Below are positions 1 through 64,000 of a stretch of DNA of 64,000 nt, piece after piece. The position numbers and the translations under genes are program-made. Numbering within the stretch: position 1 is the stretch's first letter; each line of letters starts with the position of its first letter. Source of the DNA: Oryzomonas sagensis. GTDB lineage: Bacteria; Desulfobacterota; Desulfuromonadia; Geobacterales; Pseudopelobacteraceae. The notes beneath the pieces are model-generated. The model did no database searches. It was given only the letters and a program-made list of their open reading frames with translations, and was not told where the DNA came from. The stretch lies in NCBI RefSeq assembly GCF_008802355.1, contig NZ_VZRA01000002.1, positions 529,642-593,641 on the forward strand, read 5' to 3'.

Positions 1-1778
1 ATGACCTGCTTGCGGCTGAAAGCCAGGAGGCCTTTCGTCAACTGCGCCGCCTTCTCCGAAGCGGAAAGAATATGATCTATCTCGCCTTGCTGCCGGTCAT
101 CCAGCTTGCCGTCCATCTTCAGCATGTTCCCGTAGCCGCTGATCACCTGCAGGATGTTGTTGAAGTCGTGGGCGATCCCGCCTGCAAGCTGCCCCACCGC
201 CTCCATTTTCTGCGATTGCCGGAGTTGCTCTTCCAGGTGGATACGCTCGTTGAGCATTCTGGATACCTTGATCGAACTGAAGCTCAGGGATGAAACCATG
301 CTGGTAAGTTTGGCGTAGAACTTCATGCCCGCATCGGCTGCTTCCCGGCTGAAACGCGGCACCCGCTCGAGCGCCGCAAGGTATTCCGCCTCATCGAAGC
401 CGTAATGCCGGGCCTGCTCCCGGAACAGTTCCACATCGGGTACTTCATCCTCATAGAAGAATTGGCCGATGAATACGTTTCCCATGTGCTTCCCCCCGAC
501 CACAAGAGGGGTTACCATGTCCCACAAGTTGTTCTTGCAGCGATAATGCTTGAATGCCCCCACCGGTACGCCACTGGTGAGATTGGTGTCGCTTTCGATG
601 CAATTCTTGAGCGTGTCGGGATGGCACCGGTGAAACTTGGTACAGATATCCTGCCAGCCGACAGCAACCAGGACCTTTCCCGAAACATCGAGCACGGCAC
701 CCAGCATGCCGGTAATCCGGTAAAAATCTTCCAGCATGGATTGCAACATTTCACAATCGATAATTTCGGAGAGTTCCAGGGCGCCGATATCGCCTTCCGG
801 CTCCAGGATGGCGCGGAGTTTATTTTTAATCGTGTCCTCACTCCTCTGGAGGGCCTCCTCCGTCTTCCTGCGCTCCTCAACCTCCTCCTCGAGCATGGCC
901 GCCTGTTCCTGCAGGGATTCCTGGACCATCTGGCGTTCCGCCAATTCCTCTTCGAGCTGGAGTGTCTGCTTGTGCAGATTTTCTTCCAGTGACTTGTGCT
1001 CGGTGATATCCCGCAATACGGCGAGCAGCTTCTCCGGATTCCCGCCCTCGCCTTTAACCGGTGTCACGATGACCTCCCACCATTTCGGTGTGCCGTCCTG
1101 GGTTGGGCAATACCCCTCAAAACTCCTTTGATGGCCCTGCCGGGCGTCGGCGACGGCAGCCCGTGCCGCGTCGCGGTCTTCTCCGTGCCAAAAGTTTTCG
1201 TAGGGCATGTTCAAAAACTCATCGAGATTTTTGATGCCGAGTCGGCGCTGCCCTTCGGGATTCATGTACTGCAGGCGTCCCTCCGGGTCCAGGAGTTTGA
1301 TGCAATCGGTGCTGCTGTCGATGATGCTTTGATTCAGGGCGTTGCTTTCCTGTAATGCCTGCACCGTCCTGGTCAGTTGGGCGTTCAGTTCCCGGTTCTC
1401 GGCCAGGGATTTTGCAAGGCTGGGCATGGTGAGGATTTTAGGGATCTGGGGGATGAAGTAGATGGCGGAAGCGATGGATATCACGGCGGTAAATGCTTTG
1501 ACATATCCTTCTTGCCAATAGGCGGGGTCATAGACCGTATAGGCAGCGAAAAAGTGGGTCGTGCCACAAGCCAGAATGAATGCCGCAAAGCTTATCAGCA
1601 TTCCGTAGTAGGTGATGCCACGCCGCTTGCAGGCGTAATAAAGCATTGCGAACGCGATGACATAGTAGGCGATTCCGGTTGCCATGTCGGAAACGACATG
1701 GAGCCGGACCAATCCCGGTTCCCATGAGAAGCAGAAACCGTGGGCCATATAATCATTGGTTACCTGGTGGTGGGCCAC
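1..1778 (-). CDS. Ethylene-receptor-like PAS/PocR sensor histidine kinase, 3' end outside window
   Basis: Partial gene; about 592 N-terminal residues are visible. Three membrane helices at the N terminus align with the ethylene-binding domain of plant ETR1 and cyanobacterial SynEtr1. Asp31, Tyr38, Cys71 and His75 match ETR1 Asp25, Tyr32, Cys65 and His69 with a constant offset of six, and the motif ACGTTHF holds the Cu(I) ligands. Then come a PAS domain (about 125-235), a coiled coil, a PocR sensory domain with conserved cysteines (about 295-470), and a HisKA domain with His537 in GGIAHDFNN. The ATPase domain lies beyond the left edge. The GTG start is chosen because AGAGGTG precedes it; an in-frame ATG at 1748 is a weaker alternative. 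Divergent from the chemoreceptor at 2332. Domain calls are strong; the ligand is inferred from homology only. Confidence 0.88.
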
Positions 1779-2331
1779 GCGGCACCTCTCTGTATGAGAA
1801 CAGCGTTTCTGGGTGATCTATGCCATTATATTGTTGTTTACTAGAAATTGTTGGTTTGTAAAGCCTTTTCAATTTTTAGCCGCATGTTCCTTTGAAAAAT
1901 CGCGGTGGTCTGAGGCACGGTCGCTGTACGGTATCTGGCCAAATCGGTTCGGTCCTCCAGCAGGTATGTTCATCAATGCCAGAGAGCACATCTTGAATGT
2001 GGCGCCGTTATTGAGAATGCTATTTCGGCTATTTGGCATATATGATGGTCTTCTTTTGATCTCGCCCGGGGAAAACGGCTCACCGTGCCGGCGTGGCCGT
2101 TTCTGTGGCGCAGGGACGGGAAAAGCCCCGGCAGAATCCTGTTTAGTCTGAAATTTCAGTGATAACCTTCTGATGTGACGATAAAAGCGACACCGATGGC
2201 CCTGCTTGAATGTTGCGTATACAGTGAACACAGTGAGGAAATTTAATGGTATTGTAACAAATTATTTTTACGCGATATGGCGGAGATATCCTGTCGCTCC
2301 GCTATCACTCCATGACTATGAGGAAACCAGT
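1779..2331. other. Intergenic region between divergent sensor genes
   Basis: About 550 bases separate the divergent kinase and chemoreceptor genes. No convincing gene is seen on either strand; the short open frames lack ribosome sites and codon bias. The left part is AT-rich and should hold the kinase promoter. The 120 bases before 2332 should hold the chemoreceptor promoter and contain the short inverted repeat CGGAGATATCC...GCTCCG. No cyclic-di-GMP riboswitch core was recognised. Confidence 0.5.
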
Positions 2332-3936
2332 ATGAAGTTGAGTCACAAGTTTTTTATCGCCAACGTAATTGTCGTTCTTTTAGCCGTCGCCGCCACGTCG
2401 TCGCTGGGTCTCTATGAGATGCGCAAGGAATTCATCCGCAAGGCTTCCGTGGACCTGGAGGCGCGCATGAAGACCTTCCACCAGCTGCTCAAATTCAAGG
2501 GGGCGGAACTGCGGGTGGCGGACGGCAAACTGAAGCAGGGCGATTATGTCATCAACGACAATTTTGAACTGCCGGACAGCATCAAGGACATCTTCGGCGG
2601 GGCCGCCACCATCTTCATGGGCGATGTCCGCGTCTCCACCAACGTCATGAAACCGGACGGCAGCCGCGCCGTGGGCACCAAGCTCCAAGGTCCGGCCTAT
2701 GATGCCGTCATCAAGGAGGGCAAGCCGTACCGCGGCGCGGCGCCCATCCTGGGGGTGCCGTATTTTACCGCCTATGACCCGTTGAAAAACGCCGCCGGCG
2801 AGGTGGTGGGCGTCCTCTACGTGGGAGAAAAGCAGAGCGAGTACCTTGCCGTCTATGACCGCCTGAAGTATGTCACCGCAGCTGTGGCCGCCCTGCTGGC
2901 CGGTTTGTTTTCCTTCCTCTCCTTCCTGTTTGTCCGCAGGGCGTTGCAGCCCTTGGGCCGGATGGTTGCCCTGATGCACGATATCGCCCAGGGGGAAGGG
3001 GACCTGACGGTCCGGCTGAACATCACGGCGAACGACGAGATCGGCGAGGCGGCCGGGTATTTCGACCGGTTTGTGGATAAGCTGCAGGCGGTCATACGCA
3101 AGGTGGCCGACAGCACCCACGATGTGGCTGCCGCATCCGCGGACCTGCACGATACCGCCACCCAGATCGCCACCGGCACCGAAGAGTTGGCCTCCCAGGC
3201 CGCTACCGTATCGACTTCGGGCGAGGAAATGGCCGCTACCTCCCACAATATTGCCGACAACTGCAATGCCGCTGCCGGCAACTCGCACCATGCAAGCACC
3301 CTCGCCACCAGCGGGGCCGGGATCGTCATGCAGACGGTCGAAGGGATGCAGAGGATCGCCGCCAGGGTTCAGGAAACGGCCCGCCAGGTCGCAGGGCTCG
3401 GCGCGCGCTCCGACGAGGTCGGCGCCATTGTTGGCACCATCGAAGAGATCGCCGACCAGACCAACCTGCTGGCGCTCAACGCCGCCATCGAGGCCGCCAG
3501 GGCCGGAGAGCAGGGACGCGGTTTTGCCGTTGTGGCAGATGAGGTGCGCGCCCTGGCCGAACGGACCACCCGCGCCACCAAAGAGATAGCCGGGATGATC
3601 CGGGCGATCCAGGGGGAGACCCGAACGGCGGTGGATTCAATGGAAGCCGGCGTACGGGAGGTGGAGGCGGGGACCACCGAGGCCGCGCGTTCGGGGAGCG
3701 CCTTGCAGGAAATCCTCGATCAGGTCAACGAGGTGACCGGCCAGATCAACCAGATCGCCACCGCGGCCGAGCAGCAGAGCTCAACCAGCAGTGAAATAAG
3801 CAACAACATGCACCAGATCACCGCGGTAATCAACGCCACGGCCCAATCGACCCACGACACCACCCGGGCCGCCGACAAGCTGGCTCACTTGGCTGATGAA
3901 CTGAGCAAGCTGGTCGGGCAGTTCAAGCTCTCCTGA
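2332..3936 (+). CDS. Methyl-accepting chemotaxis protein with single periplasmic Cache domain
   Basis: A 534-residue inner-membrane chemoreceptor that would signal to CheA/CheW. TM1 is near residues 8-28. A periplasmic single-Cache domain (about 35-180) follows, with the typical segment ending [14 protein letters not shown]2 is near 183-205 and is followed by HAMP. The cytoplasmic helical hairpin has its conserved tip at [19 protein letters not shown], about residues 375-395. The start at 2332 is chosen over an upstream in-frame start because GAGGA lies seven bases before it and the signal-anchor helix begins immediately. The ligand cannot be read from sequence; Cache domains of this type often bind small organic acids. 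Followed by a strong terminator, so probably monocistronic. Confidence 0.93.
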
Positions 3937-3983
3937 TCTCCGCTCTCCCGGCGCCTCTGTGCCCTGGGACGTTCACCCAAGAG

Positions 3984-4020
3984 AAGAGGCCGTACGGCAC
4001 TGGACCGTACGGCCTCTTTT
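3984..4020. terminator. Bidirectional intrinsic terminator
   Basis: A perfect 14-bp stem (3984-3997 with 4005-4018) and 7-base loop, with T-tract on the plus side and A-run on the minus side. It lies between the chemoreceptor and the convergent small periplasmic gene and can serve both. Confidence 0.85.
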
Positions 4021-4046
4021 TCCTGTTGCGGGAACTTGAAGCCGGA

Positions 4047-4370
4047 TCATTCGGAGATGTTGGTGGTATCGCTATCCTCGTTGAGCCACTTCAACTGTTC
4101 CTTGAGTTGTTGCAACTCCTGGTCGGTGTATACCGCCGACCCCTTGTCGATCTCCCTGTTCAACCGGTCGATTCGCTGCTGGACCGTATCGGCCCGGTCG
4201 GTGGGGCAGTTCATGGCCACCAGCAGGCATTCGTCCTTCTGCGTCTCCTGTATCGCTTTCATATCCGGGTCCATGGTTGCGCCCGTATAGTCATCAGCCA
4301 GGAGCGGCACGGCCGAGAAGAGCATGGCGGCTGCCGCCAGCACTGAAAGTATTCCGCGTGTTCTTGTCAT
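4047..4370 (-). CDS. Small secreted periplasmic protein of unknown function
   Basis: A 107-residue protein with a clear signal peptide (MTRTRGIL then a hydrophobic core, cleavage near LLADD). The mature part is acidic and helical, contains a cysteine pair (DECLLVAMNCP) and a C-terminal coiled-coil-like stretch rich in Gln, Leu and Glu. The start is supported by GGAGGTG four bases upstream of ATG. No known domain was recognised. A Fur-box-like sequence lies about 70 bases upstream, so iron regulation is possible. The gene converges on the chemoreceptor and shares its terminator. Confidence 0.8.
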   Translation of the reverse strand: MTRTRGILSVLAAAAMLFSAVPLLADDYTGATMDPDMKAIQETQKDECLLVAMNCPTDRADTVQQRIDRLNREIDKGSAVYTDQELQQLKEQLKWLNEDSDTTNISE

Positions 4371-4440
4371 GACGCACCTCCATCCGTTGTCATGTGTTTC
4401 ATATGCATATATGGTAACCAATTCATGCACCAATGTAAAT

Positions 4441-4459
4441 GGTAATGATAATCTATATC
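4441..4459 (-). promoter_or_regulatory. Fur-box-like operator
   Basis: This 19-base site matches the classical Fur consensus (GATAATGATAATCATTATC) at 16 of 19 positions. It lies in an AT-rich stretch 71-89 bases upstream of the small periplasmic gene starting at 4370, where a promoter is expected. The match is read by eye; binding is inferred. Confidence 0.55.
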
Positions 4460-4753
4460 AATAGTATTGTCTGACACAGTCGGGAGGCGGCACGAAGAGG
4501 GGGGAGATGACAAGAAGGCTGGCCGGGGGGCGGTTTTGGGGTCAGGGATTTCATCCGCTCCGGCTTGGTGCAGCGCGCGGGTATGAAAAAATAGCGGTTG
4601 TGGAGTGAAGGCGCAGGATAAAAATTGACTACGAAGCGCTTCTGGGGGAATAATGACTAGCCGCACTCTATGGATTCATTGCGCTCGATCGACGGCCTTT
4701 TTTTCCCATGGTATCCTCCTTGTCCGGTAACCCATAGTTCGGGATGAACGCCA

Positions 4754-7000
4754 ATGGCGATTAGCCTGTTTATATCTGTCCAGCTCTTTCTGTCCGGCAT
4801 CTGCGCCTATACGGCCATCCAGCATTGCACCCTGGCGCAGCACCGGCCGCAACGCCGCGTCCATTACCTGTTCGCCGCCATCTCGGTTCTGATGGCGCTG
4901 TTCGCCCTGTCCAGCATCCAGACTTTCCGGATAGCGGCCGTGTCCCCCAACTTTCAGGCGCTCCGCCTGAACCTGGCCATCTTCAACCTGTATATCGCCC
5001 TCTGGCCCTGGTTTATCGCCGAGTATACCGGGGTGCGCCCGCGGTGGGTGCTGGCCGGGATCACCGGGATGTTCGCCCTGTTGTTCCTTGCCAACCTGAC
5101 CCAGCCGTACACGCACACCTTTTCGGAGTTCCGCGGGGTGGAGCGTGTGCCGCTCCCCTGGGGCGAGAGCATCTACCGTCCCCAGGGTACCAGGGGCATC
5201 TGGAAGCCGGTGATCGTGGCGGCCCTTCTCTCCACGTACGCCTACGGATTCTACGCCCTGACGGTCCGCTTCCGCCGGGACCACCGGCGCACGGCCCTGT
5301 TCATGATGGCTGCCGTCGGGTTGTCCCTGGCCGGTTCCGTGGTCGGTTTCCTGTTCCGGCTGGGGGTGGGCAGCATCCCGCCACTCGGGCCGTTGGCGTA
5401 CCTGGGCATGATCATCGTCATGGGGCTGATCCTGAACTACGAAATCCAGGAGGACCGCCGGCATATGCAGACGGTCCTGGACCATGTGCCGGCGCAGATC
5501 TTCATGAAGGACCCCCTGGGGCGCTACGTGATGGTCAACCGCCGTTTCGAGGAGATGGTTCATGTCACCAACGCCACGGTGGGCGGCAAGACCGATTACG
5601 ATATCTTTCCACCGGGGGAGGCCGACGCCATGCGCGCCGCCGACCGGGAGGCGCTCGCCACCAGGCGTTCCCTGGAGTACGAGACGAGCGGCACCTCGGG
5701 CGGGCAGCCCCGCATCTTCTCCGCCATCAAGGTCCCGCTGTACTATTCCGACGGTTCGCCCTTCGCCATCTGCGGTATCGCCACGGACATCACCGAACGC
5801 AAGCGGCAGGAGGAGGACCTGAGGCAGGCCAAGGAGCAGGCCGAATCCGCCAACCGGGCCAAAAGCGAATTTCTCGCCAACATGAGCCATGAGATGCGGA
5901 CCCCCATGAACGGCATCATGGGGGTGGCCAGCCTCATGAAGCTGACGGATTTGACCGACGAACAGCAGGAGTATCTGGAATGCATCCAGCTCTCCTCGGA
6001 AAACCTCCTGACGCTCATCAACGACATCCTGGACCTGTCCAAGATCGAGGCCGGGAAGGTGGTGCTGGAACTGGCCCCGTTCAGCCTGCGGGGGTGCATC
6101 AACGATGCGCTCCGGGTCCATGTCGCCGCCATCCACACCAAGGGGCTGACCCTGAAAACCCATATCCCCGCCCAGGTGCCCGACGCCCTGTCCGGGGACC
6201 AGCTGCGGCTGAAGCAGGTGCTGATCAACCTGATCGGCAATGCCGCCAAGTTTACGGAACAGGGGGAGATCGCGGTAAGCGTCTCCCTTGTGGAAACATG
6301 CGACGATACGGCCCTCATCCGGCTCAGTGTCGCGGATACCGGCATCGGTATCGACGCCGCCGCCATCGACGCCATCTTCGCCCCCTTCAGCCAGGCGGAT
6401 TCGTCCACCACCCGCCGGTACGGCGGCACCGGACTCGGGCTCTCCATCAGCAGGCGTTTCGTGGAACTCATGGGAGGGAACATCCGGGTGGAGAGCAGGG
6501 TCGGGAACGGCAGCCTGTTTCTGGTGACGATCCCGTTCGCAGTCAACGAACCCCGCCTGGAACGCCACGACCGCAGAAGCGACGATTCGGTGCAGTCCTG
6601 GGCAGGCCCGCCCCTGCGCATCCTGGTGGCCGAGGATCAGGAGAGCAACCGAGGGTTCACCGTCAAGATCCTGCAAAAGATGGGGCACACCCTGGAGGCG
6701 GCCCGGGACGGCAGGGAGGCGGTGGAGAAGTGGGACCGGGGGGCCTTCGACGCGATCCTGATGGATGTGCGGATGCCGGTCATGGACGGCATCGAGGCGA
6801 CCGGCATCATCCGCGGGCGCGAGGCGGCCAGGGGAGGACACATCCCGATCATCGCCCTGACGGCCCATGCGTTCAATGAGGACCGGGGGCGGTTCCTCGC
6901 CCAGGGGTTTGACGGCTATGTGGCGAAACCGCTGGAGATCGGGGTGCTGAACGAGGAGATTCGGCGGCTGGCCGTGGGGGCGGGGCGGGATACGGCATGA
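4754..7000 (+). CDS. Hybrid sensor histidine kinase: 7TM-like sensor, PAS, HisKA, HATPase, receiver
   Basis: 748 residues. The N terminus has about seven hydrophobic helices (residues 1-225), resembling 7TM or MASE-type membrane sensors. A PAS domain follows (about 235-355, starting HMQTVLDHVPAQIFMKD), then HisKA with His379 in SHEMRTPMNG. A HATPase domain has its G boxes near DTGIGID and GGTGLGLS. A C-terminal receiver has phospho-acceptor Asp671 in ILMDVRMP and the conserved Lys in GYVAKP. The output domain is absent, so it probably passes phosphate to a separate Hpt or regulator protein. No partner gene is adjacent. It is transcribed alone and followed by a hairpin terminator at 7036. Confidence 0.92.
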   Translation: MAISLFISVQLFLSGICAYTAIQHCTLAQHRPQRRVHYLFAAISVLMALFALSSIQTFRIAAVSPNFQALRLNLAIFNLYIALWPWFIAEYTGVRPRWVLAGITGMFALLFLANLTQPYTHTFSEFRGVERVPLPWGESIYRPQGTRGIWKPVIVAALLSTYAYGFYALTVRFRRDHRRTALFMMAAVGLSLAGSVVGFLFRLGVGSIPPLGPLAYLGMIIVMGLILNYEIQEDRRHMQTVLDHVPAQIFMKDPLGRYVMVNRRFEEMVHVTNATVGGKTDYDIFPPGEADAMRAADREALATRRSLEYETSGTSGGQPRIFSAIKVPLYYSDGSPFAICGIATDITERKRQEEDLRQAKEQAESANRAKSEFLANMSHEMRTPMNGIMGVASLMKLTDLTDEQQEYLECIQLSSENLLTLINDILDLSKIEAGKVVLELAPFSLRGCINDALRVHVAAIHTKGLTLKTHIPAQVPDALSGDQLRLKQVLINLIGNAAKFTEQGEIAVSVSLVETCDDTALIRLSVADTGIGIDAAAIDAIFAPFSQADSSTTRRYGGTGLGLSISRRFVELMGGNIRVESRVGNGSLFLVTIPFAVNEPRLERHDRRSDDSVQSWAGPPLRILVAEDQESNRGFTVKILQKMGHTLEAARDGREAVEKWDRGAFDAILMDVRMPVMDGIEATGIIRGREAARGGHIPIIALTAHAFNEDRGRFLAQGFDGYVAKPLEIGVLNEEIRRLAVGAGRDTA

Positions 7001-7035
7001 GGTGTCGCACCGTATCAAACGCGCAAACGTAAAAG

Positions 7036-7058
7036 ACGGGTGGCTTCCCGTTTTTTTT
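7036..7058 (+). terminator. Intrinsic terminator of hybrid kinase gene
   Basis: A 5-bp GC stem (ACGGG/CCCGT) is followed by a run of eight T residues, 36 bases after the kinase stop codon. Confidence 0.65.
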
Positions 7059-7080
7059 GTCGGGTTACCGCCAGGCAGGC

Positions 7081-7126
7081 AACGAAAAAGCCCGGCAGCT
7101 GTGACAGCTGACCGGGCTTTTCGTTT
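7081..7126 (-). terminator. Terminator downstream of tRNA-Met
   Basis: A long near-perfect inverted repeat (AACGAAAA-GCCCGG ... CCGGGCTTTTCGTT) directly after the 3' end of the tRNA on the minus strand. Its T-run gives a terminator in either direction. Confidence 0.7.
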
Positions 7127-7129
7127 AAA

Positions 7130-7206
7130 TGGTGGCGGCGCAGGGACTTGAACCCCGGACAACACGGATATGAGCCGTGTGCTCTAACCAGCTGAGCTAC
7201 GCCGCC
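7130..7206 (-). tRNA. tRNA-Met (CAT), elongator type
   Basis: A complete cloverleaf of 77 bases with encoded CCA. The acceptor stem is GGCGGCG/CGCCGCC, the D arm GCTC...GAGC, and the anticodon loop CTCATAT between CACGG and CCGTG. The T arm carries TTCAAGT. The CAT anticodon could also be lysidine-modified tRNA-Ile2, but the body resembles elongator tRNA-Met more closely, and the first acceptor pair excludes an initiator-type C1-A72 mismatch. Confidence 0.88.
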
Positions 7207-7281
7207 AAAATCGATTGGGTAAGGCCCTACTTTTTAATTCATATGGGCCGCTGTTGTCAAGAAAAAATGTGCCTGCCCCGG

Positions 7282-9336
7282 TTATTTGCTCGTCATCAGT
7301 CCTTCCAGGTTGAAACCGAAGTGGAAGGAGAAGTGGCTTCCCGGCCGGTCGCCGATGGAAACGTTGACGCTCCAGCACTTCTGACGGTATTCCACGCTGT
7401 AGACCGATTCGAGAAAACCGGGGCGGTCGAAGGAGTAGCGGGTGGTATAGCCCAGGGTCCATGGGGTGAAATATTTGGTGGCGAGCTTCCCCTCCAGGTA
7501 CTCCACCTGATTGCGGGCCATGCGGTAGCTCAGGGCGGCGCTGTTCCCCTGCTTGTCGTCCAACTCCACCCCCGGCGCTGCGCTGGAGAAACGCTTGTCG
7601 TAGAGGTTGTAACGGGCGTCGATGGTGAACTTTGCCTGGGGATGCAGCCAGGTCTCCGACTCCAGGGTCAGGTCGGTCCAGGGGCGGTTGGCGTCCACCA
7701 TGGTCAGCAGGTCGCGCCGCGTGCCCCCCGCGCTGTACCCCTGGGTCAACCTGATGAGGGAGATGTCGCGATAGGTGGTGGTGTCGCCCGTCTGGAATTT
7801 GCCCCCCAGAAAACTGGTCACGGAGGCTGAGATGATGTTCTGCCCCACGAGGCGGTCGTTGTAGTCGTAGAAGGGGAGCCGGGACTGGTCGTGGTTCGGT
7901 GCGTAGGTGTAGGATAGCTCCGGGGTGATCTCATGGCGCAGTTTTTTGAGGGATGTGCCGCCTATGTCATAAACCCGGCTGAGGGATGTGGCGGCGCGGG
8001 CGCCGAATTCGGGCAGCAGGTCGCCGTCGTTTTCCTTTGTGGTGCCGCCGGGGCTGTCCTGGGTGGCGTAGCCGCGCACGTGCAGGCCGGCATAGGCCGA
8101 GGCGTTCAGGTAGCCGGGCAGGCCGGTCACGTAGGTGAGGCGCGGAAAGGCGGTCAGACGCTGGCCGGTGGGATCGACCTCGCGGTACAGGTTGGCGACG
8201 CTGGAGTCCAGGTCGAAATAGACCGGGGTCGACGGAATCTGCTGGCGGACCCCTGCCAGGGAAACCTCCGGGAGCGTCTGGAGGGTATGGCTGTTGTCCA
8301 CGGCGTACAGGTCTTCGGCGAAGCGCAGGTAACCGGAGAGGGCGTAATTCTGCCAGGTTTTCAGGGCATTGACGACGGTGTCGTTGGACTGGCGGTTGTA
8401 GTCGCCGCTCTTTTCACCGAAATCCCCCTGGAAGCTCCGGTCGCTGTCCAGGTTGATATCCGCCCGCACGTTCATGGTTGGGGAGAATATTTCCTTGTGG
8501 TTGAGGTTCATCTGGCCCCGCCAGCGATCCTTCAAAAGGTCGTAGATCAGGTAGCCCCCGAAACGCCCTTCGCTCCCCCTGTTCCAGATATAGCGGTAAT
8601 CAACCCCGGTGCCGACGCCGCGCTTGGTCTCGAAATCCAGGTCCAGCACCAGGTCCTGGCTGGGGGAGAGGACCAGGTAGAGCGGGATGTCCAGTTGAGC
8701 GCCGCGATTGCTGGAGTAGCCCATGCGGGGAAAGAGGAGCCCGCTCTTGCGCTCCCGCACCACCGGAAACGCCATCCAGGGGAGGTAGAGCACCGGCACG
8801 TCCTTGATGTAGAAGGTCACCCCCCGGCCGACGGCGTATCCCAGCAGGTTGACCTTGAGGTGGTCAGCGCCGAATTTCCAGCTTGGATCGGGGAGGTCGC
8901 AGGTGGTCAGTTCGGTGGTGGTGAGTTCCACCTCGTTGTCGTTGATCCGGGTGATCTTCTCGCCGACAAAGGTGACGTTGGACGTGGTGGAGTTGAGCAC
9001 GCCCTTCTCCAGTTCACCCCGGCCGGTGTCCATATCCAGCTTGATGGAGTTCCCCCGCAGGGTCTCGTCCCCCTTGACGACGAGGACGTTGTCGGTGGCG
9101 TGCAGCACCCGGGTCTTGCGGTCGTAGGTCGCCTTGTCCGCCGTGAGGGTCATCCCCTGCCACCTGATGGTGACGTGCCCGGTGGCGGTGAACACCTCGT
9201 TGGCCGTGTCCTGGCTCATGCTGTCGGAGTTGATGGAGATGTTACCTTCGGTCGGCATGGGGACCGCCCCAAGGGACGGAGTCGTGGGGAGCACGACCAG
9301 GAAGATCAGCAGTATGAACAGGCGTGTGTGGGTCAC
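7282..9336 (-). CDS. lptD: LPS-assembly outer-membrane protein LptD
   Basis: 684 residues. It inserts lipopolysaccharide into the outer leaflet with LptE. It has a signal peptide (cleaved near SLGA), an N-terminal OstA/LptA-like beta-jellyroll (about 30-150, with repeats of the form SDSMSQDTANEVFTATG), and a C-terminal 26-strand-type barrel ending in an aromatic-rich strand. It is shorter than the E. coli protein (784 residues), as is usual in Geobacteraceae. The GTG start shares one base with the folC stop (TAGTG), indicating translational coupling at the end of the trpA-accD-folC-lptD block. Confidence 0.92.
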   Translation of the reverse strand: MTHTRLFILLIFLVVLPTTPSLGAVPMPTEGNISINSDSMSQDTANEVFTATGHVTIRWQGMTLTADKATYDRKTRVLHATDNVLVVKGDETLRGNSIKLDMDTGRGELEKGVLNSTTSNVTFVGEKITRINDNEVELTTTELTTCDLPDPSWKFGADHLKVNLLGYAVGRGVTFYIKDVPVLYLPWMAFPVVRERKSGLLFPRMGYSSNRGAQLDIPLYLVLSPSQDLVLDLDFETKRGVGTGVDYRYIWNRGSEGRFGGYLIYDLLKDRWRGQMNLNHKEIFSPTMNVRADINLDSDRSFQGDFGEKSGDYNRQSNDTVVNALKTWQNYALSGYLRFAEDLYAVDNSHTLQTLPEVSLAGVRQQIPSTPVYFDLDSSVANLYREVDPTGQRLTAFPRLTYVTGLPGYLNASAYAGLHVRGYATQDSPGGTTKENDGDLLPEFGARAATSLSRVYDIGGTSLKKLRHEITPELSYTYAPNHDQSRLPFYDYNDRLVGQNIISASVTSFLGGKFQTGDTTTYRDISLIRLTQGYSAGGTRRDLLTMVDANRPWTDLTLESETWLHPQAKFTIDARYNLYDKRFSSAAPGVELDDKQGNSAALSYRMARNQVEYLEGKLATKYFTPWTLGYTTRYSFDRPGFLESVYSVEYRQKCWSVNVSIGDRPGSHFSFHFGFNLEGLMTSK

Positions 9337-10613
9337 TAGCCGCGTATCCCTTCAAAGTGTTGTCCGGTGAGCCACGCCTTGGTCTCGCCGACCGTGAACA
9401 GCGACCCGCACACCAGGATCAGGTCGTTCGCCCCCGCCTCGCGGCGTGCCGTTTCTATGCCGTTGCCGACGCTTCCGCAGACCGTGGCCCGGAAGCCGAG
9501 CCCGCCCAGGATGCCGGCCAGGGCGTCGGCATTCATCGCCCGCTCCACGGCAGGGGAGACGGTGTAGGCCTGGTGGACCTTGCCCGCCAGGGGAGCGAAT
9601 ATGGCCGGGACATCCTTGTCGGACATGACGCCGGTGACCAGGAGGAGCCGCCGGTAGTGGTAGTCGTCGAGCGCCTCGGCCAGGGCGGCGGCGCCGGCCG
9701 GGTTGTGGGCCCCGTCCAGCAGCAGGGGGGGAGGGCCCGGAATCAATTCCATGCGGCCGGGCCAGCGGGCGGCGCCGATGCCTGTCGTGAGGGCATCCGT
9801 GGTGATGGGTATTCCGGCGGCGCCGAGCACCTCGGCAGCAGCCAGGGCCAGGGAAGCGTTGTGCGATTGATAACGCCCCGGAATGCCGGGGACCAGGTGG
9901 GGCAGCTCCGTGCCGAGGCCGTAGTAGTCGAGGGAACCGTCGCCTCCCCAGGAGGCGCGAAAGTCATCCCCCTCGTGGATGAACCGGTTGCCCCCCCCGG
10001 CGCAGACCCGCCGGATCACCTCCAGGGCTTCGGACGGTTGACGGGCGGCGACCACCGGGGTCCCCGGTTCGGCGATGGCGCTCTTTTCAGCGGCGATGCG
10101 GGCGAGGGTTGCCCCCAGGTAATCGCAGTGGTCCAGGGCAATGGGGGTGATGACGGTCATCAGGGCGGGGATGACGGCGGTGGCGTCCGATCTCCCCCCC
10201 ATGCCCGCCTCCATGACCGCCACCTCGGCCCGCTCCTCGGCAAAACAGAGGGCGGCCAGGGCGGTGACGATCTCGAAGAAGGTCGCCTCTGCCGGGGCCG
10301 CCGCCAGAACCGTGGCGAGGAGCGTTTCCAGGCGTTCCCGTGATTGTTCCTCGCCGTTGATGCGGAAACGTTCGCTGAAGTTTACCAGATGGGGAGAGGT
10401 GAACAGGGCGGTGCGCAGTCCCGCCGCGCCGAGTATGGCGGCGAGAAAGGCCGAGGTGGAGCCTTTGCCGTTGGTGCCGACCACATGGATGCTGCGGAAG
10501 GAGCGCTCCGGGTGCCCCAGGCGCTCCAGAATGAGCCGGACCCGGTCCACGCCGGGACGGATGCCGAAGCGCCGCCGGGCGTAGAGTTTCTCAAGTATGC
10601 CGGCCAGGGACAT
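9336..10613 (-). CDS. folC: Bifunctional folylpolyglutamate synthase / dihydrofolate synthase
   Basis: 425 residues, cytoplasmic, ATP-dependent addition of glutamate to dihydropteroate and folates. The Mur-ligase-type fold shows the P-loop GTNGKGSTSAF (about 46-56), the folate-binding segment FTSPHLVNFSERFRING, and the carbamylated-Lys region and C-terminal ligase domain (LLDGAHNPAGAAAL). It starts one base after the accD stop (TGAAATG) and overlaps lptD by one base. The accD-folC pair is a conserved order in many bacteria, though the two pathways are unrelated. Confidence 0.95.
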   Translation of the reverse strand: MSLAGILEKLYARRRFGIRPGVDRVRLILERLGHPERSFRSIHVVGTNGKGSTSAFLAAILGAAGLRTALFTSPHLVNFSERFRINGEEQSRERLETLLATVLAAAPAEATFFEIVTALAALCFAEERAEVAVMEAGMGGRSDATAVIPALMTVITPIALDHCDYLGATLARIAAEKSAIAEPGTPVVAARQPSEALEVIRRVCAGGGNRFIHEGDDFRASWGGDGSLDYYGLGTELPHLVPGIPGRYQSHNASLALAAAEVLGAAGIPITTDALTTGIGAARWPGRMELIPGPPPLLLDGAHNPAGAAALAEALDDYHYRRLLLVTGVMSDKDVPAIFAPLAGKVHQAYTVSPAVERAMNADALAGILGGLGFRATVCGSVGNGIETARREAGANDLILVCGSLFTVGETKAWLTGQHFEGIRG

Positions 10614-10614
10614 T

Positions 10615-11469
10615 TCAGGCGGCGGAGCGGTGGAGCATTTTCAGGATCGAAGCCAGCTTGGGGCGCATCTCCATGCGGGGGATGATCGCATCCACCATGC
10701 CGTGATCCAGCAGGTACTCGGCCCGCTGGAACCCTTCCGGCAGCTTCTGGCGGATGGTCTGCTCGATGACCCGGGGTCCGGCAAAGCCGATCAGGGCCTT
10801 GGGCTCGGCGATGTTCAGGTCTCCCAGCATGGCGAAGCTGGCGGTGACGCCGCCGGTGGTCGGATCGGTCAGGATGGAGATGAAGGGGATACCCGCCTGT
10901 TTCAGCTTGGCCAGGGCGGCCGAGGTCTTGGCCATCTGCATGAGCGACAGGATGCTCTCCTGCATGCGCGCGCCGCCCGAGGCGGAGATGATGAGCACCG
11001 GCTGGCGCTGCTTGAGGCCGCGCTCGATGGAACGGGTGATCTTCTCCCCCACCACGCTCCCCATGCTTCCCCCCATGAAGGCGAAATCGAAGCAGGCGAC
11101 CTGTACGCCGATCCCCTCGATGGCTCCCTCGACACAGATGACGGCATCCTTCGACCCCCCCTTGGCCAGGGCGGCATCGATACGCTCCTGATAGCTCTTG
11201 GCATCCTTGAAGTCGAGGAAGTCCACCGATTTCATGTCGGCGTCGTACTCCTGCCAGGTTCCGTTGTCCAACAGTATCTCCAGGCGCTTGCGGGCCGGGA
11301 TGCGGTAGTGGTGGCCGCACTTGGGACAGACGTTGAGGTTGGCTTCGATCTCTTTGCCCAAAATGGTTTCCGAACACCCCTGGCACTTGACCCACATCCC
11401 CTCGGGAACCTTGACCTTCTTTCCCGTGTGCTTTTCTATCCCTGCCTTATCCCGATTGAACCAGCTCAT
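10615..11469 (-). CDS. accD: Acetyl-CoA carboxylase carboxyltransferase subunit beta
   Basis: 284 residues. With AccA it transfers CO2 from biotin-BCCP to acetyl-CoA in the first step of fatty-acid synthesis. An N-terminal zinc ribbon (CxxC near residues 26-29 and CPKC about 18 residues later) precedes the crotonase-fold domain with SGGARMQES and the GGVTASFAM loop. The start [10 protein letters not shown] is the family start and has GAGG upstream; a longer in-frame extension is rejected. It sits 82 bases after trpA and directly before folC. Confidence 0.95.
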
Positions 11470-11551
11470 AGTAAACCTCGCGATCTGTTGAAAACGTACT
11501 GAAGTGAATGGGGGTGGTAGCAAAAATGCGCCGGCCTGTCAAGCGCGCATC

Positions 11552-12355
11552 TCAGGCTGGGCCGGGAGAAATGGCCCTTTTCAACTCGCCGACCAGCCGG
11601 CGCAGCTCGCTTTTCAGCGTGGCGCCGGAATGCTGTTCGAACAGCTTGACGATGGCGCTGCCGACGACGATGCCATCGGCCATGACCGCCACCCGGGCGG
11701 CCTGTTCCGGGGTGGAGATGCCGAACCCGGCCATGACCGGCAGGCGGATCTTCTTGCGCACCTTGGCCAGTTCGGTCGCCAGGGTGGCGGAGGTCTGCTG
11801 GCGCATGCCGGTGACCCCGGTGACGGTGACGTAATAGACGAAACCGCGCCCCAGCTTGTCCACGGTGGCGATGCGCGACTTGTCCGAGGTCGGGGTCAGG
11901 AGGAAGATGACGTTCAACCCGCTCGAAGCGGCATGGCGGAGAAACTCGCCGGACTCCTCGGGGGGCATGTCCACCAAAAGGACGCCATCCACGCCCGCCC
12001 GGGCGGCGTCGCGGCAAAAACGCTCGTAGCCGTAGGCATGGATGGGGTTGAGATAGCCCATGAGGATGATCGGTATGTCCTGTGAGGTCCTCACCTTTGT
12101 TACGGTGGCGAGAATCCCCTCCAGGGTGGTGCCGGCCGCCAGGGCGCGTTCGGACGAGAGCTGAATGGTCGGCCCGTCGGCCATGGGGTCGGAAAAAGGA
12201 ACCCCCAGTTCGATGATATCCGCGCCGGCATCCGCCAAGAGGTGGATCGCCGCTTCAGTGGTGCCCAGATCCGGGTCGCCGGCGGTGATGAAGGTCACCA
12301 GCGCCTTGTCGTTATGTTCGCCCAGTGTGGCGAGTCGTTGGGTAAGTCGGTCCAT
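11552..12355 (-). CDS. trpA: Tryptophan synthase alpha chain
   Basis: 267 residues. Cleaves indole-3-glycerol phosphate to indole and glyceraldehyde-3-phosphate, in complex with TrpB. The TIM-barrel signatures are present: [11 protein letters not shown], catalytic Glu in [18 protein letters not shown], catalytic Asp in the [13 protein letters not shown] region, and the phosphate-binding GFGIST. The usual partner trpB is not adjacent: the gene directly upstream (29-base gap) is a chemoreceptor. Downstream lie accD and folC, a common arrangement after trpA. Confidence 0.95.
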
Positions 12356-12384
12356 GATGTTGCAGTCTCCGGGGTGGTATGCGA

Positions 12385-14544
12385 CTATATTTTGAAACCG
12401 TTCATCTCTTTTTCCAGCAGGTCGATCTGCTTGGAAAGGCTGGTGACGGCCTGTTCCATGAGGTCGGCGGCCTTGGCGTTGGCGGTGGAGGAAAGCTGGA
12501 TGTTGCCGACCGCCTTGAGGATCTGGGCGCTGTTGAGGCCTTGGGAACGGCAGGCATCGCGGATTTGATCGACCATGGAGGTCATGTCTTCGGTGGAACG
12601 GGCGATCAGGCTGCTGGCGCGGCTCTGTTCGCGGGTCGAGGTGCGCACGTGGACGGTCAGGTCATTCATGCACTCCACCGCCGATGAGATCAGGTCGCTC
12701 CCCTTGGTGTGTTCCCGGGCCGAGGTGGCGATATGACCGACCATCTCCTCCACGCTGGTCATGGCTTCCTTGATGCTCTGGCTGCCCCGCGCCTGTTCGA
12801 CGGTGGCGCGGGCGATCTCCCGCGTCTGGATGCTGGCCTTCTGGACGCCGCTGACGATCTTTTCCAGGGCGGTGCCGGAACGCTGGGAGAGCTTCTCACC
12901 CTCCGAAATATAGTGCTCCGCCAGGCCGATCGCTTCGACCGCGCGCAGGGTTTCGTTCTGCACCCCCTTGATGACGGCGGCTATCTCCCGGGTGGAACTG
13001 CTGGTCCGTTCGGAGAGTTCGCGAATCTCGTCGGCCACCACCGCGAACCCCTTGCCGTGTTCTCCGGCCTGGGCGGCGATGATGGCGGCGTTGAGGGCCA
13101 GCAGGTTGGTCTGCTCCGCCACCTCGTCGATGACCGAGAGTATGGCGCCGATGTCGTTGGCCTTGACGGACAGGTTCTCGATGACCTCGGCGGTGATGTG
13201 GGACGAGCGGCGGATGTCCTGCATGCCGGCAATGGCCTCTTCCACCGCCTGCTTGCCGGTTTCTGCGTCGTTCTTGACCCCCTCGGAGATGGCCGAGGCG
13301 TCCATGGCGCTCTTTTCCACCTGCTTAATGGTGGCGTCCATCTCGGCGACGGAGGAGGCGGTGGTGCTGGAGGCGTCCAGCAGATTGGCGATGCTGACGT
13401 CGATCTCCTTGATGGAGGTGGCCATCTCGATGATCGACGAACTGACCTCGTTGACCGTAACCCCCAGCTTGTCGGCGTTTATGGCCACTTCCTCAATGCT
13501 GGCCGCCATCTCCAGGATCGAGGAGGAGGTCTCCGAGGTCGAGACGGCGAGCTTGTCGATGTCGGTGGAGATGTCCTGGATCGATATGTTGATGAGTTCC
13601 ACCGCCTGGGAGGTCTCCGCGACCGTCTCCTCCTGGAGCTTGGCGGAGTTGACCACTTGGCGGGAGGCCTTCTCGATGTTGTTGTCGATGGAGGTGAGCT
13701 CATCGGAGGAGGTCGTGACCCGGGAAACCATGTTTTGCAGGTTCTCGGCCATGGTATTCATGGTTACGGCCAGGGCACCGATCTCGCCCCCGGCCTTGGT
13801 TTCGAGACGGGTGTCGAGCTTGCCGGCCGCCACGGTGCCGGCAAAAACAACGCACGCCCGCAGGGGTCTGGTGATGGACAGGGTGATCAGGTACGAGAGC
13901 AGGGCGATCAGGGAGATCACCACGAGACCGACGATGGCGGTCGTCATGATCTTGAGCGCGATGCTGGTAGCCACCCGTTGTTCGGCGGCGTTCACGTCAC
14001 GGTGGAGGGTTTCCACCATGGCCGCGACGGTGGTGCTGAAGCTGTTGAAACGCTGCGTCTGAAGGCCGGTCATGAGGTAACTGGCCTTGAGCACGTCACC
14101 CTTTTCGGCGGCGGGCAGGACCTCGTTCAGCAGCGTTTTCTTGTAATCGGACCAGATGGTGTAGGCCTTGTTGATGGTCTCCCGTTCCTCGGACGAGTTC
14201 ACCGACTTCTGGACAACGCCGAATTTGCTGTCGATATCACGGGTGAGTCGCTTCACGGTCGTAACGATCTTGTCGATGGCGGCGACATCGGTTTCCAGCA
14301 TGAAGTTCTGCATCTCGTTGCTGATCTGGTAGAGGTCGGACTTGAGGAGGGCGATATTCTCGAGGGCGTTGTTGTTGGCCTGGATGGCCCGGTAGGTCGC
14401 TCCCCCGATCCTGACCTCGTTGAGGAGCAGGATGCTGAGAATGGCCACAAGCAGGATGCCGGAAAAGGCCGCCGTAGAGAGCAGCATCATCTTGGCGCGC
14501 AGGCTGAAACCGTTGCCGCTGGTCGGATTCAATGGGGTCTCCAC
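12385..14544 (-). CDS. Methyl-accepting chemotaxis protein with 4-helix-bundle sensor
   Basis: 719 residues. TM1 is near residues 20-40. A helical periplasmic sensor follows (about 45-190, 4HB_MCP type, starting after [14 protein letters not shown]). TM2 is near 195-220, then HAMP. The cytoplasmic coiled coil is unusually long; its hairpin tip reads [23 protein letters not shown], so the usual Glu-Ala is replaced by Ile-Ala. GTG at 14544 is selected because AAGGAG lies nine bases upstream; the longer reading has no ribosome site. A good promoter lies at 14738-14767. The gene ends 29 bases before trpA, so readthrough into trpA is likely. Confidence 0.9.
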
Positions 14545-14737
14545 GTTGTGCAGCTCCTTGCTCTGCGAAGTGTATGGTTGAAGCGCCAAGGGGATGTTCA
14601 CGGTCCGCGGCCTTTTCGTCGGTTCGTGTCCCGTGCGGTTTGTCGTGGGACGTAGGAGTACGAACAAACCATACGGGGCACGCAATCACCGTGCGGCAGC
14701 CCGTGCGCATACAAGCAGCATGGGAAAAATCCGCACA

Positions 14738-14767
14738 ACTATAGCAGAGCACGCGCTTTCATATCAA
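14738..14767 (-). promoter_or_regulatory. Sigma-70-type promoter for the chemoreceptor gene
   Basis: On the minus strand TTGATA (-35) and TATAGT (-10) are separated by 18 bases. Transcription would start near 14730, about 185 bases before the GTG start of the chemoreceptor gene. Confidence 0.5.
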
Positions 14768-14769
14768 GC

Positions 14770-14815
14770 AAAAACGCCCGAAAACCGCTGCACGGCACGC
14801 TTCCGGCAGGTTTTC
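14770..14815 (-). terminator. Terminator after LEA14-like gene
   Basis: On the minus strand GAAAACC (from 14815) pairs with GGTTTTC (to 14780) around a partly structured 22-base loop, followed by GGGCGTTTTTGC. It overlaps the stop codon of the LEA14-like gene and precedes the chemoreceptor promoter. Confidence 0.5.
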
Positions 14816-15323
14816 AGCGCAGGCCCCGCAGGAGGTCCCCGATGCGGTCCAGGTAGGCGCCGGGCCGGTATGCTTCCGGTAGGGAAAGGGTGCTGTCGCT
14901 GACGACCGGGATGATCATCTCCCCCAGGGGGGTGCCCAGGCGCAGGCGGGCCTCCAGGTGGTAGGGGATCTTGTCCGGGTCGGGCCGGCGCTTGAGGATC
15001 TCGATCAGGTCGTTGTAGCGTATCCGCACCGGAAGGCGCAGCTCCGCCTCCCCGCCCGCCGGAAAGGCGACGGTCTGCTGGAGACCGCCGGCGGCCAGCG
15101 GCAGGGCCATAACCTGGAGGTCGTAGCTATATCCCAAGAGCGAGATGTCGAAAGAGTTGGGGTTTGTAACCCCCAGGTAGCATTCCATGTCGAAGCCTGT
15201 GGTGTCCAGGCCGACAATATTCGTACGTTTGATTGCTACCTGGGGGTCCTTGACGAAGACGGCGCAGGCCGTCAACAGAAGAACCGTGATGAAAAGGGTG
15301 ATGAGACGTCCCATGGCTGTCAT
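14814..15323 (-). CDS. LEA14/WHy-domain lipoprotein
   Basis: 169 residues. A lipoprotein signal peptide (lipobox LLTAC at about residues 16-20) precedes a LEA2/LEA14-like domain. The hallmark LEA pattern is visible: a beta-strand core with VTNPNSFDISLLGYSYDL. Such proteins are thought to be structural or stress-linked; the function here is unknown. ATG shares one base with the upstream stop codon (TGATG), so it is translationally coupled to the transglycosylase-like lipoprotein. Confidence 0.8.
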   Translation of the reverse strand: MTAMGRLITLFITVLLLTACAVFVKDPQVAIKRTNIVGLDTTGFDMECYLGVTNPNSFDISLLGYSYDLQVMALPLAAGGLQQTVAFPAGGEAELRLPVRIRYNDLIEILKRRPDPDKIPYHLEARLRLGTPLGEMIIPVVSDSTLSLPEAYRPGAYLDRIGDLLRGLR

Positions 15324-15973
15324 CAGGGGGTTTTGGTGCCGGACTCTTCCATGGCGAGACGTTCGGTCTGGTGTTCCAGTTCGGCCAGCATTTCCTGGCG
15401 GACGTGCCGAATCTTTCTCAGATAGGCATTGGCCTGGGGGCCTTGGCCGCAGTAGAGTTTTTTGGCCCGTTCCAGGTTTCCCGCGGCGATTTCCAGCTTG
15501 GCGAACAGTTCGCGAACAGCGGCTTCGGCGCACTTTTCATCGTTCTCCATGTCCTGGGGGGTGTAGCCGTGGCTTCTGGCCCGCTGCGGCATGAGTTGCC
15601 ACACGCCAAGCGCTCCCTTGGAAGAAACTGCCACCGCGGAGAGGCGGCTTCCGCCGGTCTCGGCCAGGGCGATCTCGGCCAGGTCGAAGGGCATGAAAGG
15701 TGTGCTGAGTGTTTTGGTAAAACAGAGGGCCGCCAGTTGGCGCGCCCGCTCGGGGGTTGTGCGGCGGGTGAAAGCGGCTTCTATGGCGCTGACCTGACGC
15801 TTGCGTTCGCTCATGGAGATGCCCTTCTCCAAGAGGCTCTTGATCTCCCGGTCCAGCGGAGATTCAATGGGAGTGGTGACGACAGCAGCCTGCGGCTCCG
15901 CTTTTTTGATCGGAGTGTTTTCGCAGCCTGCGAGCACCAGCAGGCATGTTAAGCAGAGTAGTTGTTTTCGCAT
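15323..15973 (-). CDS. SLT-type lytic transglycosylase lipoprotein
   Basis: 216 residues. A lipoprotein signal (LLVLAGC) precedes a charged linker and a lysozyme-like transglycosylase fold. The catalytic Glu is in IALAETGGSRLSAVAVSSKG and is followed by ALGVWQLMPQRARSHGY, matching the family motifs ES, SSKGA and WQLMP. It would cleave peptidoglycan glycan strands from the membrane. The start MRKQLL is chosen because the signal peptide begins there, although no clear Shine-Dalgarno is seen; an in-frame ATG at 16126 would give an implausible hydrophilic leader. Coupled to the LEA14-like gene. Confidence 0.78.
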   Translation of the reverse strand: MRKQLLCLTCLLVLAGCENTPIKKAEPQAAVVTTPIESPLDREIKSLLEKGISMSERKRQVSAIEAAFTRRTTPERARQLAALCFTKTLSTPFMPFDLAEIALAETGGSRLSAVAVSSKGALGVWQLMPQRARSHGYTPQDMENDEKCAEAAVRELFAKLEIAAGNLERAKKLYCGQGPQANAYLRKIRHVRQEMLAELEHQTERLAMEESGTKTP

Positions 15974-16086
15974 AAGAAAGAGTGTGGTCGGTTGTATCGG
16001 CTTTGCCGGAATGGCGTACACGCCTGGAAGTGTTGTCGGGGGGCTCCGGCTGGGTGCTCCTTTCTCGTTGTAGTTACCCTGAAACG

Positions 16087-16114
16087 CCAAAGTCCCGGTT
16101 GGCCGGGACTTTGG
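16087..16114 (-). terminator. Hairpin downstream of cydB
   Basis: A perfect 12-bp stem (CCAAAGTCCCGG) with a 4-base loop, about 100 bases after the cydB stop on the minus strand. The T-tract is short, so it may be a stabilising hairpin or a weak terminator of cydAB. Confidence 0.5.
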
Positions 16115-16211
16115 TTCGTTGCTCAAGGTACGTACTACTTATACTTCATGATCGTAGGTTTGTCAAGTTGAGGGGGTACTGTTGAGCTATATCAGCATGT
16201 TATGCGCTGAT

Positions 16212-17267
16212 TTAGTACGCATCCGGGCTTCCCAATACGTCCTCGTTGCTGACGGGTGCCCTGAAGATCCGGTATACCCAGATCTTGTAGGCGATGACGG
16301 TCGGGACGAAGATCAGCGCCACCACGGTCATGATCTGCAGGGTCAGCAGACTGGAGGAAGAGTTGAAGATGGTCAGGTTGGAGGCCGGGTCGATGCTGGA
16401 GGGGATCAGGTTGGGGAACAGCCCGGTCACGCCGGTAAAGACCACGAAGACAATGGTCAGGCACGAGAAGGTGAAGGCCTTGTAGCATTCGCCTTTTGCG
16501 GCGAAGAGTTTGACCAGGAGGAGCGAGACCACGGCAATGACCGGAATGATCAAGAGAACCGGTGCCTTGAGGAAGTTGCCGTACAGTTTGGTGGCCGGAT
16601 AGGTGTAGCCTAAGAAGACGACCGCAACCACCAGGAGCGGCAGCCAGAGTTTGTTGGCCAGGGTGGCGGCCCGCTTGCTCAGGTCGCCGGTGGTCTTGAT
16701 GGCGGCGTAGAGGGAGCCGTGCACGGCGAAGAGCAGGACGAACAGCACGCCGGTCACCAGGCCGTAGGGGTTGAGCAGGCCGAGCAGGGTCCCGTCATAG
16801 CTGAAACTGGTTGCGGCGAAATCGTTCTTCATGGGGATACCCTTGAAGATGTTGCCGAAGGCCACCCCGAACAGCAGGGCCGGGAGAAAGCTGAAAACGA
16901 CGATGGCCGCGTCCCAGGCTCCCTTCCAGGCGGCGCTTTCCAGTTTGCCCCTGAACTCGAAGGAGACGCCGCGCACGATCAGGGAGAACAGGAGCAGCAG
17001 CAGGGCCGAGTACAGGTTGCTGAACATGAGGGCGTAGGTGGTGGGGAAGGCCGCAAAGGTGGCGCCGCCCGCCGTGATCAGCCAGACCTCGTTGCCGTCC
17101 CACACCGGGCCGACCGCGTTGATCAGGACCCGTTTCTCGGTATCGTTCTTGGCCAGGAACCCCGACAGGAGGCCGGTGCCGAGCACAAAGCCGTCGAGCA
17201 TGAAATAGACCGCCCACAAAACTCCCCACAGTACGAACCAGATGCTCTGGAATACGGAGATGTCCAT
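16212..17267 (-). CDS. cydB: Cytochrome bd quinol oxidase subunit II
   Basis: 351 residues with about eight transmembrane helices. It pairs with CydA to reduce O2 with quinol electrons in the inner membrane. The family segments LDGFVLGTGLL, GPVWDGNEVWLIT and AAFPTTYALM are present near the N terminus. It starts 3 bases after the cydA stop. No CydX-like small ORF was seen downstream. In an anaerobe this oxidase is normally used for O2 detoxification or microaerobic respiration. Confidence 0.96.
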   Translation of the reverse strand: MDISVFQSIWFVLWGVLWAVYFMLDGFVLGTGLLSGFLAKNDTEKRVLINAVGPVWDGNEVWLITAGGATFAAFPTTYALMFSNLYSALLLLLFSLIVRGVSFEFRGKLESAAWKGAWDAAIVVFSFLPALLFGVAFGNIFKGIPMKNDFAATSFSYDGTLLGLLNPYGLVTGVLFVLLFAVHGSLYAAIKTTGDLSKRAATLANKLWLPLLVVAVVFLGYTYPATKLYGNFLKAPVLLIIPVIAVVSLLLVKLFAAKGECYKAFTFSCLTIVFVVFTGVTGLFPNLIPSSIDPASNLTIFNSSSSLLTLQIMTVVALIFVPTVIAYKIWVYRIFRAPVSNEDVLGSPDAY

Positions 17268-17270
17268 AGT

Positions 17271-18617
17271 TTATGCCCTCCCTTGAACGTTGATGATAGT
17301 GGAAAGATTCTTGTCCGGCCCTTTTTTGGCGTATTTGATCAGCAGAAAGATGTCGATGGCGCCAAGCAGGCCGTACAGGACGGTGAAGCCCAAGAGGGAC
17401 AAGGCCACCTGGGTCGCGGAGACGGACTTGGAAACCGCGTCGGCGGTCTTGAGCACGCCGTAGACGATCCAGGGCTGGCGCCCCAGTTCGGCGACGAGCC
17501 AGCCGAACTGTTCAGCCAGGTAGGGGGCCGGGATGGCGAAGACCATGAGCGTCAGGAACCAGCGCTGCCGCTCCAGGTTCTGTCTGCGCGACAGGAGGAT
17601 GGCTACCAGGCTGGCGAGGATCATGAAGCTGCCCAGGCCGACCATCAGGCGGAAACTGAGAAAGGTGGGGGTGACCATGGGACGGAGTTCCTTGGGGAAA
17701 TCCTTGAGCCCCTTGATTTCGGCGTTCGGATCATGGAAGGCCAGCATGCTGAGGCCGTTGGGCACGCAGAGTGCCTCCACGGAGTTGCACTCCTGGGAGG
17801 CATTCGGCAGGATCAAGAGGTTCATGCCGACGCCCCGCTTGGTTTCCCATTGGGACTCCATGGCGGCGAACTTGGTCGGTTGGGTCTTGGCGATCTCCAC
17901 GGCGTGGAAGTCCCCGGTCAGGGCGACGCCGAGGGAGGCGACAAAGGCCCAGACCGCGGCCAGCCTGAAGGAACGTTTGAAAAAGTCGTTCTCGTTGTTG
18001 CGCAGCAGATGCCAGGCGGAAACCCCCATAATGAGGAACGCGGCCAGGGCATAACCCGAGAGCAGGGTGTGGGTGAATTTGATCCAGCCGTAGGGGTTGG
18101 TGAGGACCGTCAGGAAGTTCTCCATCTCGGCCCGGTTGTTGCGCAGCACGTAACCGACCGGTTTCTGCATCCAGGCGTTGGCCAGGAGGATGATCAGGGC
18201 GGAGATGTTGGTAGCGACCGAGGCCAGCCAGATGGCGGTCAGATGGGCCTTCTTGGAGATTTTGTTCCAGCCGAAGATCCAGACGCCGATGAAGACCGAT
18301 TCGAGGAAGAAGGCGAAGGTCGCCTCAATGGCCAGCGGTGCACCAAAGATATCGCCCACGTAGCGGGAATACTCGGACCAGTTCATGCCGAACTGGAACT
18401 CCATGGTGATGCCGGTCACGACGCCCAGGGCAAAGTTGATCAAAAACAGTTTGCCCCAGAACTTGGTCATGCGGAGCCACATTTCATCCCCGGTGGTCAC
18501 ATACTTGGTCTCCATCCAGGCGGTCAGGATCGAGAGGCCGAGCGTCAGGGGGACGAAAATCCAGTGGAACATGCCGGTTGCCGCGAACTGCAGCTGACTG
18601 AGGGTTAGTACGTCCAT
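17271..18617 (-). CDS. cydA: Cytochrome bd quinol oxidase subunit I
   Basis: 448 residues. It carries hemes b558, b595 and d. His18 (GMFHW) matches the N-terminal heme ligand, a second ligand lies in KFTHTLLSGY, and the signature GRQPWIVYG is present near residue 380. The periplasmic Q loop is of the short type, which groups it with the CIO-like enzymes rather than the E. coli long-loop enzyme. Upstream are a 190-base AT-rich regulatory gap and an Rrf2 repressor on the same strand, so the operon is probably controlled by that regulator. Confidence 0.96.
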   Translation of the reverse strand: MDVLTLSQLQFAATGMFHWIFVPLTLGLSILTAWMETKYVTTGDEMWLRMTKFWGKLFLINFALGVVTGITMEFQFGMNWSEYSRYVGDIFGAPLAIEATFAFFLESVFIGVWIFGWNKISKKAHLTAIWLASVATNISALIILLANAWMQKPVGYVLRNNRAEMENFLTVLTNPYGWIKFTHTLLSGYALAAFLIMGVSAWHLLRNNENDFFKRSFRLAAVWAFVASLGVALTGDFHAVEIAKTQPTKFAAMESQWETKRGVGMNLLILPNASQECNSVEALCVPNGLSMLAFHDPNAEIKGLKDFPKELRPMVTPTFLSFRLMVGLGSFMILASLVAILLSRRQNLERQRWFLTLMVFAIPAPYLAEQFGWLVAELGRQPWIVYGVLKTADAVSKSVSATQVALSLLGFTVLYGLLGAIDIFLLIKYAKKGPDKNLSTIINVQGRA

Positions 18618-18686
18618 ACTTCCTCCTTGCTAAGATAGTGGTGCTGTGAGGTGTTTCCTTGAAGCAAATCGTAATTTGGCGTAATC

Positions 18687-18706
18687 AAACTGTTATTTGT
18701 CAGTTT
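18687..18706 (-). promoter_or_regulatory. Candidate operator in the cydAB promoter region
   Basis: A perfect inverted repeat AAACTG-N8-CAGTTT in AT-rich DNA about 70-90 bases upstream of cydA, flanked by TATAAC. Its place between the Rrf2 gene and cydA makes it the natural candidate site for that regulator. This is inference from position and symmetry only. Confidence 0.35.
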
Positions 18707-18805
18707 ATAACTTTTTTTTTGAAATGCAATCCTTTTATGCACAAAAAGACCTGAATTGTCCTGTTTTGGGCAAAATTTTTTTGGCCGGGGCCGAAAGGAC
18801 GAAGG

Positions 18806-19210
18806 CTACCCTTCGGCCAGCTCTTTCAGCGTGACCTTGTCAAGGATGCCCCGGACCTGGGATTGTACGTTCATCCATACCGGGTGCACGTTGCAACTGC
18901 TGCTGCGATCGCAATCTATTCCGTTGATGACGCACCTGTTGGGAATGATCGGGCCCTCTACGGCCTCGACCACGTCCAGGAGGGTGATCTTGTCCGCCGT
19001 GCGGCCGAGGATAAAACCGCCGCCGGTGCCGCGGTATGATTTTACCAGCCCGATTTTGCTGAATTGCTGGAAAATTTTGGCAAGAAAGGTAGGGGGGACG
19101 TCAACTGCCGCCGCGATGTCGCTCAGCAGGCAGACTTGATCGGTAGGGCGGGATGCCAGATAGACAATGCCGCGAATTGCATATTCACCCTTGCGGGTAA
19201 GTTCCATCAT
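18806..19210 (-). CDS. Rrf2-family transcriptional regulator with three cysteines
   Basis: 134 residues. The winged-helix DNA-binding domain starts MMELTRKGEYAIRG, as in IscR, NsrR and RsrR. Three cysteines (spacing C-x6-C-x5-C) lie at about residues 95-109 in the position of the Fe-S ligands of IscR and NsrR, so redox, O2 or NO sensing through a cluster is likely. It lies directly upstream of cydAB on the same strand and probably controls it. Two adjacent ATGs are possible starts; the first has GAGG nine bases upstream. Confidence 0.9.
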   Translation of the reverse strand: MMELTRKGEYAIRGIVYLASRPTDQVCLLSDIAAAVDVPPTFLAKIFQQFSKIGLVKSYRGTGGGFILGRTADKITLLDVVEAVEGPIIPNRCVINGIDCDRSSSCNVHPVWMNVQSQVRGILDKVTLKELAEG

Positions 19211-19332
19211 GGGATACAACCTCAAGAAGACTTTTTTTATCTTTTTATGGGTTTTTCCGTTGTTTGTCAACAGAATTTTTTACGGTCATTCCGGCGGGGC
19301 TGCTCGTGCCCTGCGCGGCTGCCGAGTCGGGG

Positions 19333-20421
19333 TCAGCGACCGAGCATGATGCCCAGCTCTTCGGCGGTTTGCACGATCTCCCCGGTGGGGTCCACCAGCT
19401 TCAGGTCGCGGACGGCATCCTCTATGGGGACCGAGGTGATGGCGCGCCCCTTCAGGCAGGCCATGCGCCCGAACTCCCCGGCGGCCACCATCTGCACCGC
19501 CTTGGTGCCGAAGCGGCTCCCCAGGGCCCGGTCGAAGGTGGTGGGGGACCCGCCCCGTTGCAGATGCCCCAGCACGGTGACGCGCACATCCATATCCAGG
19601 CACTGTTCGATGCGCTTCGCCACGAACTGCCCGATGCCCCCCAGGCGTTCGATGGCCTGGCGTTCATCCGCCTCGTGGGCCACGACCCTGCTGCCGCCTG
19701 CCGGGAAGGCTCCCTCGGCGACCACGACGATGCTGAAACGGCTGCCGCGGGCCGAGCGGCTGGTGATGGCGGAGCAGATGCGGTCGATGTGAAAGGGGAT
19801 CTCCGGGATGAGGATGACGTCGGCGCCGCCGGCAATGCCCGATTCCAGGGCGATCCAGCCGGCATAGCGTCCCATGACCTCCAGGATCATCACCCGGTGA
19901 TGGCTCTCGGCGGTGGTGTGCAGCTTGTCCAGGGCGTCGGTTGCCGTTTCCAGGGCGGTGTTGTAGCCGAAGGTGAAATCGGTTTCCCGCAGGTCGTTGT
20001 CGATGGTCTTGGGCACCCCCACCACCGGCACCCCCTTTTTGCCCAGCTCCAGGGCGATCTTGAGGGAGCCCTCGCCCCCTACGGTCACCAGGGCGTCGAT
20101 ACCGAGGGTCTTGATGTTTGCGACGACCGCGTCGGAGCGATCGGCGTGAACGATGATACCGTCCTGTTCCACCGGATAGGAGAAGGGGTTGCCGCGGTTG
20201 GTGGTACCCAGGATGGTGCCGCCGCGGGGGAGGATGCCGCGCACGCTTTCCAGGGTGAGCGGCGCGCATTTATCGAGGTTCAGGAGGCCGTCGAAACCGT
20301 CCTCGATGCCGATAACCCGCCAGCCGTGGCCGATGATGGCGCTCTTGACCACGCCGCGGATGACGGCGTTCAAGCCGGGACAGTCGCCGCCGCCGGTCAG
20401 GATGCCAATGGTTTGCGTCAT
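19333..20421 (-). CDS. pfkA: 6-phosphofructokinase, group III type
   Basis: 362 residues. Phosphorylates fructose-6-phosphate in glycolysis. Active-site motifs are GGDCPGLN (about 10-17), GGEGS (about 104) and PKTIDND (about 125). The first selectivity position is Gly, as in ATP enzymes, while the second is Lys, as in PPi enzymes. This Gly/Lys combination is known from group III enzymes such as the actinobacterial ATP-PFKs, so ATP is the likelier donor but PPi use cannot be excluded. The start ATG has GGGAGG upstream. The whole gap to tatC is a repeat element. Confidence 0.92.
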   Translation of the reverse strand: MTQTIGILTGGGDCPGLNAVIRGVVKSAIIGHGWRVIGIEDGFDGLLNLDKCAPLTLESVRGILPRGGTILGTTNRGNPFSYPVEQDGIIVHADRSDAVVANIKTLGIDALVTVGGEGSLKIALELGKKGVPVVGVPKTIDNDLRETDFTFGYNTALETATDALDKLHTTAESHHRVMILEVMGRYAGWIALESGIAGGADVILIPEIPFHIDRICSAITSRSARGSRFSIVVVAEGAFPAGGSRVVAHEADERQAIERLGGIGQFVAKRIEQCLDMDVRVTVLGHLQRGGSPTTFDRALGSRFGTKAVQMVAAGEFGRMACLKGRAITSVPIEDAVRDLKLVDPTGEIVQTAEELGIMLGR

Positions 20422-20436
20422 GGGGAACCTCCCGGC

Positions 20437-20556
20437 AGGTTGTTGAAAAACAGCCATCTCGCCGCCTCCTCGAAAGTCCCTTTGTGCGGCGTAGCGCTGC
20501 TACGCCTCCGCGGGACTTCCTCCGGGGGCGACGATCTGACTGTTTTTGAACAACCT
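20437..20556. repeat. Inverted-repeat element, copy 1 (tatC-pfkA gap)
   Basis: About 120 bases bounded by 18-base imperfect inverted ends (AGGTTGTTGAAAAACAGC and its near complement, 16 of 18). An inner hairpin GCGTAG-CGCTG-CTACGC is present. The element fills almost the whole gap between tatC and pfkA and ends beside the pfkA ribosome site. A related copy lies at 25477-25677. Confidence 0.75.
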
Positions 20557-20558
20557 GG

Positions 20559-21416
20559 TTAGATTGTTTCACCCTCCGGCTCGGGCGGGGCGGTCACCTT
20601 CTTCTTGCCGAAGATGAGGGCCACCCAGATGCTGATCTCGTACATCATGTACATGGGAAGCATAATGACGAACATGGTGATCAGGTCGGCGTGGAAGGCG
20701 GCTACGATAGCGCTGGCCAGGAGGGCGTATTTGCGCTTGGGGGCCAGAATTTTGTAACTGACGATGCCGAAGCGGGACAGGATCAGGGTCAGGATCGGGA
20801 GTTCGAAGATCAGGCCGAAAATCAGGATGAGCCGCAGGCAGAAGTTGATGTAGGCACTGATGTTGAACCAGCTCTGCAACCCTTCGGCCTCGTAGGAGAG
20901 GGAGAAGTTGATGATGACCGGCCAGATCACGATGAGGAAGAACAGGGCGCCGACGCAAAAGGTTATCGTGGCTGCGGTGATGAAGGGGATCACCATGCGC
21001 CGTTCCTTGCGGGTGAGCCCCGGCGCGATGAACATCCAGAGTTGCAGGAAGACCACCGGCAGGACCAGCACGAACCCGAGCAGCATGGAGATCTTGCACT
21101 GGATGAAGAACGGCTCCAGGGGGGCGCTGTAGTTGAGCGGGCGTTTCTTCTCCGGGGCGTTGATCTCCTGGTCCAGCTTGTAGCGGGTATAGAGTTGGGG
21201 GGCGCGTTCCTTGACCTTGGCATAGACCATCTTCTTGATCTCGGTCAGGTAGGTCTTGCCGGTCAGGGGCTTTTCCACGAAGGTGAGGACCGGGCCGGAG
21301 AAATTCCAGGCCACGCCCATGCCGATAACCACGGCGACGACGATGATTACCAGCCGCTTGCGCAGTTCAACCAGATGTTCAATAAAGGGGGCAACTTTTT
21401 CTTTGTCATCGCTCAT
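20559..21416 (-). CDS. tatC: Twin-arginine translocase subunit TatC
   Basis: 285 residues with six transmembrane helices. It is the receptor for twin-arginine signal peptides. The N-terminal cytoplasmic FIEHLVELRKRL motif with the essential Glu is present. Loop 1 between TM1 and TM2 is longer than usual (about 70 residues with a Lys/Glu-rich segment). The ATG at 21416 is preferred over an in-frame GTG six codons upstream because AGGAAAG precedes it. tatA lies 96 bases upstream on the same strand. Confidence 0.95.
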   Translation of the reverse strand: MSDDKEKVAPFIEHLVELRKRLVIIVVAVVIGMGVAWNFSGPVLTFVEKPLTGKTYLTEIKKMVYAKVKERAPQLYTRYKLDQEINAPEKKRPLNYSAPLEPFFIQCKISMLLGFVLVLPVVFLQLWMFIAPGLTRKERRMVIPFITAATITFCVGALFFLIVIWPVIINFSLSYEAEGLQSWFNISAYINFCLRLILIFGLIFELPILTLILSRFGIVSYKILAPKRKYALLASAIVAAFHADLITMFVIMLPMYMMYEISIWVALIFGKKKVTAPPEPEGETI

Positions 21417-21512
21417 GGGGTTCTTTCCTACCACAGGGCCACGCGGTTGCGCAACCGCTTTTTGCCGGGCGGGCCGGGCGTCAGGCCGACCCGCGGATGC
21501 CGGTAAACCTGG

Positions 21513-21686
21513 TTACGACTCTTTCTGGGGGGGAAGCTCGGCGGTATCCTTGCCGTCGGCGGCCTTCCTGAAGTTGCTGATGGCCTTGCCGAAGGAAGTG
21601 CCGATTTGCGGCAGTTTCCCCACGCCGAATACCAGCATCACGATGGCCGCGATAATAATCAATTCCGGGGTGCCAAAACCAAACAT
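21513..21686 (-). CDS. tatA: Twin-arginine translocase subunit TatA/TatE
   Basis: 57 residues. One N-terminal transmembrane helix (TPELIIIAAIVMLVFGVGKLP) is followed by the amphipathic helix with the FGKAISNFRKA motif and a short acidic tail. It oligomerises to form the Tat pore. The start MFGFGTPEL has GGAGA upstream; an in-frame upstream extension is not supported. Same operon as tatC. Confidence 0.92.
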   Translation of the reverse strand: MFGFGTPELIIIAAIVMLVFGVGKLPQIGTSFGKAISNFRKAADGKDTAELPPQKES

Positions 21687-21980
21687 AATCTGTGATCTCC
21701 TTTGTATCGGTTCATTACGGCGCAGAAGGCCCCTGGAGAAAGGAGGAATAGCTCCATGGGCCTTCGTGCTGCACGGATTTTTCCGGGGCGGCGGCCTTGT
21801 CCCCGGTTGGGCGGACGCCTCTGTCGCCCCTGTTGAACGGTGTGGATTATTGAGCAAAGCGCTAGTGCAAAACGCGGCAATGTTATACGAAGGGCATCCG
21901 CAAATCAAGCGGCATTGTCGGCGCATTCAGACCTTGAGGGGCGGTAGCGCCCATGACCAGCCGGAGCGGTAACCGCGGGA
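21687..21980. other. Intergenic region rnr-tatA
   Basis: Nearly 300 bases without a convincing gene. It should carry the tatAC promoter on the minus strand. A GC-rich inverted stretch (GGGGCGG...) is visible in the middle, but no T-tract terminator was found. Nothing else is recognised. Confidence 0.4.
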
Positions 21981-24293
21981 TCAGCGCCGTTTCCTGCCGC
22001 TCCGGCCTTTTCCCTTGCCCGTGCCCGTGCCGGGCGCAGCCCCCTTGGGTTCTGCGCCGACGCCCCGTTTGGGGCCGCTCACCCGTTTGCCTTTGATCGG
22101 TATCCGCGGGTACTCCTCGGCCGGCCCGGCGCCGGCCGTGACCTTGGGCGGCGCGGAGGGGGTGTGGGCCGCCAGGGTGAACTCGATGCGCCGGGTGGCC
22201 GGGGTGACCGCCGCCACCGTGACCCGCGCCTTGTCGCCGATGCGGAAGACGCGCCGCAGCCGGTTGCCCACCAGGGAGTGCTGCTTCTCCTGAAAGGTGT
22301 ACAGGTCGTCGTCCAGGGTGGAGATGTGCACCAGCCCCTCCACGAACAACTCCTCCAACTCCACGAAAAAGCCGAAGCCGGTCACCCCGGTGATATAGCC
22401 GTCGAACTCCTCGCCCAGATGCTGTTGCATGTACTGGACCTTCTTCATCTCCACCACGTCCCGCTCGGCCTCCATGGCCACCCGTTCCCGCTTGCTGGTA
22501 TGCTCGGCCGTCTCGCCCAGGTGTTCGGTGGCGATGGCGAGCTGTTTGCCGCGGCGCTTGTCCTCTTTCTTCTCGTCCAGGGCCAGGATCGCCTTGAGGA
22601 TGCGGTGCACCACCAGGTCGGGGTAGCGCCGGATGGGGGAGGTGAAGTGGCAGTAGCAGGGGGAGGCCAGGCCGAAATGCCCCAGGTTCTCGGCGGCGTA
22701 GCGGGCCTGCTTCATGCAGCGCAGCAGGGCGTAGTTGAGCATGCGCTCCTCGGGCCGCCCCTCGGCCTGGGCCAAAAGGCGCTGCAACTCGGCGGGGTTG
22801 ACCCGGTCCTCCACCAGGGCGAACTCGTAGCCGAACCCGTAGATGAACTCCTGGAAGTCGTGGAGCTTGGCCGGGTCCGGGTTCTCGTGGATGCGGTAGA
22901 GGAACGGGAGCTCCCGGGAGGTGACGAAGGCGGCCACCGCCTCGTTGGCCGCCAGCATGAACTCCTCGATCAACTGGTGGGCCAGGTTGCGTTCGGCCCG
23001 GACGATCCCCTCGGTCCTGCCGGTCAGGCCGATGATGATCTCCGGCTCGGGCAGGTCGAAGTCGATGCTCCCTCGCTTCTTGCGCATGGCCATCAGGATC
23101 AGGGCCAACTCCTTCATCTCGCCCAGCATGGGGGCCAGGGGGCGATGCTTGTCCGTCACCTCCGGGTCGTTGTCCACGATGATCTGTTTGACGATGGTGT
23201 AGGTCAGGCGGGCGGTGCTCTTGATGACGCTGGGGTAGAAGGCGCTCTCCACCATGCGGCCGGTGGCGTCGAAGAGCATCTCGGCCGTCATGGTCAGGCG
23301 CTCCACCTGGGGGTTGAGGGAGCAGATGCCGTTGGAGAGCCGTTCGGGCAGCATGGGGATGCAGCGGTCCGGGAAGTAGACCGAGGTGCCGCGCAGGTAG
23401 GCCTCCCGGTCCAGGGGGCTGCCGGGCGTCACATAGGCGGAGACGTCGGCGATGGAGACCCACAACCGGAAATTGCCCCCCTCACGGCGCAGGGCGACGG
23501 CGTCGTCGAAGTCCCGGGCCGTCTCGCCGTCGATGGTGACGGTGGTCATGCCCCGCAGGTCCACGCGCCCCTTCAACTCCCCTTTGCTCACCGCCTCGGG
23601 TACGGCGTCGGCCTCGGCCAGCACGTCCGGGCCGAACTCATGGGGCAGGTCGAAGCGGCGGATGACCGACTGGACCTCCACCTCCGGGTCGTCGGGCCAT
23701 CCCAGGATCTCCACGATGCGCCCCTCGGCCGGCCGGCCGCCGATCGGGTAGGCGGTCAGTTCGGCCACCACCTGCTGGCCGTCCTCGGCCCTGCCGCGCC
23801 CCTTGGGGGGGATGACGACCGCCAGGTTGAGGCGCTGGTCGTCGGAGATGACCACCGCGCCGCGGCGGCTCTCCTCGAAACGTCCCACGATCCGGGTGGT
23901 GGCCCGTTCCACCACGTTCACGATCCGCCCGTCCAGCTTGCTGCCGCCCATGCGGCTCTGATTGGCGGTTGCCTCCACCAGGTCGCCGTGCAGGGCATTT
24001 TTCATGAACTTGGCCGGGATGAAGATATCCTCGCCGCCCTCCTCGGGCGCAACGAAGCCGTAGCCGTCGCGGTGGACCGAAATCCGGCCGCGCACGGTTT
24101 TAACCTGGCCCGGCAGGACGTAGCTGTTGCCCCGCAGGCGGGTCACCTCGCCGTTATCCGCCATCTCCTCCAGCAGGTTCTTCAGTTCGCGCTTCAGGTG
24201 GCGGCCGCCGAAGTCGCGCAGCAGGGTCGAGAAAAGGACCGCCCCCCCGTATTCCTTGAGGAGCGCCAGAATTTGTTTTTTTGAAACCGTCAT
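21981..24293 (-). CDS. rnr: Ribonuclease R
   Basis: 770 residues. A processive 3'-5' exoribonuclease for structured RNA. Order: N-terminal winged helix, cold-shock domains (RISVHRDGYGFVAPEE), the RNB catalytic domain with acidic cluster in DGETARDFDDAVAL, and the conserved FTSPIRRYPDL segment. A C-terminal S1 domain (EEFDGYITGVTGFGFFVEL) is followed by a Lys/Arg/Gly-rich basic tail of about 45 residues. The start lies in a short AT-rich promoter region, divergent from the oxidoreductase at 24502. Confidence 0.96.
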   Translation of the reverse strand: MTVSKKQILALLKEYGGAVLFSTLLRDFGGRHLKRELKNLLEEMADNGEVTRLRGNSYVLPGQVKTVRGRISVHRDGYGFVAPEEGGEDIFIPAKFMKNALHGDLVEATANQSRMGGSKLDGRIVNVVERATTRIVGRFEESRRGAVVISDDQRLNLAVVIPPKGRGRAEDGQQVVAELTAYPIGGRPAEGRIVEILGWPDDPEVEVQSVIRRFDLPHEFGPDVLAEADAVPEAVSKGELKGRVDLRGMTTVTIDGETARDFDDAVALRREGGNFRLWVSIADVSAYVTPGSPLDREAYLRGTSVYFPDRCIPMLPERLSNGICSLNPQVERLTMTAEMLFDATGRMVESAFYPSVIKSTARLTYTIVKQIIVDNDPEVTDKHRPLAPMLGEMKELALILMAMRKKRGSIDFDLPEPEIIIGLTGRTEGIVRAERNLAHQLIEEFMLAANEAVAAFVTSRELPFLYRIHENPDPAKLHDFQEFIYGFGYEFALVEDRVNPAELQRLLAQAEGRPEERMLNYALLRCMKQARYAAENLGHFGLASPCYCHFTSPIRRYPDLVVHRILKAILALDEKKEDKRRGKQLAIATEHLGETAEHTSKRERVAMEAERDVVEMKKVQYMQQHLGEEFDGYITGVTGFGFFVELEELFVEGLVHISTLDDDLYTFQEKQHSLVGNRLRRVFRIGDKARVTVAAVTPATRRIEFTLAAHTPSAPPKVTAGAGPAEEYPRIPIKGKRVSGPKRGVGAEPKGAAPGTGTGKGKGRSGRKRR

Positions 24294-24501
24294 AAGTATA
24301 TCCCATCGTAGTGTGGTAGTTCGTGCGTTATGGGCCGCATGATATGCTTTTTTCCCGCAATTTGCGATACTTTCCTGCGGTTTACCCCCCGGGAACGTCG
24401 CTCTGCCCCACCAGCCCGCTCATTTTTTTCCTTCCCGGTCCGGCGGAGTGGGGTAGAATAGGGAGTATGAAATGACACGTTCAGGGAAAGGAGTGGATGG
24501 G

Positions 24502-25464
24502 ATGAAAGCGATACGCGTTGCTCAATTCGGGCCTCCCGAGGTCCTGGCGCTGCACGAGGTGGCCGACCTGGAGCCGGGGCCGGGTCAGGTGGTGGTGACG
24601 GTCAAGGCTGCCGGGGTCAACCCGGTGGATACCTATATCCGTTCCGGCCTGTACCAACACGCCGCGGCACCCCCCTATACGCCGGGGATCGACGCCGCCG
24701 GGGTGATCGCGGCGGTGGGGCCGGAGGTGAAGCATCGCCGGGTGGGGGACCGGGTGTACGTGGCTTGGTCCGTCTCCGGCACCTACGGGGAGCAGGTGCT
24801 CTGCACCGAGTTCCAGACCCACCCCCTGCCCGAGGGGATCACCTTCGGCCAGGGGGCTGCCATCGGGGTCCCCTACGGCGCGGCCTATCGCGCCCTGTTC
24901 CAGCGGGCCCACGCCTGTGCCGGCGAAACGGTGCTGGTGCACGGCGCCAGCGGCGGGGTGGGGCTCGGCGCGGTGCAGCTCGCCCGGGCCGCCGGGTTGC
25001 GCGTGATCGGCACAGCCGGCACCGAGCAGGGGCGGGCGCTGGTGCAGGCCCAGGGAGCCCACCAGGTGCTAAATCACCACGAGCCGGGCTATCTGGACAA
25101 ACTGGCCGACCTGACCTGCGGTAAAGGTGTGGATGTGATCCTGGAGATGCTGGCCAACGTGAACCTGGCCAAGGACCTGACGGCGCTGGCCACGGGCGGC
25201 CGGGTCGCGGTGATCGGCAGCCGGGGCCGGATCGAGATCGACCCGCGGGACGCCATGGGGCGGGAGGCCTCGATTCTGGGCGTCACCCTGTATAACGCCA
25301 CGCCCCAGGACCTGGCCTCCATGCATGCAGCATTCGTGGCCGGCCTGGAAAACGGCACCCTGCGGCCGGTGGTGAGCAGGGAACTCCCCCTGGCCGAGGC
25401 GGCGGCGGCCCATCATGCCGTCATGGAGGCCAGCACCTTGGGCAAGATCGTGCTGATCCCCTGA
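24502..25464 (+). CDS. NADPH:quinone reductase / zeta-crystallin-like oxidoreductase
   Basis: 320 residues of the zinc-free medium-chain dehydrogenase type. The GroES-like N-terminal half has AAGVNPVDTYIRSGLY, and the Rossmann half has HGASGGVGLGAVQLARAAG. No catalytic or structural zinc cysteines are present, which fits QOR rather than alcohol dehydrogenase. It would reduce quinones with NADPH in the cytoplasm; the true substrate is unknown. The start MKAIRV has GGAG eight bases upstream and is the family start. The gene is followed by repeat element copy 2. Confidence 0.88.
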   Translation: MKAIRVAQFGPPEVLALHEVADLEPGPGQVVVTVKAAGVNPVDTYIRSGLYQHAAAPPYTPGIDAAGVIAAVGPEVKHRRVGDRVYVAWSVSGTYGEQVLCTEFQTHPLPEGITFGQGAAIGVPYGAAYRALFQRAHACAGETVLVHGASGGVGLGAVQLARAAGLRVIGTAGTEQGRALVQAQGAHQVLNHHEPGYLDKLADLTCGKGVDVILEMLANVNLAKDLTALATGGRVAVIGSRGRIEIDPRDAMGREASILGVTLYNATPQDLASMHAAFVAGLENGTLRPVVSRELPLAEAAAAHHAVMEASTLGKIVLIP

Positions 25465-25476
25465 CACAAGTTTAAG

Positions 25477-25677
25477 AGGTTGTTGAAAAACAGCCATCAG
25501 GCCTTCGTCCTCAAAAGCCCTTTCGTGCGGCGTAGCGCCCCTCATCCTATCCTTCTCCCCCGGGGAGAAGGGATACCGTTACCCTCTCCCTCCGGGAGAG
25601 GGTGGCCAAAGGCCGGGTGAGGGCCTCCTCATGGCTTGTCTCGCGGGTGCGACGCTCTGACTATTTTTGAACAACCT
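25477..25677. repeat. Inverted-repeat element, copy 2, with nested insertion
   Basis: The ends match copy 1 at 20437-20556 (AGGTTGTTGAAAAACAGCCA on the left, TTTTTGAACAACCT on the right). The shared inner segment, CCCTTTnGTGCGGCGTAGCG, is interrupted by a different element of about 90 bases. It occupies most of the gap between the oxidoreductase and msrA. Confidence 0.72.
25538..25626. repeat. Nested MITE-like palindromic element
   Basis: It lies inside repeat copy 2. The ends CCCTCATCC and GGGTGAGGG are roughly inverted. Two inner hairpins are visible, CTTCTCCCCC/GGGGAGAAG and CCCTCTCCC/GGGAGAGGG. It looks like the widespread CCCTCTCCC-type intergenic palindromes. Confidence 0.6.
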
Positions 25678-25741
25678 GAGTGTTTCGATAGCTCTTAGAA
25701 GATGAATGGAATGAAACGGGGCGGCCGGAGGGGAGGGGGCG

Positions 25742-26209
25742 TCAGAACCCGCAGCCGCCCCCCTGCTTCTGATGGTACTTCTGGTGGTACGCCTCCGCTT
25801 CCCAGAAGGTGGTGGCGGGGACGATCTCGGTCACGATCCTGCGGCGCAGCCTGCCCGAAAGGTCGAGGCGCTCCAAGGCAGCCTCGGCGGCCTGGCGCTG
25901 TTCCTCGGAATGGTAGAAGATGGCCGAGCGGTACTGATCGCCCACGTCCGGCCCCTGGCGGTTCACCTGGGTCGGGTCGTGGCACTCCCAGAACAGGTCC
26001 AGGAGCCGGTCGTAGGTTGTCAATTGGGGATCGAAGGTGATCTCCACCGCCTCGGCATGGCCGGTGGCATGGCTGCACACATCGCCATAGGTAGGGTTTT
26101 CGGTGCGGCCGCCCGTATAGCCGACCCTGGTGGCCACGACGCCGGGCGCACCCATGAAGGCGTCTTCCACGCCCCAGAAACAGCCGGCGGCAAAGGTTGC
26201 TTTCTCCAT
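25742..26209 (-). CDS. msrA: Peptide methionine sulfoxide reductase MsrA
   Basis: 155 residues. Reduces methionine-S-sulfoxide in proteins. The catalytic Cys10 is in AGCFWGVED and the substrate pocket residues are in the GYTGG, TGHAEAV and WECHDPT segments. A C-terminal cysteine in GGGCGF probably resolves the disulfide. Length is close to the bacterial short form. It lies 50 bases after yebC on the same strand, so co-transcription with yebC is likely. Confidence 0.95.
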
Positions 26210-26259
26210 GCGGGCCTCCCAAAAGAAAAGGGGGCCGAAGCCCCCTTGATTGTCTCTGT

Positions 26260-27006
26260 CTACATATCCAGCTTTTCCATCTCTTCCGCCGAGATGTCGA
26301 AGTTGGCGTACACGTTCTGCACGTCGTCGTTGTCCTCCAGCTTGTCCATCAGCTTGAGCATGGTTTCGGCGTGCCTCCCCTCCAACTCCACCTGGGTCTG
26401 GGGGATCATGGTGATCTCGGCGCTGACCATCTTGAAGCCCTTGGCCGCCAGGGCCTCCCTGACCTCGATGAACGAGCCCGGCTCGGTCATGACCTCGATC
26501 TGGTCGTCCTGCTCGGCCACGTCGTCCGCGCCCGCCTCGATGGCGGCCTCGAACAACTGCTCGAAATCCACCGAATTGTCATAGACGATCAGCCCTTTTT
26601 TGCTGAACATCCAGGCAACGCAGCCCGCCTCGCCCATGTTCCCGTTGTTCTTGGTGAAGATGCTGCGGATATCGGAGACGGAACGGTTGCGGTTGTCGGT
26701 CAGCACCTCCACTAGCACCGCCGCCCCGCCGGGGCCGTACCCCTCGTAGACGATCTCTTCGTAGGTAACCCCTTCCATCCCGCCGGTACCCTTCTTGATG
26801 GCCCGGTCGATGTTGTCCTTGGGCATATTCTCGGCCTTGGCCTTATCGACCGCGGTCCGCAGGCGCGGGTTACCGTTGGGGTCGCCGCCCCCCAGTTTGG
26901 CGGCAACGGAGATCTCCTTGATCAGCTTGGTGAATACCTTGCCCCTTTTGGCATCCGCTGCGCCCTTTTTGTGCTTGATGGTGCTCCATTTATTATGACC
27001 TGACAT
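26260..27006 (-). CDS. yebC: YebC/PmpR-family transcription or translation regulator
   Basis: 248 residues. The full family signature [20 protein letters not shown] is at the N terminus, followed by [12 protein letters not shown] and the acidic C-terminal domains. Members bind DNA in some bacteria and help ribosomes through proline stretches in others. The ATG is preferred over an in-frame GTG three codons upstream because GGAGTG is correctly spaced. In Geobacteraceae yebC often precedes ruvC; here msrA follows instead. Confidence 0.94.
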
Positions 27007-27127
27007 CCTTCCCACTCCTTCGAAAAAATGTGGTGTAGCTTTTTTTGTTGCTATAAAAAGTGACAGACATTAGCATGGCGACCACGCTACTGTCCAGAGG
27101 GAAAAACTGCACAAAGGGGGCAAAAAT

Positions 27128-27505
27128 ATGATGACAATCATATGTTACCTCAGACGATTCGGGCTCCTGTCGCTTGTCACGGTGGCGCTTTTGGCCGGCT
27201 GCGCTGGGGTGGATTCCAACACCCGCGACGATGCCTCCACTCTTCCCCCGATCCTGACCCTGGACGAGGTCATCCGTCCGTACATTAAGATCGGCAGGAT
27301 TCAAATCACCCGCGAGGTGTTCAAAACCGACGCCCTGAACAATACCGACGTCTACGACTGGGGCACTGCGGCCCTGCGCCGGGAGGCGGCCAAGATGGGG
27401 GCGGATGCCATTATCTTCCCCGAGATCAACGGCTCCTATATCATGTCGGTTGTGATACCCTCAACCGAGTACCGCGCCACCGGGGTGGCGATCAAGTTCA
27501 AATAA
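27128..27505 (+). CDS. Small lipoprotein of unknown function
   Basis: 125 residues with a lipoprotein signal peptide (lipobox LLAGC at about residues 21-25). The mature part has an alternating beta/alpha pattern ending in a segment REAAKMGADAIIFPEI. That resembles the metal- or stress-linked YbjQ-type fold only vaguely, so no family is assigned. AAAGGGGG precedes two adjacent ATGs. Divergent from yebC, upstream of tRNA-Cys. Confidence 0.75.
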   Translation: MMTIICYLRRFGLLSLVTVALLAGCAGVDSNTRDDASTLPPILTLDEVIRPYIKIGRIQITREVFKTDALNNTDVYDWGTAALRREAAKMGADAIIFPEINGSYIMSVVIPSTEYRATGVAIKFK

Positions 27506-27557
27506 GGATTGACAGGCCTGAGCTAATTTTATATAAGAAACGTCCACATTTCATCGT

Positions 27558-27632
<75 letters not shown>

Positions 27633-27641
27633 AACAAATTC

Positions 27642-27674
27642 AAAGGGTTAGCCTGATCGGCTGGCCCTTTTTTT
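27642..27674 (+). terminator. Terminator of tRNA-Cys
   Basis: A 12-bp stem with G-U pairs (AAAGGG...CCCTTT outer part, 5-base loop) followed by a T-run, nine bases after the tRNA. Confidence 0.8.
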
Positions 27675-27768
27675 GTTTGTTGCGGGACGTTTTGTGGAAC
27701 AACAAAACCCCTGCCTGATGGTTGTAGCTTATCTGATTATTTGACGCTGTAGCAAAACGACACAAACC

Positions 27769-27930
27769 GAGGCATCTGGAACTATTCCGGGTGCCTTTTT
27801 TCGTGTGATAACGGGTTGTTTTGCAAGAGCGCCCGGAATGGTAATTTTATTAACATTTTTGGAATAGTGTTAATATTTTTAACATATTGATATTACAGTT
27901 GAATTGTGGATTTTTGTGGCGTAAATGTAT
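27769..27930 (+). repeat. Duplicated upstream element, copy 1
   Basis: It aligns in the same orientation with 36064-36205. Shared blocks are GAGGCAT, TGTGATAAC at 27804, CCCGGAATGGTAATTTT at 27833, and TAATATTTTTAACATA at 27871. Two palindromic motifs, GGTAA-N5-TTAAC (27840-27854) and GTTAA-N5-TTAAC (27869-27883), lie 29 bases apart. The element ends about 40 bases before the DUF2726 gene, which suggests a shared promoter or operator region. Confidence 0.7.
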
Positions 27931-27967
27931 TTCTAATAATTCTCAATTACCGATAACCGGATCATGC

Positions 27968-28873
27968 ATGGCGAGAAATGACAGTTTTTTTGAGACATTG
28001 ATAAAAACGCCTTGGTGGGTAAGCGCAACACTTCTGGTGTTTGGGAATATAGTAATACGTACCGCCATTCCCGCGTGGTTTTCAGGGGGCAGGACCCCGG
28101 GGCCGTTAGGAACGGCGATGCAAGGTGCGGCAGCACAAGCAGCGCCCACTATTGCAAATTATTTTTCAATGGTGATTATATGTGCAATGATTTTCTCGTT
28201 GATTCGAGAATGGTTTTTGCACCGGGGAACATCCAAAAATTACGACCTGCCGTACAAGAGCCGAGAAATCCTCTTTACCCCTGCCGAATTGAATTTCCTG
28301 AATACCTTGCAACAATCACTGAACAAGAATTACCAGATTTACGGCAAGGTGCGCTTATGCGACATCATTGAGCCAAAGAATAATCTGGACAGCAGAACGC
28401 AACAGAAGGCCTTTAACAGGATCAGCAGCAAGCATGTGGATTTTGTGATCTGTAATGCTCGGAGCCTTGCCATTGAAATGGTCATTGAGCTTGATGACCG
28501 TACCCATGAGCAAAAGGCTCGGAGAGCAAGAGATGAGTTTTTGGACGCAGCGCTGGAAGCGGCAAATGTTCCGATAGCACGGTTTCCGGTTAAGCGGGCA
28601 TATACCTTGCGGGAGCTTCAAACCAAACTGGGGAATTTTGTCATTTCAACGCAAGCGCCGGTCGAGGAAGAAGCTGTAAATGTAGCAGGGTCTAAGCCAG
28701 TGAAGGTAAAACCGGCACCGTCGAGTGATCTTGAAAGATGTTCCGCGTGTGGAAGCGAAATGAAGGTGAGGGAGAAGAAGTCAGGAGATGAGGCAGGAAA
28801 GAAATTTTGGGTGTGTACCCGGTATCCTGAATGCAGGAATGTTGGACCATATGTGGAGCCAAAATGGTTTTAA
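27968..28873 (+). CDS. Membrane-anchored DUF2726 nuclease-like protein with zinc ribbon
   Basis: 301 residues. Two transmembrane helices lie near residues 15-40 and 62-82. A DUF2726 domain follows (about 95-225), whose core (VDFVICNARSLAIEMVIELDD) fits the PD-(D/E)XK nuclease-like fold. The C terminus has a four-cysteine topoisomerase-type zinc ribbon (CSACG and CTRYPEC). This suggests a nucleic-acid-directed protein at the membrane; no activity is known. The ATG lacks a clear Shine-Dalgarno; it is chosen because the hydrophobic region starts soon after. First gene of the lower-GC cluster after tRNA-Cys. Confidence 0.82.
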   Translation: MARNDSFFETLIKTPWWVSATLLVFGNIVIRTAIPAWFSGGRTPGPLGTAMQGAAAQAAPTIANYFSMVIICAMIFSLIREWFLHRGTSKNYDLPYKSREILFTPAELNFLNTLQQSLNKNYQIYGKVRLCDIIEPKNNLDSRTQQKAFNRISSKHVDFVICNARSLAIEMVIELDDRTHEQKARRARDEFLDAALEAANVPIARFPVKRAYTLRELQTKLGNFVISTQAPVEEEAVNVAGSKPVKVKPAPSSDLERCSACGSEMKVREKKSGDEAGKKFWVCTRYPECRNVGPYVEPKWF

Positions 28874-28894
28874 ATCCATTAAGGTTCTTATGAT

Positions 28895-28933
28895 GGGTCA
28901 CGTCTCCAATTTTGAATTTTGGAGACCCGACCC
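28895..28933. repeat. REP/MITE-like imperfect palindrome, copy A
   Basis: An imperfect palindrome: GGGTCA-CGTCTCCAA, centre TTTTGAATT, TTGGAGACC-CGACCC. The shape and sequence resemble palindromes mobilised by REP-associated tyrosine transposases. It lies between the DUF2726 and DUF6988-like genes. A degenerate relative is at 30435. Confidence 0.6.
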
Positions 28934-28968
28934 TTGAGGCTTGCACCAAAAAAACGGGAGTACGGAAT

Positions 28969-29571
28969 ATGGTCACACCTGAGCGCATCCGAGAAGCTGG
29001 TGAATTTGTTGAATGGTTACGTCAATCCATTCATGAACAGCAACTACCTTCAAACAACCGAGTTAGAGCCGCCGCCCCATGCTATGCCATTGCTCAAGAC
29101 CACCATCACTCAATAGTTCTCCTCATTGAAAATAGACTTTACGCCTCTAGCTTTGCGCTCATCCGCCTTGAATTTGAAGCATATATCCGTGGCCTCTGGC
29201 TTTCGCAATGTGCAACAGACGTGAGAGTTGATAGATTTATATCGGGCAAAAAATGCAAATTTCTAGAAACCAATAGTCTGATTTCCGACATTGAGAAAAA
29301 TTATAAAGAGAACGAGAAAACGCTATCTAAAATAAAAAAACAAGGATGGGACTCTATGTGTGCTTACACCCACACCGGAGGCATCCACGTACAACGCTGG
29401 AACACAAGTGAAGCAATAGAACCAAATTACTCTAAAGAAGAGGTCGAGGAGGTTCTAAATTTTTCAGAAATGTTCGGAGCGTTGGCAACTATAGGAATTG
29501 CCGAGTTAGGTGGCCTTGAAAATATTGCACGCAAAGTTTTTGAAAAAATAGAAAGCATGTCCGTAAATTAA
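28969..29571 (+). CDS. DUF6988-like protein of the accessory cluster
   Basis: 200 residues, soluble, mostly helical and rich in charged residues. The segment AQDHHHSIVLLIENRLYASS, then FALIRLEFEAYIRGLW, resembles the DUF6988 family, whose function is unknown. GGGAG lies eight bases before the chosen ATG. Codon use is clearly more AT-rich than the core genome (many AAA, ATA and AGA codons), a sign of transfer. It is flanked by the palindrome at 28895 and a small membrane-protein gene. Confidence 0.72.
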   Translation: MVTPERIREAGEFVEWLRQSIHEQQLPSNNRVRAAAPCYAIAQDHHHSIVLLIENRLYASSFALIRLEFEAYIRGLWLSQCATDVRVDRFISGKKCKFLETNSLISDIEKNYKENEKTLSKIKKQGWDSMCAYTHTGGIHVQRWNTSEAIEPNYSKEEVEEVLNFSEMFGALATIGIAELGGLENIARKVFEKIESMSVN

Positions 29572-29659
29572 CTAACCACTTAAATGAGGGACTGATTATG
29601 GCATAACCATCGGCAATACCTGTCAAATTAGTGCCACAGCCACGTTGGAGGGAGATAGC

Positions 29660-30217
29660 ATGTCAACAACCTTAGACATCTGTATCAAATTCGGCACAGT
29701 TGCTATTGCAACATTAGGTTTCTTCCTTGGATACCTGCAATACAGAAAGGGGCAAAGGTGGAAACAATCCGAATTTGCGTCAAGAGAAATAGATAAATTA
29801 TTATCGAATGAGGTTTTGGTGTTGGCTTGTCAAATGCTAGATTGGGAACATGGGAAATCAAAAGTACCTGCGAAGTTTAAGGATACAAGAAACGGAAAGG
29901 AAGATTTTGAATATCACTGGTCTAGGTATGAGAGAGCTATGCATGCCAGTATCGAGGGACCAGATGGTCTAGGGTATAGTGAAGACGAGAGGTATTGCAG
30001 AGTAATTTTTGATGATCTTTTTACATTTTTCTATCTAATGAATCACTATATTTCGGTTGATCTTATTCGAATTGAAGATATTAGGCCAGTTGAATATTGG
30101 ACAGATCAGATTTTCGGGTCCGAACTCACTAACAACAAGGGGCTATTCACACCATACCTAGAAAAGTTTGGATATTCCGGCGTTATTCAACTTCATCAGA
30201 GGTTCAAATCTAAATGA
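29660..30217 (+). CDS. Hypothetical membrane-anchored protein of the accessory cluster
   Basis: 185 residues. One transmembrane helix near residues 8-26 (FGTVAIATLGFFLGYLQY) is followed by a basic stop-transfer KGQRWKQ, and a soluble cytoplasmic part rich in Tyr, Phe, Asp and Glu. No known domain was recognised, although the architecture resembles the DUF4760-type proteins found in accessory regions. GGAGGGAG precedes ATG at good spacing. AT-rich codon use matches the DUF6988-like neighbour. Confidence 0.7.
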   Translation: MSTTLDICIKFGTVAIATLGFFLGYLQYRKGQRWKQSEFASREIDKLLSNEVLVLACQMLDWEHGKSKVPAKFKDTRNGKEDFEYHWSRYERAMHASIEGPDGLGYSEDERYCRVIFDDLFTFFYLMNHYISVDLIRIEDIRPVEYWTDQIFGSELTNNKGLFTPYLEKFGYSGVIQLHQRFKSK

Positions 30218-30558
30218 AATAAGCCCCAATCAGCCGGTTGGACGCCGCCAGCCCGAAAAAGCCGGGCTCGCAGGTCAACCGGGCACCACGTTGTGCAACA
30301 AGGAATGAATATGAATGATTTCATCCTTTCGATTTGGATAAGGTTGAAAGAAATGCCACTTATGCAGCCTTCTATTAAAGACCTGGCATCGTAAGCTTCC
30401 CTGTCAAGTGGACAGATTTAAGATGACTTAAGAGAGGTCAGGTCTCCAATCTTCAATTTTGAATTTTGTAGGACTGCCCCTTGCGGGTTGCTCTGACAAG
30501 CCAATTTAACATTTCCAGATATTTGCCGTTGAACTACGGAAAGGAGCTAAACCATCGG
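30218..30558. other. Non-coding gap before the NERD helicase
   Basis: About 340 bases. A short hairpin, CCCG-AAAAAG-CCGGGC, lies near 30260 in a GC-rich patch unlike its AT-rich surroundings. The degenerate palindrome at 30435-30480 follows. No gene was found; the promoter of the helicase gene should lie in the right half. Confidence 0.4.
30435..30480. repeat. REP/MITE-like sequence, degenerate copy B
   Basis: AGGTCAGGTCTCCAAT on the left and TTTTGAATTTTG in the centre match copy A at 28895, but the right arm has decayed (GTAGGACTGCCCC). It lies just before the helicase gene. The downstream bases (CCTTGCGGGTTGC) also resemble those after copy A. Confidence 0.5.
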
Positions 30559-32331
30559 ATGGCTACCCTCATTCCTGCTTTAAGCACCTGCTTAAAGAAA
30601 ATGACGCAAGGGGAAAAACGTTTTGCCGGCCGGCTTGAGAGCAAGCTGGATGACGACTATCTCTGCTGGTACAACGTGCCCATTGGCCGGTCAAGCCGCT
30701 ATCCTGATTTCATTATTCTGCATCCGCAACGGGGGATTATCGTTCTTGAGGTCAAGGACTGGCGGGTTGATTATATTCAGGAGGCCAGCCCGACAAGTTT
30801 CAAGCTGCTGATCAATGACGCCGTCAAGGACGAAAAGAATCCTTTTGAACAGGCCCATGAGTATATTACCGAGATTATAAATATCCTTAAGCGTGATCCG
30901 CAGTTGGTGTGCGCGGAGAACGGCAAGCTGCTTTTCCCCTGGACGTGGGGTGTTGTCCTTACCAATATCAGCCGCAAGGTTTTCGACCTGCACGAGATGG
31001 ATAATGTGATTCCGTCCCATAGGGTGATTTGTCAGGATGAAATGCTCGATACGATTGACCCCTTGGCGTTTCAGGAACAGCTTTGGGGGATGTTTACCTA
31101 CCACAACAAGGGGATGTTGACCCTTCCACAGATAGAACGTGTCCGCTGGCATCTCTTCCCTGAAATACGCATTCCTTACAAACAGGCATCTCTTTTCGAT
31201 TTCCAGGACGACGCAGATATAACACCACCGGATATTATCAAGGTGATGGATTTGCAGCAGGAACAACTTGCCCGGAGCCTGGGGGAAGGCCACAGGGTGA
31301 TTCATGGCGTGGCGGGTTCCGGCAAGACGCTGATCCTGGGGTTCAGGGCGGAGTATCTGGCGCAGGTCTGTTCACGGCCGATTCTGATTCTTTGTTACAA
31401 CAAGGTTCTTGCCCGGCGTCTGGAAGAGTGGATGGAATCAAAGAGACTCGAGGCAAAGGTGCAGGTGCGCCATTTCCACAAGTGGTGCCGGGACCAGTTG
31501 AACGCTTTCCATGTGGTGCTGCCGGCAAAAGGTCTGAGCGACGATGAATTTAGCGATGAGTTGGTGGATGCGGTAATTCGCGCGGTGGATAGCAAGCATA
31601 TCCCGGCAGGCCAGTATGATGCGGTGTTGATTGACGAGGGGCACGATTTTCGACCGGAGTGGTTGAAGCTCATTGTGCAGATGGTGAATCCGCGCTCAAA
31701 TTCCTTGCTGGTGCTGTACGATGATGCACAGTCGATCTACAACAAGAAGAAACGTGGGTTCAGCTTTAAGAGTGTCGATATTCAGGCGACGGGGCGCACA
31801 ACGATCCTAAAGGTGAATTATCGAAATACCAAGGAGATTCTTGATTGTGCGACGCGGTTTGCCCAGGGGCTTCTGATAGCGCAGGATTCGGACGATGATT
31901 CAATCCCGCGTATTGCGCCGATTTCAGGCGGTGAGAGCGGGGAAAAGCCGATCTTGATCAAGCTGCCGACCTTGAGGGATGAGGTGGATTATATTGTCGC
32001 CAAGCTGAAAGAGGCGCACCAGCAGGGACACAAATGGAAAGACATGGCGGTTTTATTCCGGCATTGGAAGCCAATGGGGGAAGATTTGCGCAAGGCCCTA
32101 TATGAGGCCCGGATTCCCTTTGGTGGGAAGGAAACGATTCTGTTTGGAGACAAGGCAAAGAGGGTGTCGCTTTTGTCGTACAACAGCAGCAAGGGTCTTG
32201 AGTTTCCCCTCGTGGCGATTCCGGGGGTTTGTTTTCCGTCAGAGGAATCAAAGACGGATGAGGCAGAGGCGCAGCTTCTGTATGTGGCTATGACGCGGGC
32301 GACGAAACAGTTGATTATGACGGGTGAGTGA
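30559..32331 (+). CDS. NERD-domain UvrD/Rep-type helicase
   Basis: 590 residues. An N-terminal NERD nuclease-related domain (about 15-130) carries the PD-(D/E)XK-like core YPDFIILHPQRGIIVLEVKDW. A superfamily I helicase domain follows: Walker A GVAGSGKT (about residue 250), motif II VLIDEGHDF, motif III LYDDAQSIY, motif VI VAMTRATKQL. NERD-helicase fusions occur in mobile and defence-linked loci. The ATG has GGAG 14 bases upstream, a long spacing; no better in-frame start was found. GC content is higher than in the two preceding genes. Ends in a terminator shared with HU. Confidence 0.88.
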   Translation: MATLIPALSTCLKKMTQGEKRFAGRLESKLDDDYLCWYNVPIGRSSRYPDFIILHPQRGIIVLEVKDWRVDYIQEASPTSFKLLINDAVKDEKNPFEQAHEYITEIINILKRDPQLVCAENGKLLFPWTWGVVLTNISRKVFDLHEMDNVIPSHRVICQDEMLDTIDPLAFQEQLWGMFTYHNKGMLTLPQIERVRWHLFPEIRIPYKQASLFDFQDDADITPPDIIKVMDLQQEQLARSLGEGHRVIHGVAGSGKTLILGFRAEYLAQVCSRPILILCYNKVLARRLEEWMESKRLEAKVQVRHFHKWCRDQLNAFHVVLPAKGLSDDEFSDELVDAVIRAVDSKHIPAGQYDAVLIDEGHDFRPEWLKLIVQMVNPRSNSLLVLYDDAQSIYNKKKRGFSFKSVDIQATGRTTILKVNYRNTKEILDCATRFAQGLLIAQDSDDDSIPRIAPISGGESGEKPILIKLPTLRDEVDYIVAKLKEAHQQGHKWKDMAVLFRHWKPMGEDLRKALYEARIPFGGKETILFGDKAKRVSLLSYNSSKGLEFPLVAIPGVCFPSEESKTDEAEAQLLYVAMTRATKQLIMTGE

Positions 32332-32368
32332 TCGTATTTTCTAGACCCCGTGTTACTTTGAAAGAAAC

Positions 32369-32411
32369 CAAAAAGGCCTGTCTCCTTTGCATGGAGGCAG
32401 GCCTTTTTTTA
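32369..32411. terminator. Bidirectional terminator between helicase and HU genes
   Basis: Stem AAAGGCCTG.CTCC with GGAG.CAGGCCTTT around a 7-base loop, A-run on the left and T-run on the right. The flanking genes converge. Confidence 0.85.
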
Positions 32412-32432
32412 TAACCATGGTGTCGCGAAAGA

Positions 32433-32699
32433 CTACAGCCCCTTCAATTCCTTGCCGGGGGTGAACTTGCCGCTCTTGGAAGCCGCAATCTTGAGCGGGG
32501 CTCCCGTCTGCGGGTTACGGCCTTCCCTGGCTGCCCTGGCGGACACCGAGAAGGTGCCGAAGCCAACCAGCGCAACCTTGTCGCCGGCCTTGAGGGCTTT
32601 CGTTACGGCCCCGGTGAAGGCGTTCAGCGCTTCGGCGGCCTGGGCCTGTGTCAGTCCCGCTTCCTCTGCTATCTCTTTTACCAATTCTGCTTTGGTCAT
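32433..32699 (-). CDS. hup: DNA-binding protein HU
   Basis: 88 residues. A histone-like dimer that bends DNA. The family start [11 protein letters not shown], the GFGTF turn and the beta-arm [12 protein letters not shown] with the intercalating Pro are all present. ATG at 32699 has GGAGG with ideal spacing; a second ATG two codons upstream lies too close to that site. It has its own promoter region (32706-33033) and the terminator at 32369. Confidence 0.94.
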
Positions 32700-33033
32700 G
32701 GTCATCCTCCAGTTTTTGTCGTTTGCCCGAGAGTGGGCGTTTGGAGAATATAACCCGAGATGCTGTGCGGCTGCAAGGGCAATTACCGGCGTTTCACATT
32801 CTTTTCTCCGGTAGTTTTCCGCGGCGTTCCACTCGATACTGTTTTTCCCAACGAGCCGCCGGGCCATTTCCGCGGTGATCTACGCCCGCTGCGGGCCGTA
32901 GGCCGCCATGATGATATCGACGGCGCGTGCGGTAACCGCCCTGATTTCCTCATTACTTGCCTCGCAGGGACGCGAAGCGGGAAGCATTCAGGGGTTTGGA
33001 TCGAGTTTGTGACGAGACGTGCTTTTTGACGTC
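32700..33033. other. Intergenic region upstream of HU, with a possible gene remnant
   Basis: It holds the HU promoter on the minus strand. On the same strand a 35-codon frame (32987 to 32880) encodes a segment EEIRAVTARAVDIIMAAYGP, which looks like the C-terminal end of a TetR-type regulator. It has no convincing ribosome site and is probably a remnant or chance frame. Confidence 0.3.
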
Positions 33034-35799
33034 CTATTCTTTCCGCTCTGCCCCGGAAGCGCCCCCGGTTCCATACGGGGGTGGGCGGAAATCCCGGGAG
33101 TCCGTGAGCACCTGGCGTAACGACGAGAGGGTGTAGGGCTTCTGGATGAATCCCGCCAAACCCAGACCGGCGAATTTCCGGGCGATGTCGTGCACACTGT
33201 ACCCACTGGACATGATCACCTTTACCTTCGGGTCGAGCTTGCGCAACTCCCTGAAACAGTGCTCGCCGTCCAGGTGGGGCATGGTCAAATCCAGGATGAT
33301 GCCGGCCACTGCCGGATTCTCCTTGAAAGCTGCCAGCGCTTCGGCGCCGTCGTCGGCGGTAACGACCGTATAGCCGAGCAATTGCAGCATTTCCCTCCCG
33401 ATGTCCCGGACATCTTCTTCGTCGTCCACCAGCAGTACGGTTCCGTCCCCCTGGAAATCTGCTTCCTGCCGCTCAGCGGGCGCATATCCCGCCTGCTCTC
33501 CGGCGGCGGGCAGCAGGATTCTGAAGATGCTCCCTTTTCCCGGTTCGCTGTAGATCTGGATTGATCCCTTGTGGCCGTGGACTATCCCCTGTACCGTGGC
33601 CATGCCCAAGCCCCTCCCGGTAAATTTGGTCGTGAAGAATGGATCGAATATCTTTGCCTTGGTCTCCCTGTCCATACCGCAGCCGGTGTCGGTTACTTCC
33701 AGGTACACGTAGAGGCCTGCGGCAATGTTGTCGCTCAACCAGGCGCCCCGCAAGTAGCCTTGATCGCAGTTCTTCCAGCCGGTGCCGATGGTGATGCTGC
33801 CGTCGTGGTCGCCTATGGCTTCCGAGGCATTGATGACGAGGTTCATGACCACCTGGCGGATCTGGCCCGCATCGGCGGTCACCCTGGGGAGCGGGTTGGT
33901 CGGCTCGAAACGGAGTTGGACGTTTTTGGGGATGGCGGCCTCGATGAGCGGCCCAATATCTTCAACCAGCCGGTTGAGATCAACCGGCTCGACAACGAAA
34001 TTTCCTTTGCCGGAATAGGCGAGCATCTGCCTGGCGAGCTCGGCGGCGCGTTGTGCCGATTGTTCTATTCGCTTCAGGTTATCGCGGACCGGTGAGTCGG
34101 GATTCAGGCGCAACATGGCGAGTTCGGTATATCCGATGATCGATGTCAGGATATTGTTGAAGTCATGGGCAATTCCGCCGGCCAGCACTTCGAGGCTCTC
34201 CAGCTTCTGGGCGTGCAGCAGTTGGCGTTCGAGATTCAGGCGATTTTCTTCGGCCTGTTTCAGGTCGGTCAAGTCCGTGAACATGGCGAAAGAACCCTGG
34301 AAACGGCCTTCGTCGTCCAATATTGGCGTTGCCGAGACGAGCAGCCAAATAGACGAGCCATCCTTGCGCCGGTAACGGCACTCATACTGTCCGCTCTCCC
34401 CGCGACGCCGGCTATTCATTCTTGTTAAAATACTGGAACTGTCGTCACCAGGCACCAAGTGCGGCAGGGGGGTCCCGATCAGTTCCTCCGGTGTATAGCC
34501 CAGCAGGTCCGAGATATGGCTGTTCACGTAGGTTATGGTGTAATCCTGCCCGGTGACGATGATTCCTTCACGTGCCGTGGTAATGATCCGACGGTATTTC
34601 TCTTCGCTCTTTTGCAGCTCTTTCTCCTTCTGGATGCGGCTGCGGCGGCTCCGGATCAGATAGGCGATGAGCGAGGCCTCCCCGGCAAGGAAGAACAGGG
34701 CAATGAGCGCGTAGCCCCAGTATTGCTCCCAGAAGCCGAGCCGATAGTTGATCAGGATGCTTCCCTTCGGCAGCCGGGACTTTTGCAACCCCCAGCGCTG
34801 CATCTCGGCCCAATCGAACATCGGGACATGGTTCACAAAATCGACGTGTGACATCCGGGCGTCGGGCCTGTTGTGGATGAGGTCCATGGAGAGGCGGGCA
34901 ACCGCTTGGCCGAGGTCCTTGAAGGAAATGAGGTTGCCGCCGACGATTCCGGCGCCTAGGAGGCTGTCATAAAGGCCGAATACGGGCGATTTCGCCGCTT
35001 TGGCGATGTCAGAGAGCGCTATGGCGGGAGCACACACCGTTCCACGGGCGTCTTTGGACAGACGGGTGTACAGGATAATGGCATGGTCGCGTTCCCTGGC
35101 GACCTCCTCGAGGATCTCCGGTAGGGAGTTATTGATGAGATAGCGGATAGAAAATTTCCCATCGAGATCTTTCACCGCATCCAGAGCATTCTTCAAGTGG
35201 GGGGCATCGTCGGCAGTTGGGCCGGATATGACGATGATCTCCTTTGTCTCGGGCAATAATGCCAGGGCATAGCGCAGGGTGGCGAGTGAGTCGAAACCGT
35301 AGACGACCTGGAGTACTCTCCTGCCGCCATTGCCTGTGCCGGTTGCTCCCTTGGGAACAGCGGCAACAATCGGGGTGCCTACGAAAAGCTCCTTCCCCTC
35401 CCGGAGCATGAAATCCAAAGCGTCCTGGTAAAGGGCAATGACTACGTCAAACGTCTCATCCGCATACTTCTTGCGCAGATAATCGGCCAGTTCGAGGCGG
35501 TATTTGTGGTCTGGATGGTGCTGAAGGTCCAGGTATTCCTGGAACAGATCGGAGTCTCCCACATCCGAGGCGCTCAAAGCGGGCAACAAGCCCTTGTTGA
35601 TGATTCCATGGGTGGGGAGGTTCGTCACCCTGCCGTACAGGATGAGGACATGGTGATGGCGTGGAGGCTGGTCGGACAGGGCGCTTATCGCTGGAGAGGA
35701 TTGCAGCAGCAGGGCAAACAGAAAGGTGCCGACGAACTGCATCGGTTTTGGGGAGAGGCACCAGGCTGATTCGGCTTTTTTTGTCTCAGGGGTCCACAT
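33034..35799 (-). CDS. Hybrid histidine kinase with ABC-type substrate-binding sensor, PAS and receiver
   Basis: 921 residues. A signal-anchor is near residues 20-40. A periplasmic ABC_sub_bind-like domain (about 50-345) with HVLILYGRVTNLPTHG and later VFGLYDSLLGAGIVGG follows. A transmembrane helix (about residues 360-385) precedes PAS (YTITYVNSHISDLLGYTPEEL) and HisKA with [14 protein letters not shown]. The HATPase domain and a C-terminal receiver (LLVDDEEDV, Asp in ILDLTMPHLDG, Lys in FIQKPY) complete it. It probably senses a small solute through the binding-protein domain. The ATG at 35799 is chosen because GAGGG lies upstream. No partner regulator is adjacent. Confidence 0.9.
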   Translation of the reverse strand: MWTPETKKAESAWCLSPKPMQFVGTFLFALLLQSSPAISALSDQPPRHHHVLILYGRVTNLPTHGIINKGLLPALSASDVGDSDLFQEYLDLQHHPDHKYRLELADYLRKKYADETFDVVIALYQDALDFMLREGKELFVGTPIVAAVPKGATGTGNGGRRVLQVVYGFDSLATLRYALALLPETKEIIVISGPTADDAPHLKNALDAVKDLDGKFSIRYLINNSLPEILEEVARERDHAIILYTRLSKDARGTVCAPAIALSDIAKAAKSPVFGLYDSLLGAGIVGGNLISFKDLGQAVARLSMDLIHNRPDARMSHVDFVNHVPMFDWAEMQRWGLQKSRLPKGSILINYRLGFWEQYWGYALIALFFLAGEASLIAYLIRSRRSRIQKEKELQKSEEKYRRIITTAREGIIVTGQDYTITYVNSHISDLLGYTPEELIGTPLPHLVPGDDSSSILTRMNSRRRGESGQYECRYRRKDGSSIWLLVSATPILDDEGRFQGSFAMFTDLTDLKQAEENRLNLERQLLHAQKLESLEVLAGGIAHDFNNILTSIIGYTELAMLRLNPDSPVRDNLKRIEQSAQRAAELARQMLAYSGKGNFVVEPVDLNRLVEDIGPLIEAAIPKNVQLRFEPTNPLPRVTADAGQIRQVVMNLVINASEAIGDHDGSITIGTGWKNCDQGYLRGAWLSDNIAAGLYVYLEVTDTGCGMDRETKAKIFDPFFTTKFTGRGLGMATVQGIVHGHKGSIQIYSEPGKGSIFRILLPAAGEQAGYAPAERQEADFQGDGTVLLVDDEEDVRDIGREMLQLLGYTVVTADDGAEALAAFKENPAVAGIILDLTMPHLDGEHCFRELRKLDPKVKVIMSSGYSVHDIARKFAGLGLAGFIQKPYTLSSLRQVLTDSRDFRPPPYGTGGASGAERKE

Positions 35800-36368
35800 C
35801 TCAGGATACCCTCGCGGCGGCGATCTGCCGAAAGGGGACACGCGGTGGCAGGTCATAACCCGTGACAACGTTGTGAAGATCGGCAAAGAGCCGATTGTAC
35901 CGCGCCGCGCAAACCTGCACACGCCGGAAGCTCTCTGAGGGGTGACGTTTCATGATCCGGTGCGGAGAATGTTAAAAGCATATCATAAATATTTAAAATA
36001 CAAAGGGTCGCGACCATATCCATCTTTGGCCTCGTATCAAAATGATACATAGTGGGGCCTCCGGAGGCATTTCAGGTGTCTTTTGCTTTGTGATAACAGG
36101 CCGTTTGGGGAATGCTCCCGGAATGGTAATTTTTTTAACACTTTTTGATGGCGGTAATATTTTTAACATACTGATTTTATGATTGAAATGTGCGTTTGCG
36201 AGGAGTAGAAGGGAATCAATTATTAATGAAACAGGCGTTTCCGGCGCACTGTGTTATTCGTGCAGAAGTATTCAGATTATATTCGGTGCCGACACGAAGG
36301 GGAACGCGCGTAACAAGGTCCCTGATTATTGATTGGCTTTTCATTAACACTCAAGCGAGGAGGATACA
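35800..36368. other. Divergent intergenic region between sensor kinase and secreted repeat protein
   Basis: About 570 bases without a gene. The left part should carry the kinase promoter (minus). The right part contains copy 2 of the duplicated upstream element (36064-36205) and then about 160 bases of leader before GTG at 36369. Confidence 0.5.
36064..36205 (+). repeat. Duplicated upstream element, copy 2
   Basis: Same orientation and order of blocks as 27769-27930: GAGGCAT, TGTGATAAC (36089), CCCGGAATGGTAATTTT (36117), TAATATTTTTAACATA (36156). Operator-like palindromes GGTAA-N5-TTAAC lie at 36125-36139 and 36153-36167, 28 bases apart. It stands upstream of the secreted repeat protein gene. 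Confidence 0.7.
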
Positions 36369-36908
36369 GTGAATTTCCAAGCAAGGCATCTGGTGTGCAT
36401 GAAGCTGAGGATGATGGCATTGACCTTGACCCTCTGTTCATCTTTGGGGGTGTCGGCAGCCGTTGCAGGAGACTTCCTCGGGGCCGATGGGGTGATATCC
36501 CTGGTTAAGAAGACAACGGGCTCTCCTGACGAGCAACCCGCCAAGCCCGGCAAAGAAGAGGCAAAGCGCCTCATGCGCGACCTTGATGGCTTCAAGGTGA
36601 TCAGGTCCAAACTTGCTCCTGAAGAGGCGGTTGACCGTTGGATGGGGCTCTACGACCGTTTTCTGATGCTGCCTTCGGATGCTGTGAAGTCGCAACAATT
36701 GAATCCGTTCGGCCAAGGCAATCTAGACGAGTTGTCCCTGGCCTCGCTTATTTCCGCTATCCCGCCTCCGGCTGCATGGGAAACGCTCAAGGCCCGAGTT
36801 CTTGCACGGCAGGCAACAGAAGGCGGTACTCAGGAAACCGTGTTGCGGGCACTGGCGTACCTCCTGACACAGGATACGCCAAACCTTAAAAAACGATCGA
36901 GCAACTGA
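36369..36908 (+). CDS. Secreted repeat protein, 5' part (frame changes at A6 tract)
   Basis: 179 codons in this frame. A signal peptide (MALTLTLCSSLGVSAAVAGD, cleaved near AVAG) is followed by a helical acidic region. GTG start with GAGGAGG six bases upstream. Near its end the frame reads through a run of six A residues (36888-36893) and stops 15 bases later. A minus-one shift at that run joins it exactly to the long frame that continues to 39514. The two parts are therefore one gene of about 1048 residues, interrupted by an indel, a sequencing error, or rescued by slippage. Confidence 0.65.
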   Translation: MNFQARHLVCMKLRMMALTLTLCSSLGVSAAVAGDFLGADGVISLVKKTTGSPDEQPAKPGKEEAKRLMRDLDGFKVIRSKLAPEEAVDRWMGLYDRFLMLPSDAVKSQQLNPFGQGNLDELSLASLISAIPPPAAWETLKARVLARQATEGGTQETVLRALAYLLTQDTPNLKKRSSN

Positions 36909-37093
36909 AAGCAAGTGAAGCCTTAAAGGGGAACCCCGGCTCGTCCTACTTCTTCCGCGATCTGCGTGTCGAGGGACCGCGGCAGGACGGCGCAAAAGGA
37001 AGCGGCGCCATTGTCGAGTCGTTCGACGCTTATCTGCAGGCGCTCAAGGGGGAACGGCCCGAGGGGCGCATCAGCATCCAGATACCGGACCTT

Positions 37094-39514
37094 GTGACAC
37101 TGGCAGGCGAGAAACGGGCCGAGGAGATGATCCTCAGGGCATTGACCATATCGGGGCTCTCGTTGAACGTCCCGTCGGGTGGCGCCACCCTGGAGCTCGC
37201 CAAGCGTCTTGTCCTGAAAAACATCGCGACGCTTACCGACCCGCAATGGGAACTGGTCACCAGCACCCATGATACCGAACTGTTCGAGGTACTGGCCAAG
37301 CGTTTTCCCGACAAGGAGAAGAGGGGGCAGGCACCTCCGGATCTCTTCCAGGCCACTGATCGATACAGCGGTCCCTCCAGCGGGGACGACATGAGTCGGC
37401 ACAAGGCGCGGACGGTTTACATCCTGGGGCTGATCGCTCTGAACCGTGTGAAGGATGCTACGGAGCAGGCAAAGCGGATGGACCCCGAGGAGTTCCAGAA
37501 CAAGGAGTTTGAAAAGAAGTGGCATTCTTTCGACAAGATACGCTATGCCGATGGATTGAACCAATTCTGCAAGAGTGTTCTGACTGACCGCCCGGAGTTG
37601 CCGCTCTGGAAGCAGTGCGGCGTCATTGCTTCGAATGTCAGTGAGTCCGAGGGGCTGGTCGCCATCGTTGATGCCGCGGCGAAGAAAAGCGATGTGGGGT
37701 TCGAGACGCGGCTCGGCATCCGTGAACGGCAGGTCGAACTGCTGCTCGCCCTGGACCGGGTTGACGATGCCGTGTCGCTCCTGAGAGAGATGATCAAGGC
37801 CGATGCCGGCCGTGAGACCCCAAAGGTTCAGCGTGGTGCCGGTTTTACAAAGCTGAGGCTGGCGGCCCGCATGTGCACCTTGGGGATGCTCCTGGCCCGC
37901 CCCGATCTGGTTAAGGAAAGTGAAGATGCGTTTCTTGCGGTTCTCGGCAATGAAGGAATGCGGATCAACCTATCGGAAATGACGGCCTTAAACGTCATGG
38001 ATACGGATTCGCCCTTGGGGGTTATGGTCGATGCGTACCTGGAGAAGGGAGACTTCGCCGGCGCGGAGAATATGGTGGTGACTGCCATGCAGGTAATGCT
38101 CAAAGCCCCCGAGCTAACGGAGTTGCCGGGCGGACGCGAACTGGCGCTCAGTAGCGGATTCTTAGCCGGGCATCTGGCTCGGCTGGCGGAGATCTATGAT
38201 CGCGCCGGACGCCACGAGGATGTCTTGTCGCTTCTGGAAAAAGCCGCCTGGTGGGGAGGCACCGACCTGGTGGACCTGGCTGAGGGAAACAACGAACTAC
38301 CGGCTGTGGCCGCTCGGGCGTTGCACGCGGCGGGCCGCGACAGCTTGGCGGTCGAGATACTCAAGAGCTATCTGCTGGGAAAACCGGGAGATGATTCTGC
38401 CTATGCCACCCTGACCGAAATCCTTGGCCCGGCGGTAATCCCCTGGCTCGACGGACTCCAGGCCCGTGATCGGTTTGAGGAACGCCCCTTGATCTGGAAA
38501 GCGCAACTCCTCTTGAAGGCTGGGAAGCTTGATGAGGCTGAAGCAACCGTCCGGCAGGCGCTGAAGATCGATCCGACCGACGGCGAACAGAAACCGGGCA
38601 ACCGGGGCCGTGCGTACGTGGTGCTGGCCGATACTCTCAGGGCCAAAGGGCGTGCCGAAGATGCGGCATTTTTCGACCGGGTTGTTACCGCCATTCACAC
38701 TGCCGAAACGGGGGACAAATTCACGGAAGCCGGACTCGTCCGGAAGAGTATCGCCGTTTACGAGGAGGCATCCAAAAGTTTTGTTGATGCTTACTGTGTC
38801 CAGTGGCGTCTGGCGGAGCGCCTCTCGTCCCTGGGGGACTTGAAAGCGGCGAAGAAGCACTATGAGATCGCCTTTGAACGGATGCCGGAACAATTTGGGC
38901 AGGTCGCCAGCTTCTGCTTCGGCTGCGAAGGGGTGTTCACTCACCAGCAGAGCGTCAGCGTTGCCGAGGAGGTGTTGACCGGGCTGGTCACGTCCACTCC
39001 TCGCAAGCCGCAGGTTCACTACCTTCTTGGGCAGCTTCGCGAATCCCAGGGACGCAAGGCCGAGGCCTACCGTCATTTCCTGACGGCGGCAGACCTCGAT
39101 CCGCACTATCTGGATGCCCTCAAGGCGGCATATGGTCTCCGCAAAGATGTGTTCCTCAGCCAGGCCGAGGCAGACCAACTCGCCCTGCGCATGGTTCGTC
39201 TCGACCCGTTGAACAGGCATGGGCACCTCAGTGCCGGGGATATTTCCGACCTGAAGGGGCTTTGGTCCATCTATGAAGAAAAAGGGCGGGATGGCGTAAC
39301 CATCCCCAAAACGCTCCTCACCCTTTCTGCGAGCAAACAGGAGCTTGAAGCGCTGCTCAAGAAGTTTGGCGCAAGCAGTGAACTCCTGGAGTTGAAGCAT
39401 AACACCTATCGATCCCAGCGGCGCATTCCCGAGCCGGGGGATGCGGTGGTCAAAAATGCCTTCGTCAACAAGTTGCTCCAGGCCACGGGTCAGGGGGGAC
39501 AGATGTTGTACTAA
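37094..39514 (+). CDS. Secreted TPR-like repeat protein, main part
   Basis: 806 codons counted from the first in-frame GTG; the same frame is open without a start back to 36890, where it joins the 5' part by a minus-one shift. The body consists of helical hairpins resembling tetratricopeptide repeats, for example LLKAGKLDEAEATVRQALKI and LLGQLRESQGRKAEAYRHF. Such periplasmic or outer-membrane TPR proteins usually serve as assembly scaffolds; no specific family was recognised. No ribosome site precedes 37094, so independent translation is unlikely. Positioned downstream of duplicated element copy 2. Confidence 0.68.
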   Translation: MTLAGEKRAEEMILRALTISGLSLNVPSGGATLELAKRLVLKNIATLTDPQWELVTSTHDTELFEVLAKRFPDKEKRGQAPPDLFQATDRYSGPSSGDDMSRHKARTVYILGLIALNRVKDATEQAKRMDPEEFQNKEFEKKWHSFDKIRYADGLNQFCKSVLTDRPELPLWKQCGVIASNVSESEGLVAIVDAAAKKSDVGFETRLGIRERQVELLLALDRVDDAVSLLREMIKADAGRETPKVQRGAGFTKLRLAARMCTLGMLLARPDLVKESEDAFLAVLGNEGMRINLSEMTALNVMDTDSPLGVMVDAYLEKGDFAGAENMVVTAMQVMLKAPELTELPGGRELALSSGFLAGHLARLAEIYDRAGRHEDVLSLLEKAAWWGGTDLVDLAEGNNELPAVAARALHAAGRDSLAVEILKSYLLGKPGDDSAYATLTEILGPAVIPWLDGLQARDRFEERPLIWKAQLLLKAGKLDEAEATVRQALKIDPTDGEQKPGNRGRAYVVLADTLRAKGRAEDAAFFDRVVTAIHTAETGDKFTEAGLVRKSIAVYEEASKSFVDAYCVQWRLAERLSSLGDLKAAKKHYEIAFERMPEQFGQVASFCFGCEGVFTHQQSVSVAEEVLTGLVTSTPRKPQVHYLLGQLRESQGRKAEAYRHFLTAADLDPHYLDALKAAYGLRKDVFLSQAEADQLALRMVRLDPLNRHGHLSAGDISDLKGLWSIYEEKGRDGVTIPKTLLTLSASKQELEALLKKFGASSELLELKHNTYRSQRRIPEPGDAVVKNAFVNKLLQATGQGGQMLY

Positions 39515-39607
39515 CAGTCATGGAACGAAGAGGCAGGCGTACGGCATTAGCCCTTGCCGGGGGAAATTTCAACATCAGCGACAGGCCCGAAACACCCGGA
39601 GGCAGCT

Positions 39608-39724
39608 ATGAAAATCCTGATGGTACTGACGTCGCACGGCACGCTCGTCACCGGCCAGAATCCCGCCTCATCCGAGGCTACGGCGTAAAAGCTGCTGGAA
39701 CTGCTGGCGGCCGGCAAATCCTGA
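39608..39724 (+). pseudogene. Remnant of a DJ-1/PfpI-type glutamine amidotransferase-like gene
   Basis: A strong ribosome site (GGAGG) and ATG open the frame MKILMVLTSH, the typical N terminus of class I amidotransferase-like DJ-1/PfpI proteins. It jumps directly into LVTGQNPASS, the typical C-terminal end, so nearly 200 internal residues are missing. A TAA interrupts the frame after SSEATA, and the C-terminal KLLELLAAGKS continues in the same frame. It is a deletion remnant and no longer encodes the enzyme. Confidence 0.72.
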
Positions 39725-39780
39725 CACCGGCGAAGCCGCCTCGTCAAGAGCTGAAGGTGTTGCTCTCCGCGCAGGAGCGC

Positions 39781-39963
39781 TCACCCCTCCTTGCGACGTA
39801 CATTCCGCATGTTGTTGTAGCACTCCTGCTTGCTCCAGATCAATTCAGTGGCACGATCCAGAGTCGCATTGAGGTCTTGAAGGTTTGTCCGGGATATACG
39901 ATCGGCAATCCTGTTGAGCACCTTGCAGGTCAGAGCCGGATTAATGTACCACGGCATGTTCAT
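39781..39963 (-). CDS. Small hypothetical protein
   Basis: 60 residues at most (58 from the second ATG). The sequence starts MNMPWYINPALTCKVLNRIA and is helical, amphipathic and cysteine-containing, with sensible amino-acid use and GGAAAGGGG just upstream. It could be a real small gene. No family was recognised, and there is no neighbour on the same strand to support it, so confidence is limited. Confidence 0.42.
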   Translation of the reverse strand: MNMPWYINPALTCKVLNRIADRISRTNLQDLNATLDRATELIWSKQECYNNMRNVRRKEG

Positions 39964-40215
39964 CAACCCCTTTCCACGCCCGTGTTTTCAACCTCAATAC
40001 CCCCCGCTCTGCGGCGGGGCGGGTGAAATCGAACCGCATGGGGTAATTAAAGCATAATGTGTACCGTGCGTTGTAACTGGTTGATATGATATTGCCTTAT
40101 CCATTACTGTTGGCGTGGAACGCAGCAAGCCGCCCGTTTGTCGGAATTTTTTACAGTGGTGTGACGTGCTGAGAGGGGAGCGGCTGTGGGCCGAACCGGC
40201 ACTCGAAAAAGGATG

Positions 40216-40938
40216 TCAGCCGAGTGCCGGTTTCCTGTGTTGCGTAACTGAACCGGTCGTTTCAGGCCCCCGCACGCCGAGCCAAATGGTGTGCTGTCTT
40301 CCCCCCAGCGCCTTGCCCCGGGCCGGCACCCGGACCTCGTGCACCTGGAAACCGGCCCGGCGCAGCCGTTCGGTAAACGTCCGGTCGGGACCGGCCGACC
40401 ATACGGCCAGCCCCCCCCCCGGCCGCAGGGCGGCGAAGGACGCCTCCAGGCCGGTCCGGCTGTAGAGCCATTCGTTGCCCCTGTGGGTCATGGCCTCGGG
40501 GCCGTTGTCCACGTCCAGCAGGATGGCATCGTAGGCTAGGTGCTCCGAACGGAGGACCAGGGCCACATCCTGCTCCCGGACCGTGACCCGGCCATCGTCG
40601 AGGGGGAACCCGGCCAGGTCCGCGAGCGGGCCCCGGTTCCACTCCACCACGGCCGGCACCAGTTCGGCGACGACCACCCGACCGTCGGCACCGAGTCGCC
40701 GCAACGCCGCAGCGGTAGTATACCCCATGCCCATCCCGCCGATCAGTATCCGGGCGGCGGGGCGGTCGGCGATCCGGGCGCAGGCCAACTCTGCCAACGC
40801 CTCTTCCGAACCGTGAACCCGGCTGTTCATGAGCTCGTTGCCGTTGACCTGGATCGAATATTCCCTGCCACGCCTGTAGAGGCACAGTTCGCCGCCCCCC
40901 GGCGCCTGTGCGCTGTCGATGAGTTCCCACGGTATCAT
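40216..40938 (-). CDS. Spermidine-synthase-like methyltransferase-fold protein
   Basis: 240 residues. A Rossmann fold with the nucleotide motif ILIGGMGMGYTTAAAL (about 63-78) and the acidic loop VVVAELVPAVVEWNRG, as in the SpeE superfamily. The segment ELMNSRVHGSEEALAE corresponds to the polyamine-synthase-like N-terminal part. The catalytic residues of true spermidine synthases are not all visible, so it may be a methyltransferase-like paralog of unknown substrate. The gene stands alone. Confidence 0.78.
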   Translation of the reverse strand: MIPWELIDSAQAPGGGELCLYRRGREYSIQVNGNELMNSRVHGSEEALAELACARIADRPAARILIGGMGMGYTTAAALRRLGADGRVVVAELVPAVVEWNRGPLADLAGFPLDDGRVTVREQDVALVLRSEHLAYDAILLDVDNGPEAMTHRGNEWLYSRTGLEASFAALRPGGGLAVWSAGPDRTFTERLRRAGFQVHEVRVPARGKALGGRQHTIWLGVRGPETTGSVTQHRKPALG

Positions 40939-41369
40939 GTTCGTCTCCCCTGTTGGTGTGAAAGTTGAGCCGTCACTCTACCACACGGTGTCCCGCGTTT
41001 ATCTGCTTTTTTCGCGTCTGCGGCCAACCGGACAAAGGGAGATGCACCGTAAAGATCGAAATCCGCAATCCAGCCGCATACCGCTTTACCGGAGCCTGCG
41101 GTTCCTGTGCCAATCCAGAACTGGTGAGAATCCGGGTGGCGCTCCTTCGGGTTCAGAAACAGGCTCCGGCCGTACCGGCGGAACGTTATGGCCTCGCAAA
41201 AAAAACAGGCATTTACCGCCGAAGTAGCGTCGCACGCCCCGGCACTCTTCTGCCACGCCCCGATAAGCGGTATCACAACGCTTGAAAGCCTGGGCGGAAT
41301 TTGTTACTGTGCTGCTGCTCGTTGCCGGAGGGGCACCACCCACTGTTATTCCTGTGCTCAGGTATTGCT
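40939..41369. other. Intergenic region, nothing recognised
   Basis: About 430 bases between a minus-strand and a plus-strand gene, so it holds two divergent promoters. Small open frames here lack ribosome sites and good codon use. A Cys-rich frame (GACGSCANPELVRIR) near 41090 was inspected but is not supported as a gene. Confidence 0.4.
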
Positions 41370-41951
41370 ATGAAGTTATTACAAGCATTCCTCATAACGT
41401 CTTTTCTGGTGCTGGCGGCATGCAGCAACCTTTCCAGGTCTTACGGCTTGACGACCCTTTCGCATAACAAAATCTCGGAAAATGAATTTCCCATCGACAG
41501 CAAGCTCTACTATCTCTCCTGCAATCAGAATATCAGGATTGCCGTCGTTGCCGGTACTGTCAAGATTGATAACAATTACGAGGGGTATGACGGTTATCAG
41601 GAGTTTGTGTCGGTAACCACCGAGGAACTGATTGCCGATTACGAGCATCATCTGCTCGATCTCTCCAAGTATTTTCAGAAATATGCCTTCAACGTGGTCA
41701 ACAGGCGTGAGGTCAACCGGGTGCTTAACGAATACGAGTCGAGCAACCTGGCCTTTGTGCCGGAGGATTTGCGGGAAAAAATAGGGGCGGAGACCACCGC
41801 GACCCACATCCTTCTGATGAACTTCTCGCGGAACTACGATGACCGGTCCCATGCGATCGACATCATTGAACGTCAGCTCATAAATGTTGCAACCGGCTCG
41901 GTCGAGGCGGCTGATTATCTGAAGGTACGGAATTCCATCTCTCCACTATAG
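41370..41951 (+). CDS. CsgG/FlgO-like lipoprotein
   Basis: 193 residues. A lipoprotein signal peptide with lipobox VLAAC lies at about residues 13-17. The mature part has a Rossmann-like beta/alpha pattern: IRIAVVAGTV, a helix, FNVVNRREVNRVLNEYE, and the strand ATHILLMNFS. This pattern resembles the CsgG/FlgO outer-membrane lipoprotein superfamily, but the similarity is partial. AGG lies eight bases before ATG. It is followed 13 bases later by a hypothetical gene, probably in the same transcript. Confidence 0.68.
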   Translation: MKLLQAFLITSFLVLAACSNLSRSYGLTTLSHNKISENEFPIDSKLYYLSCNQNIRIAVVAGTVKIDNNYEGYDGYQEFVSVTTEELIADYEHHLLDLSKYFQKYAFNVVNRREVNRVLNEYESSNLAFVPEDLREKIGAETTATHILLMNFSRNYDDRSHAIDIIERQLINVATGSVEAADYLKVRNSISPL

Positions 41952-41964
41952 GGTCGATTTAATT

Positions 41965-42366
41965 GTGTTCTTGAATACCAATAACCTGCCGTGGCTCATC
42001 TCGAAAGAGCTGCGAACCGTCATCCACGCCCACATCTCCGATCGTTTCACGGCCTGCGTCATTGCCTTTCAATGCCGGACCCCGGCAGTCGGCCACCATC
42101 CGGCCGAAATCGCCATCGATACCGACGGCACCATCATCTTCATTACCAGCTTTTCGGATGCCGCCGATTTCTCCGAAGCGACGGAGAAGACCTCCTTCGA
42201 TTTCGTGGCCAGAGAGGCCCGGTACGATGGCGGGGAACCGGTGCCGTTGGATGGTGAGCAAGGGCGGTACCAGGAGTGGGAAGACGCTTTTGTGGCTTCT
42301 TCCCTTGCGGGCGCCTACCGGGTCGCAGTAGCGCCCATACTGGAGTTGGAAGAACGATGCGATTGA
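41965..42366 (+). CDS. Hypothetical protein
   Basis: 133 residues from a GTG start with a weak ribosome site. The protein is acidic with alternating beta-strand segments such as AEIAIDTDGTIIFITSFSDA. No signal peptide or known domain was recognised. It is 13 bases after the lipoprotein gene and ends before a strong terminator, so the two probably form an operon. Confidence 0.6.
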   Translation: MFLNTNNLPWLISKELRTVIHAHISDRFTACVIAFQCRTPAVGHHPAEIAIDTDGTIIFITSFSDAADFSEATEKTSFDFVAREARYDGGEPVPLDGEQGRYQEWEDAFVASSLAGAYRVAVAPILELEERCD

Positions 42367-42404
42367 AGAGACCACGCCTTTAGGAGCGACGGTTCGGTAC
42401 AAAC

Positions 42405-42440
42405 AGCGGGCTGCGTCATAATGGCGCAGCCCGCTTTGAT
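42405..42440 (+). terminator. Intrinsic terminator
   Basis: An 11-bp perfect GC-rich stem (AGCGGGCTGCG with CGCAGCCCGCT), 9-base loop, then TTGATTT. It closes the transcript ending at 42366. Confidence 0.75.
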
Positions 42441-42611
42441 TTGTGAGCAGGCGGTAAAATATTGGGAAAAGCAGCAACATGCTGAGCATGACGTCCTGCT
42501 GCGTGCCGTTTGTCTCACTTTACGCCGTTCCTGCCCATTAATTAGTCACCTTGTGCCCAAGAAGCTGCCTGCCGGTATCCGGCCATGGGCGGTAATCGGG
42601 TTTTCTCCTGG

Positions 42612-42736
42612 TTGCCGGCCGTGGACGCATGGGGCGGTGGTTATGGTGGGTGAGCATAGCGAGACCCGGGCCGACAACAACTCGCCCGGCTCGTGGTCAA
42701 GCTCCGTTTCCGAATATCTGGCAAGCATTATGCTTG
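42612..42736 (+). promoter_or_regulatory. Structured mRNA leader, possible riboswitch (Moco/Tuco-like)
   Basis: A closing helix TTGCCGG (42612-42618) with CTGGCAA (42718-42724) encloses two hairpins, GGTTATG/CATAGC (42639-42660) and CCGGGC/GCCCGG (42666-42689). A perfect 15-base palindrome CAAGCATTATGCTTG (42722-42736) overlaps the closing helix and abuts a purine-rich ribosome site. Overlap of alternative helices next to a ribosome site is typical of translational riboswitches. The molybdenum context suggests a molybdenum- or tungsten-cofactor class; the class is a guess. Confidence 0.4.
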
Positions 42737-42750
42737 GAGGGGGAAGGGTA

Positions 42751-42786
42751 ATGACATCCCACACCGGTACGAGGAATCTTCTATGA
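42751..42786 (+). CDS. 11-codon leader ORF coupled to the operon start
   Basis: ATG after GGAGGGGGAAGGG encodes MTSHTGTRNLL and stops with TGA overlapping the ATG of the next gene (ATGA). The ribosome site is stronger than that of the gene itself, so it may set translation of the operon by coupling. It could also be a chance frame. Confidence 0.35.
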   Translation: MTSHTGTRNLL

Positions 42787-44024
42787 CCATAACCGCCAGC
42801 GCCGGCTTGCTCGACGCGACCCTCAACCATATCCTCACCGGCCACCCGGAAACCCTTCCGGTCTTCGCCGACGCCGGCCTGGGCATGGTCGCGGACGAAG
42901 GGCTCCGGGCCTCTTTCGGCACGGTGGTGACCCTGCGCACCCTGCTCAAGGCGCGGGATCTCAACGCCGTTCTGTTCTGCCGGCGCCTGGACGAGGCGAT
43001 TGGTGAGGCCGCCCGTACGGCGCGCAGACAGCCCGCCCCGACCGCGGCGGGCTCCCCCCTCAATCTGTTCGCCCTGCTCCCCTGTCCGCTCAAGGTTCCC
43101 CTGGAGGAGGCCTTCGAGGCGTACCTGGACACCCTCCTCCCCGAGGTGCGGGCCTCCTTCACCTACTGCCTGGAGGGAAACGCCAACCACGACGTGGATT
43201 ACTACGCCCTGGTGGAACACTTCGAGTCCATCGACGATATGCCGGACATCATCGTCACCCCCGGTTTCAACAGTTTCTTCCATCGACCGTTCGTGGAGCG
43301 CTTCATCAAGCCGGGCCTGTTCACCAGCGTCTCCACCTTTGCCGGCGACCGCCATCTGGCGCGCTTGGGGGTGCTCGATCCCCAGGGACAGTACACCATG
43401 CTGGCCATGAACCTGCTGGTGATGGTGGTCGATCATGCCCGTCTCGGCGACCGGCCCGTTCCCGCAACCTGGCGGGACCTGCTGGATGCGGCATACCGCA
43501 AGAGCGTCGCCATCCGCGGCAACCACGACGGCTCCTTCTGCGAGACCCTGTTGTTGACGATCCACAAGGAGTTCGGCCTGGACGGGGTGTTTCGCCTGGG
43601 GGAGAACGTCCGCTACGGCTGGCACCCCTCCCAGATGGTCAAGGCCGCAGCCAGCGGCGGTGCGGACGCACCTGCCATCAGCGCCATGCCCTATTTCTTC
43701 GCCCGGCATCTGCACGGGAGGAAGGGGGTCAGCATCGTCTGGCCCGCCGACGGCGCCCTGGTCAGCCCGGTGACCATGCTGGTCAAGACCGGCAAGCGGG
43801 AGGCGCTGCAGCCGCTGATCGATTTTTTCGCCGGGCCGAAGGCAGCCGCAATCTGCGCCGAAGCCGCGTTCCCGGCGGTCCATCCCGCCGTGGACAACCG
43901 CCTGCCGGACGATGCCGTGTTCAAGTGGGTCGGCTGGGAGTATGTGAAAAACCATGACATCAAGGCCATGCTGGCGGAGATCAACGCGACCTTCCGCCAT
44001 GGCTTCGCCGGGGGCGGGGTATGA
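42783..44024 (+). CDS. DUF1858-like plus solute-binding-like protein lacking a signal peptide
   Basis: 413 residues. The N-terminal 75 residues (ITASAGLLDATLNHILTGHP and following) resemble the DUF1858 helical domain. The rest resembles a type-2 periplasmic binding protein (PDIIVTPGFNSFFHRPFVER, then AISAMPYFFARHLHGRKGVS), but no signal peptide or lipobox exists, so it is probably cytoplasmic. GAGGA precedes ATG. It overlaps the GTPase gene by four bases (ATGA) and starts the three-gene operon. It may bind a metal chelate or cofactor intermediate; function is unknown. Confidence 0.8.
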   Translation: MTITASAGLLDATLNHILTGHPETLPVFADAGLGMVADEGLRASFGTVVTLRTLLKARDLNAVLFCRRLDEAIGEAARTARRQPAPTAAGSPLNLFALLPCPLKVPLEEAFEAYLDTLLPEVRASFTYCLEGNANHDVDYYALVEHFESIDDMPDIIVTPGFNSFFHRPFVERFIKPGLFTSVSTFAGDRHLARLGVLDPQGQYTMLAMNLLVMVVDHARLGDRPVPATWRDLLDAAYRKSVAIRGNHDGSFCETLLLTIHKEFGLDGVFRLGENVRYGWHPSQMVKAAASGGADAPAISAMPYFFARHLHGRKGVSIVWPADGALVSPVTMLVKTGKREALQPLIDFFAGPKAAAICAEAAFPAVHPAVDNRLPDDAVFKWVGWEYVKNHDIKAMLAEINATFRHGFAGGGV

Positions 44025-44707
44025 GGCTCGTCACCGTGGCCGGGCCGCCGTCGTCGGGCAAGACCTCCGTGATCATCAAGGCGGCCGAGGCGCTCGTGGG
44101 GGAGGGGATCACGGTGGGGGTCGTCAAGTTCGACTGCCTCTCCACCGGCGACCAGGCCCTGTACGAGCGCCGGGGCATCGCGGCGAAGACCGGCCTGTCC
44201 GGCAACCTCTGTCCCGACCATTTCTTTGTCAGCAATATCCAGGAGTGCCTGCACTGGGGCGAGCAGAGCGGCTTCGACCTGCTGATCTCCGAGAGCGCCG
44301 GTCTCTGCAACCGCTGTGCGCCTCACATCAAGGACGTGTGTGCGGTCTGCGTGATCGACAATCTGAGCGGGGTGGAGACGCCGCGCAAGATCGGGCCGAT
44401 GCTCAAGATGGCGGACATCGTGGTGGTCACCAAGGGGGACATCGTCTCCCAGGCCGAACGGGAGGTGTTCGCCTACCGGGTGCGCCAGGTCAATCCGGGG
44501 GCGGTCATCATCAACGTCAACGGCCTCACCGGCCAGGGGGGATACGAACTGGGGCGGCTGTTGTCCGCCGCAGAGGAAACGGTCTCCCTCACCGGCAGGC
44601 TGCTGCGCTTCACCATGCCCGCGGCGCTCTGCTCCTACTGCCTCGGCCAGCGCCGCATCGGCAGCGATTACCAGATGGGCAACGTCAGAAAGATGGATTT
44701 TTCGTAA
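44021..44707 (+). CDS. HypB/UreG-like SIMIBI-class GTPase
   Basis: 228 residues. Walker A is AGPPSSGKTSVI (about 7-18), Walker B is LLISESAGLCNRC (about 88-100), and the base-specificity motif is VVTKGD. Several cysteines are grouped in metal-binding style: GLCNRCAP with VCAVC shortly after, and CSYCLGQ near the C terminus. HypB, UreG and CooC relatives use GTP or ATP to insert nickel or other metals into enzymes, so a metal-insertion or cofactor-delivery role is likely. The target is unknown. It overlaps the gene before and lies nine bases before the ABC ATPase gene. Confidence 0.85.
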   Translation: MRLVTVAGPPSSGKTSVIIKAAEALVGEGITVGVVKFDCLSTGDQALYERRGIAAKTGLSGNLCPDHFFVSNIQECLHWGEQSGFDLLISESAGLCNRCAPHIKDVCAVCVIDNLSGVETPRKIGPMLKMADIVVVTKGDIVSQAEREVFAYRVRQVNPGAVIINVNGLTGQGGYELGRLLSAAEETVSLTGRLLRFTMPAALCSYCLGQRRIGSDYQMGNVRKMDFS

Positions 44708-44716
44708 AGGGGATTT

Positions 44717-45733
44717 ATGGACACCGGTAACGAGACACCATCCTACAGCGCCATGCCGAGCGGGGAACTGCTGCGCAACTACCCCTGTGCCGAGGATTTT
44801 TTCACCGCCATGGGGCTGGCGCTGCCGCCGGCCGGTGAGTCGGTGGACGCCTATTTCGGGCGCATGACGCCCGATACGCTGGAAGAGCTGGGGGTGGAAC
44901 GCCGGGAGTTGGGGGAGCGGTTCGACGCCTTCATGGCCCTCTTGGTTTCGCTCCGGGAAAAGCACACCGGCCCGACCATCGATTCCATCACGATCCAGGG
45001 TGGCGTGGACAAGAGCGGCGCCGCCGAAGGGTTCGTGCTGACCGTCGCGCCGGGGGAGGTGCTCGCCATCGTCGGCCCGACCGGCTCCGGCAAGAGCCGT
45101 TTCCTGGCCGACATCGAATGGATGGCCCAGGGGGACACGCCCACCAGGCGCCGGGTGCTGATCAACGGGGCCGTGCCCGACCCGTCCCGCCGTTTTTCCC
45201 TGGAGCACAAGCTGGTGGCCCAGCTCTCCCAGAACATGAACTTCGTCATGGACCTGAGCGTGGAGGAGTTTATCGCCATGCACGCCGAGAGTCGCCTGGT
45301 GAACGACGTGGCCGGGATTACCCGCACCGTCATCGCAAAGGCCAACGAACTGGCCGGTGAGCAATTCTCGCCCCGGACCCCGGTCACGGCTCTGTCAGGC
45401 GGCCAATCGCGGGCGCTGATGATCGCCGACACCTCCTGCCTCAGTACCTCGCCCATCGTGCTCATCGATGAGATCGAAAACGCCGGCATCGACCGCAAAC
45501 GGGCGGTGCGGACCCTGGTGGACGAACGGAAGATCGTACTCATGGCCACCCACGACCCGATCCTGGCCCTCATGGGGGACCGGCGTTTGGTGTTCAAGAA
45601 CGGCGGCGTACGTGCGGTCATCGCCACCACGCCGGCTGAACGGGCCAACATGGCCGCCTTCGAGGAGATGGACGCCCGTTTGACCGCCGTGCGCAACGCG
45701 TTGCGCAACGGGGAGCTGATCGAGCATGTCTGA
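44717..45733 (+). CDS. Lone ABC-type ATPase with DUF1858-like N terminus
   Basis: 338 residues. The N-terminal 80 residues (LLRNYPCAEDFFTAMGLALP...) resemble the helical DUF1858/DUF542-type domain of the first operon protein. The ABC domain follows: Walker A GPTGSGKSRF (about 116-125), signature LSGGQSRALMIAD, Walker B IVLIDEIENAGIDR. The Asp-Glu and the H-loop (ATHDP) are intact, so it should hydrolyse ATP. No membrane permease is encoded nearby, so it is probably not a transporter component but a soluble energy-coupling protein. Confidence 0.85.
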   Translation: MDTGNETPSYSAMPSGELLRNYPCAEDFFTAMGLALPPAGESVDAYFGRMTPDTLEELGVERRELGERFDAFMALLVSLREKHTGPTIDSITIQGGVDKSGAAEGFVLTVAPGEVLAIVGPTGSGKSRFLADIEWMAQGDTPTRRRVLINGAVPDPSRRFSLEHKLVAQLSQNMNFVMDLSVEEFIAMHAESRLVNDVAGITRTVIAKANELAGEQFSPRTPVTALSGGQSRALMIADTSCLSTSPIVLIDEIENAGIDRKRAVRTLVDERKIVLMATHDPILALMGDRRLVFKNGGVRAVIATTPAERANMAAFEEMDARLTAVRNALRNGELIEHV

Positions 45734-45844
45734 TCGCTGTCGTCGGGCTTGATCATGACCGGCCGGGGCGGGGCGCGCATTGTGCCGGATTATGCGACGC
45801 CTTCCCCCCGCCCCGCGCCCCGTGGCGTACCATCTGCGGGCGTT

Positions 45845-46156
45845 TCAGCAGCTCTCCTCCTCGATTTTTTCCAAAAGTTCCAAAGCATCCTGGTCGTCGT
45901 AGGTCTCGAAGAGCTCCCTGATGTTATTGATATACGAGTGGATCAGGAACAGCTCGTCGAGGCAGCGGCCGCTGGTCTTGTCCGGCGCTCCCACGCTGTC
46001 CAGCTTTTCCTTGAACTTCTCCCAGAACGGATTGGTCCGTTCCGGGTCGTCGATATGCCGCCGCAGCATCGCCATCAGCACCCGGGAATTCTCGTCGCCG
46101 TTGATGCCGATAAAGGATACGTAGCGGTCCGGCTTTGCTGCTGTTGTTGCCTCCAT
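45845..46156 (-). CDS. cowN: N2-fixation sustaining protein CowN
   Basis: 103 residues. Matches the CowN family along its length: [60 protein letters not shown]. CowN binds Mo-nitrogenase and protects it from inhibition by carbon monoxide. AAAGGA precedes ATG. It converges on the three-gene operon. Its presence implies that the organism carries a nitrogenase, which is not in this window. Confidence 0.92.
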
Positions 46157-46227
46157 AAATTCATCCTTTCAGATGTAGTGTTTCCGATCCGGAATGGAGG
46201 GCTTTTTTGTCCAGGCAAGGAAATCAA

Positions 46228-46272
46228 GGGATTGCGCGGAGGCGTACTACTGTACGCCGCACAAGCAATCCC
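46228..46272. repeat. REP-like double hairpin
   Basis: Outer arms GGGATTGC and GCAATCCC enclose an inner hairpin GGCGTAC-TACT-GTACGCC. It lies between cowN and the FKBP gene. The sequence style is that of dispersed intergenic palindromes in Geobacteraceae; it may also act as a terminator or RNA-stability element for the FKBP transcript. Confidence 0.5.
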
Positions 46273-46319
46273 GAAGATTGACGCCGCATGGGCGAAAAAG
46301 AACCCTTTCCGGACGGAAA

Positions 46320-46748
46320 CTATTCGATGGCATCCAGCCGCAGGGCAAAGGTCAGGTCCAGCCCGGCCAGAGGGTGGTTGCCGTCCAGGGTTACCTCGGT
46401 CTCGGTGATCCCGGCGATCTGCATGACCCGTTCCCCGCCTCCCGAAAAGCCGATGCTGAGTTTTTGACCAACTATGATCTCTTTTTCAGCGGGGAAATGG
46501 GCCCGGTCCACCCGGAGGATGTTCTCGGGCACCCGCGGCCCATAGGCCTCGGCGGCCGGAATGAGGATATTGACCGTCTCTCCTACGGCCATGCCGACCA
46601 CGGCCCGTTCCAGGGCCGGAAAGACCTGATCCCGGCCGATGGTGAAGACGAGCGGCTCCTCGTCCGGGGTGCTGTGGAAGATGCGGCCGTTGTCGAGGGT
46701 CCCGATGTAGTGGACCGTTACGGTGCTGCCCTGTTGTGCCTGTGCCAT
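46320..46748 (-). CDS. FKBP-type peptidyl-prolyl isomerase, SlpA/SlyD-like
   Basis: 142 residues. The FKBP core starts GSTVTVHYIGTLDNGRIFHST, followed by the insert-in-flap domain (YGPRVPENI) and ends NHPLAGLDLTFALRL. The metal-binding His-rich tail of SlyD is absent, so it is closer to SlpA/FkpB. It would act as a cytoplasmic folding catalyst and chaperone. The start MAQAQQ has AAGGAG upstream; an N-terminal extension by 48 codons is not supported. Stands alone between cowN and the NifX-like gene. Confidence 0.92.
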   Translation of the reverse strand: MAQAQQGSTVTVHYIGTLDNGRIFHSTPDEEPLVFTIGRDQVFPALERAVVGMAVGETVNILIPAAEAYGPRVPENILRVDRAHFPAEKEIIVGQKLSIGFSGGGERVMQIAGITETEVTLDGNHPLAGLDLTFALRLDAIE

Positions 46749-46912
46749 GTTGCGTCTCCTTGCAAGCGGGTGCTCAGCTGTTGTTGCATATGATTCTATG
46801 CAACATGTCGGCCGAGATGCCTTTTGAATACGGTTTCTTCGACGACGCCCCTGGCGCCGTGCGGACAGCAAGGCTGCCCTATAATGGGGCATGTACGCGG
46901 GACTTGACTATT

Positions 46913-46936
46913 CGTTATGCAGCATATAATATGCCG
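46913..46936 (+). promoter_or_regulatory. ModE-operator-like site 1
   Basis: CGTTATG-N10-TATGCCG. Compared with CGTTATA-N10-TATAACG, the spacing is exact and about 11-12 of 14 half-site bases fit. It lies in the promoter region of the NifX-like gene at 47309. Confidence 0.4.
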
Positions 46937-47002
46937 CCCGTCGTTTTGTTTGCATAACTATATGAATTAATAATGTAATTATGCTTCAATGATTTTGGCA
47001 TG

Positions 47003-47026
47003 TGTTATGTATTTATCTATATAGCG
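47003..47026 (-). promoter_or_regulatory. ModE-operator-like site 2
   Basis: On the minus strand CGCTATA-N10-CATAACA. The spacing of 10 and 11-12 of 14 half-site bases match the known CGTTATA-N10-(T/C)ATAACG form. Centred 90 bases from site 1. Confidence 0.45.
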
Positions 47027-47308
47027 CCCGAAGGTGTTGCGAGCGAGAATGGCTATATTCCGCCGCAACGTGATTCGGGTGCCGGTAAGGCGACAGGGAG
47101 GTCGCGCGCGGCGCCCGTTGGTGTGCGCTGCCATTGGTGGATGCGGTAACGGCGTTGCCATGGATGAATGGAGCGCCTCTTTCCGAATATGCACGATGTA
47201 CCATGCTCACCGTGTCTGCGTGGGCACACGGGAAATGCACGCGCGGCCGGTGGCAAACTGCGGCACTGCGGGGGCGCCGGCGGCGTAAGGCCTTGGAAGG
47301 GAGACAGT

Positions 47309-47686
47309 ATGAAGGTCGCTTTCACCACCTCGACCGGCGTCGAGGTCGATCTGAATTTCCGCACATCCACCAGTTTCACCGTCTGGGACGTGAGGCCGGA
47401 CGAGGCGTACTACGTAACAACGGTACGGATCACAGACGATGCGGGGTGCGAGGATGACAGGATCGCCATCCGCGTCAAAGCGCTCAGCGGATGCTCCATC
47501 GTGTGCGCCCGGGAGATCAATGGCCCGGCGGCGGCCAAGCTGGCGGCCGGGGGCATCCACCCTCTGAAGGCCGGCGTGGCCACCCCCGTGGAGGAGATCA
47601 TCGGCAGGTTGAAGAACGTGCTGCGGGGGGCCCCGGCACCCTGGATTCGCAAGGCGCAGATAGGGAACGACTTTGTTGCGGGGTGA
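47309..47686 (+). CDS. NifX/NafY-family nitrogenase cofactor-binding protein
   Basis: 125 residues forming one dinitrogenase iron-molybdenum cofactor-binding domain (NifX, NafY and NifB C-terminal fold). Visible signatures are MKVAFTTSTGVEVDLNFRTS, the redox-like Cys pair in LSGCSIVCAREINGPAAAKL and the end HPLKAGVATPVEEIIGRL. It would carry NifB-co or FeMo-co between NifB, NifEN and nitrogenase. AAGGGAG precedes ATG. No nif structural genes lie in the window. It lies 189 bases before the porin gene with a terminator between. Confidence 0.88.
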   Translation: MKVAFTTSTGVEVDLNFRTSTSFTVWDVRPDEAYYVTTVRITDDAGCEDDRIAIRVKALSGCSIVCAREINGPAAAKLAAGGIHPLKAGVATPVEEIIGRLKNVLRGAPAPWIRKAQIGNDFVAG

Positions 47687-47775
47687 CATACCCGCTCAGG
47701 GGCGTTTTCCCAAGGATTACGTTGACCTGTACGCACGCCGTACAAGGCTCACTTTGTGGGCCTCCTTCATGTGGT

Positions 47776-47799
47776 GGGGGGAGCGATCCCCCCTTTTTT
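47776..47799 (+). terminator. Intrinsic terminator after the NifX-like gene
   Basis: A 6-bp G/C stem (GGGGGG-AGCGAT-CCCCCC) is followed by six T residues, about 90 bases after the stop codon and before the porin gene. Confidence 0.75.
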
Positions 47800-47874
47800 C
47801 ATGCAGGGGCGGCGGGCGCATTTCGCGGGATGAATGGCGCGCCCCCGGGCGCGTATAAAACAAAGGAGGTTGGT

Positions 47875-49191
47875 ATGAAAAGGTTGGGAATTTTGTTGGG
47901 GGTTGCCCTGATCGCGGCCCAGGCCGGCACGGCTTCGGCACGGAGTCTGGAGGATGTGCTGAAGGAAAAGGGGGTCATCACCGAGGAGGATTACAAGGAA
48001 ATCCAGAAGAGCAGCCCGATCAAGTACAAGTTGGGCGAAGGGTTCAACTTTACCTCGGCCGACGGGAAGTTCAGCACCTCCATCGGCGGTGTGTATCAGC
48101 TCCGCTACACCCTGATGGATCTGGATGATGCCAACAACACCGCCGCCAAGCAGGCCCAGGATTCCAGCAAATTCGAGTTGCGGCGCATCAAGCTGGTTGC
48201 CAACGGCTATGCCTATTCCCCGGACCTGACCTACAAGATGACGATCAACTTCGCCAACATCGCCGGCGGCACCACCAGCAACGGCGGTCTTCTGGAAGAG
48301 ACCTACGTGAACTACCGCCTGCTGAACGAGGTGCAGTTCCGTTTCGGCCAGGACAAGGTCCAGTTCGGCCGCCAGTGGATCACCTCCTCCGCGGCGCAGC
48401 AGTTCGTGGACGCCTCGGCGGTGACCAACGCCTTCGTGCCCGGGTATGACACCGGGGTGATGATCCACGGCAAGATCGCCGGCGGACTCGTCAACTACAA
48501 CATCGCCGGCTACGGCGGGGTAGGGCAGAACACCTACCGCAGCACCACGGACAACGCCTTTGCGGCGCGCCTCACCGTCAACCCCCTGGGCGACGTGAAA
48601 TACACCGAATCCGACGTGGAGTACAGCAAGAGCCCGCTGGTCTCCGTGGGCGCCGACTTCTACCGGAACACCCTGAGCGCCACCGAAGTCAATACCACCA
48701 ACACCGCCACCGGCAACAACCTCAGCTTTGCCAAGAGCACCAGCTGGTACGGGCTTGGCAAGGGCCTCCTGCCCGCGGCCAGGGCGTTCAGCGCCGGCGA
48801 GGCGCTGGACTTCAACATGGCCAGCGTGGATGCGGCCTTCAAATGGCGCGGCTTCTCGGCCACGGGCGAGTACTTCTTCGCCGAGGCCGACGGCCAGACG
48901 ACCAGCCACAAGCTGCGCGGTCAGGGCTTCTACGCCCAGGCCGGCTACTTCGTGATCCCGAAGAAGGTGGAGGTGGCCTACCGCTATTCCTACATCGACC
49001 CGAACCGCGACGCGGTGAACGACCTGTGGGTTGAGAACACCGGTGCGGTGTCGTGGTACGTGAACAACCAAAACCTGAAGGTCCAGGCGGACTACACCAA
49101 TGTCCACAAGCAGGCGGCCATCGCCTCCACAAGCGGCAAGAACGTCACCGACGATCAGCAGGTGCGTTTCCAGGTCCAGATGCTGTTCTGA
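47875..49191 (+). CDS. OprO/OprP-type outer-membrane porin
   Basis: 438 residues. A signal peptide (cleaved near GTASA) precedes a short helical segment (LEDVLKEKGVITEEDYKEI) seen in deltaproteobacterial porins, and then a 16-strand-type barrel with alternating aromatic and polar residues ending QVRFQVQMLF. It belongs to the phosphate-selective porin O/P family. The perfect AAAGGAGG site supports the start. Its place between a NifX-like gene and modE suggests that molybdate or another oxyanion is the substrate; that is inference. Confidence 0.9.
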   Translation: MKRLGILLGVALIAAQAGTASARSLEDVLKEKGVITEEDYKEIQKSSPIKYKLGEGFNFTSADGKFSTSIGGVYQLRYTLMDLDDANNTAAKQAQDSSKFELRRIKLVANGYAYSPDLTYKMTINFANIAGGTTSNGGLLEETYVNYRLLNEVQFRFGQDKVQFGRQWITSSAAQQFVDASAVTNAFVPGYDTGVMIHGKIAGGLVNYNIAGYGGVGQNTYRSTTDNAFAARLTVNPLGDVKYTESDVEYSKSPLVSVGADFYRNTLSATEVNTTNTATGNNLSFAKSTSWYGLGKGLLPAARAFSAGEALDFNMASVDAAFKWRGFSATGEYFFAEADGQTTSHKLRGQGFYAQAGYFVIPKKVEVAYRYSYIDPNRDAVNDLWVENTGAVSWYVNNQNLKVQADYTNVHKQAAIASTSGKNVTDDQQVRFQVQMLF

Positions 49192-49212
49192 TTCAACTCA
49201 TCGGGAATACAT

Positions 49213-49250
49213 CCGGCAGGCTGCGCCACGTTCGGCAGCCTGCCGGGCTG
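49213..49250 (+). terminator. Intrinsic terminator of the porin gene
   Basis: A perfect 12-bp stem (CCGGCAGGCTGC with GCAGCCTGCCGG), 10-base loop, followed by a weak T/A-rich tail, 21 bases after the stop. Confidence 0.7.
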
Positions 49251-49267
49251 AATTTATAGTAATGCGC

Positions 49268-49295
49268 TTTACATGGGTGGTGATCCCGGTATAAT
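49268..49295 (+). promoter_or_regulatory. modE: Sigma-70 promoter of modE
   Basis: TTTACA (-35) and TATAAT (-10) are separated by 16 bases, 68 bases before the modE start codon. The -10 matches the consensus fully. Confidence 0.65.
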
Positions 49296-49363
49296 TTTAA
49301 CCAATAGGGCACGAAATTCCGTGCCGGTCGCCGCGAGTTTTTTGCGCACAGGGGTATCGTGTT

Positions 49364-50179
49364 ATGAAATGTTCACAGGAAGGTGCCAAGCTGGAGCTCT
49401 CCGGGGCCGTCTGGCTGAACAAGGAAGACCGGAAGTTCCTGGGGGGCGACCGGATCAGTCTGCTGGAGCAGATCGGCGAGCTGGGCTCGATCACCAAGGC
49501 TGCGAAGGCGGTCGGCGTCAGCTACAAAACCGCCTGGGACCTGGTGAACATGATCAACAACCTGGCCGACAAGCCCTTGGTCGATCGTTTGACCGGGGGC
49601 AAGGGCGGGGGAGGGACCACCCTCACCGCCGAGGGGAAGAAGGTCCTGCGGGAGTTTCAGATCATCCAGGAAGAGCATCGCAAGTTTTTGGGCAATATCG
49701 CCGAGAAACTGGGCGATGCCGACAGCCTGTACCAACTACTGAGGAGGATTGCCATGAAAGTCAGCGCGCGTAACGTATTTGCCGGAACCGTGGCCAGGAT
49801 CGTCAAGGGTGCGGTCAATGCCGAGGTCGACCTGACCCTCAAGGGGGGAGCCACCATCGCGGCTGTCGTCACCAACGGCGCCGTCGATAACCTGGGATTG
49901 GCGGTGGGGAAAGAGGCCTATGCCATCATCAAGGCCAGTTCGGTCATCGTCGGCATCGATCTGCACGATGCCAAGCTCAGCGCCCGGAACCTGATGTGCG
50001 GCACGGTCGCCAAGGTCATCGAGGGGCCGGTCAGCGCCGAGGTGGATGTGGAAGTGGGGGGCGGCAACACCGTCAGCGCCGTCATCACCCATGAGAGCAG
50101 CAGAAACCTGGGCCTGACCGTGGGCGGCCATGCCTGTGTCATCTTCAAGGCCTCCAGCGTCATCATTGGCGTGAGTTGA
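49364..50179 (+). CDS. modE: Molybdate-responsive regulator ModE with two Mop domains
   Basis: 271 residues. An N-terminal LysR-like winged helix (about 20-115, recognition helix region ITKAAKAVGVSYKTAWDL) precedes two tandem Mop/TOBE molybdate-binding domains, each starting with SARN (about 130-195 and 203-268). Molybdate-bound ModE dimers normally repress molybdate uptake genes and activate molybdoenzyme genes. A clear operator lies upstream of modD. The GC content and RBS (AGGGG) are ordinary. It has its own promoter and terminates or reads through into the modD region. Confidence 0.95.
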   Translation: MKCSQEGAKLELSGAVWLNKEDRKFLGGDRISLLEQIGELGSITKAAKAVGVSYKTAWDLVNMINNLADKPLVDRLTGGKGGGGTTLTAEGKKVLREFQIIQEEHRKFLGNIAEKLGDADSLYQLLRRIAMKVSARNVFAGTVARIVKGAVNAEVDLTLKGGATIAAVVTNGAVDNLGLAVGKEAYAIIKASSVIVGIDLHDAKLSARNLMCGTVAKVIEGPVSAEVDVEVGGGNTVSAVITHESSRNLGLTVGGHACVIFKASSVIIGVS

Positions 50180-50241
50180 GCCGTACGCCGCAAGGAATAT
50201 CCACGAGGGGCATCAACGGCGCTGCCCCTTTTTTGTGCATT

Positions 50242-50267
50242 CCGTTATATTTTAAGCACTATAACGG
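50242..50267 (+). promoter_or_regulatory. ModE operator upstream of modD
   Basis: CCGTTATA-N10-TATAACGG is a perfect 8-bp inverted repeat with the spacing of the E. coli modA operator. It lies 20 bases before the modD start and should repress modD-modABC when molybdate is plentiful. Confidence 0.85.
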
Positions 50268-50286
50268 ACAAACGAAGGAGGACGCC

Positions 50287-51141
50287 ATGCTTGCCTGTCT
50301 GTCTGACGGGGAGATCGAACGTTTTTTGGAAGAGGATCTTCCCTATGGCGATTTGACCACCCATGTGCTCGGCATCGGCCACCAGCCGGGCACCATCGCC
50401 TTTGCCACCCGCGAGGACACGACCCTCTGCTGCACCGAGGAGGCGGGCCGGGTGCTGGAAAAATGCGGCTGCCGCATTTCGACCCTGGAGCCGAGCGGGA
50501 CGCGCTGTGCCCCCGGCACGGTCTTTCTGGCCGCCGCAGGAACGGCACAGGCCCTGCATGCCGGTTGGAAGGTCGCCCTGAACCTGTTGGAGTACGCCTC
50601 GGGCATCGCCTCCCGGACCGCCAGGATCGTCCGGGCCGCCCGAGAGGTAAATCCGGGCGTCGTCGTGGTGACCACCCGCAAGTCCTTTCCCGGCACCAAA
50701 AAGATCGCCATCAAAGCCATCTGCGCCGGCGGGGCGCTGCCCCATCGCCTGGGGCTGTCGGAAACCGTGCTGGTATTCAAGCAGCACACCGCCTTTCTGG
50801 GGGGGCTGGATGCGTTTCTGGCGGGTATTGCCGATCTGCGGGCCGGGGCGCCGGAAAACCGGATCATCGTCGAGGCGGAGAACGCCGCGGAGGCGCTACG
50901 CATTGCCGGGGCCGGGGTGGATGTGGTCCAGGTGGACAAGCTGCCGCCCGCCGAGTTGCGGCACCTGGTGGCGGATGTGCGCACCAGGGGGCGGCAGGTG
51001 AAAATCTCCGCGGCAGGCGGCATCAACGAGGGAAACGTGGCGGAATATGCCGCCACCGGTGTGGACATCATCGTCCTCTCGTCGGTCTACTTCGGCAAGC
51101 CTGCGGATATCGGCGTCCAACTGGTTCCCCGTGGGGAGTGA
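50287..51141 (+). CDS. modD: ModD, NadC-like molybdenum-uptake-associated protein
   Basis: 284 residues. A paralog of quinolinate phosphoribosyltransferase: the segments EEDLPYGDLTTHVLG, then ASGIASRTARIVRAAREVNP and TTRKSFPGTKKIAIKA match. The active-site Arg and Lys pattern of NadC is only partly kept. ModD genes accompany mod operons in many bacteria; the reaction is not established. GGAGG precedes ATG and the ModE operator lies immediately upstream. It begins the modDABC transcript, 67 bases before modA. Confidence 0.9.
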   Translation: MLACLSDGEIERFLEEDLPYGDLTTHVLGIGHQPGTIAFATREDTTLCCTEEAGRVLEKCGCRISTLEPSGTRCAPGTVFLAAAGTAQALHAGWKVALNLLEYASGIASRTARIVRAAREVNPGVVVVTTRKSFPGTKKIAIKAICAGGALPHRLGLSETVLVFKQHTAFLGGLDAFLAGIADLRAGAPENRIIVEAENAAEALRIAGAGVDVVQVDKLPPAELRHLVADVRTRGRQVKISAAGGINEGNVAEYAATGVDIIVLSSVYFGKPADIGVQLVPRGE

Positions 51142-51208
51142 AGGAACATCGTTACGCTCTGCGGGGCTGAAATTACTACAACACTAACGTCTTTATACGG
51201 AGATCATC

Positions 51209-51955
51209 ATGAATCGAATCGTATCTACCCTGGTTGTCGCACTGGCCTGTCTGCTGCCCGTAACCGCCCTGGCCGGCGAGATCAACCTGTTTGTGGCGGC
51301 CAGCATGCGGGAGGTTGTCAATGAGTTGTCCGCCGACTTTGCCATGAAGAACAGCGGCGTGACCTTCAAGAAAAACTACGGCGCCTCCGGTGCCCTGGCC
51401 AAGCAGATCGAGAACGGCGCTCCGGCGGATATCTTCATCTCGGCCAACGTGGAGTGGATGGATTACATGAAGAAAAAGAAACTGGCCGACGACAGGAGCG
51501 TTGCCACCTTTGCCTACAATTCCCTGGTGTTCGCCGGTCGGCCGGGAGTGAAGGCCGCCAGCCTGCATGACGTGACCAAGTTGGAGAAGATCGCCATCGG
51601 CAGCCCCAAGAGCGTGCCGGCCGGGGAATACGCCACCGAGGCCTTCCGGAAGGCCGAGATCGACAAGCAGCTGGAGAAGAAGCTGGTCATGGCCAAGGAC
51701 GTGCGCGAGTGCCTGCTGTACGCCGACCGGGGCGAGGTCGACGGCGCCTTCGTTTATAAAACCGACGCCCTGCAGGTGGCCAAGAGCGCCAAGATCCTGT
51801 TCACGGTGCCCCAGCAGTACTACCCGCGGGTTACCTACCCCATGGCCCTGACCGTGACCGGCGGCAAGAAGGCCGAGGCCGCAGGTTTCTATCGGTTCCT
51901 GCAGTCTGCAGAGGCTAAGGCCGTCCTTGCCAAACACGGCTTTCTCGTGAAATAG
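51209..51955 (+). CDS. modA: Molybdate ABC transporter, periplasmic binding protein
   Basis: 248 residues with a signal peptide (cleaved near ALAGE). The ModA signatures FVAASMREVVNEL, then NYGASGALAKQIENGAPADIF and the anion-binding Ser/Asp/Tyr residues are present. It captures molybdate or tungstate in the periplasm and hands it to ModB. GGAGAT precedes ATG. Eight bases separate it from modB. Confidence 0.95.
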   Translation: MNRIVSTLVVALACLLPVTALAGEINLFVAASMREVVNELSADFAMKNSGVTFKKNYGASGALAKQIENGAPADIFISANVEWMDYMKKKKLADDRSVATFAYNSLVFAGRPGVKAASLHDVTKLEKIAIGSPKSVPAGEYATEAFRKAEIDKQLEKKLVMAKDVRECLLYADRGEVDGAFVYKTDALQVAKSAKILFTVPQQYYPRVTYPMALTVTGGKKAEAAGFYRFLQSAEAKAVLAKHGFLVK

Positions 51956-51963
51956 GGTACGGC

Positions 51964-52650
51964 ATGCCGATTTTTACCTCCGCCGAATATATGGCCATCC
52001 TGCTGTCGCTCAAGGTGTCGGTCGTGGCGACGCTGGTATCGCTCCCCTTCGGTTTTGCGGTCGCCTATCTCATGACCTACCGGCGGTTCCGGGGGAGGGT
52101 CGCGCTGGACGTGGCGGTCAATCTCCCCCTGACCCTGCCGCCGGTGGTGATAGGGTATATCCTGTTGCTGCTCCTGGGGCAGAAGGGTTTTATCGGGCAG
52201 CATCTGTTGCAGCCGCTCGGCATCACGCTGATTTTCACGTGGAAGGCCGCGGTCATCGCCACGGCCGTGGTCGGCTTTCCCCTCATGGTCCGGTCGATCC
52301 GCCTGGGCATGGAAAGCGTTGACGAACGGCTCATCCAGGCCGCCCGCACCCTGGGCGCCGGATGGCTCGACACCATTGTGACCGTGATCATCCCGCTCTC
52401 GTTCCGCGGGATCGTTGCCGGGTCGGCGCTCATGTTCGCCCGCGGCCTGGGGGAGTTCGGGGCGACCATCGTGGTGGCCGGCAATATCCCCGGCGTGACC
52501 CAGACCATTCCCCTGGCCATCTACGAGTACACCAGTTCCCCCGACGGCGATCGCATGGCCCTGGCCCTGTGCCTGGTGTCGATCCTCCTCTCGGTGGTCG
52601 TGCTCCTGCTCCACGAATATCTCAACCGCCGCATCGCCAAGGCCGACTGA
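51964..52650 (+). CDS. modB: Molybdate ABC transporter, permease
   Basis: 228 residues with about five or six transmembrane helices. It carries the EAA-type loop for ModC contact (EAARTLGAGWLDTIVTVIIP) and the family segment LPPVVIGYILLLLLG. It transports molybdate across the inner membrane. The stop lies one base before the modC ATG. Confidence 0.95.
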   Translation: MPIFTSAEYMAILLSLKVSVVATLVSLPFGFAVAYLMTYRRFRGRVALDVAVNLPLTLPPVVIGYILLLLLGQKGFIGQHLLQPLGITLIFTWKAAVIATAVVGFPLMVRSIRLGMESVDERLIQAARTLGAGWLDTIVTVIIPLSFRGIVAGSALMFARGLGEFGATIVVAGNIPGVTQTIPLAIYEYTSSPDGDRMALALCLVSILLSVVVLLLHEYLNRRIAKAD

Positions 52651-52651
52651 C

Positions 52652-53707
52652 ATGGAACTACGCGTTACCCTGAACAAGAACTTCGAAACCTTTTCCCTGG
52701 ATATGGCCTTCACGGTCCAGGGGGAGCGCATCGGCGTCTTCGGACCGTCGGGATGCGGGAAGTCTACGCTGGTGAGCCTGCTGGCCGGATTGCAGCAACC
52801 GGACAGCGGCAGCATCAGCCTGGACGGGGAGGTGCTCTACGACAGCCACGGCGGTATCAACGCCCCCCCCGAGCAGCGCCGCATCGGCATCGTCTTCCAG
52901 CGCCCCTACCTGTTCCCCCACATGAGCGTCAAGGCAAACCTCCTGTACGGTTTCAAGCGGTGCGCCGCGGCGCACCGCACGGTGGATTTCGACAGCCTGG
53001 TGGCGGTGTTGCAGATAGGCCACCTGTTGTCCCGCAGCGTGCACAACCTCTCGGGGGGCGAGAAGCAACGCGTCGGCATCGGCCGGACGATGCTCTCCAA
53101 TCCCCGCCTGCTGTTGATGGATGAACCGTTGTCGGCCTTGGACGACAATCTCAAATTCCAGATCATCGATTACCTGAAGGCGGCCAGCGAGACGTTCCGT
53201 ATCCCCTATATCTTTATTTCCCACTCGCTCCTGGAGATGCGCATCATGACGGACCGGGTACTCGCGGTGAGTGCGGGGCGCATCGCCGCCCAGGCAACGG
53301 CCGAGGATCTGGCCCGCTCCCAGATGGGGCGGAGCCCGGTCGGCTACATCAATCTCCTGAGGCTGGACAATCCGCGCAGGATCAATGGCGTATCCGCCTA
53401 TGGATGGGGCGGGACCGAGCTGTTGATCTCCACCGTCGGCGACCGGCCGGAGGCGCTGTTCGAACTCTCCTCCAAGGACATCATCCTGCTCAAACAGCAC
53501 CCGGACGCCATCAGCGCCAGAAATCTGCTCGAATGTAGTGTTGCGGACACCTTCCTCTCCGGCAACAAGGTCGGGGTGGAGTTGACCTGCGGCGACGGCA
53601 AGCTCGTGGCCGAGGTCGTACCGGAGGCCGCCCGGGAGTTGGGTATCGAACGGGGCAGCAGGCTCTTCGCGGCCATCAAGGCCTCGGCGTTTCGCCGGCT
53701 CGAATGA
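52652..53707 (+). CDS. modC: Molybdate ABC transporter, ATPase with C-terminal Mop/TOBE domain
   Basis: 351 residues. Walker A is FGPSGCGKSTL (about 31-41), the signature is LSGGEKQRVGIGRTM, and Walker B is LLLMDEPLSALDD, with H-loop ISHSL. A C-terminal TOBE/Mop domain (SARNLLECSVADTFL to the end) probably senses molybdate and regulates uptake. Last gene of modDABC; no clear terminator follows before tRNA-Thr. Confidence 0.95.
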   Translation: MELRVTLNKNFETFSLDMAFTVQGERIGVFGPSGCGKSTLVSLLAGLQQPDSGSISLDGEVLYDSHGGINAPPEQRRIGIVFQRPYLFPHMSVKANLLYGFKRCAAAHRTVDFDSLVAVLQIGHLLSRSVHNLSGGEKQRVGIGRTMLSNPRLLLMDEPLSALDDNLKFQIIDYLKAASETFRIPYIFISHSLLEMRIMTDRVLAVSAGRIAAQATAEDLARSQMGRSPVGYINLLRLDNPRRINGVSAYGWGGTELLISTVGDRPEALFELSSKDIILLKQHPDAISARNLLECSVADTFLSGNKVGVELTCGDGKLVAEVVPEAARELGIERGSRLFAAIKASAFRRLE

Positions 53708-53844
53708 TTATCCCGCAAGTAGGGATTGACAGTCGCCCTTGTTTTAAGGTAATTTACCCAGCGCTGAAGCGTTGACGGATTGATTTGTAGCGAAAAACAC
53801 CCAGCAAACCCGCATCAAATAACGCTTTACATGGTTAATTGATT

Positions 53845-53920
53845 GCCATCTTAGCTCAGTTGGTAGAGCAATTGATTCGTAATCAATAGGTCGCCGGTTC
53901 GATTCCGGCAGATGGCTCCA
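53845..53920 (+). tRNA. tRNA-Thr (CGT)
   Basis: A 76-base cloverleaf with encoded CCA. Acceptor GCCATCT/AGATGGC with discriminator T, anticodon stem ATTGA/TCAAT with loop TTCGTAA (anticodon CGT, reading ACG), T arm GCCGG-TTCGATT-CCGGC. A terminator follows. Confidence 0.95.
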
Positions 53921-53930
53921 CCCAGTATAG

Positions 53931-53970
53931 ACAGGCACTCCCGTGATACGGCGAGTGCCTGTTGCATAAA
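53931..53970 (+). terminator. Hairpin after tRNA-Thr
   Basis: A perfect 10-bp stem ACAGGCACTC/GAGTGCCTGT with 12-base loop, then TGCATAAAAA. The T-tract is poor, so it may be a processing hairpin rather than a strong terminator. Confidence 0.55.
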
Positions 53971-53999
53971 AACACAATGAATGGGCTGAGGTCGTTTGT

Positions 54000-54347
54000 A
54001 TGGTAAAATGCCGGTTGCTTTCGTTTGCGCTCGTCGTCTGCCCGCTCTGGGCGGTAAGCGTCCATGCCGATGAGGCGCGCCCCAAGTCTCAAGCCCAGGC
54101 CCGTATCGGCAAAAAGGTCGTCTATCCCGCTTCCCGGGGCGATGTGGTGTTCGATCACGATATGCATGTGGATGAACTCAAGGGGGAATCGTGCGCCCCC
54201 TGCCATCGCAAGGACGGCCCCATGGGCAAGGATACCCTGGCCCGCTTCGATTCCCGTATTGCCCACTATTTTTGCAAAGGATGCCATCGGGAGCGGGGGC
54301 GGGGCCCAACTGAGTGTCACGGGTGTCACAAGGGCCCGACAAAATAG
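54000..54347 (+). CDS. Periplasmic triheme c-type cytochrome (c7/c3-like)
   Basis: 115 residues with a signal peptide (cleaved near VHADE). Three heme-binding motifs, CAPCH, CKGCH and CHGCH, are clustered in the C-terminal half, and additional histidines (FDHDMHVDE and IAHYF) can serve as second ligands. The layout matches the c7/class III cytochromes of Geobacteraceae that shuttle electrons in the periplasm. GAGG precedes ATG. It stands between tRNA-Thr and the translation operon. Confidence 0.88.
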   Translation: MVKCRLLSFALVVCPLWAVSVHADEARPKSQAQARIGKKVVYPASRGDVVFDHDMHVDELKGESCAPCHRKDGPMGKDTLARFDSRIAHYFCKGCHRERGRGPTECHGCHKGPTK

Positions 54348-54431
54348 CGCTCCGGCCCGGTAAATTACCAAAAAAAGACTTGCTTCTCCATGGCTTGCTG
54401 TGGTACAAAAACAAAAAAGTTGTTCACTAGA

Positions 54432-54461
54432 AAGTGAGCTCGCAAGGCTCACTTTTTTTTT
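54432..54461 (+). terminator. Intrinsic terminator / possible attenuator before rimP
   Basis: An 8-bp stem AAGTGAGC/GCTCACTT with 7-base loop and a run of nine T residues, ending 12 bases before the rimP ATG. A promoter-like TTGCTT-N18-TACAAA lies at about 54380-54409, upstream of the hairpin, so it could work as an attenuator of the rimP-nusA operon. Confidence 0.7.
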
Positions 54462-54473
54462 GCGAGATTTTAT

Positions 54474-54959
54474 ATGAGTACAATCAAAGGCGATGTTTGC
54501 GGACTGGTGACCGAGATTGCCCTGCCGATTCTGGAATCCCTCGGCATGGAACTGGTCGATGTGGAGTTCGCCAAGGCCGGGCGCGATAGCGTGCTGCGGC
54601 TCTTTATCGACAAAGAGGGCGGCGTTAACCTGGACGACTGCGCCGACGTCAGCCGCGAATTGTCGGCGGTCCTGGATGTGGAAGATGTCGTCCCCGGCCA
54701 CTATTCCCTAGAGGTCTCTTCCCCCGGTCTGGATCGGCCCCTCAAGAAGCCGGCCGATTATGAACGCTTTGCCGGCCGGTTGGTGAAGGTGCGCACCTTC
54801 GAGTCGTTACCCGACGACGCCGGCAACAGGCGCAAAACCTTTGCGGGACGGTTGGAAGGGCTGGCGGACGGCAACGTCGTCATAAGGCTCACCGAGGGAC
54901 AGTCCGCCTCGATCCCGCTGGAAAAGGTCGCCAAGGCCAATCTGGAATTCGAATTTTAA
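54474..54959 (+). CDS. rimP: Ribosome maturation factor RimP
   Basis: 161 residues. It binds the 30S subunit and is needed for its maturation. The two domains are visible: an N-terminal alpha/beta part with LGMELVDVEFAKAGRDSVLR, then LFIDKEGGVNLDDCADVSRE, and a C-terminal SH3-like barrel after the SSPGLDRPLKKP signature. The ribosome site (GCGAG) is weak and lies next to a terminator, which suggests controlled expression. First gene of the rimP-nusA-infB operon. Confidence 0.94.
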   Translation: MSTIKGDVCGLVTEIALPILESLGMELVDVEFAKAGRDSVLRLFIDKEGGVNLDDCADVSRELSAVLDVEDVVPGHYSLEVSSPGLDRPLKKPADYERFAGRLVKVRTFESLPDDAGNRRKTFAGRLEGLADGNVVIRLTEGQSASIPLEKVAKANLEFEF

Positions 54960-54997
54960 GCTCATTTTTTCATAGACACCGGTAAGGAGAAGCAATC

Positions 54998-56191
54998 GTG
55001 GATACGAACATCAATCTCAAACATGCCATCGAACAGATCGTCAAGGAAAAGGGTATCGACCGGCAGGTGGTCATGGAGGCCATGGAGCAGGCGGTGTTGA
55101 CCGCTGCCAACAAGAAGTACCGCAATACGCGGGATCTTGAGGCCCATTATAATCCTGACTCGGGTGAGGTGGAACTGTTTGAGTTTGTAACCGTTGTGGA
55201 AGAGGTGCAGGACTCCTACAAGGAGATCGACCTCGACGAGGCCCGCGAGATCGATCCCGAAGTGGAGATCGGCGACTCCCTGGGGGAACGGCTTGATGCC
55301 ACCGGGTTTACCCGCATTGCCGCCCAGACCGCCAAGCAGGTCATCATCCAGAAAGTACGCGAGGCGGAACGGGAGACCATCTTCAACGAATACAGCGACC
55401 GCCAGTGGGAGATCATCACCGGCATGGTGCGGCGTTTCGAGAAGGGCGAACTGTTGGTAGACCTGGGACGCGCCGAGGCGGCTCTTCCGACCAAGGAGCA
55501 GATGCCGCGGGAGGTTTACCGGCCGGGAGATCGCATTCGCGCCATCATCACCGAAATCCGCATGACCACCAAGGGGCCGCAGATCATCCTTTCCCGCACC
55601 CATCCCAGCATGCTGGCCAAGCTGTTCGAGCTTGAGGTGCCCGAGATCGCCGAAGGCATCGTGGAGATCAACGCCGTGGTGCGCGATCCGGGCAGCCGCG
55701 CCAAGATCGCCGTCTCTTCCAACGATTCGGATGTGGACCCGGTCGGCGCCTGCGTCGGCATGCGGGGCGCCCGCGTCCAGAACGTGGTGTCGGAACTGCG
55801 GGGCGAAAAGATCGACATCATCCCCTGGTCCGAGGATATTGCCCGCTTTGCCTGCAACGCCCTCTCCCCGGCCCAGGTTTCCAAGGTGTTCGTGGATGAG
55901 GACAACCGGGTGCTGGAGATCGTCGTGGCCGACGATCAGCTCTCCCTCGCCATCGGCAAGCGCGGCCAGAACGTCAGCCTTGCGGCCCGTCTGACCGGGT
56001 GCCGCATCGACATCAAGAGCGAATCCAAGGCTGCTGAGGCCGAACTGGCCCAGTTCGCTTCTTTTGACGGCACCCAGACGGAAGAGGAGCCGGCGGCCGA
56101 AGAGGGTGCCGAGGCTGGTGAAACTGCTGAAACCATCGAGGCCGCCGATGCCGCAGCTGCGCCGGATGCCGAAGAGAAGCAGGCGGAGTAG
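54998..56191 (+). CDS. nusA: Transcription termination/antitermination factor NusA
   Basis: 397 residues. It binds RNA polymerase and nascent RNA and modulates pausing and termination. Order: N-terminal polymerase-binding domain (1-130), S1 (about 135-200, [20 protein letters not shown]), and KH1/KH2 (to about 345; [19 protein letters not shown] and [14 protein letters not shown]). It ends in an acidic, Ala/Glu-rich tail instead of the C-terminal acidic repeats of E. coli. GTG start with AAGGAG upstream. Probably autoregulates its operon. Confidence 0.96.
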
Positions 56192-56200
56192 CGCAGCGCT

Positions 56201-56806
56201 ATGCCCCGCCACGAAGGTGGAGAAAAGCCGCAACGCAGTTGTCTTGCGTGCCGCGAAACCAGGGATCGGGACCGCCTGATCCGTTTCGTGCTCTCCCCGC
56301 AGGGGGAGGTGGTGCCGGATCTGGATGCCAAGCTGCCCGGCAGGGGCGCTTATACCTGTATCGATGCCGCCTGTCTGGCTGCGGCGGTCAGGCAGCGCCA
56401 GTTCGGCCGCGCCTTCAAGCGCGAGGTGGCCGTGCCCGCTCCCGACGAGATGACCGCGCAGGTGGCGAGGCTTTTGCTCGAACGGGTCATGGGGTACATC
56501 GCCCTGGCCAACAAGGCCGGCAAGATCGTTGCCGGCGGTTCCATGGTCGGCGATGCGTTGAAAAGCAGCAACAAGCCGGGACTGGTCCTGGTGGCGCAGG
56601 ATGTTTCCGAGGCCATCGGCGAGAAGATCGAAGGCCAGGCGGCCGGCAACAACGTGCCCTGCCGGCGGGTACTGACAAAGGACGATTTCGGCGCACTGCT
56701 CGGCAAGGCGCCGCGCAGTGCGATTGGTATCAAATCGAGTGGTTTTGTGGCGCAACTTTTGAAAACTATTGAACGATATAGAAACTTCCTGGGGGAGGTG
56801 CAGTAA
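56201..56806 (+). CDS. RnpM/YlxR plus L7Ae-like fusion protein
   Basis: 201 residues. The N-terminal 85 residues are a YlxR (DUF448) domain with [16 protein letters not shown] and GRGAYTC; this family (RnpM) binds RNase P RNA in Bacillus. The C-terminal part (about 95-195) is a ribosomal L7Ae/YlxQ-like RNA-binding domain ([16 protein letters not shown]). In Firmicutes the two are separate adjacent genes between nusA and infB; here they are fused at the same place. Starts 9 bases after nusA and ends 2 bases before infB. Confidence 0.9.
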
Positions 56807-56808
56807 GT

Positions 56809-59529
56809 ATGAGCAAGATACGCGTGAGCAATCTGGCAGAAAAATTGGGTGTTGATGCCCGTGAGACCCTTGCCAGGCTCAAAGAGATCGGGGTTGAGGC
56901 CAAGTCGGCGGCCTCCCTGGTCGAAGAGGATGCCGTCAAGAAGTTGCTGACGCCTCAGCCCAAGGAAAGCAGTGCCAGCACCGAAGAAGTGCGGGTCACG
57001 ACCAACATCATCAGGCGTCGCGCCAAAGCTGTTCCGGCTGCTCCGGCGGCTCCGGCCGAGGAGGAAGCGCCGGCTCCGGTTGCCGCAGCCCCTGCTGCGC
57101 CCGTAGCTGCGGCCCCTGTCGTTGCTCCTGCTCCTGCAGCCGCCGTCGTTGTGGAGCCGGAGAAGAAAGCCGAACCGGCCCCGGCCCCCAAGGCCCCGGT
57201 GGTCAAGCCCGCCGAGCCTGAAGCCGCTGCTCCCCGCGAGGTGCCGCCGGCACCGGCCCCGGCCGCCGCTGCCGAGCCGGTTGTCCCGGAAAAACCCAAG
57301 GCGCAGCCCGAAGTGCCCAAGGTCGGCCCCAATCAGGCCCGCATCCTGGGCCGGATGGAGATTCCGGGCGTTACCAGCCGCCCGACCCGCGTGGTGACGA
57401 AGGATGCGCCCCCCACGCCGCGCACCGCACCGCCTCGGCATGAACCGGCGGCACCCCGGAGCGGCGCCGCGCCCGCTGGCGAACAGGACCGTTCCCGCAT
57501 GAAGCAGGTGCAGCTTGCGCCGGCAGCCCCCTCGGCCGGCGACAGCCGTCGCCCCGGCGGGAAAAAGGACGGCCCGGGCCACGGCGGCGCCGATGCCGGC
57601 AAAGGCAAGAAGGGCGGCGCTGCTGCCGGCAAGGGCAAGAAGGACCAGCCGAAAAAACACGAAATCCTGGAAAAACGCGAACGCACCTTTGATCCGGTCT
57701 ACCGGGGGGGCAAGAAGAAGGGCGGCAGGGAGCGGTCGGTCGAGACCCGCAAGACCGAGATTACCGTTCCCAAGGCCATCAAGCGCATCATCCGCATCTC
57801 CGAGAGCATCAGCGTCGGCGAATTGGCCAAGCGTATGGGGATCAAGGCCAACGACCTGATCAAATCCCTGATGAAGATGGGGATGATGGTCACCATCAAC
57901 CATCCCCTGGATTACGACACCGCGGTCATCCTGGCCTCCGAGTACGGTTATGAAGTCGAAAACGTGGCGGTTGACCTGGACGAGATTCTGGAATCGACCC
58001 CCGATGCGCCCGAAACCCTGGTGAAACGGCCGCCGGTCGTGACCATCATGGGCCACGTCGACCACGGCAAAACCTCCCTTCTGGACGCTATCCGCAAGGC
58101 CAATGTCATTGCCGGCGAGGCGGGCGGCATCACCCAGCATATCGGCGCCTACGACGTGGAGCTGAAGGGGCGCAAGATCACCTTCCTCGATACGCCGGGC
58201 CATGAAGCGTTTACCGCCATGCGTGCCCGCGGCGCCAAGGTGACCGACATCGTCATCCTGGTTGTCGCCGCCGACGACGGGGTCATGCCCCAGACCCGCG
58301 AGGCGATCAACCACTCCAAGGCGGCCGAGGTCCCGATCATCGTGGCCATCAACAAGATCGACAAGCCGGACGCCAAGCCGGAGCGGGTCAAGCAGGAACT
58401 GATGGAGTTCGGCCTGGTCGCATCCGAGTGGGGCGGCGACGCCACCATGGTGGAGGTGTCGGCCAAGAAACGCCTCAACCTGGAAGAACTGCTGGAAATG
58501 GTCCTGTTGCAGGCCGACGTGATGGAGCTCAAGGCCAACCCCGACAAGCTGGCCAAAGGGACCATCGTGGAAGCCAAGTTGGACAAGGGGCGCGGTCCGG
58601 TCGCCACGGTGCTGGTGCAGGAAGGCACCCTCAAGGCGGGCGACTACTGCGTCGTCGGCGTCCATTCCGGCCGTGTGCGCGCCATGCAGGACGACCACGG
58701 CGAGAAGGTTCTGGCGGCCGGTCCCTCCAAGCCGGTGGAAGTGGTCGGTCTCTCCGGTGTGCCCGATGCCGGTGACATCTTTGTGGCCATGCAGGACGAA
58801 AAGCAGGCCAAGGAGATCGCCACCCTGCGCCAGATCAAGCTGCGCGAGATGGAACTGGCCAAGCACACCAAGCTGACGCTGGAAGACCTGTACCGCAAGA
58901 TCCAGAGCGGCGAGGTCAAGGACCTTGACGTCATCGTCAAGGGCGACGTTCAAGGGTCGGTGGAAGCGGTGGGCGAATCGCTGCGCAAGCTGTCCACCGA
59001 TGCGGTGCGGCTCAACGTCCTCCACTCCGCGGTCGGCGCCATCACCGAGACGGACGTCAACCTGGCTGCGGCATCCAACGCCATCATCATCGGTTTCAAC
59101 GTCCGTCCCGAGGTCAAGGCCCAGGGCCTGGCCGAGAAGGAAGGGGTCGATATCCGCGTCTACAACATCATCTACGATGCGGTGGAGGACGTGAAAAAGG
59201 CCATGGAAGGCCTCCTGGAGCCGACCTTCAAGGAAAAATACCTTGGGCGCGCCGAGGTGCGCGAACTGTTCTCGGTGCCCAAGATCGGTATCGTCACCGG
59301 TTGTCATGTTCAGGACGGCAAGATGCTGCGCAACGCCCAGGTCCGCCTGCTGCGCGACAACGTGGTGGTCTACGAGGGCAAGATGTCGTCCCTGCGCCGT
59401 TTCAAGGACGATGTCAAGGAGGTGGCCAGCGGCTACGAATGCGGCATCGGCCTGGAGAATTACCACGACATCAAGGTCGGCGACCTCATCGAAGCGTTCG
59501 AGATGGAAAAGATCGCCGCGAAATTATAG
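56809..59529 (+). CDS. infB: Translation initiation factor IF-2
   Basis: 906 residues. GTPase that brings initiator tRNA to the 30S subunit. It starts with an IF2N module ([20 protein letters not shown]), then a long Ala/Pro/Glu-rich linker (about 75-310) and a second IF2N. The G domain follows at about residue 414 ([20 protein letters not shown]), then domains II-IV with the C2 domain at the end. The length is typical for deltaproteobacteria. Downstream lies an inverted-repeat element before rbfA. Confidence 0.97.
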
Positions 59530-59550
59530 ACCAAAAGACGACGACAGGTA

Positions 59551-59696
59551 TTCGCCACAAAGGCACAAAGAGCGCAAAGGATTCATAGGGGCGGCGGTAT
59601 AAAGGTATTCACCCCTCTGGTGAATCCGGTCAAAGATAAAATTGTCATATATCTTGCCGTAAGCATTCTTTGTGTCCTTTGTGCCTTTGTGGTGAA
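59551..59696. repeat. Inverted-repeat element between infB and rbfA
   Basis: The 29-base arms (59551-59579 and 59668-59696) are near-exact inverted copies of the CCACAAAGGCACAAAG type, 25 of 29 matching. The 88-base middle part contains GGTATTCACCCCTCTGGTGAATCC, another hairpin. It looks like a dispersed palindromic element, inserted inside an otherwise compact operon. Confidence 0.7.
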
Positions 59697-59730
59697 CCGT
59701 TTTTTTCTCGTATAAAAGGGTTGCACTTTT

Positions 59731-60081
59731 ATGGCACACAAACGTTCCGACAAGGTCGCCGAGACCATCCATGAGCTGATTTCTTCGATCCTCTCCCGGG
59801 GGCTCAACGACCCGCGTATCGGGTTCGTCACCATCATTGCCGTTGAGGTCACCGAAGACCTGCGGCTGGCGCGGGTCTTCTTCACGGTCATCGGCGACGA
59901 CCAGGCCAAGAAGGACAGCGAAGCCGGCCTGAACAGCGCCAAGGGGTTCCTGCGCCGCGAACTGGGCAAGAGCCTGACCATGCGCTACACACCGGATCTC
60001 ATCTTCAAGTACGATCATTCCGGGGAGTACGGCTCCCGGATAGACTCTCTCCTCAAGGAGATTGATACCCCGCATGAATGA
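59731..60081 (+). CDS. rbfA: Ribosome-binding factor A
   Basis: 116 residues. KH-fold factor for late 16S rRNA maturation and cold adaptation. The signatures RSDKVAETIHELISSILSRGLNDPR and VTEDLRLARVFFTVIG are present. The start is the family start MAHKRSDKV; the ribosome site is weak. It overlaps nrnA by eight bases. Confidence 0.94.
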   Translation: MAHKRSDKVAETIHELISSILSRGLNDPRIGFVTIIAVEVTEDLRLARVFFTVIGDDQAKKDSEAGLNSAKGFLRRELGKSLTMRYTPDLIFKYDHSGEYGSRIDSLLKEIDTPHE

Positions 60082-61036
60082 AACCATTCAGGATATCGCA
60101 TCGGTCATCCGCGCCAATTCCTCGTTTCTGATCACCAGCCACGAAAGCCCGGACGGCGATGCGGTCGGCTCTACCCTGGCCCTGGCCTCGTTCCTGCGGA
60201 AGAGCGGCAAAGAGGTCTGCGTCCATCTGCGTGACCAGGTGCCCGATCTGTATGCCTTCCTGCCGGGTGTCGATACGGTCGTTCAGCACATACCGGACCG
60301 GGATTTCGATGTGGCCTTTGTTCAGGATATCGGCGAGTTCAGCAGGGCGGGGGAAGAGTTCTGCTCCTTCAAGCGCATCGGCACGCTGGTCAATCTGGAC
60401 CATCATCTGGGGTGCGACAACTTCGGCCACCACAACCTGATCGATCCCCAGGCCGCGGCGACCGGTGTGCTGGTTCACCGGGTCATCAGCGCCTTAGGCG
60501 GCCCCATGGACCGGGATACGGCACTCTGCCTGTACGTCTCCATCATTACCGACACCGGTTCCTTCCGTTATTCCAACGCCAACACCGAAGCCTTTGCCAT
60601 TGCCGGCGAGATGATCGGCTACGGCATCAACGCCTGGGATGTGGCGGAACAACTCTATGAGAATCAGCCCCGCAAACGTCTGGAACTGTTGTCCCGGTGC
60701 CTGCCCACCCTTGAGGTGATCAGCAATGGCCGGGCAGCGTCGGTTTCCGTGACCCTGGACATGTATGCCGTCACCGCTACCGACGCCGAGTTGACGGACG
60801 GTTTCATCAATTATCCCCGTTCCATACGCGGTGTGGAGGTGGCGATCTTCTTTCGCCAGTTGGCCGAGCGGCGGTACAAGGTCGGTTTCCGTTCCAAGGG
60901 CAAGGTCAATGTGGCCGGCTTTGCCGCCAGCATGGGCGGAGGCGGGCACCACAACGCCGCCGGCTGCACCGTGGACGGCACCTTGGACGAGGTAAAGGCC
61001 AAGGTCTACGCCATCGTGGAATCCGCCCTTTGTTAG
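60074..61036 (+). CDS. nrnA: NrnA-type DHH/DHHA1 oligoribonuclease / pAp phosphatase
   Basis: 320 residues. Degrades short RNA to mononucleotides and removes 3'-phosphate from pAp. DHH motifs are SHESPDGDAVGS (about 21-32), DIGEFSRAG, NLDHHLGCDNFG and ITDTGSFRYSNA; the DHHA1 substrate domain ends with SMGGGGHHNAAG. The ATG lies inside the 3' end of rbfA, so translation is coupled. Its place between rbfA and truB is conserved in many bacteria. Confidence 0.93.
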   Translation: MNETIQDIASVIRANSSFLITSHESPDGDAVGSTLALASFLRKSGKEVCVHLRDQVPDLYAFLPGVDTVVQHIPDRDFDVAFVQDIGEFSRAGEEFCSFKRIGTLVNLDHHLGCDNFGHHNLIDPQAAATGVLVHRVISALGGPMDRDTALCLYVSIITDTGSFRYSNANTEAFAIAGEMIGYGINAWDVAEQLYENQPRKRLELLSRCLPTLEVISNGRAASVSVTLDMYAVTATDAELTDGFINYPRSIRGVEVAIFFRQLAERRYKVGFRSKGKVNVAGFAASMGGGGHHNAAGCTVDGTLDEVKAKVYAIVESALC

Positions 61037-61172
61037 ATCGTCCCCGGTTCCCCCAAAGCCGCCCGCACCACGGGGGGCATCCTGCACGTTCGGCCGCGGC
61101 CCGGCACGGTGCCCTTCGCGTTCCGGTCCCCCTCGCGTTTTCGTGGCCGTGCACCGGTGTCCCCAGCCCCCT

Positions 61173-62081
61173 ATGAATGGTTTTGTGGTTATCGACAAGC
61201 CGGTCGGCCTCACCTCCCATGATGTGGTCAACCGCGTGCGCAGGATTCTCGGCACCAGGAGGGTGGGGCATACCGGCACCCTGGACCCCTTTGCCACCGG
61301 CGTCCTGCCGGTAGCGGTCAACGAGGGGACCAAGGCCATACCGTTTTTGGACGAGGGGCGGAAGGTCTATGAGGCGCTCCTGCGTCTCGGGGTGAAGACC
61401 GATACCCTGGACATGACCGGCCGGGTGCTGCACGAGGCCGACGGGACGCAGGTGAGCCGCGACCGCCTGGAGGCCGTGGTGGCGGACTTTACCGGCGAGA
61501 TCAGCCAGATGCCCCCCATGTTCTCGGCCATCAAACAGGACGGGCAACCGTTGTACAAGCTGGCGCGCAAGGGGCAGGAGGTGGAGCGCCAGGCGCGTCG
61601 GGTGCAGATCCATTCCCTGGAGATCGTCTCCGTGGCCCTGCCGCTGGTGGCCCTGCGGGTGGTCTGCTCCCGCGGCACCTACGTGCGTTCCCTGGCGGAC
61701 GACATGGGGGCCGCCCTCGGCTGCGGCGCCGCGCTCCAGGAATTGCGCAGGACGGCCAGCGGGCCGTTTACCATCGCTTCCAGCATCACCCTGGACGAAT
61801 TGCAGGAGGCGGCGCAGGCGGGCAGGGCCGAAGCGGTATGCCGCCCCCCCCATGCCGTCCTCGGCCACCTGCCGGATATCCCCTTGACCGATGCGGGCGT
61901 AGTCAAGGTCAGGCACGGCAGGGCGCCCGAACTGGACGAAACCGGGATTGCCGTTTGGCCGGCGTGTGCCGCGCCCCTGACGGTGCGCCTCTCCCGGGGG
62001 CAGGAACTCGTCGCGGTCGCGGAACTCTCCTCTTTGGATGGAGACGGGGTTCGCATTGCGCTGAAGCGGGTCTTCTGCTGA
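61173..62081 (+). CDS. truB: tRNA pseudouridine-55 synthase
   Basis: 302 residues. Makes the universal pseudouridine 55 in tRNA. Catalytic Asp in GHTGTLDPFATGVLPV (about 39-54), the thumb region and the RGTYVRSLADD motif are present. A PUA-like C-terminal region follows. The start MNGFVVIDKPVGLTSH is the family start, although no Shine-Dalgarno is visible; a longer in-frame GTG extension is rejected. The gap from nrnA is 136 bases. Confidence 0.95.
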   Translation: MNGFVVIDKPVGLTSHDVVNRVRRILGTRRVGHTGTLDPFATGVLPVAVNEGTKAIPFLDEGRKVYEALLRLGVKTDTLDMTGRVLHEADGTQVSRDRLEAVVADFTGEISQMPPMFSAIKQDGQPLYKLARKGQEVERQARRVQIHSLEIVSVALPLVALRVVCSRGTYVRSLADDMGAALGCGAALQELRRTASGPFTIASSITLDELQEAAQAGRAEAVCRPPHAVLGHLPDIPLTDAGVVKVRHGRAPELDETGIAVWPACAAPLTVRLSRGQELVAVAELSSLDGDGVRIALKRVFC

Positions 62082-62189
62082 GTTACCGCTTTACAAATTT
62101 GCATGTATGTGCTATTTAAAAAAATCCATGATAAAGTTGCTATGCTGCTGCATACAAACAACAAACCGCAATGAAGGGAGGTGTTGACA

Positions 62190-62456
62190 GTGTTGGCATC
62201 CGAAAAAAAACAGGAAATCATCAACTCGTTCAAAACCCATGAAAGCGACACAGGTTCTCCGGAGGTGCAGATCGCCATTCTCACCGAGCGGATCACCTAT
62301 CTGACCGAGCATTTCAAGATCCACAAAAAGGACCACCACAGCCGTCGCGGGCTTCTGAAGCTCGTCGGCCAGAGGAGGCGCCTTCTGGACTACCTCAAAG
62401 GCAAGGAGCTGGACAGGTACAAGAAGGTTATCGAACGACTCGGCATACGCAGGTAA
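62190..62456 (+). CDS. rpsO: 30S ribosomal protein S15
   Basis: 88 residues. Binds 16S rRNA early in 30S assembly. The family sequence [35 protein letters not shown] and [17 protein letters not shown] is complete. GTG at 62190 is chosen because GGGAGG lies at proper spacing and gives the usual length; an in-frame GTG three codons upstream overlaps the ribosome site. Precedes pnp, the classical pair. Confidence 0.97.
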
Positions 62457-62507
62457 TGGAAGGCAGTATGCCCGCTCTTTTGCGGGTATATTGCCTGCTC
62501 CATTTTT
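62457..62507 (+). terminator. Terminator / processing hairpin between rpsO and pnp
   Basis: A long imperfect stem (TGGA-AGGCA-GTATGCCCGC with GCGGGTATAT-TGCCT-GCTCCA) with a 6-base loop, followed by TTTTT. It resembles the partial terminator and RNase III region seen between rpsO and pnp in other bacteria. Confidence 0.7.
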
Positions 62508-62735
62508 GGTATGCTCGTTTCGCAAGAGGGCTTCACAGCCCTTTTATTTTTTGTTGGGGACGTGGGTAGAGTTGCCCTGAAGATCAAAGAACATCCGCCG
62601 ATGGTACGCGGAGACGGTGAGAACGGCCTTGAATCGATCCAGCCGTGTTCCCGTGCCTTCCGCAGCGGATGATGACCTGTCGTTCAGGGATGCTGTAGCG
62701 ACGGCCCCAACGCAACCAAACAGGAGAATGAAACT

Positions 62736-64000
62736 ATGGAACAAAAAGTACAGGTTGAGTTCGGCGGCAGGACCGTAACCATTGCCACCGGCAAGATGGC
62801 CAAACAGGCCAGCGGCGCCGTGGTGGTAAGTTGTGGCGACACCATGGTGCTGGTGACCGCCGTGGCGACAAAGGAAGCCAAGGAAGGGCAGGATTTTTTC
62901 CCCCTTACCGTCAACTATATCGAAAAAGCCTATGCCGGCGGCAAGATCCCGGGCGGTTTTTTCAAGCGCGAAGCACGTCCGTCGGACGCTGAAACCCTTA
63001 CCTGCCGGTTGATCGACCGTCCGATCCGCCCGCTCTTTCCCGAGAACTTCCTGAACGACACCCAGATCATGGCCACCGTGGTATCGGCCGACAAGGACAA
63101 CGATCCCGGCATCCTGTCCATGCTGGGCGCCTCGGCCGCCCTGATGGTGTCCGACGTCCCGTTCCAGGGCCCCATCGCCGGCGCCAAGGTCGGCCGGGTG
63201 AACGGCAAACTGATCTGCAACCCCACCTCCGAAGAGCTTGAGCAGAGCGACCTGGAGATCGTGGTCGCAGCCAGCCGCGACGCGGTCATCATGGTGGAAG
63301 GCGAGGCCAAGTTCGTATCCGAGGCCGACATGCTGGAGGCCATCTTCTTTGCCAAAGAGGCGATGCTGCCGTTGATCGAGGCCCAGGAAGAGCTGCAGAA
63401 GAAAGCCGGCGTCGCCAAGCGCGTGATTGCGCCCCCGGTCGTGGACGAAGCGCTGCTGGCCCGGGTGCGCGAACTGGCCTATGATCGCATCTCCGAAGCG
63501 GTCAAGATCAAATCCAAGCAGGAACGCCACAACCAGATCGACCTGATCACCGCCGAAACCGTCGAGGCCCTCAAGGAAGAGTTCGAAGGCAAGACCAAGC
63601 AGATCAAGGCATTCCTGGGCGATTTCGAGTACGAGCGCGTCCGGACCGACATCCTGGATACCGGCATCCGCATCGACGGCCGCGACACGGTCACGATCCG
63701 CCCCATCACCACCGAGGCCGGATTGTTGCCCCGTACCCACGGTTCCGCCCTGTTCACCCGCGGCGAGACCCAGGCCCTGGTTTCCACCACCCTGGGCACC
63801 TCCATCGACGAACAGCGCATCGACTCCCTGTACGGCGAGTCCCGCAAGCGCTTCCTGCTCCACTACAACTTCCCGCCGTTCTCCGTGGGCGAAACCAGCT
63901 TCCGCCTGGCTCCGGGCCGTCGCGAGATCGGCCACGGCATGCTGGCCGAGCGCGCGCTGTCTGCCGTCATCCCCAAACACGAAGACTTCCCCTACACCAT
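62736..64000 (+). CDS. pnp: Polyribonucleotide nucleotidyltransferase, 3' end outside window
   Basis: 421 N-terminal residues visible; the gene runs past the right edge. Phosphorolytic 3'-5' exoribonuclease, core of the degradosome. The first RNase PH domain ([19 protein letters not shown], then [13 protein letters not shown]), the helical linker and the start of the second RNase PH domain ([16 protein letters not shown]) are present. AGGAGA lies upstream of ATG. About 230 bases separate it from the hairpin after rpsO. Confidence 0.97.

Follow-up and report, generated by a model that had tools for sequence, protein, structure and literature searches.

A conserved pair of ModE-like operators before a NifX-family gene of Oryzomonas sagensis: a predicted molybdate-responsive switch

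The DNA upstream of nifX2, a NifX-family gene in the molybdate-transport locus of Oryzomonas sagensis, is probably a molybdate-responsive repression switch, in which the regulator ModE would act on two paired operators, the distal one already decaying, and in which the gene product, a NifX relative without the cofactor-binding histidine, could serve as a placeholder or brake. Four elements of this picture were computed: the sites themselves, the overlap of one of them with a conserved promoter-like sequence, the conservation of both the sites and their spacing, and the missing histidine.

The analysis covers a stretch of 64 kb, hereafter the window, in which cowN and a gene for an FKBP-type prolyl isomerase lie on the minus strand and are followed on the plus strand by nifX2, a Porin_O_P porin gene, modE, modD and modABC (Table 1). 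Both ModE-like sites fall within the 560-bp gap between the FKBP gene and nifX2. The ModE encoded here is of the full-length type, with an HTH and Mop domains: its two Mop stretches score 146.1 bits, and the HTH model gave 97.1 bits in one search, just below the cut-off of 98.5, and 99.0 bits in a second one, above that cut-off. A search for a leader riboswitch, in the form of an Rfam scan of 44000-54000, gave only a tRNA above the gathering score. A coding reading of the leader ORF at 47034-47288 is unsupported, the counterpart in the congener G051 being the leader and the start of nifH2.

Table 1. Coordinates of the features in and around the nifX2 upstream region (window numbering).
Feature	Position	Strand	Basis
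cowN	45845-46156	minus	
FKBP-type prolyl isomerase, divergent, first gene of FKBP-cowN	46320..46748	-	domain match
sigma54-like -24/-12 element CGGCCG-N5-TTGCA for FKBP-cowN; kept in five aligned loci	46799..46814	-	by eye
Promoter-like TTGACT-N17-TAATAT overlapping site 1; may be incidental	46904..46932	+	consensus promoter scan
Site 1: distal (auxiliary) ModE-like operator, right half degraded here	46913..46936	+	pattern match, matrix, congener dyads
58-bp spacer between sites 1 and 2	46937..46994	.	spacer comparison
Weak copy of the third motif ATTnCAGnnTGTTAC, 8/12 specified positions (own count)	46954..46968	-	spacer motif search
sigma70-like promoter TTGGCA-N17-TATATA of nifX2; predicted start near 47030	46995..47023	+	conservation
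Site 2: proximal ModE operator (predicted) over promoter spacer and -10 box	47003..47026	+	matrix, profile, conservation
Leader of nifX2	47027..47308	+	47059-47183 homologous to leader of intact nifH2 in G051
nifX2: NifX-family paralogue, Asn16 replacing the cofactor-binding His	47309..47686	+	profile matches, tree, alignment
Terminator-like hairpin, then TTTTTT, downstream of nifX2	47776..47793	+	
Porin_O_P outer-membrane porin gene	47875..49191	+	domain match
modE promoter-like TTTACA-N16-TATAAT, without ModE site	49268..49295	+	promoter scan, matrix
modE: HTH and two Mop/TOBE domains	49364..50179	+	domain matches
ModE operator of modD-modABC (reference site)	50243..50266	+	matrix, profile

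The original prediction, made from the letters of this region, had described two ModE-like sites with the half-site spacing of the modD operator and with centres 90 bases apart, and both statements are confirmed: site 1 (CGTTATG-N10-TATGCCG, plus strand), site 2 (CGCTATA-N10-CATAACA, read on the minus strand) and the modD operator, which we place at 50243-50266, share one half-site spacing, and the two centres measure 90.0 bp apart. Simple counting of mismatches is of no help in judging these sites. With up to three mismatches allowed, 12 matches occur on the two strands of the window, 7.8 +/- 3.3 being expected, and in the genome a first pattern gave 6 matches at up to one mismatch against 5 for its reversed control, while a looser one gave 9 places at one mismatch against 13. 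Mismatch counting fails to separate either site from background and was dropped as evidence; the case for the sites rests on conservation and pairing. The published 28-base consensus of the E. coli type is likewise too blunt to decide, since in the window it gives site 2 a shared first place (14/20, as for 30015) and leaves the modD operator and site 1 in a group of four at 13.

Weighted scoring does set site 2 apart. A matrix built from eight operators of modD and modE promoters, the window's own modD operator included, gave 31.3 bits to the modD operator, 27.6 to site 2, 18.2 to site 1 and 12.8 to the next place in the window. Because this matrix, like the profile R1, contains sites from a pattern derived from site 2, it is mildly circular, and the ranking was repeated with four modD operators only; site 2 was still second (21.9) and site 1 fourth (13.2), under a place at 46942 (15.6). 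When the 560-bp intergenic region was shuffled 4000 times with its dinucleotides kept and scored with the eight-operator matrix, one site as good as site 1 turned up in 10 shuffles and two such sites in none. In the genome-wide dyad scan proposed along with the sites, mismatch counts did no better than the reversed control; a profile run over the whole genome (3.6 Mb, E <= 10) reported, among the 150 of 342 first-look candidates that were scored, only site 2 and the modD operator, the latter a member of its training set. Both sites are one mismatch away from a dyad of the CGNTATA-N10-YATAACG type, but site 1 is weak by matrix and profile (profile E 1.6-1.9 with the window searched alone); it is degraded in this genome and would be weak alone.

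Alignment of the gap with those of four congeners recovers site 2 in all five loci and site 1 in four of them, counting the degraded copy of the window. At the position of site 1 the congeners read CGTTATG-N10-CATAACG (L006), CGTTATG-N10-TATAACG (L007) and CGTTATG-N10-TATAGCG (L075r), so that a full dyad exists in three of the four congeners having nifX2, the site being lost in the fourth (L074, from G051). In a further congener, G053, where no nifX2 was found, the distal dyad is kept and the proximal one is poor. Together with the dyad of site 2, the hexamers TTGGCA and TATATA and the 17 bp between them are kept in all five aligned loci; TTGGCA stands before site 2 and TATATA 17 bp further on, and the dyad therefore covers the spacer and the -10 box of a sigma70-like promoter. 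Our consensus promoter scan does not list TTGGCA-N17-TATATA because it demands a T at the end of the -10 hexamer. The other promoter-like sequence, TTGACT-N17-TAATAT, was not evident by eye in the contexts of the other distal sites looked at. A sigma54 reading of TTGGCATG was rejected: the GC expected at -12 is GT at the places seen, and the search pattern itself had asked for TATGTA. With site 2 over promoter-like sequence, both sites conserved and modE starting 2.3 kb downstream of the operator pair, the proposal that this gene is a direct target of ModE is well supported.

Pairs of this kind extend far beyond the genus. Among 141 genomes of the order, and with any spacing from 70 to 100 bp allowed, a pair was found in 12 genomes from three families and six genera, and all 12 pairs have their sites 89, 90 or 91 bp apart (4, 6 and 2 cases). 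The same 141 genomes gave no pair when 101-131 bp were allowed, and a single match, odd and partial, in G056 when 39-69 bp were. The pattern required just the left half of the proximal dyad, and the right half is poor in three of the 12 (L167, L169 and L175, the last from G053); the window's own pair is outside the 12 because its distal half is degraded. All 13 spacers compared, that of the window among them, measure 57-59 nt, and their sequences have mostly diverged, though 15 of 78 comparisons exceed the 95th percentile of shuffled spacers by our own count, and the highest likeness values (0.62, 0.64) belong to close relatives. As the spacers keep some likeness, common descent explains part of this constancy; were the spacing free, six genera each falling on three out of 31 values would have a chance of about 8e-7, a figure to be read with the proviso that the promoters may share one ancestor. 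The fixed spacing, kept by spacers of largely different sequence, favours one putative two-site complex, for example a short loop. The looping guessed at in the original prediction thus gains support from the spacing of 89-91 bp in three families, and the loop itself is something we still infer.

Promoter and dyad together make up a composite element that occurs at 24 places in 20 of the 76 family genomes and has no match in the control. Judged by eye from translations at 20 of these places, the genes behind it include modE, porins, nifH2, nifX2, modA and methyltransferase-like genes; in some relatives a similar porin lies, again by eye, directly behind the same paired or single operator. A match to the ModE HTH at E <= 1e-19, a cut-off that takes in G004 at 2.6e-20, is present in 19 of the 20 genomes with the element and in 25 of the 56 without it (Fisher p 5e-5), the sole element-bearing genome without a match, G007, being 74% complete. 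Ten of the 24 places have a distal dyad 88-91 bp upstream, whereas 12 have no upstream site of at least 12 bits within 400 bp, L160 has a weak one at 98 bp only, and in G056 the distance to the second site is 70 bp. A pair is not required in every case, as site 1 is weak here and lost in G051. In G056 (L076, 7455-14465) the pair at 70 bp precedes nifX2, which is followed by genes for a TonB receptor plug protein, for a CCP_MauG protein and for a product matching a molybdopterin-binding oxidoreductase domain.

The same data could be accommodated by another arrangement, a possibility we rate low without neglecting it: both sites would bind ModE, and the distal one, near -105, would contact RNA polymerase or a third protein seated at a motif in mid-spacer, giving activation or dual control with no loop. 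A contact of this kind would agree with a single spacing value (89-91 bp) in place of several helical turns, and also with a third motif, ATTnCAGnnTGTTAC, that recurs near two offsets in the spacers. This motif was found in the spacers of L140, L141, L143, L145-L147, L155, L164, L165, L167 and L169, in forward orientation near -29 or in reverse orientation near -41, counted from the -35 box, the two positions being rough mirror images about the spacer centre. Its information was 9.7-10.6 bits in six runs and 7.8-8.3 in six shuffled sets, each of the latter being the best of two shorter runs whose lengths were unequal to those of the real set; two of 29 promoters (L144, L148) had been dropped before the search. 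Yet a proximal dyad over the -10 box is in the position of a repressor, and half of the promoter class has no distal site, both of which speak against this arrangement.

The second half of the proposed switch concerns the protein. NifX2 belongs to PF02579 (Nitro_FeMo-Co), with 48.9 bits against a gathering score of 26.3, and misses the NifX equivalog TIGR02663, with 97.6 bits against a cut-off of 112. The label of nitrogenase cofactor gene that was first attached to it does not hold in that form, for it is a NifX-family paralogue without the cofactor-binding His and below the equivalog cut-off; going by sequence, it is not NifX proper. The NifX2 of L006 is 96% identical to that of the window and stands in the same gene order. 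In a tree of 52 rows (10 of 62 had been dropped beforehand, and some of those remaining are one gene fetched twice), NifX2 groups in a ten-member clade (98/94), and the ordinary NifX of the genomes concerned lies outside it; the tree carries a long-branch warning for L079, L009, L008 and L091, the exact placement of which is unsure. The His of the DxHFG motif is absent in all 10 clade members, with N in nine and D in one. Outside the clade, the AnfG-linked rows L090 and L091 also do without it (R and K) and 49 other rows all have it, once the single D among 50 other rows, L052, is set aside as a duplicate fetch of the NifX2 of G073. Asn16 of NifX2 aligns with residue 35 (H35) of Azotobacter vinelandii NifX (9ian chain E), a residue that binds NifB-co according to an excerpt of PMC13128457; the same excerpt considers that His-less relatives of NifX may be placeholders or antagonists. 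In five species, ten pairs compared, the dN/dS of NifX2 is 0.40 for the closest pair and 0.09-0.18 for the other nine, and by these ratios the protein is under purifying selection.

ModE sites lie near nine of the 10 members of this clade, the exception being L077 (G056), with no site of 17 bits within its 18 kb, and no site of at least 17 bits occurs in 17 kb around the ordinary nifX (G000:C1:948409) or in 3.9 kb around nifH (G000:C1:1011436) of the window's genome. The PF02579 fold includes molybdenum-binding relatives such as the orange protein, and NifX2 could be a molybdenum-handling protein of the uptake regulon and not a brake on cofactor assembly, which we regard as rather doubtful, if worth keeping in view. 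Such a role would suit its place in a mod locus with a porin, and the overlap of its frame with modA in G031 (L009: NifX2 at 2702-3094, modA frame from 3082), but sits less well with other loci, where it is linked to nifH2 and, in the case of G073, also to an Fe-nitrogenase cluster that has a NifA-like gene and draT.

The distal site also calls for a look at the genes on its other side. It is unlikely, in our judgement, that site 1 belongs to the divergent FKBP-cowN unit and that two single-operator promoters simply stand back to back here, even with the FKBP start 165 bp from site 1 and a conserved sigma54-like element before it. Pairs with the same spacing exist where the upstream gene is co-directional, namely in L170 (an ABC gene of G031) and, by eye, in L168 (an ABC gene) and L171 (nifH); as the upstream gene is not divergent in these three, the distal site there serves no divergent gene. 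An inverted repeat, TGCC-N9-GGCA, is visible at 46875-46891 on the minus side, some 90 bp upstream of the expected FKBP-cowN start, and is possibly an enhancer-binding site.

As for the history of the locus, an intact nifH paralogue lies between the promoter and nifX2 in G051, and a decayed C-terminal piece of nifH, with a stop, is at this place in G052 (E 5e-14). The window leader at 47059-47183 matches the nifH2 leader of G051 (73.6%, 125 nt, E 4e-15), and the body of nifH is missing here; for the nifH N-terminus there is no significant protein match in the window and L006, though the leader DNA matches. Intact nifH2 genes lie elsewhere in the locus in L006 and G052, and in G073 (L079, 7342-11190) a ModE site, nifH2, nifX2, a NifA-like activator and draT follow one another next to anfDGKO. 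In the window's genome, then, a nifH2-nifX2 unit under ModE control was probably cut down to nifX2 alone. The data do not establish that nifX2 descends from a local Fe-nitrogenase operon: nifH2 belongs to the Mo type, with values of 81-88% against the other Mo-type NifH copies and of 62-65% against those beside AnfG. In G027 (L168/L143) a NifX2-like C-terminal remnant is seen by eye between a double operator and modA, which suggests that nifX2 was lost there and the operators kept.

Another reading is that the nifX2 promoter survives from an alternative-nitrogenase or nifH2 operon now lost, its sites decaying and without present function. This would fit the degraded site 1, the loss of the nifH body and the result of a search for AnfG/VnfG, which gave no match in the window's genome (G000) and matches in five of 76 family genomes, four of them over the cut-off. 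We think it improbable, however, because nifX2 is intact and under purifying selection in five species, and because site 2 is the second-best ModE site reported for the genome among the 150 of 342 candidates scored. That both sites match by chance in an AT-rich intergenic stretch, as the mismatch counts taken by themselves would allow, is very hard to believe in the face of the matrix and profile rankings, the shuffles, the conservation and the spacing.

Under the repression switch that we favour, ModE binding, the direction of control, looping and the function of NifX2 are all predictions, and the sequence of events would be as follows. When molybdate is plentiful, ModE from the nearby gene would bind the proximal operator and, lying on the promoter spacer and -10 box, would keep RNA polymerase off nifX2. 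A second ModE dimer would bind the distal operator 90 bp upstream, at a fixed phase, and the two sites would act as a unit, most simply through a short DNA loop that strengthens repression; in the window's genome the distal site would have begun to decay. When molybdate is scarce, ModE would leave and nifX2 would be made, probably transcribed alone since a terminator-like hairpin follows it. NifX2 may then dock as NifX or NifY do, without carrying NifB-co, and serve as placeholder or brake of cofactor assembly for as long as molybdenum is lacking.

Much more tentatively, this could be generalised to the order: ModE may form a rigid two-operator complex, probably a loop of about 8.6 turns, at promoters of molybdenum starvation (modE, modA, porins, nifX2), and a His-less NifX may slow or park FeMo-cofactor assembly when molybdenum is scarce. 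If true, a cooperative mode constrained by spacing would be added to a well-studied molybdate regulator, and the assembly of nitrogenase cofactor would be coupled directly to the supply of molybdenum, in a bacterium where no alternative nitrogenase was detected. Moreover, with its condition of expression known, the role of His-less NifX as placeholder or antagonist would become testable.

Several known systems bear comparison with this arrangement. In loops of the lac O1-O3 type the main operator lies over the promoter and an auxiliary operator some 90 bp upstream, a layout shared by the region described here; LacI is a tetramer, whereas ModE is known as a dimer. The abstract of PMC5081198 mentions short loops of 6-8 turns. 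In our literature searches, which are weak because ‘ModE’ also matches ‘mode’, we found neither a precedent for a looping ModE nor a description of paired ModE operators or of a NifX under ModE control. With the ModE-modABC systems of E. coli type and the modDABC of Geobacter sulfurreducens, the region has in common the dyad, the half-site spacing, a full-length ModE nearby and the control of molybdate transport. It differs from them in that the target is a NifX-family gene, in that the two operators are fixed 90 bp apart, and in that the proximal one is fused with TTGGCA-N17-TATATA. For G. sulfurreducens, a ModE site before modDABC is predicted in Table 6 of PMC545781, and PMC2700814 predicts further sites, given in a supplementary table.

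Control of alternative nitrogenases by ModE is established, and ModE regulators repress the molybdenum-free enzymes; in Rhodobacter capsulatus the ModE proteins MopA and MopB repress anfA, which is read with the housekeeping sigma factor (as given in an excerpt of PMC7294313). The common point with our locus would be molybdate repression of a nitrogen-fixation gene through a ModE-type regulator, here predicted; the difference is that the gene is a His-less NifX paralogue in a genome without detected AnfG/VnfG. As regards the protein, NifX, NifY and NafX of Azotobacter share the NifX-like domain, and NifY and NafX also lack the cofactor-binding His in what an excerpt of PMC13128457 reports, whereas NifX2 is a single-domain protein, apparently under ModE control, that is encoded in a mod locus and forms the clade of its own noted above.

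Other features were noted around these loci. At 42783-45733 of the window there is a cluster of three genes, for an SBP_bac_6 protein (with a sub-threshold DUF1858 match), a GTPase of the CobW/HypB type and an ABC ATPase, which adjoins the nifX2/mod loci in L006, L074, L075, G031 and G073; in the L007 stretch it was not observed. The cluster is preceded by a ModE-like dyad of 21.5 bits in L074 and by a weaker one in L006. Beyond the ABC gene, L074 (G051) also has two strong ModE dyads, of 30.2 and 29.9 bits, at 4524-4734 and 187 bp apart.
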